DNA of 20,937 bases from a virus, in IMG/VR virus record IMGVR_UViG_3300009506_000213, positions 1-20,937 of that record. One strand, 5' to 3'. Of the stretch, positions 1 to 20,937 are shown one piece after another (position 1 is the first letter of the stretch; each line of letters opens with the position of its first letter). A model generated the notes under the pieces. That model searched no databases. It saw only the letters and a program-made list of their open reading frames with translations, and was not told the DNA's origin. A program made the translations under genes and the position numbers.

Positions 1-1
1 G

Positions 2-859
2 CCGCCGCCCTGGACGGCAGACCCGATCCTCAACAACTGGCGCTTCACCAACGTGTACCGGGAGCTTGACCCGGGCACCGAGTTCATCGTGCGGCATCTG
101 CGGGCCGCCCCGGGAGCGCCGCTGTGGGACCGGCTGGTCAACATCTCGGCCTACCGGCTGGGCGTGAGCATGAGCGGGATGCGGGCCCTCGGATTCATCG
201 AGTGCAGCTCGGCCACCAACCACCGCATAACGGCCAGGCTGCAGGAAACCGACCGCCCCTTCACGGGGGCCTACATGGTGCACAACATGATGCGCCGAGA
301 ACCCAAAGCGGTGGTGCTGGGCGACGTGATCCGCAACCACGCCAAGGCCGCCCCGATGCTGACCAAGAGATTGCGGGAGGCGCACGAGCGGCAAGAGGCC
401 TGGATGATGCTGCGCGAAGGCCTCGAAGGAGTGGGTGATTTCGTGTCGTTCCAGATCCTTGTCGACCTGGGCTACCGTGGCGTCGCCCCCGAGCTTCGTC
501 CGGCCGTCCGCGACAACGACGGTTTCGCCACCCCGGGGCCGGGCGGCCGCCGGGGGCTGGAGCGGCTGTGGCCCGGGCTCGGAAAGTTGCCCGGGGAAGC
601 CAACATGGTGCTGGCCAAGATGTCCCTGCAGCAACACGAAGCCCTGGGGCGGATGCTGGGCGGGTGGGCCAAGGGCGAGTCGCCCCGCAGGATCAGCCGG
701 GCCAACCTGCAGAATTGCGCCTGCGAATGGGACAAGTACTACCGAGCCTCGACGGGGACCGGCAAGGTGCGCCGCCGGTTCGACCCCCGGCTGGCCCGGG
801 AGGCCGATCTTTCGGCCAGCGGCAACGGCCACGGCGACCAACTGGAGGTGGCATTATGA
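2..859 (+). CDS. Thymine-hypermodification helical protein (HMUDK helical / ADDT-like), 5' partial
   Basis: The frame is open from base 2 and has no start inside the window; the GTG at 53 falls inside a conserved block, so the gene begins upstream. The visible N-terminus reads PPWTADPILNNWRFTNVYRE, followed by LDPGTEF. This block is characteristic of the helical family tied to DNA thymine hypermodification (5-hmdU DNA kinase helical domain and amino acid:DNA transferases, earlier called aGPT-Pplases). A second family hallmark is FVSFQILVDLGY followed by FATPGPGGRRGLERL near bases 445-570. Members act on phage DNA in which thymine was replaced by hydroxymethyluracil, in the steps that activate the base or attach an amino acid or polyamine. 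The next gene overlaps by 4 bases (ATGA at 856) and encodes the matching kinase type. Family membership is fairly sure; which step it performs cannot be told from sequence alone. Confidence 0.8.
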   Translation, partial: PPPWTADPILNNWRFTNVYRELDPGTEFIVRHLRAAPGAPLWDRLVNISAYRLGVSMSGMRALGFIECSSATNHRITARLQETDRPFTGAYMVHNMMRREPKAVVLGDVIRNHAKAAPMLTKRLREAHERQEAWMMLREGLEGVGDFVSFQILVDLGYRGVAPELRPAVRDNDGFATPGPGGRRGLERLWPGLGKLPGEANMVLAKMSLQQHEALGRMLGGWAKGESPRRISRANLQNCACEWDKYYRASTGTGKVRRRFDPRLAREADLSASGNGHGDQLEVAL

Positions 860-1512
860 AGGGAGCGCTGAGGGGGCTCGATGCCGAGCCCACAGGCCGC
901 GATTTGTTGGCCGTGTTCGGGCCGCCCGGCACGGGCAAGAGTACGGTGGTCAAGGCCCTCACGGCCGAGTTGCCAGTGGAGAATTACCGCTGGAAAGACG
1001 AGGCCACCCTGTGGCTCTATCGCTATGCCCTGCCCGACGGCGAGGGCGAGGTATATGAGCCGGGCAAAGGCCAGGCCGGGACGGCCCGGGGCGTGGCGCA
1101 CCGGGGCACCGACCTGCTGGACCACCGGGTGCAGCCCTACGCCGAAGAGTGGCTGCGCGAGCACCCCCCCCCCATGCTGATGCAGGAAGGGTGCCAAGTG
1201 CTGGCCAGCCGCACGTGGTTCCAGGTGGCCGAAGAGCTTGGCTACCGGGTGAGGGTGTTCTACCTGGCGCTGAAGGAGGACGAGCGCGAAAAGCGGGTCA
1301 AGGCCCGTGGGTTCGCCGGGTGGGACGAACGCTGGCAGAAAGGCCTGGTATCGCGGATGCTTCGGCTGGCCGCCGAGCGCCAGGCCATCATGGTGCCAGC
1401 ATGGGAGGATCCGGAGCACATCGCCGACCTGATGGCCGAAATGTGCCCCGTGGCAGCTGCCTTGCGCCGGGCCGTGTTGGCGGCCGGGGCCAGCCAGGCA
1501 GAGCTTTTCTAG
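856..1512 (+). CDS. P-loop kinase, probable 5-hydroxymethyl-dU DNA kinase
   Basis: This 218-residue protein starts at an ATG overlapping the previous stop (ATGA). Walker A is GPPGTGKS at residues 22-29. A second motif, MLMQEGCQVLASRTWFQVAE, followed by a RVRVFYLAL strand and EKRVKARGF, matches the pattern EG-x-x-(L)...F...A then R..RG of the phage kinases that phosphorylate 5-hydroxymethyluracil in DNA. A lid-like segment WDERWQKGLVSRMLRLA follows. In characterised phages this phosphorylation makes a leaving group so that amines can replace it, giving hypermodified thymidine. The adjacent helical-family gene strongly supports this role, while a generic nucleotide kinase remains possible. A run of ten C (1164-1173) encodes HPPP and could be a slippage or assembly-error site. 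The frame is intact as given. Confidence 0.75.
   Translation: MKGALRGLDAEPTGRDLLAVFGPPGTGKSTVVKALTAELPVENYRWKDEATLWLYRYALPDGEGEVYEPGKGQAGTARGVAHRGTDLLDHRVQPYAEEWLREHPPPMLMQEGCQVLASRTWFQVAEELGYRVRVFYLALKEDEREKRVKARGFAGWDERWQKGLVSRMLRLAAERQAIMVPAWEDPEHIADLMAEMCPVAAALRRAVLAAGASQAELF
1164..1173 (+). repeat. Ten-base C homopolymer inside the kinase gene
   Basis: Ten consecutive C lie within the P-loop kinase frame, encoding the end of a His codon and three Pro codons. A one-base gain or loss would truncate the kinase C-terminus. It may be a slippage site or simply a product of high GC. Confidence 0.9.
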
Positions 1513-1531
1513 CAACGGGAAGGAGGGCAGG

Positions 1532-2098
1532 ATGAGGACGAAGAAGCAAGGCCTGAAGAAGGTGCCCACCAACGGCACCCACTGGCAGATGCTGGGGTGG
1601 GCGGCCCAGTGGCTGGCCCGCGAGTGGCTCGCCGAGCTGTGGCCCGACCTCACGTTCCACCATGCGGGCGATCGGTTCGATCGAACTGGCGGCATCGACA
1701 TCTGGGCGGCCTCCGGGGCGTCCAAAGCGGGCATCCAGGTGAAGCTGGACACCCGGGCCGACATCAATGTGATGCCGGAATGGGTTGGCCACAACGAGAT
1801 CTGCGGCTGGGCCCATCCGGACGGGCCGCCCCTGCAGCGGTGGGTGGTGCTTGTGTTGCCCCGCGTCGACAGCATCTTGTTGGCCCGGATCGAAGATGTG
1901 CGCCGGGCCTGCCCCAATTGGGTGAAGGAGTACGGGCTGACCATGTCCCACCACGGAACCCGCGGCCCCCTGGTGCCGCTCGATCGCTTCCGCGAGGCCG
2001 TGGTCCGCGAGGAGCGGGCGCACCCCGATTTGTACGCTGAGCTGGAGCAGCGGGCCAACGAAATCAAGGCCCTGGGCGGGATCCCCTTGCCAGGATGA
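1532..2098 (+). CDS. Putative PD-(D/E)xK-fold nuclease
   Basis: This is a 188-residue protein with a strong ribosome binding site GGAAGGAGGG at 1518-1527, four bases before the ATG. The pattern Glu31, then GGIDIW (Asp56), then GIQVK (Gln69, Lys71) fits the core of PD-(D/E)xK nucleases: helix Glu, beta-hairpin Asp, then Q/E-x-K. The remainder (YVxxx-free, Trp-rich N-terminus WQMLGWAAQWLAREWL) gives no specific family. It overlaps by 4 bases the VRR-NUC gene downstream, which is followed by a Rad50-like ATPase, so a DNA-processing role is likely. The nuclease call rests on a short motif and could be an inactive or unrelated protein with a similar fold. Confidence 0.5.
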   Translation: MRTKKQGLKKVPTNGTHWQMLGWAAQWLAREWLAELWPDLTFHHAGDRFDRTGGIDIWAASGASKAGIQVKLDTRADINVMPEWVGHNEICGWAHPDGPPLQRWVVLVLPRVDSILLARIEDVRRACPNWVKEYGLTMSHHGTRGPLVPLDRFREAVVREERAHPDLYAELEQRANEIKALGGIPLPG

Positions 2099-2601
2099 CC
2101 ACCATGGGCAACAAGTTCCGTTGCCCCTGGCCCGATTGCCGGGCTCCCCTCGTGGGTTTGGGCACCTTCTGTCACGTGTGTAAACGGTACACAGCCGACG
2201 CAGAGGACGCCGCAGACCCCCTGGGGGAGCCCGGGGCCGGTTCGGGCCTTCAAGGGGACGTGAGGGGCCTTGAACGGGATTTGAGGAACGAAGCGGAGAT
2301 CCGCTGGGCCACCCGCAAGGCCCTCGAAGCCCTGGGGTGGTTTGTCCTGGACTTCGAGCAGAACCGCAAAGGCACCCGGGTGGAGGAGGGGCTGGCCGAT
2401 CTGGCCGTCATGGGATGGGGGCATTTCGCCTGGGCTGAGATGAAGACCGCCACCGGGAAGCAGAGCGACAAGCAGGTGAGGTTTCAGGCCAAGTGCCAGG
2501 CGGCCGGGATCCCCTACCACCTGTGGCGGCACGAGAACGAGGCCCTTGAGTGGGCCCAAGCCAAGATGAAGCAGCTGGGCGTGTGGCCCGGCAGCCACTG
2601 A
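2095..2601 (+). CDS. VRR-NUC-type nuclease with N-terminal zinc ribbon
   Basis: This 168-residue protein starts at ATG in an ATGA overlap with the previous gene. The N-terminus has four cysteines (Cys10, Cys15, Cys26, Cys29; CPWPDC...CHVC), a probable zinc ribbon. After an acidic linker, the C-terminal half carries the VRR-NUC pattern: ADLAV (Asp102), WAEMKT (Glu115, Lys117), KQSDKQVRFQ (Gln127), then AAGIPYHLWR. VRR-NUC domains are PD-(D/E)xK-related nucleases common in phages, often acting on flap or branched DNA. The zinc ribbon could help bind DNA or a partner. The catalytic residues look intact. It lies between another possible nuclease and a Rad50-like ATPase, which suggests a replication or recombination function. 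Confidence 0.8.
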   Translation: MTTMGNKFRCPWPDCRAPLVGLGTFCHVCKRYTADAEDAADPLGEPGAGSGLQGDVRGLERDLRNEAEIRWATRKALEALGWFVLDFEQNRKGTRVEEGLADLAVMGWGHFAWAEMKTATGKQSDKQVRFQAKCQAAGIPYHLWRHENEALEWAQAKMKQLGVWPGSH

Positions 2602-2634
2602 CCGCTACCGGGCGCACGCCCCGGGGAGACAGAC

Positions 2635-3984
2635 ATGAGCGACGAGCAGAAGAAGGAGCGCATCACGCTGGTGGGGTTGAACGCCCAGCACCTGTACCGC
2701 ATCAAGGCCGCCGAGCTGAAGTTCAGCGGTGGGGGCGAGTTGGTGCAGATCACGGGGCGCAACAAGCAGGGCAAGACCAGCCTCTTGAAGATCGTGGCCG
2801 GGGCGCTGGGCGGGGGCCGCCAGGTGGCTGAGACGGCCGTCAACTTCGACAGCCCCGACGGCACCGGCCAGGGGCGCTTGGAGCTGAGCAACGGGTTCAC
2901 CATCGAGCGGCGCCACACGGCCAACAACCCGAAGGGCTCGCTGGCCATCGTGGGCCCCGACGGTGGCAAGTACGGGCAGAAGAAGCTGGACGAGTGGGTG
3001 GGCCCCCTGAGCTTCGACCCCCTGGCCTTTTACCGGCTGGACGCCCAGTCGCAGCGGGACACGCTGCTGCGGAGCGGCAGCAACCCCGAGCTGCCCGACC
3101 AGCTGGCCAAGATCAAGGACCAGGTGGCCGAGCTTGCTGCCGAGCGCACGCCCCTGATCCGCCGGATCCAGATCGCCGAGCGCACCGAGGCCCCCGAGGG
3201 CGAGAGGCCCGAGCCCATTGACGCCGGCAAGGAGCTGGCGGCACTGGCCAAGCTCGAAGAGGAGAAGATGGTGCTGGACGCCAAGATGGAAGAGGTCCGG
3301 GCCGCCGACAGGGCCGCCGACCAGAAGGCCGACGAGGCCTTGAAGGCTGTGCGGCAGGCCGAAGAATTGGAAGCCAAGGCGGCGGAGTGGCGGGCCGAGG
3401 CAGCCCAGAAGCGAGAGGCGTCCGAGCGGTTGGCCGACGAGGCCAGGGCCGCCGAGGAGCGGTTGACGGCGGGGCTGGAACCGCTGGTGGCCAAGATGAC
3501 CGAGGTCAAGGAGCGGATCTACAAGGCTGAGAGCCACAACCAGGGGCTGGCGCCGTGGCGGGAGTACGACCGGCTGATGGCGGAGGCCGAAGAAGCCAAG
3601 ACGCAGCGCGACAAGTTCGACAAGGAGATCGCCGACCTGCGGGACCAGGAGAAGGCCCTGTTGCAGGAAGCGGGCATCGATATCCCGGGCCTCAGCTTCA
3701 CGGACGACGGCCAGCCCTTGCTGAATGGGCTGCCCCTAAGCGAGGCGAGCGGCCGGGAGAAGTGGGAGTTTGTCGTCGAGGTGGCCGAGCGGGCCGGGGG
3801 CCAGCTGGGGGTGTGCCTGCTGGACGAGGCCAGCGGTGTGGACGACGAGGGCATGGAGAGCTTGGCCGCGGTGGCGGCAGAGCGTGGCTTCCAGGTGTTC
3901 CTCACCCGCCTCAGCCCGGTTGGCCCCGGGGAAGTGGTCACCTGCGAGGACGGTGTGGCTTGGAACGAAGGAGGCGAGCCATGA
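2635..3984 (+). CDS. Rad50/SbcC-like AAA ATPase with coiled coil
   Basis: This 449-residue protein is preceded by a GGGGAG ribosome binding site. Walker A is GRNKQGKTS at residues 41-49. A coiled coil rich in Ala, Glu, Lys and Arg runs from about residue 155 to 345. The C-terminal part has an ABC-type signature LSEASGREK (about 368-376) and Walker B VCLLDEAS (Asp397, Glu398). The layout of head, coiled coil, head is that of SbcC/Rad50/RecF-like ATPases, shortened as in many phage versions and without a clear zinc hook. Such proteins work with a nuclease in end processing. No SbcD-like phosphoesterase is in the window, so one of the two upstream nucleases may be the partner (inference). Confidence 0.85.
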   Translation: MSDEQKKERITLVGLNAQHLYRIKAAELKFSGGGELVQITGRNKQGKTSLLKIVAGALGGGRQVAETAVNFDSPDGTGQGRLELSNGFTIERRHTANNPKGSLAIVGPDGGKYGQKKLDEWVGPLSFDPLAFYRLDAQSQRDTLLRSGSNPELPDQLAKIKDQVAELAAERTPLIRRIQIAERTEAPEGERPEPIDAGKELAALAKLEEEKMVLDAKMEEVRAADRAADQKADEALKAVRQAEELEAKAAEWRAEAAQKREASERLADEARAAEERLTAGLEPLVAKMTEVKERIYKAESHNQGLAPWREYDRLMAEAEEAKTQRDKFDKEIADLRDQEKALLQEAGIDIPGLSFTDDGQPLLNGLPLSEASGREKWEFVVEVAERAGGQLGVCLLDEASGVDDEGMESLAAVAAERGFQVFLTRLSPVGPGEVVTCEDGVAWNEGGEP

Positions 3985-4262
3985 GCGGGGATGAGCCGGT
4001 GAGGGTAGAGATCAGTGCCTATGAGGCTGGCCCGATGGAAGTGGGTATGCCTTCTACACGGTGGCCTGACTTCCCACCAGGCACTCATAAGGGCGTCTTC
4101 CTCCCCATCACCGACTCCAGCGTAGGTGGCCTGGAGCCGTGGATGGTGGAGCATCTCATGGGAGGTGGTACAGGCGATACACACCCGGCGGGATATGCCG
4201 ATGGTGTGAGAATCATCGCCGCCGCCATCGAGCGCATCCTGCGGGAAGGAGGTGAGCGATGA
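3981..4262 (+). CDS. Small hypothetical protein
   Basis: This 93-residue protein starts at an ATG overlapping the stop of the Rad50-like gene (ATGA), with GGAGG at 3969-3973 as ribosome binding site. No family was recognised. The middle is rich in Gly and Pro (GTHKGVFLP, MGGGTGDTHPAGYADG) and the C-terminus AIERILRE is a short helix. Codon use is visibly less GC-biased than in the flanking genes (many third-position A and T), which it shares with the next gene, suggesting separate acquisition. Confidence 0.7.
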   Translation: MSGDEPVRVEISAYEAGPMEVGMPSTRWPDFPPGTHKGVFLPITDSSVGGLEPWMVEHLMGGGTGDTHPAGYADGVRIIAAAIERILREGGER

Positions 4263-4669
4263 GTGAGCCATTGGAAGAGAGACTCGACAAACTGGCTAAC
4301 GAGAACCACCCAACTCGGAGGCCAAGCACAGAAGGAGCGATCATCCGTGAGGTGGCCCTAGAGTGTCTGGCCGAGATCCGCCGCCAAAGGGGAGAGATAT
4401 CGAGACTAGACATCCTTGCCCAGAGACATGCAAACGAAGTGAGCCACTTGAAGAAGGAGAACGAGCGGCTGCTAGTTCGTGCCCAGGCCGCTGAAGTATT
4501 GCTCGACGACACAGCCCAGGCTCTCGCCTCTGCACGGGAGGTGCTGCAGAGGCTGACAGATGCAGCCTACGAAGCCATCGACCACGTTGGGTATGCCAAC
4601 TACGCGGAGCGTGAAAGAGAGGCCAGAGAGATGATCCGCAAGATCGTGGAGGAGGTAAGCCATGAGTGA
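4259..4669 (+). CDS. Coiled-coil hypothetical protein
   Basis: This is a 136-residue protein with a near-perfect Shine-Dalgarno sequence AAGGAGGTGA at 4246-4255 and an ATGA overlap with the previous gene. It is mostly helical and highly charged: the stretch from about residue 30 to 100 (IRRQRGEISRL, LKKENERLLVRAQAAEVLL, SAREVLQRL) has heptad-like leucine spacing typical of a coiled coil. No catalytic motif is seen. Composition is like the preceding small gene and unlike the rest of the window. A structural or scaffold-like partner role is possible but not shown. Confidence 0.7.
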   Translation: MSEPLEERLDKLANENHPTRRPSTEGAIIREVALECLAEIRRQRGEISRLDILAQRHANEVSHLKKENERLLVRAQAAEVLLDDTAQALASAREVLQRLTDAAYEAIDHVGYANYAEREREAREMIRKIVEEVSHE

Positions 4670-5108
4670 GGGCCGCTATCCCGTGACCTACCTTCCGAAG
4701 TGGTGGCCGCTGTCGCGGGGATTCACGTTCAAGTTCCCGTTCTGCCGGGCCCGTATTTTCGCCACCCCGGCCACAGTTGCACGGGGCGATTTCCAATTTG
4801 CGCTGTTCCTGGCCCACGAAGGCGATCACTGCGAGCTGTGGGAGTTGTGGGGCGCCTTCGGGTTCCTGCGCCGTTGGGCCACCAAGGCCGGGCGCCTGTG
4901 GATCGAGGGGCGGGCTATCGCCGCCGAGTACGTGCGCCACCTGGAGCTGCGCCCTTACCTCAGTGAGAACGGCCGGGCGGCGGAGCGGTGGAGGCTTGCC
5001 GAAGCCCTGCACGAGGGGTACTGGTTCGGTGGCCGCTACACGCTGGCCGAGTGCCACGACACCATCGTATCTTTCCTAGCTGCCCCGGAGGAGCCGACCA
5101 ATGGATGA
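4662..5108 (+). CDS. Small HExxH protein, putative metallopeptidase-like
   Basis: This 148-residue protein starts at ATG 4662 behind GGAGGAGGTAA and overlaps the previous gene by 8 bases. The segment FALFLAHEGDHCELWELWGA contains HEGDH at residues 52-56, a match to the zinc-metallopeptidase HExxH motif set in a helix. Downstream acidic residues Glu82 (WIEGRA) and Glu89 could provide a third metal ligand. Aromatic residues are frequent on both sides. Small phage and bacterial proteins with HExxH followed by W..LG..F...Y patterns are known, but their substrates are generally unknown. With no signal peptide, it would act in the cytoplasm or in the virion. The motif could also be chance. Confidence 0.6.
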   Translation: MSEGRYPVTYLPKWWPLSRGFTFKFPFCRARIFATPATVARGDFQFALFLAHEGDHCELWELWGAFGFLRRWATKAGRLWIEGRAIAAEYVRHLELRPYLSENGRAAERWRLAEALHEGYWFGGRYTLAECHDTIVSFLAAPEEPTNG

Positions 5109-5361
5109 CCCGCGGAAGAAGCCACTGTTGACGAAGGACGAGGCCATCCAGGCCTATTACTTCCTCCTCAAGCTCATGGGCCCCGAAAGCCGAAGACGCC
5201 TGCGGTACCAGATGGCCAAGCGGGGGCCGGACGCATCGACGCAGCAGCGCGAGTTGCTCATCAGGTCGATTGACCAGTTCGAGGCCGACCTGGCCCACGC
5301 TGAGCGGAGCCAGATAGTGATTGTCGGCCCCGACCAGTTGCCCCCGGAGGCGCCCCAATGA
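5101..5361 (+). CDS. Small hypothetical protein
   Basis: This 86-residue protein begins at ATG 5101, overlapping the previous gene by 8 bases, and its stop overlaps the next start by 4 bases. The sequence is charged and helical (DEAIQAYYFLLKLMG, ESRRRLRYQMAKRG, RELLIRSIDQFEADLAHAE) and ends in a Pro-rich tail. No family was recognised. The translational overlap on both sides suggests it is made together with the HExxH and sulfotransferase-like proteins. Confidence 0.65.
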   Translation: MDDPRKKPLLTKDEAIQAYYFLLKLMGPESRRRLRYQMAKRGPDASTQQRELLIRSIDQFEADLAHAERSQIVIVGPDQLPPEAPQ

Positions 5362-5999
5362 TGGTGAACGAGTACCTCGACGCCATCTTTCTGGCTCACA
5401 CCAAGGTGGGCAGCCGGGATACGTATCGAGAGCTTAAGAACCATGGGTTCTGGCTACTGGGGAAGCGCCACTGGAACCTGGCAGACTTGCGCCGCCAGCG
5501 CGACGTTTGGACGGGCCCGGCGCCCCTGCGGAACCTAGATCGCTTCGAAGCCCTGGGCGGCTGGGAGCGGGAGTGGCGGTTCTTCGTCACCGTGCGCCAC
5601 CCGGTGGACCACCTGCTGAGCCACTACTGCTTGGTCCCCTACAGCGGCACGCAACCCATCCAAGAACGGATCCCCCTGCGGTGGGTGCAGAACCTGCACC
5701 TCGCCCAGCCCCAATACTTCCCCGGCCCTGGCCGCCAGTGGCGGTTCCTGTACCAAGACCCCGCCCCCTGGCGGGTGTTGAAGTGGGAGACCCTCCAGGC
5801 CGACCTGCTGGGGGCCCTGCAGGACCTGGGGCTCCCGGCCACCCGCCTTTATCACCTGAACCGGGGCAAGAACCCCGATACAGCCACCGCCAACAAGCCA
5901 CCCGGGCCCGCACGCCGGTGGTGGAGCGAAGAGGCCTACCAGTGGTACCGCCGCACCTACGCTGAGGAGCTTGCCCTCACGGGATACGACATGCCTTGA
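5358..5999 (+). CDS. Sulfotransferase-like protein
   Basis: This 213-residue protein has the layout of PAPS-dependent sulfotransferases. An N-terminal strand-loop IFLAHTKVGSRDTY (Lys16, Gly18, Ser19) takes the place of the 5'-phosphosulfate loop (commonly K-x-G-[ST]). HWNL follows. FFVTVRHPVDHLLSHYC at residues 75-91 is the 3'-phosphate motif (Arg80, Ser88). VLKWETLQADLLGALQDLGL matches the usual E-x-L-x-x-D...LGL helix. The end, WWSEEAYQWYRRTYAEELAL with TGYD, resembles the conserved tail helix I...Y..DL...GY. It would transfer sulfate from PAPS to an alcohol or amine; the acceptor is unknown. Being on a phage, acceptors could be host surface glycans, a metabolite or, more speculatively, modified DNA. 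The first loop is degenerate, so activity is not certain. Confidence 0.7.
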   Translation: MMVNEYLDAIFLAHTKVGSRDTYRELKNHGFWLLGKRHWNLADLRRQRDVWTGPAPLRNLDRFEALGGWEREWRFFVTVRHPVDHLLSHYCLVPYSGTQPIQERIPLRWVQNLHLAQPQYFPGPGRQWRFLYQDPAPWRVLKWETLQADLLGALQDLGLPATRLYHLNRGKNPDTATANKPPGPARRWWSEEAYQWYRRTYAEELALTGYDMP

Positions 6000-6000
6000 C

Positions 6001-6006
6001 AGGAGG
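6001..6006 (+). promoter_or_regulatory. Ribosome binding site deciding the GTG start at 6014
   Basis: AGGAGG lies seven bases before GTG 6014, directly after the stop of the sulfotransferase-like gene. This makes 6014 a better start than the in-frame TTG at 5996, which has no comparable site. Confidence 0.7.
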
Positions 6007-6013
6007 AACGCCT

Positions 6014-6403
6014 GTGAACCCCAAGGACCAACCCGGCCGACCGGCCGAGCGCCGCGGCCCGCACCATTCGGGGCGGACGCCGAAGCAGGTGAAGCTGCGA
6101 GAGCTGACCGACGGCCAACGGAAGGCCCGGCAAAAACAGAGCAGGGCGCTGGCGAAGAGGAGGAGGACCCCCCACCACATACCACACGTGCCGGTGCAGG
6201 ACACCAAGACCAGCCGGTGCCACTGTGAGGTGTGCGGAAATGTGATCGTTGTCGACATTGAGACATGTGGCGGCCACATGGTGTACTGGGACACCGGGCC
6301 CGACCACACACGCCATCGCCACCAACCGCCCAACAACTCGGCCGCCGCCAACCGGGCCCGCCTGGCCGAGGCCCGGGCCCGAGAGGGGAGCGGCGAACCA
6401 TGA
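6014..6403 (+). CDS. Small basic zinc-binding protein
   Basis: This is a 129-residue protein starting at GTG 6014. The first half is strongly basic (RPAERRGPHHSGRTPKQVKL, ARQKQSRALAKRRR), suggesting nucleic acid binding. The middle has Cys69, Cys71, Cys74, Cys85 and His88 (CHCEVCGNVIVVDIETCGGH), which looks like a zinc finger or ribbon. The C-terminus is His/Asn/Ala rich. No family was recognised; it could be a small DNA-binding regulator or a structural zinc protein. Confidence 0.65.
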   Translation: MNPKDQPGRPAERRGPHHSGRTPKQVKLRELTDGQRKARQKQSRALAKRRRTPHHIPHVPVQDTKTSRCHCEVCGNVIVVDIETCGGHMVYWDTGPDHTRHRHQPPNNSAAANRARLAEARAREGSGEP

Positions 6404-6633
6404 GCAACCGCGATCACCCGGTAATCCGCGGCCTCGAGCGCCTGGCCGCCCGGGTTGTCCGGGGCCAGCCCTGGCGCCCGGACCCGGACCGCTACACCCC
6501 CGACGAGGTGGCCCGCTGGTGGGGCGGGCGCTTATGGGAAAATCCACGGTTGTCCGAAGCGGCGCACCGCAATCGGAAGGACCGCAACTGCGAAAGCGAG
6601 GAACGGGAACATGACGGACGAACAGACGAATGA
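6400..6633 (+). CDS. Small hypothetical protein
   Basis: This 77-residue protein starts at ATG in an ATGA overlap with the previous gene. It contains RYTPDEVARWWGGRLWENPR in the middle and a very charged tail (RNRKDRNCESEEREHDGRTDE is the last part, split here only to describe it). No family was recognised. Its 3' end overlaps the next start by 23 bases. Confidence 0.55.
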   Translation: MSNRDHPVIRGLERLAARVVRGQPWRPDPDRYTPDEVARWWGGRLWENPRLSEAAHRNRKDRNCESEEREHDGRTDE

Positions 6634-7027
6634 AGGCCCCCAGCGTCCCGTTGGAGACGTTTCGGGCGAGGACCTAGAGAAGCTGGGCGCCACGCGGCTG
6701 CGCAACGCCCTGTGGGCCGTGCTGTGGGGCTTCGGGTTGCCGGGCCGGTTGAAGCTGGGCCAGGAAGTGGACGGCAGAATCAACCGGCTGTTGCAGATCC
6801 CCGAGGCCGACCGCCCCCTGGAGGTGCGGCGGGCCCTGAGGGTGTGGGGCGACTTGCAGCTGGCCCTGATGGCCTTCGAGGTCGACCAGGCCGCCGCCGA
6901 ACGCGACGCCAAGAAGGAGTTGGGCACCAATGAGCAGCGCCTCACCCAACGGGTCAAGGGCCAGGGGACCGGCTCGTACACCCCGCCGCCGCCGCCCCCG
7001 GCGCCGGTGCCGGAGTCGGAGCGATGA
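6611..7027 (+). CDS. Hypothetical protein with Pro-rich tail
   Basis: This 138-residue protein starts at ATG 6611. The central part is helical (ATRLRNALWAVLWGFGLPGR, LEVRRALRVWGDLQLALMAF) and the C-terminus has a run of prolines (PPPPPPAPVP) that probably forms an extended tail. No family was recognised. It ends in an ATGA overlap with the next, membrane-anchored, protein, so the two may be partners. Confidence 0.65.
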   Translation: MTDEQTNEGPQRPVGDVSGEDLEKLGATRLRNALWAVLWGFGLPGRLKLGQEVDGRINRLLQIPEADRPLEVRRALRVWGDLQLALMAFEVDQAAAERDAKKELGTNEQRLTQRVKGQGTGSYTPPPPPPAPVPESER

Positions 7028-7464
7028 GCGCCCGCGACCTCAGTGGCGGGTTCGTGCTGGTGGCCGTCATGGCCGTCGTGCTGGCCGGAAGGGCGCTGGG
7101 CGGGGAGGGGCCGCCCGATTGGCGACAGGCGGCCGAGCAGTGCATGGGCGAGATGGTGGAGCTCAAGGGGCTGATCGAACCGCTGAAGCGGTGGGCCGAC
7201 GCCGACTGCCACGAGGCGTGGGATGTGCCATGGCAAAACGGCCCCCTCCGGGCCGTGGGGCTGGTGTGTTTGTACGACCCCGAGGCCCCGCCCCCGGACA
7301 CAGCAGGGGTCGCGGGCAGTGGGTTTTTACCCCCAGGGGCTTTCGACGCCCCGCTTTTGGGCGCCATATTGGGGCCTAGTATCGCCGCACCGCAGGACCC
7401 CAGCAGTCAAAGTAGCAGCACGCGCCACCGAGCAGCACGCCCCAGCCGCGAGAGAGGTACGTGA
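7024..7464 (+). CDS. Small protein with N-terminal membrane segment
   Basis: This 146-residue frame has an N-terminal hydrophobic stretch GGFVLVAVMAVVLAGRALGG (about residues 8-27), a signal anchor or signal peptide. The next part has a helix EQCMGEMVELKGLIEPLKRW and Cys residues in DCHEAW and LVCLYD. From about base 7310 the coding pattern weakens: the predicted tail is Ser/Pro/Arg rich and the DNA holds hairpins. The true protein may be open to 7464 but the last 50 codons are less convincing. No family was recognised. Confidence 0.55.
   Translation: MSARDLSGGFVLVAVMAVVLAGRALGGEGPPDWRQAAEQCMGEMVELKGLIEPLKRWADADCHEAWDVPWQNGPLRAVGLVCLYDPEAPPPDTAGVAGSGFLPPGAFDAPLLGAILGPSIAAPQDPSSQSSSTRHRAARPSRERGT
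7336..7358 (+). terminator. Weak hairpin plus T-run
   Basis: GGGGC (7336-7340), a seven-base loop and GCCCC (7348-7352) are followed by GCTTTT. Another short perfect hairpin, GGGTTTTTACCC, lies at 7321-7332. The stem is only 5 base pairs and both fall inside the tail of an open frame, so this is a weak terminator candidate. Confidence 0.25.
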
Positions 7465-7476
7465 GGTGCAACGGTC

Positions 7477-7854
7477 GTGTCCAGCAGCGTGAACGGTCCG
7501 AGAAGCATTGACAGCATCAGGAGCCGGAAAGAGGCCCGCAGCCGAGCCCGCAAGGCCCGGTTGCGGGCTTTTCAATTTGGGACCGACGGCAAGCGCGAGT
7601 GGATTTTGCGGCACCCCAGCGTCCTAAGCGGCCAGTGGCCCGTGGATCCGGCCCACGTGCTGGGGACCCGAGGGGCCGGGCACGGGGCCGAGGGGCTGTG
7701 CCCGTTGACGCGGGCCGAGCACCGGGACTTTGACGGCAGCATGACGGACGAGCGGTTCCGCCGCCGCCATGGCCATGGGCGCGAATGGGTCCGGGAGGCG
7801 GCCCGCCAGCTGGAGAGGGAGTGGCAAGCATGGCAAAACGACCTGGCTTTCTGA
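7477..7854 (+). CDS. HNH-like (DUF968-type) protein, possibly degenerate
   Basis: This 125-residue protein is taken from GTG 7477, with GAGGTG about 8 bases upstream; there is no better start before the conserved part. Residues 56-86 read VDPAHVLGTRGAGHG then LCPLTRAEHRDFDG, which matches the HNH-like pattern D-P-A-H...G.GH...PL...H..D seen in phage DUF968/NinG-like nucleases (His60, His82). The paired CxxC zinc motifs of many HNH proteins are absent, as is a clear final H. Phage HNH proteins commonly sit beside the terminase genes and assist packaging cleavage, as here. A terminator-like hairpin lies within the first third of the frame, so the real start could be later. Confidence 0.55.
   Translation: MSSSVNGPRSIDSIRSRKEARSRARKARLRAFQFGTDGKREWILRHPSVLSGQWPVDPAHVLGTRGAGHGAEGLCPLTRAEHRDFDGSMTDERFRRRHGHGREWVREAARQLEREWQAWQNDLAF
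7546..7572 (+). terminator. Rho-independent terminator-like hairpin inside an open frame
   Basis: A perfect 8-base-pair stem, GCCCGCAA (7546-7553) and TTGCGGGC (7561-7568), encloses a 7-base loop and is followed directly by TTTT (7569-7572). This is the best intrinsic terminator shape in the window. It falls inside the HNH-like frame, where it encodes Arg/Ala/Leu residues, so it may be chance, an attenuator, or a sign that the gene starts downstream. Confidence 0.45.
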
Positions 7855-8096
7855 CGTTTGTGCTGCACCCGCAGCCGCCGCCGCCCCACGACGACGACCT
7901 GGTGGGCATCGACCCCGTGGTGGCCGCCCTGTTGCGTATCGCGGCCCGGGACGCCCTGGAGGAACAGCTCAACCTCGAGCTGCTGGCTCGCGTGTGGGGC
8001 TGCCGTGTGGATCTGGTTCCCGATGTGGTGCGCCTTCTCATGCCCGCCGCCCTTGAGGGGGAGGGGGAAAGAGAGGGAGGAAGACAAGGGGGGTGA
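7830..8096 (+). CDS. Small hypothetical protein
   Basis: This 88-residue protein starts at ATG 7830, preceded by a GGAGAGGGAG ribosome binding site at 7812-7821 and overlapping the HNH-like gene. The N-terminus has FVLHPQPPPP, then a helical core DPVVAALLRIAARDALEEQL, and a C-terminus EGEGEREGGRQGG encoded by the G-rich tract. No family was recognised. Its place just before the small terminase gives no firm hint of role. Confidence 0.5.
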   Translation: MAKRPGFLTFVLHPQPPPPHDDDLVGIDPVVAALLRIAARDALEEQLNLELLARVWGCRVDLVPDVVRLLMPAALEGEGEREGGRQGG

Positions 8097-8186
8097 GTCA
8101 GGGGGTGGGGGTGTCGTCTTCCTTCGGGGGCCATGAAGGGGGAGTGCGGGAAATCGGTGAAGGGGAAAAGCAGGGGTAGGAAAGGA
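8055..8186 (+). promoter_or_regulatory. G-rich purine tract before the terminase genes
   Basis: About 130 bases are almost purely purine on the plus strand, with many runs of 4-6 G (for example 8057-8061, 8063-8067, 8088-8093, 8101-8105, 8107-8111). It covers the end of the preceding frame and the gap before the terminase small subunit. The tract could fold into G-quadruplex-like structure or act as a packaging recognition site. The function is inferred only from composition and position. Confidence 0.35.
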
Positions 8187-8201
8187 AACGAGCGCAGAGC
8201 T

Positions 8202-9011
8202 ATGGGACAAATTCACCTCCACAAGCACACCTGCGGAGACGCCGGAGGGCGCACGCGGGCCGGCAAACCGTGTGGCCACAAAACGAGCCCGGGCGAACGG
8301 TGCAGGGCTCACCCCACCGACGATCCGGCCGATGTGCCGCTGACGCCCCTCCAAGAGCGCTTTCTCGACGAATACCTGGTCGACCTGAACGGCGCCGGGG
8401 CCATGCGTCGGGCCGGCAGCAAGTGCGCCCCGGGCATCGCTGCTGTGTTCGCCACCGAAACCTTGGGCAAGCCAAATGTGGCACGGCGATTGGAGGAGAA
8501 ACGGGCCGAAATCGCCGATCAGCTCCACATCACACGCGACCGGGTTCTCCGCGAAGTGGCCCGCATCGCCTTCGCCGACCTGAGGCGCCTGGTGAGGTGG
8601 AGCAACAACGCCACGCACTTCGTCCCCAGCGACCAGCTCACCGCCGACGACGCGGCGGCCGTGTCGGGGGTCAAAGCCAAGCACAGCGTGGCCGTGGATC
8701 CGGAGAGCGGCAGGGAGACCCACACGCATGAGCTGGAGCTGAGGACGTACGACAAGGTCGGATCGTTGCAGAAGCTGATCCGCCACCTTGGGCTGGAGGC
8801 CGAGGAGCACGTCCATCACACCCACGAGCTGGGGCCCGTGACGGAGCTCAGCGACGAGCAACTGATCGAACGGACCCTTACCCTGGCGGGGCGGATGCCC
8901 GGGGGCGCTGAGGTCCTGCTGAAGCGCCTGAGGGGCGCCGCGGCGGGTGCCGGCAACGGCAACAGCGGCAACGGGCGGCGGAATGGCGGGAACGGTGCCC
9001 ACGGCGACTGA
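8202..9011 (+). CDS. terS: Terminase small subunit with N-terminal zinc knuckle
   Basis: This protein is 269 residues from ATG 8202. An in-frame ATG at 8133 would add 23 residues encoded by the G-rich tract; 8202 is preferred because that extension is low-complexity, although neither start has a strong ribosome binding site. Residues 11-37 hold Cys11, Cys24, Cys34 and His37 in the pattern GGRTRAGKPC...GERCRAH, a zinc knuckle seen at the start of several phage terminase small subunits. LTPLQERFLDEYLVDLNGAG followed by AMRRAG, and then NVARRLEEKRAEI, is the Terminase_2 signature of the DNA-recognition helices. The C-terminus is Gly/Asn rich. It recognises viral DNA for packaging, together with the next gene. 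Confidence 0.85.
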   Translation: MGQIHLHKHTCGDAGGRTRAGKPCGHKTSPGERCRAHPTDDPADVPLTPLQERFLDEYLVDLNGAGAMRRAGSKCAPGIAAVFATETLGKPNVARRLEEKRAEIADQLHITRDRVLREVARIAFADLRRLVRWSNNATHFVPSDQLTADDAAAVSGVKAKHSVAVDPESGRETHTHELELRTYDKVGSLQKLIRHLGLEAEEHVHHTHELGPVTELSDEQLIERTLTLAGRMPGGAEVLLKRLRGAAAGAGNGNSGNGRRNGGNGAHGD

Positions 9012-10467
9012 AGCGCCAGCCGAATGGGCCCCTGCGGAACAACCGGGCGGCCTGTCCGTGGCAGAGCGGATGGAATGGGCCGAATGCCTCATGGAGGCAG
9101 ACCGCAGGGGCCTGATACCTCCGGATTATGGCCAGTGGCTGACGGTCGGTCGGCCGGACATGCGCTGGGACTATCCACACTTCCGCCACATGCAAGCGGT
9201 GCTCGACCGTGTGACCACCGGCGAGCTGCGCCGGGTAGGATTCCAGGTCAGCGTACGCCACGGCAAGACCGAGCACAACACCATCGGGTACGCCGCATAT
9301 CGGCTGGAGCGCGACCCGACCACCCGCATCATCGTGGGCACGTGGGGCCAACCGCAGAGCCGCCGGGTGAGCCGACAGGTGAAGCGCATCTGCAAGCAAC
9401 GAGGGGTGCGCTTGAGCCGGGACCTGGACACGGTGGACGAATGGGCCACCGAGGCCGGGGGCGGGCTGGTGGCGGTGGGGAGCGGGAGCGGAACGGCCAG
9501 TCTGAACGCCGACCTGATCATCATCGACGACCCCCTGTCGGGGCGCGACCAGGCCGAGAGCCTGGCCCACAGGGATCGGGTCTGGGACTGGATCACAGAC
9601 GACATGCTGGGCCGGGCCGAGCCCCACACCCAGATGCTGTTCTCGATGCCCCGCTGGCACCCCGACGATCCGGCGGGCCGGGCCCAGGACCAGCTCAACT
9701 GGCACTGGGTGGACCTGCCCGGCGAGGCCTTGGAGGGCGATGTGCTGGGGCGCAAGTTCGGCGCCCTGCTGTGGCCCGAGCTGCGGCCCCGGAGCTGGAT
9801 GGAAGAGAAGAAGGTCGAGTTCGGCAGCTACGGATTCGCCAGCCTCGTTCAGTGCCGACCCCGGCCCCGCGAAGGCGGCATGTTCCAGTGGGAGTGGTGG
9901 CTGCTGGTGGCCGGAGTGCCGAGCCAGGGGCCGATGGTGCGATACTGGGACCTGGCGGGCACCAAGAAGCTGACCACGGCGCACGATCCCGACTGGACGG
10001 CCGGGGCCCTGCTGTGCAGGATGGTCGACCAGCGCACGGCCGTCGTCGACGTGGAACGATTTCGCCTGTCGGTGGCGGCCCGGGATGCCCGCATGGAGGA
10101 GGTGTGCAAGGCGGACCTGGCCAAATACCGGGGCCGGATCGTGTATTGGATCGAAACGGAGGCCGGTGTGCAGGGCAAGGAGCGTACCATGTTGCTGAAG
10201 CGCAGGCTCCAGAACCTGGGTATGCCCACGTTCGACGAGCACCCCACCGGCAGCAAGCGCAGCCGGGCCGAACCGCTGGCGGCGGCGGCCGAGGCCGGCA
10301 ACGTGGTGCTGTGCCCGGGCCCCTGGCGCAACGCTTTCCGCCTGGAGAGTACGGAGTTCACCGGGGACGACAGCGGCCACGACGACCAGATCGACGCGGC
10401 CAGCGGCGCCTTCGCCAAACTGTCGATCCCCATCCCGACCATCTCGACAGTTAGCGGGCGCATCTGA
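8983..10467 (+). CDS. terL: Terminase large subunit (packaging ATPase and nuclease)
   Basis: This protein is 494 residues from ATG 8983, overlapping terS by 29 bases; a GTG at 8947 is an alternative. The ATPase part has a Walker A variant VSVRHGKTE at residues 89-97 (Lys95) and Walker B LIIIDDP (Asp182, Asp183), followed by a coupling region MLFSMPRWHPDD. The nuclease part has RYWDLAGT (Asp323), YWIETEAG (Glu391/Glu393) and GHDDQIDA (Asp468, Asp471). All three metal-binding acids of the RNase H-like fold are present. The protein drives DNA into the prohead and cuts the concatemer. The GxRHGKT form of Walker A is typical of several tailed-phage terminases. Confidence 0.93.
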   Translation: MAGTVPTATEAPAEWAPAEQPGGLSVAERMEWAECLMEADRRGLIPPDYGQWLTVGRPDMRWDYPHFRHMQAVLDRVTTGELRRVGFQVSVRHGKTEHNTIGYAAYRLERDPTTRIIVGTWGQPQSRRVSRQVKRICKQRGVRLSRDLDTVDEWATEAGGGLVAVGSGSGTASLNADLIIIDDPLSGRDQAESLAHRDRVWDWITDDMLGRAEPHTQMLFSMPRWHPDDPAGRAQDQLNWHWVDLPGEALEGDVLGRKFGALLWPELRPRSWMEEKKVEFGSYGFASLVQCRPRPREGGMFQWEWWLLVAGVPSQGPMVRYWDLAGTKKLTTAHDPDWTAGALLCRMVDQRTAVVDVERFRLSVAARDARMEEVCKADLAKYRGRIVYWIETEAGVQGKERTMLLKRRLQNLGMPTFDEHPTGSKRSRAEPLAAAAEAGNVVLCPGPWRNAFRLESTEFTGDDSGHDDQIDAASGAFAKLSIPIPTISTVSGRI

Positions 10468-10492
10468 TGATGGGCGGTTGGAAACCTTGCTG

Positions 10493-10681
10493 ATGGCGGG
10501 CCAGCTGGCTCAAGACCTGCAGGTGGGGATGCAGATGCTGGCCATGAATCTGGCTTGCTTCTTCCAGGAGCTGATCCGGTTGGACTTCACCCGGGAAGAG
10601 GCGTTGGAGCTGACACTTGAGTGGCAGCGCAGCTTCATGGAGTTCCACAACAACCCCCGGCACGCGGGGGAGGAGGAGTAG
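10493..10681 (+). CDS. Small helical hypothetical protein
   Basis: This protein is 62 residues from ATG 10493; TTG at 10478 would add five. No strong ribosome binding site is visible for either. The sequence (QDLQVGMQMLAMNLACFFQE, EEALELTLEWQRSFMEF) suggests one or two amphipathic helices. It lies between the large terminase and the next unknown gene. The family is not recognised. Confidence 0.5.
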   Translation: MAGQLAQDLQVGMQMLAMNLACFFQELIRLDFTREEALELTLEWQRSFMEFHNNPRHAGEEE

Positions 10682-10685
10682 CGCC

Positions 10686-11420
10686 ATGGGCATGTGGGAA
10701 GACTGGGCCGAGCATCGCGGCGGCCGCGACGTGCGGCTGTTCATGAGCGGGGCCGCGGCCTTTGCCAATTGGGTGGCACACTTGCCCGAGGATGTTCGCC
10801 TCGGGGGAAATGTCAACCCGCTGCGAAGTGTCGAGATGCTGCAGAGATGGGCCGCTGATGGCAACATGCGGCTCGACATGATGAGGGCCCAGCGTGACGC
10901 CGGGCCCAAGCGCACGGGGGCGGAGCCCGTCAACTGGACGGTGAGCTATGTGCCCGGGGACGCCGACGGCTGGAACGTGCTGCTGCAGTTCAACCAGGAT
11001 ATCGAGGTGCTGGCCATGAATTTGCCGGCGGCCGAGGACCTGGCCCGTGGCATGCTCCACGCCATTTCTGCGGTGACGTTCCTGCGGGCCAGCGGCGACC
11101 AAGCCCTGCCCGACCCATTGGACCTGCGGTTCCCCGCCGAGCTGGGCGATGTGCTGTTTGCCCCGACCCCGCCGGGGGAAGAGCTGGACGGCATGGTGGC
11201 GGCCCCGCCGCTGGAGTACCTGATGCCCGACTCCAAATGGCGCCCGGCCCTGCGGGTTCTGGCGGCCCCGGCCGTGGGCGGCGGCACGGTGGGGGCCTTC
11301 CAGCTGCTGGACGGCCGGTGGTGGAAGTTCGAGGTCAACCTGGACGACGACATGGGGTCCGAGTTCCAGCTGCACGGGGAGACGGGCCCGCCGCCCGAGC
11401 TGGAAGGGGGTGGGGGATGA
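10686..11420 (+). CDS. Hypothetical protein of the terminase-portal cassette
   Basis: This 244-residue protein starts at ATG 10686 with GAGGAGGAG seven bases upstream. The first third is helical (RLFMSGAAAFANWVAHLPED, RSVEMLQRWAADGNMRLDMM); the rest looks beta-rich with Trp residues (WTVSYVPGDADGWNVLLQF, GAFQLLDGRWWKFEVNLDDD). It ends in a Gly tail and an ATGA overlap with the next gene. No family was recognised. The position between terminase and portal suggests a virion or late function. Confidence 0.65.
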   Translation: MGMWEDWAEHRGGRDVRLFMSGAAAFANWVAHLPEDVRLGGNVNPLRSVEMLQRWAADGNMRLDMMRAQRDAGPKRTGAEPVNWTVSYVPGDADGWNVLLQFNQDIEVLAMNLPAAEDLARGMLHAISAVTFLRASGDQALPDPLDLRFPAELGDVLFAPTPPGEELDGMVAAPPLEYLMPDSKWRPALRVLAAPAVGGGTVGAFQLLDGRWWKFEVNLDDDMGSEFQLHGETGPPPELEGGGG

Positions 11421-11716
11421 GTGCCAATTGGTCCAGGAAGGATGTTCTCGTCGCCCTAGGGACGTTTGGCGTCGCAGGGGCGACCAACCCCCCAGGCCGG
11501 CACAGGGTTGGCCTTTTGAGGGCCGATGACTACGGCGCCCAACACGTGGACAAGGTGTTGCTCGACGGCCGCGAAGTGGAGGGGGTGTTCGAGCTCAACG
11601 ACGCTGAGGGCTGGGTGCGCCGCTACCGCACCTTCCCCGGGGGCGCCGTGTTGCCTGAGTTCTTGACCGGCGAGGTGACCATTGTGTGGAAGCTGCCGGA
11701 AGGGGGCGCCCCATGA
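11417..11716 (+). CDS. Small protein with twin-arginine-like N-terminus
   Basis: This 99-residue protein starts at ATG in an ATGA overlap. The N-terminus WSRKDVLVALGTFGVAGATN has a basic pair (RK) followed by a weakly hydrophobic stretch, resembling a Tat-type signal variant. The rest reads VDKVLLDGREVEGVFELNDA then EGWVRRY, like small phage beta proteins. The next gene has a stronger version of the same N-terminal layout. No named family is recognised. Confidence 0.6.
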   Translation: MSANWSRKDVLVALGTFGVAGATNPPGRHRVGLLRADDYGAQHVDKVLLDGREVEGVFELNDAEGWVRRYRTFPGGAVLPEFLTGEVTIVWKLPEGGAP

Positions 11717-12072
11717 TGCGGCGAGCTTTCCTGCGGCGCATGGCCACCGCGGCGCTGGGCGGCATGCTGGGGCTCGAGCTGATGGCCCGCCAGCCAAAGG
11801 ATTGGGGGCCAAGCATCGAGTCGTCGGAGCCCTTTGCCCTCGAAGCGGGCAAGACTTACACGCTCCAGTACCGCTATGGCGACGAGCCGTGGCGGGAAAT
11901 GCGGGGCGCCATACTGGTCGATGCCAGACCGGCGGGCGAGCACGGTGATGACGAGGTCACCTTTGCCGCCCCAATGCCTGCCGTCGAGCCGGGGCGCAGC
12001 ATCCAGTTCGTCATCCGCGGCCCCGCGGTCGGCGAGCTGGTGTCAAAACAAGGGGGCCGCCATGGGCGCTGA
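11713..12072 (+). CDS. Protein with twin-arginine-like signal sequence
   Basis: This 119-residue protein starts at ATG 11713, overlapping the previous gene by 4 bases. The N-terminus MMRRAFLRRMATAALGGMLG contains RRAFLRR followed by a modest hydrophobic stretch, which fits the Tat motif RRxFL[KR]. The remaining 90 residues look like a beta-sandwich (YTLQYRYGDEPWREM, AILVDARPAGE, SIQFVIRGPAVGEL). If the signal works, the product would be exported folded across the host membrane, which is unusual for a gene between terminase and portal. The motif may instead be a basic virion-targeting tail. Confidence 0.6.
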   Translation: MMRRAFLRRMATAALGGMLGLELMARQPKDWGPSIESSEPFALEAGKTYTLQYRYGDEPWREMRGAILVDARPAGEHGDDEVTFAAPMPAVEPGRSIQFVIRGPAVGELVSKQGGRHGR

Positions 12073-12454
12073 CGGAACCCTGACCGTGGATGCCCCGACG
12101 GTCCCCGAGCTGGACGAAACCGTCAACCGGGAAACGGAGCGGTGGGTGTGGGTGCTGACCATCCCCGGCGAAAGCCTGGTGAGGACGCGGGTGTGGGACA
12201 CGGTGGAAGATGCCGTGCGAGGCTTCTACCCGGAGTTCCGCATGGGCATGTGGGATGGCTTCTTCACCAAATTCGACCGGCCCCCGGGCACGGTCAAGCT
12301 GAGCGAGTGGCGAAAGCTGGCAACCTGGAAACCCATCGAGGAGCCGGGCATGCCGCTGGGCCGATACCTGGAGCTCCCAGTTATCACGTCCGGCGGGGTG
12401 CCCGGCTTTGTTCGTTTTGCCTTCTTCCCGACCAAGGTGGAGGTGGCCAAATGA
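12062..12454 (+). CDS. Hypothetical protein
   Basis: This 130-residue protein starts at ATG 12062, overlapping the previous gene by 11 bases. It is rich in aromatic residues (ERWVWVLTIPGESLVRTRVW, RMGMWDGFFTKFDRPPG) and seems beta-rich with one helix (VEDAVRGFYPEF). It ends in an ATGA overlap with the membrane protein. No family was recognised. Confidence 0.65.
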   Translation: MGADGTLTVDAPTVPELDETVNRETERWVWVLTIPGESLVRTRVWDTVEDAVRGFYPEFRMGMWDGFFTKFDRPPGTVKLSEWRKLATWKPIEEPGMPLGRYLELPVITSGGVPGFVRFAFFPTKVEVAK

Positions 12455-12717
12455 CCGCCCTTCTCGTGGGCCTCGTGGTGTTTCTGTATGGCGCTGGCAT
12501 GACCATGGCCCGCACCCTGGTGATCGTGTCCATGATGTGCGAACAAGGCCTGCCCGAGAGCCGGGCCATGTACTGGGGCTTTTCACCCCGGACCCAGCGG
12601 CTGGCCGAGCGGCTGTTCGCCGCCACCTGGCCCCTGGTGGCCCTGGGGCTGGTGGCCCACGACCTGCGCCGGTGGTGGGCCAAGACGAAGGAACCTGACA
12701 GTGACGAAACCGAGTAG
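12451..12717 (+). CDS. Small membrane protein, two predicted helices
   Basis: This 88-residue protein starts at ATG in an ATGA overlap. It has a first hydrophobic segment ALLVGLVVFLYGAGM continuing into RTLVIVSMM, and a second LFAATWPLVALGLVAHDL, followed by a basic cluster RRWWAKTK. Size and layout would fit a holin-like protein, but there is no endolysin next to it, and other small phage membrane proteins look the same. Confidence 0.6.
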   Translation: MTALLVGLVVFLYGAGMTMARTLVIVSMMCEQGLPESRAMYWGFSPRTQRLAERLFAATWPLVALGLVAHDLRRWWAKTKEPDSDETE

Positions 12718-12774
12718 CACGGCCAGGGTCTGGCACGCGGCGGCCTGCTGCTGTACCTTCTGGGGAGAGTACGG

Positions 12775-14379
12775 ATGAACGATCTTCTCGATGCGGTAAA
12801 CCGCCCCGACTACAGGCGCCCGGAGCTGGTCAAGGTGCAACCCGTCCTCGACCTGATGGCCGATTTGCTGGGCGGCACACAGGCCATGCACGACCGGAGG
12901 GCCCGCTACATACGCAAGTGGGCCGACGAGGATCCGACGGTCTGGGACATCAGGAGCAGGTGCGAACAGCTGTACGAGGCCACAGGCCGAACGCTCAATG
13001 CGGCGGTGGGCATGGTGTTCGCCCGGCCGCCCAGCGTGGAATACGAGACGGCCGAGGCGGAGCTGGAGGTGCACTGGGACAACATCGACGGCGCCGGCAA
13101 CAGCGGCGAGGTGTTTGTCAAGAAGTTCACCGATGTGGCGGGCCGCGACGGCCTGGGTCTGATTCTGGTGGACTTCCCCAAGGCCCTGACCGCGGCAGAC
13201 GGCACGATGGTGAGGCCAACGAGCAGGGACGAAACGGACCGTCGCCTGTGGCCGGTGTGGAGCTATTACACCCGGGGCCAGGTGCTCAGTTGGCGGACCG
13301 ACGTGGTGGACAACCGCCAGCAGGTCGTGCAGGTGGTGCTATGGGAGCCCACGGCCAAACCCTTCGGGCTGTTCGGCGTCGAAATCGTCAACCGCTACCG
13401 CGTCCTGCGGCTGGTGGGCGGGGTGGCGTACTGGAGCGTGTACGAAGAGAAGGAGCGCACGGGCAAGCCGGAGGACTTCCGACTGGACAGCAGCGGCGCC
13501 TTCACCAATCGCTCGGGCCAGGCTTACGACCGGCTGCCCATCGGCATAGCGCACACGGGGCGCAGCGACGAGCTGTTGGTGGCCACCGTGCCCCTGGAAG
13601 GGGTGGCCCGGGCCAACCTGGCCCACTACCAGCTCAGCACCAACCTGCGCTTCTACCTGGACCTGCTGGCCTTCCCCCAGCCCACCGTCATCGGCGCCCT
13701 GGCCAGCGAGCCGGGGCCCAACGGCAGTGTGATGCCGGGCCGGTTGAAGCTGGGGCCGGTGGTCTACGTGCACCTGGAGGGCGAAGGGGCCGACTTCAAG
13801 TACACGGCCCCGGGGCCCGAGGCCTTCGATCCGCTGATGAAGGCGATTGAGGCCCGGGAGCGCCACATCGGGGAGCTGGGCATGAGCTTCCTTGCCGGCG
13901 ACACCCGCCAGGCCGAGACCGCGGAGGCCAAGCGACTGGATGCGACAGCGGAGAACGCCACGTTGTCGACCATGGCGCAGGGCGTCGAGGACGCGGTGAA
14001 CGAGGCTTGGGTCCATCACGCCTGGTACCAGGGCATCGAAAAAGACAAGGCCCCGAGCCTGGAGCTGAACCGGGACTTCGAGGCCACGGCCATGGACGCC
14101 CAGACGATGGTGGCGTATGTGACGGCCGTCAAGGACGCCGGGCTGCCCGCCCGGCTGTTGCTCGAGGCTTGGCAGAAGGGCGGGCGCATCCCCGCGGAAA
14201 TCGACCTCGAGGAGCTGGAGATGGAAATGCTGGCCGCCGCCGCCGCCCAGGAGGAGCAGGAGCGCCAGGAGCGGGAGGAGCGGATCGCCCAAATGACGCA
14301 ACGGACCCAGGCCCCGCCGAGCGGGAACGGGAACCAGCCGCCAACCCAGCAGCAGCAGCCCGCTGCGGTGCAGGGGTGA
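12775..14379 (+). CDS. Portal protein, DUF4055-like
   Basis: This 534-residue protein starts at ATG 12775 with GGGGAGAG upstream. The N-terminus (PDYRRPELVKVQPVLDLMAD) and segments TLNAAVGMVFARPPSVEY, DGLGLILVDFP and IGELGMSFLAGDTRQAETAE match DUF4055-type portal proteins of SPP1-like phages. The last 70 residues are Glu/Gln rich with a poly-Gln stretch. Portals form the dodecameric ring through which DNA passes into and out of the head. Position directly before the MuF-domain gene is the usual one. Confidence 0.85.
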   Translation: MNDLLDAVNRPDYRRPELVKVQPVLDLMADLLGGTQAMHDRRARYIRKWADEDPTVWDIRSRCEQLYEATGRTLNAAVGMVFARPPSVEYETAEAELEVHWDNIDGAGNSGEVFVKKFTDVAGRDGLGLILVDFPKALTAADGTMVRPTSRDETDRRLWPVWSYYTRGQVLSWRTDVVDNRQQVVQVVLWEPTAKPFGLFGVEIVNRYRVLRLVGGVAYWSVYEEKERTGKPEDFRLDSSGAFTNRSGQAYDRLPIGIAHTGRSDELLVATVPLEGVARANLAHYQLSTNLRFYLDLLAFPQPTVIGALASEPGPNGSVMPGRLKLGPVVYVHLEGEGADFKYTAPGPEAFDPLMKAIEARERHIGELGMSFLAGDTRQAETAEAKRLDATAENATLSTMAQGVEDAVNEAWVHHAWYQGIEKDKAPSLELNRDFEATAMDAQTMVAYVTAVKDAGLPARLLLEAWQKGGRIPAEIDLEELEMEMLAAAAAQEEQERQEREERIAQMTQRTQAPPSGNGNQPPTQQQQPAAVQG

Positions 14380-14418
14380 GGGGCCGGGGAGCGTAGCCAT
14401 GGGGGAAGGGGCTGACCG

Positions 14419-17400
14419 ATGCCGGTGACGCCGAAGGTCATCAAAGCCCAGATGGGCGCCCGGATCCACAAGTATGCGGCCGCCCTCCAGCCCGAGCTGG
14501 CTGCCCGGGTGCTGGCGGCATGGAAGGCCATCGTCCAGCAGCTGGACCCCGTGATCCTGGCCGAGATGGCCAAGGGCGGGGGCCTCGAAAGCCTGATGGC
14601 CCAGCTGGTCCCAACCGAGGGGCTCAAAGAAGCTATGGCCCCGGTGACGAGCAAGCTGGTGGACGGCACCATCGATGCAGCCAAGCGATACACCCTTGAC
14701 ATCCCCGGCCCGGCCAGCCGCACGTTCAATGTGCTGAGCCCCACCATCGTGGAGGGGGTGAAGAAGCTCGACAGCAAGGTGATGCAGAAGCTGTCCGATG
14801 AGGTGCGGGAAACCGTGCGCAACGAGGTGCTCAAGGGCATTAAGGCCGGGGTCCACCCGTCGGTGACGGCCCGAGCCATCCGGGACACCGTGGGCCTGGC
14901 CCCAAACCAGGCCGACGCCGTGACCAATTTCCAGACCATGCTGGAGAACGGCGACCGCACGGCCCTGAGCCGCAAGCTACGAGACCGCCGATTCGACGCC
15001 ACGCTGAAGAAGGCCCTGGGCAAGGGGGGGAAGGGCCTGACCAAAGAGCAGGTCAAGAAGATGACGGACGCGTACCGTCGCAAGATGATCGCGTTCAACG
15101 CCAACACCCACGCCCGGACCGCGGCCCTGGACGCCCAGCGGCTGGGCCAGCATCTGGCCTGGGGCGATGCCATTGCCCGGGGCGACCTGAAGAAGGAGGA
15201 GGTCTGGAAGCAGTGGAGCGACAGCGGGGACGGCAACGTGAGGGAGGAGCACGTGACGGCCGGGCAGGATCCACCGGTGCGGTATGATGAACCGTTCCCC
15301 ACCACCGGCGAGCAGGTGCCGGGCGAGTACACCTACAACTGCCGCTGCGTGGCGTTGTACTTCGTGCAGCCCGCCGACAAGATCTTCGGGCCGCCGCCCA
15401 AGCACCCGGCCATGCCTGCCCCCGTGCCCACCCCGCCCCCGGCGCCGCCCCCAATTGCGCCGACGACGGCCGAGCCGGTAGCCACGGGGTTCGACCCCTT
15501 CGATCTGTCGCGGTTCCACCCTGACGTGGGGAAGGTGCTGATCAAGAAGCGCCAGGAAGCCTATCTGGAGGCCCTGGACGAGGTGTGGGCCCTGGGCAAG
15601 GCCGACATCGATTTCTTTGCAGCCTCCGAGGCAGCCCAGACGCTGGAGGAGTTCTGGGACGCCCGGGCCCGCTTCCTGGGGATCCGGCTCGACGGCGAAG
15701 GTGTGGCGGCCTTCAACCTGCGCCGGGAGGCCCTGCGCCAGGAGTACAAGAACGTTCAGGTCTTGCGCGATTCCCTGCTGGCATCGGAGAAGGCCGGGGA
15801 CGTTGCGGGCACGCTGAAGAAGATGAAGGACGTCCAGAAGCTCTTGGAGGAGACGCGCCTGAAGCACCCGAAGCCACCCCTAGGTTGGCAGGGCGGAGGG
15901 GCCGCGGTGGCGCCCAAGTTCGACCCGTTCAACATGGCGCAGTTCACCCCCGAGATGGATTCCGCCTTCTTGGCCGAGCGGCGGGCCGACTTCTTGAAGG
16001 CTTTGGAGCAGGTGTACAAGCTGCCCCAAACGGCCGTCATGAAGGACGAGGCTTTCGCGGCGGCCGATGCCCTGGAGGACTTTTACCGGGCCCGCCTGAA
16101 GTACCAAGGGATCAAGCAGGCCGGGGAGGACACGGCGGCCTGGAAGCTGAGGCGCGACGTGCTGCAGGCCGACATCAACGAAATCAAGCAGCTCAAGGCC
16201 CTGCTGTCGGCCAGCGACGAGCTGGTCGGGCAAACGGGGCCGCACATGATGAACCAGCTGAACGAGCTGATGAAGCGCACGCGGCTGGAGAACCCAGCCC
16301 ACGACTGGGCCACAGCCCTGGCCGGTGTCGCCCCCGCCGAGGTTCCGGTCGGGGCGACCGTCATCGAGGTGGGCGCCGGGCCCTTCGACCCGATGGACCT
16401 GTCCGTCTTCCAGCAAACGGGCTCGGTGGTTGAGGCGCGTCAGGCCAAGTACCTGAAAGCGCTGGACGAGCTGCACAAACCGGTGCCAAACCTGGACACC
16501 GTTGAGGATCAGGTCCTCCACATGCTCCAGCGGGTGGAAGACTTCCAGACGGCCCGGTTCAACCTTCAGGGCATGAGGCTCAAGGGCGAGACCCAGCAGC
16601 AGTGGAGCATCAGGCAGCAGCTGTTGCGCAAGCCCATCAAGGAGGCGAAGGATCTGCGCCTGAACATCCAGGGGGCCCTGCGCGATTTCGAAGAGCAGGG
16701 GTTCGGCATGGGGCCGGGCGAATTCACCAAGCTGCTGGACGAAGCCAACGCCATTGTAAAGGACACGAAGGCCAAGTGGCCACCCCTGGGCGAGGCCCCC
16801 GTGCCGGCGGGCGCTGTGGCTCCGCCAGGGGCCGCTGCTGCCGCCCCGGCCGAGGATGTGTTGCCCGGGCAGTTGAAAGCGTTCAACCCCGAGACGGCCG
16901 AGCTGAAGGGGGAGGCCAGCGAGCAGTTGCGCACGGCGTACCTGAGTGCCAGGGACGATATTCTGAAACCGCCGCCCCTGCCAAAGGCCCAGGACTTCGC
17001 GAATTACTACGACTGGCAGACGCTGAAGCTGAAGAATTTCGCCGAGATGCGGTACAAGTTCGAAACCAAGGTAGACGTCCCGGGCGAGGATCCCTTGACG
17101 TTCGTCACCCGGATGAAAGAGCTGTCCGACGAGATGCAGGCCATGGGCGAATTGCGGACCGTGTTCTTGGCCCATTATGACGAGCTGCGGGAGATGCCCC
17201 ACCTGGTTGACCAGATCGACGCGGCCGTTGAGCGGTACATCAAGTTCGCCAAGGCCCAGATCGGCGAGGGCAAGGCCACCGGGGCCGCCGCCTGGGCCGA
17301 AGAGGGGGCCGCCGCAGCCACGGCCGCGGGCGGCGAGGTGGGGGTGGGCGACTTCCTGGTTGGCAAGGAATCCGGCATCAATTTCGACCCCTTCGACCTG

Positions 17401-20400
17401 GCCCAGTTCGACGTCAGCCAAGAGCAGATGCTGATGGTGATGGAGCGCCGCCAGGATTACCTCTATGCGCTGAAGCGGTTGCACCTGGAGGTGGACGAGC
17501 TGGCCCCCGACGCCAAGGACTTCTACGAGGTGGTCACGCAGCGGCTGGAGAGCATTGTGGAGTTCCGCAAAGCCCGGCGCAATTTCGAAGGGCTGCAAAG
17601 GGTTGGCGAGCTGGCCAGCCAACACAAGATTCGCCTGGAGGTGATGCAGGACGCCGTCGACCAGTGGCAGGGGCGCCTGGACCAGTGGAAGGCGATTGTG
17701 GGGTATGCCAAAGATGCGAACGTGGTCGTAAGCCAAATGGGCAAGCAGCAGGCCACCTCGTGGCTGGTCAAGGTGACCGACTGGTACGGCAAGGAAGCCA
17801 AGACGTTCAAGTTCGCTGGCAGCCTGGACGACGCTTTGGCCCAGGCCGTCGGGGAGCTGAGCGGGGCGCAGAAGGCGAAGGCGGCGGGCATTCTTGCGGG
17901 CGAGGCCGAGGCCCCCGGGGTGGCGGGGATGAAGGGCGTGGACCTGAACGGCGGCATCGGGCAGTTCGACGCCAAGTGGATGCCGGAGCAAAAGCTGTGG
18001 GACGAGTACACGGATTTGGTCAAGGGGGTCCATGACCAGGCGCCCAGCTGGGTGGCCGACACGACCACCACGATGGTAAGCACGATGGACAAGTGGTCGG
18101 AGGCCAAGCTGAAGCTCTTTGGGCGCAAGCTGGCCAACGAAACGGAAGATGCCTTTGTGGCCAGGCGCACGGCGCTGCAAACAGAGCGCCAGGCGATCAA
18201 GGAATTGGCCGACCGGTTCGAAGACCAGGTGTACGTGACGGGCCTCAAGGAGGCCGACGACTTTGCCGACGAGGTGGACGCCCTGTGGAAGAAGCTCCAG
18301 GCCGAGAACCCAGTTCCCGGCAAGGCGCCCCAGGTGGGTCCGCCGCCGCCGTCGCCGGTGGCCGAGCCGGTGGCCCCCGCGGCGCCGGTGGTGCCGCCGG
18401 AGCCCGAGGCCTGGCCCACGGGGGTGTTCAACGCCAGTCGGCCCAAGTTCGACGCCGATTATCTGGCGGCGAAGGTCTGGGACGACGACGTGCTGGAGTA
18501 CCGGTTCAAGCAGTATGTGGAAGCCCGGGACTACCTCATGGAGCCGATTGCCGCAATGCCAGGGGACGAGGTGTTGCTGGAGCAGGCCAACCGGATCCGC
18601 GTCTGGCAGAACGAACGCGTCCACTACGAGGGGATGAAGAGGGCCGGGGAGAGCGACATAATTCACGCGTCCCGGCTGAAAGGCCTGGAACAAAAGGCGG
18701 CGCAGCTGAAGAAGCTGTACATCAAGGCCCAGGACGAAATGATCTTTGGGCTTGACGACGCGACCGCCGCAACCATCAAGAAGCAGTGGGCATCGATCCG
18801 GAGCATCGCCGAGGCCCAAATCAAGGCCGAGCAGGCGGCCGGCATCAACATCCATTCGGTGGCCGTTCCCGTGGCCGCCCCGGCCCCCGCGGCGGCCCCG
18901 GTGGCGGCGGCTGGCCCGGCCCCGGCGGCCGGGTTCCCCGTAAACCCGCAGTTCCACCCGAGCTACAGCATCAAGAGCGTCATGGCCAAGCGCGACGCCT
19001 ACAAGGACGCGTTGGCCAAGTTCATGGAGGGCCCGTCGCCCAGCGCCGCCAAAGGCGGGCCCCAGTGGGCGGCCCGGAGCGAGCTTAACCTGTGGGTCAA
19101 GGCCGAGGAGCGCCGCGTCAAGTACCAGGGAATGCAGCTGGTGGGTGAGGAGCCCGCGGCGTATGCGGCCCGGATGGCCACGATGAATAAGGACCTCAAC
19201 AAGCTGCGCAACTGGTATGACGAGCTCAACACCGCGATCAAGAACAAGACGTGGACCAAGGAGATGATCGACGAGGTGCGGGGCGGCCTCAAGGTGTACC
19301 GGACGAACGCAGTCAAGGAGGCGCAGGCCCTGGGTCTGCCGGTGAAGCCCGGGCTCGGCACCCCGCCAAAGCCAGCCCCCGCACCGGCCCCCGAACCGCC
19401 TGCCCCGGCCCCGGCCCCGAAGCCGACCCCGGCACCCAAGCCGAAGACGCCAGCCAAACCCCCCAAGGGGGCGCAGCTCTCGGAGGACCAGCTGACGGCC
19501 AAGAAGATCGGCCAGCAGAAGGGCAGCAACACCGGCGGCACGTACGAGGGGGCGGACGGGGTCAAGCGGTACGTCAAGTACTACGACGACGCGGCCCAGG
19601 CGCAGGGCGAAGCGCTGGCCAACCAGATCTACGCCGACCTGGGGCTGGCGGCGCCTCGCAGCATCGTGATGCAGGCGAAGAACGGCAAGTGGCTGCACGC
19701 GACCGAGATCGTGGACGACCTGGTACAGATGGACACGTACGCCGGGGCCGTCACCAAGGAGCTGGCCGAGGAGGTGCTCGAGGGGTTCGCCGCCGACGTG
19801 CTGACGGCCAACTGGGACGCCGTGGGCATGCACCTGGACAACGCCCTGGTGCACAAGCTGGGCAAGGGCAAGTACGAGATCTTCCGCATCGACCAGGGCG
19901 GCAGCTTCCTGTATCGGGCGCAGGCCGGGCGGAAGCCCACCAATCTGCTGAACCAGATCACCGAGTGGGAGGCCTTTGCCGGCTCCAAGAACCCGAGTTA
20001 CCAGAAGATCTTCACGGCGGCCGGATACCCCGAGGCCGACGCCATGGGGGCCAAGCTGGTGAAGCAGATCGAGCGCATCCGCGACCTGCGCAGCAGCTAC
20101 GGGACCTGGGACAAGTACGTCCGCAAGATCGCCCCCAACCTGAGCGCCGCGGACCGCGTGGCGGTTGCGCAGATGCTGGAGGCCCGGACCACCCTGCTGT
20201 TGCAAAAGGTTCCGGTCCTGAAGCAGTATGCCAAGGTCAAGGCTGCGGAGGCCGCCGCCGCCAAGAAGGCCGCGGAGAAGGCAGCCAAGGAGCTGGCCAA
20301 GGCCAAGAAGGCGGCCGCTGCGCTGGCCAAGAAGATCAAGGCCGCAGAGGACAAGCTGAAGGCCGCCGAGCTGGCCAAACAGTCGCAGTGGGGCGCCCGG

Positions 20401-20937
20401 GCCGGGGAGTCGGCCGCCGAGCTCACGGCCCGCCGTCGCCAGCTGAGCAATGCGGTGGCCGGTGCCAGGCGGAGCCTCAATGCGCTGGAGAAGCGGGGCA
20501 CCGGGTACGGGAAGATTGGCCGACCGCTGCCGCGGCTCAAGGGCGACCTGATCACCCCGGCGAACAGGATGTGGAAGAAGGTGGCCGGGGAGTTTCACGA
20601 GAGCGTGGAAAGCGGTTGGAAGACGCAGGGTAGCGTCCGGACCAGCCGCGAGGTGGCCAAGCAACTGGTCGCCAAGAGGCCCGATCTGGAGCAGAAGCTG
20701 ACGGCCTGGGCCAGCGAGTTCGGCGGCGGGAACAGCGGGGCGCCCGCTGACCGGATCGCCAAAGCGCTGGACAGATTCAGCGAAGGCTGGAACGGCAGCA
20801 GCATCGACGGCAGCTCCTACCGTATGGCCATGCAGCTGGCCGCCGAAGAGGAGTTCGGCCTGACGGTGCCCCGGGAGTGCTACATTGCCGGGGGCCACGG
20901 CGTGTCGCCCAACACGATCGCTGAGGCCGAGAGGTTG
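14419..20937 (+). CDS. Giant MuF-domain minor head protein with repeat array and kinase-like domain, 3' partial
   Basis: The frame is open for 2173 codons and leaves the window without a stop. Order of parts: a helical N-terminus; a Mu gpF-like domain (about residues 215-315; NANTHARTAALDAQRLGQ, then WSDSGDGNVREEHV, ending YNCRCVALYF); a Pro-rich linker; eight degenerate repeats of about 145-195 residues (starts near 358, 501, 656, 822, 989, 1183, 1337, 1512) with Pro/Ala linkers; a Lys/Pro linker; a kinase-like domain (about 1690-1900) with KGSNTGG (1701-1707), Lys1720, Glu1731, Asp1800, Asn1808 and DQGG (Asp1825); an Ala/Lys coiled coil (about 1935-2035); and an unfinished C-terminal domain. 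MuF proteins bind the portal region inside the head, and the MuF family includes polymorphic toxins with variable C-termini. I infer a virion-carried effector, possibly injected. Start is ATG 14419 with AAGGGG upstream. Confidence 0.85.
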   Translation, partial: MPVTPKVIKAQMGARIHKYAAALQPELAARVLAAWKAIVQQLDPVILAEMAKGGGLESLMAQLVPTEGLKEAMAPVTSKLVDGTIDAAKRYTLDIPGPASRTFNVLSPTIVEGVKKLDSKVMQKLSDEVRETVRNEVLKGIKAGVHPSVTARAIRDTVGLAPNQADAVTNFQTMLENGDRTALSRKLRDRRFDATLKKALGKGGKGLTKEQVKKMTDAYRRKMIAFNANTHARTAALDAQRLGQHLAWGDAIARGDLKKEEVWKQWSDSGDGNVREEHVTAGQDPPVRYDEPFPTTGEQVPGEYTYNCRCVALYFVQPADKIFGPPPKHPAMPAPVPTPPPAPPPIAPTTAEPVATGFDPFDLSRFHPDVGKVLIKKRQEAYLEALDEVWALGKADIDFFAASEAAQTLEEFWDARARFLGIRLDGEGVAAFNLRREALRQEYKNVQVLRDSLLASEKAGDVAGTLKKMKDVQKLLEETRLKHPKPPLGWQGGGAAVAPKFDPFNMAQFTPEMDSAFLAERRADFLKALEQVYKLPQTAVMKDEAFAAADALEDFYRARLKYQGIKQAGEDTAAWKLRRDVLQADINEIKQLKALLSASDELVGQTGPHMMNQLNELMKRTRLENPAHDWATALAGVAPAEVPVGATVIEVGAGPFDPMDLSVFQQTGSVVEARQAKYLKALDELHKPVPNLDTVEDQVLHMLQRVEDFQTARFNLQGMRLKGETQQQWSIRQQLLRKPIKEAKDLRLNIQGALRDFEEQGFGMGPGEFTKLLDEANAIVKDTKAKWPPLGEAPVPAGAVAPPGAAAAAPAEDVLPGQLKAFNPETAELKGEASEQLRTAYLSARDDILKPPPLPKAQDFANYYDWQTLKLKNFAEMRYKFETKVDVPGEDPLTFVTRMKELSDEMQAMGELRTVFLAHYDELREMPHLVDQIDAAVERYIKFAKAQIGEGKATGAAAWAEEGAAAATAAGGEVGVGDFLVGKESGINFDPFDLAQFDVSQEQMLMVMERRQDYLYALKRLHLEVDELAPDAKDFYEVVTQRLESIVEFRKARRNFEGLQRVGELASQHKIRLEVMQDAVDQWQGRLDQWKAIVGYAKDANVVVSQMGKQQATSWLVKVTDWYGKEAKTFKFAGSLDDALAQAVGELSGAQKAKAAGILAGEAEAPGVAGMKGVDLNGGIGQFDAKWMPEQKLWDEYTDLVKGVHDQAPSWVADTTTTMVSTMDKWSEAKLKLFGRKLANETEDAFVARRTALQTERQAIKELADRFEDQVYVTGLKEADDFADEVDALWKKLQAENPVPGKAPQVGPPPPSPVAEPVAPAAPVVPPEPEAWPTGVFNASRPKFDADYLAAKVWDDDVLEYRFKQYVEARDYLMEPIAAMPGDEVLLEQANRIRVWQNERVHYEGMKRAGESDIIHASRLKGLEQKAAQLKKLYIKAQDEMIFGLDDATAATIKKQWASIRSIAEAQIKAEQAAGINIHSVAVPVAAPAPAAAPVAAAGPAPAAGFPVNPQFHPSYSIKSVMAKRDAYKDALAKFMEGPSPSAAKGGPQWAARSELNLWVKAEERRVKYQGMQLVGEEPAAYAARMATMNKDLNKLRNWYDELNTAIKNKTWTKEMIDEVRGGLKVYRTNAVKEAQALGLPVKPGLGTPPKPAPAPAPEPPAPAPAPKPTPAPKPKTPAKPPKGAQLSEDQLTAKKIGQQKGSNTGGTYEGADGVKRYVKYYDDAAQAQGEALANQIYADLGLAAPRSIVMQAKNGKWLHATEIVDDLVQMDTYAGAVTKELAEEVLEGFAADVLTANWDAVGMHLDNALVHKLGKGKYEIFRIDQGGSFLYRAQAGRKPTNLLNQITEWEAFAGSKNPSYQKIFTAAGYPEADAMGAKLVKQIERIRDLRSSYGTWDKYVRKIAPNLSAADRVAVAQMLEARTTLLLQKVPVLKQYAKVKAAEAAAAKKAAEKAAKELAKAKKAAAALAKKIKAAEDKLKAAELAKQSQWGARAGESAAELTARRRQLSNAVAGARRSLNALEKRGTGYGKIGRPLPRLKGDLITPANRMWKKVAGEFHESVESGWKTQGSVRTSREVAKQLVAKRPDLEQKLTAWASEFGGGNSGAPADRIAKALDRFSEGWNGSSIDGSSYRMAMQLAAEEEFGLTVPRECYIAGGHGVSPNTIAEAERL
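15490..19370 (+). repeat. Eight-copy degenerate protein repeat array within the giant gene
   Basis: Units begin at a Phe-Asp-Pro-type motif at bases 15490 (FDPFDLSRF), 15919 (FDPFNMAQF), 16384 (FDPMDLSVF), 16882 (FNPETAEL), 17383 (FDPFDLAQF), 17965 (FDAKWMP), 18427 (FNASRPKF) and 18952 (FHPSYSI). After the start motif, most carry an R...YL.AL helix, an F...R..F.G. segment, a G(E)-containing turn and long charged helices, and several are separated by Pro/Ala-rich linkers. Copies 4 and 6 are the most diverged. Repeats are recognisable at protein level only. Confidence 0.7.
19465..20130 (+). other. Kinase-like domain within the giant protein
   Basis: This region shows a glycine-rich loop KGSNTGGTYEG, a VK pair (Lys1720), a Glu in the following helix (EALANQIYADLGL, Glu1731), and a catalytic-type segment LTANWDAVGMHLDNALV then FRIDQGGSFLYRA. 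The order matches protein- or lipid-kinase-like folds such as HipA or actin-fragmin kinase types: NWD..G..xDN for the catalytic loop and IDxGG for the metal-binding Asp. Family identity rests on motif pattern only. Confidence 0.6.

Follow-up and report, generated by a model that had tools for sequence, protein, structure and literature searches.

The window analysed here, a 20,937-base virus fragment (IMG/VR record IMGVR_UViG_3300009506_000213), has a left edge that cuts its first gene. This gene, on the (+) strand at 2–859 with 285 aa visible and its 5′ end lost at the contig edge, encodes a protein of the HMUDK_hel family (PF18723), and is followed on the same strand by a gene for a P-loop kinase of the Ploopntkinase3 (PF18751) type (856–1512, 218 aa). 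As the first-pass annotation had described, the two genes at 2–1512 overlap by 4 bases. The overlap is an ATGA stop/start at 856–859 (+), and a Shine-Dalgarno-like GGAGGT for the kinase can be read from the sequence within the end of the HMUDK_hel gene at 844–849 (+); the two genes are probably translationally coupled. G+C by codon position is 0.68/0.50/0.88 in the HMUDK_hel gene and 0.73/0.47/0.85 in the kinase gene, as in high-G+C coding DNA, and the E-values given below exclude chance as the source of both family matches.

The HMUDK_hel protein matched PF18723 over profile positions 26–276 of 281 (E 1e-30, 107.5 bits versus a cut-off of 25) and phrog_2396 (E 9e-35). Since the PF18723 match starts at position 26, approximately 25 N-terminal residues are missing. 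Three motifs had led to its initial recognition as a helical-family protein, PPWTADPIL (residues 2–10), FTNVYRELD (15–23) and FATPGPGGRRGL (175–186), and all three coincide with family-conserved columns of the HMUDK_hel alignment. All residues invariant in 55 aligned HMUDK_hel relatives are present in the fragment’s protein, including F15, N17, R20, D23, T26, R52, F147, D155, G179, G181, G185, C241, E242, K245, Y246 and G254. A stretch at residues 139–156, EGLEGVGDFVSFQILVDL (416–469, +), which hhalign aligned to the amino acid:DNA transferases (ADDTs, PF18724), is putatively helix-hairpin-helix-like, and the modelled fold resembles that of HhH-GPD glycosylases. The C-terminal motif QNCACEWDKYYR (residues 237–248; 710–745, +) has the family form EHSLCEFDKYxR, in which C241, E242, K245 and Y246 are invariant, and has a counterpart, ETxLCxFKK, in the ADDTs. 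The nearest sequence relatives of the protein are archaeal chromosomal proteins of 30–36% identity, most of which have neither a kinase nor a thymidylate-synthase-family (TS-family) gene nearby. In the HMUDK_hel tree the fragment’s protein sits on a long branch and is not part of the main viral clade linked to TS (97/95 support). PADLOC gave no match for this protein.

The kinase matched PF18751 with an intact P-loop (E 2e-11, 44.2 bits versus a cut-off of 27; Walker A GPPGTGKST at 919–945, +) and AAA_33 (E 1.4e-9), and PADLOC returned P-loop matches only. It retains the residues invariant among 18 aligned Ploopntkinase3 kinases (G22, G25, G27, K28, G70, G84, D86 and E111) as well as L116, A117, W160, K162 and G163 of the TET-linked lineage. 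The initial reading had credited this protein with the features of 5-hydroxymethyl-dU DNA kinases. Its membership in a P-loop kinase family tied to pyrimidine hypermodification holds, but the motifs of the M6-type kinases (CGGxD, RRxAKG and NPxNT) are absent and those of the other lineage are present. A kinase tree built from a 17-row set placed the fragment’s kinase inside the TET-linked Ploopntkinase3 lineage with 100/100 support, on long branches. AU tests rejected neither its grouping with the M6 type (p 0.29) nor a sister relationship with the kinase of Microbacterium phage BouleyBill (p 0.25), so the lineage claim rests also on the motifs and on Pfam. Many phage entries in GenBank/RefSeq, and phrog_800 in PHROGs, name kinases of this lineage ‘terminase small subunit’ or ‘adenylate kinase’.

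Downstream of the pair, genes for both terminase subunits (small and large), the portal and a MuF head-morphogenesis protein mark the fragment as coming from a tailed phage. Directly 3′ of the kinase is a small gene (1532–2098) that has no family match and whose product, judged by eye, is possibly a PD-(D/E)XK-like nuclease; another small gene (2095–2601) resembles phage endonucleases and Holliday junction resolvases (phrog_93, E 1e-10), and is followed by an ATPase gene (2635–3984). The 213 aa product of 5358–5999 resembled a sulfotransferase by eye, a candidacy we dropped because Pfam, PHROG and PDB returned nothing and the structure model was poor (pLDDT 39.5). At the other end of the window a very long open frame (14419–20937, 2,173 aa), cut by the right edge, begins as a MuF-type head protein, with no clear family match over the remainder. 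Within the 20,937 bases there was no match to the TS family (PF00303) or to ADDT (PF18724), a local profile revealed no TET/JBP gene up to the cut left edge, and no gene of the fragment matched a hydroxymethylase, oxygenase or transferase; the FAD enzyme gene of the M6-type cassette was likewise not visible. Single-protein scans of IMG/VR with HMUDK_hel, the kinase, the ATPase and TerL yielded no close relatives, and the left end is therefore not recoverable from a sister genome.

The company kept by each family elsewhere was surveyed by profile scans. For HMUDK_hel, 80 IMG/VR loci were collected, and Pfam models were run on whole records for 50. A TS-family gene was found in the fetched DNA of 72 of the 80 viral loci, and PF00303 in 46 of the 50 viral records, none of which contained TET/JBP (PF12851) or Ploopntkinase3 (PF18751). 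TET was also absent from a further 35 viral records (85 in all), in a run that detected one known TET carrier, and from two named HMUDK_hel phages. In M6-family phages (Mesyanzhinovviridae) the kinase gene overlaps or directly adjoins that for HMUDK_hel, with the TS-family gene directly after the pair or one gene further. A kinase was nearby in only 17 of the 80 viral loci. Records lacking a kinase have genes for the TET-associated glycosyltransferase (TAGT), other glycosyltransferases or radical SAM proteins; Brevibacterium phage LuckyBarnes, for example, has HMUDK_hel, TS and two glycosyltransferases. HMUDK_hel is not a kinase-specific domain, occurring also beside glycosyltransferases and in archaeal chromosomes, and this company, often without a kinase, links it to 5-hydroxymethylpyrimidine DNA generally.

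Several archaeal loci showed arrangements of their own. In the haloarchaea Halomarina, Haloarchaeobius and Haloferax elongans, HMUDK_hel and a set of four genes stand head to head (L171 1275–4800, L173 7329–10888 and L178 7329–10885); two of the four in L178 code for proteins of kinds seen in defence systems, one a ThsB-type TIR protein and the other a DUF4231/SLATT membrane protein. HMUDK_hel may have a role in cellular defence or repair too. In three archaeal MAG contigs (L170 3418–5317, L175 9080–11919 and L180 9866–12059) it adjoins a TS-family gene and no kinase was found; a dCTP-deaminase-like gene is also present at the L175 locus.

The kinase survey covered 80 other loci with Ploopntkinase3-type kinases. 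Neither HMUDK_hel nor a TS-family gene was found in the fetched DNA of any of them, while ADDT was upstream of the kinase in 65, directly so in 21. Among 35 Ploopntkinase3 records (33 contigs, Gordonia phage Wooper and BouleyBill), PF12851 was present in 31, PF00303 and PF18723 in BouleyBill only, and the C5-methyltransferase family PF00145 in none. Fisher p-values comparing the HMUDK_hel and Ploopntkinase3 record sets were 4e-19 for TET and 4e-18 for TS, which serve as a guide only, the records being best matches, partly interrelated and mostly fragments. As this kinase lineage occurs mostly with TET/JBP, the lack of a dUMP hydroxymethylase, initially proposed as part of the grounds for refuting hypermodification, would not be decisive. 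In Mycobacterium phage Knocker (L004 1–6147), a kinase of the lineage follows a set of 7-deazaguanine (queuosine-type) genes, and neither TET nor ADDT gave a match nearby, so some members of the lineage may act on something other than a TET- or TS-derived pyrimidine.

The HMUDK_hel and Ploopntkinase3 pair is a rare hybrid of two gene sets that hardly mix. The only other records found to join the two families were BouleyBill and the IMG/VR contig L254. BouleyBill is a complete 39 kb genome with a TS-family gene and neither TET nor ADDT (PF18724); L254 has HMUDK_hel, a TS-family gene with Asn, a PF18751 kinase and no TET, and an ADDT-like frame seen by local profile only. Both have TS and no TET, and for this reason a TS-family source is our first guess for the fragment and TET the second, on the strength of two cases. 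BouleyBill (genes 47–53) is the only named phage found to share the combination with the present fragment. However, the kinase precedes HMUDK_hel in BouleyBill and follows it here, the two BouleyBill proteins are only 20–29% identical to those of the fragment, and the base-specificity position of the BouleyBill TS-family enzyme is occupied by Asp and not by Asn.

Two known cassettes each resemble the pair in part. The thymidine cassette of the M6 family comprises 5-HMUDK, HMUDK_hel, dUMP hydroxymethylase, ADDT and an FAD enzyme, and like the fragment it couples the HMUDK_hel gene to a P-loop kinase gene (in L002, kinase 7354–7923 and HMUDK_hel 7923–8813). Its order is reversed relative to the fragment, with the kinase first and not HMUDK_hel, and the fragment’s kinase, unlike that of the M6 family, has Ploopntkinase3 motifs and the corresponding tree placement. 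A 5-hmdU kinase of the M6 kind has been tested; our search found no Ploopntkinase3 protein with a tested activity. The actinophage TET/JBP cassette of Wooper and Rhodococcus phage Tonitrus consists of ParB, TET/JBP, ADDT and Ploopntkinase3, and recurs without ADDT in Mycobacterium phage KayaCho. It has its kinase family and motifs in common with the fragment, and in Wooper, as here, the preceding gene overlaps the kinase gene by 4 bases. That preceding gene is ADDT in Wooper, which has no HMUDK_hel, and HMUDK_hel in the fragment.

HMUDK_hel and the amino acid:DNA transferases are separate families, and PF18724 did not match the fragment’s HMUDK_hel protein. Nevertheless, hhalign aligned the two over approximately 113 columns with a probability of 93.2% (E 3.1e-7), including a common (E)xxLCxF motif, versus 0.3% (E 0.2) for an unrelated kinase used as control. 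The Pfam ADDT model also matched three IMG/VR HMUDK_hel genes, as judged from coordinates (E 6e-5 to 3e-4). By these profile comparisons HMUDK_hel is a remote homologue of the ADDTs. An AlphaFold2 model (pLDDT 86.9, 55 sequences) gave weak Foldseek matches (best E 0.047), led by DNA glycosylases and the PaMx11 5-PmdU glycinyltransferase. VIA-align matched it to MjOgg (3knt; Z 10.1, 174 residues, rmsd 4.4) and to the PaMx11 enzyme (8z2n; Z 9.2, 215 residues, rmsd 4.4), with a run of HhH-GPD glycosylases also among the matches, although many helical models reach Z-scores at this middling level. For that reason the sequence evidence outweighs the fold match. A PDB sequence search with a clean HMUDK_hel profile returned a chance match only. 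The modelled fold is probably DNA-glycosylase-like, and the PaMx11 glycinyltransferase (PDB 8z2m, 8z2n) combines remote sequence homology with a comparable fold.

Family membership suggests that the pair likely has a role in phage DNA-base hypermodification. We favour, at a probability of about 0.55, a module in which a kinase coupled to a base-presenting HMUDK_hel partner acts on a DNA base of the 5-hydroxymethylpyrimidine type, most likely 5-hydroxymethyl-dU, to block restriction. The translationally coupled module would do its work once the phage DNA has been replicated. Its kinase, whose step we infer from family membership, would transfer phosphate from ATP to the hydroxymethyl group of the 5-hydroxymethylpyrimidine, most likely 5-hydroxymethyl-dU; HMUDK_hel would bind the DNA, flip and present the hydroxymethylated base, and probably set the sequence preference. 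A further enzyme would replace or keep the phosphate, yielding a hypermodified base that blocks restriction, and the 5-hydroxymethyl-dU would most probably come from a TS-family dUMP hydroxymethylase encoded beyond the left edge. The substrate, the partner role, the upstream gene, the final product and the anti-restriction function are thus each put forward as predictions. A comparable order is reported for M6, in which, according to PMC6449724, incorporated 5-hmdU is phosphorylated by the 5-hmdU DNA kinase and then modified further, with a reported kinase preference for TG/TC contexts. The base-presenting role draws on the fold, the remote homology, the tight gene coupling and the glycosyltransferase company; the occurrence of HMUDK_hel with glycosyltransferases and no kinase suits it better than a kinase-only role. 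Against the favoured reading, the fragment itself shows no match to a hydroxymethylase, oxygenase or transferase, most relatives of its kinase accompany TET/JBP and not HMUDK_hel, the BouleyBill TS-family enzyme carries Asp, the Foldseek E-values are poor, and the fragment’s HMUDK_hel falls outside the main TS-linked viral clade with best matches that are archaeal and lack a kinase.

The hydroxymethylated base could also arise otherwise. A TET/JBP-type oxygenase upstream might make 5-hydroxymethyluracil in place from thymine, as in base J synthesis, with no hydroxymethylated dNTP and with the kinase and its partner in the same roles as in the favoured reading. The kinase’s lineage motifs and 100/100 tree grouping point this way, as do the 31 of 35 Ploopntkinase3 records with TET/JBP and none with a C5-methyltransferase, and the single-direction ParB-TET-ADDT-kinase run of Wooper, with its 4-base overlap before the kinase as here. 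We nonetheless consider it doubtful, with TET/JBP in 0 of 85 HMUDK_hel viral records and in neither named HMUDK_hel phage, a TS-family gene and no TET in BouleyBill and L254, and an AU test that allows the kinase to group with the M6 type. Distinctly less probable is that cytosine is the base, the pair acting on 5-hydroxymethylcytosine from a dCMP-hydroxymethylase-type enzyme or from TET on 5-methylcytosine. In T4 dCMP hydroxymethylase, Asp179 fixes cytosine (PMC6400193), and BouleyBill, the nearest complete genome with both families, has the corresponding Asp. By motif reading of 141 TS-family proteins from HMUDK_hel loci, however, the base-specificity position is Asn in 132 and Asp in 8, which favours uracil; purified 5-HMUDK phosphorylates 5-hydroxymethyluracil in DNA but leaves 5-hydroxymethylcytosine unphosphorylated (PMC6457204); and PF00145 is missing from all 35 Ploopntkinase3 records. 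The first-pass annotation had called the genes a thymine hypermodification pair and taken partial replacement of thymidine to be implied. The tie of both families to pyrimidine hypermodification stands, but thymine is a probable base and no more, a cytosine route keeping some probability, and the implication as worded goes too far. The same annotation’s placing of the remaining pathway genes upstream concerns sequence to the left of base 1, where the record begins, and is a conjecture.

The main rival for the role of HMUDK_hel is that it is itself the transferase, standing in ADDT’s place and displacing the kinase-made phosphate with an amine or another nucleophile. It fills here the slot upstream of the kinase that ADDT occupies in 65 of 80 Ploopntkinase3 loci (directly in 21), no ADDT is seen in the fragment, and the complete BouleyBill genome has the pair without PF18724; the remote homology and the common C-terminal Cys motif agree with this. 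Yet HMUDK_hel and ADDT coexist in M6-family phages, which speaks against a plain exchange of one for the other, and HMUDK_hel also occurs with glycosyltransferases, where a phosphate intermediate is not expected. We regard this as unlikely, and give no better odds to its fuller form, in which an enzyme of a DNA-glycosylase-fold transferase superfamily would have replaced ADDT before a TET-lineage kinase to form a two-gene core of undescribed chemistry. It is least probable of all that the pair does not protect the genome, with HMUDK_hel serving, for instance, as a glycosylase-like factor in counter-defence or on host DNA while nucleotides are the substrate of the kinase. The nearest HMUDK_hel relatives are archaeal and chromosomal, with three haloarchaea placing the gene head to head with the ThsB-TIR/SLATT set, but the fragment’s gene is coupled to that of a kinase, an arrangement also seen in the M6 family of phages, and the kinase’s relatives accompany DNA-modifying genes throughout.

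The family that bears the name ‘helical domain of the 5-hmdU DNA kinase’ occurs in most cases without that kinase and is related to ADDT, and its name and presumed role therefore need retesting. The ‘terminase small subunit’ and ‘adenylate kinase’ labels on the kinase lineage hide systems of this kind. Hypermodification is one of the main answers of phages to restriction enzymes, and its chemistry depends on which few genes are brought together; the present pair crosses two otherwise nearly separate sets, TS with HMUDK_hel and TET with Ploopntkinase3.
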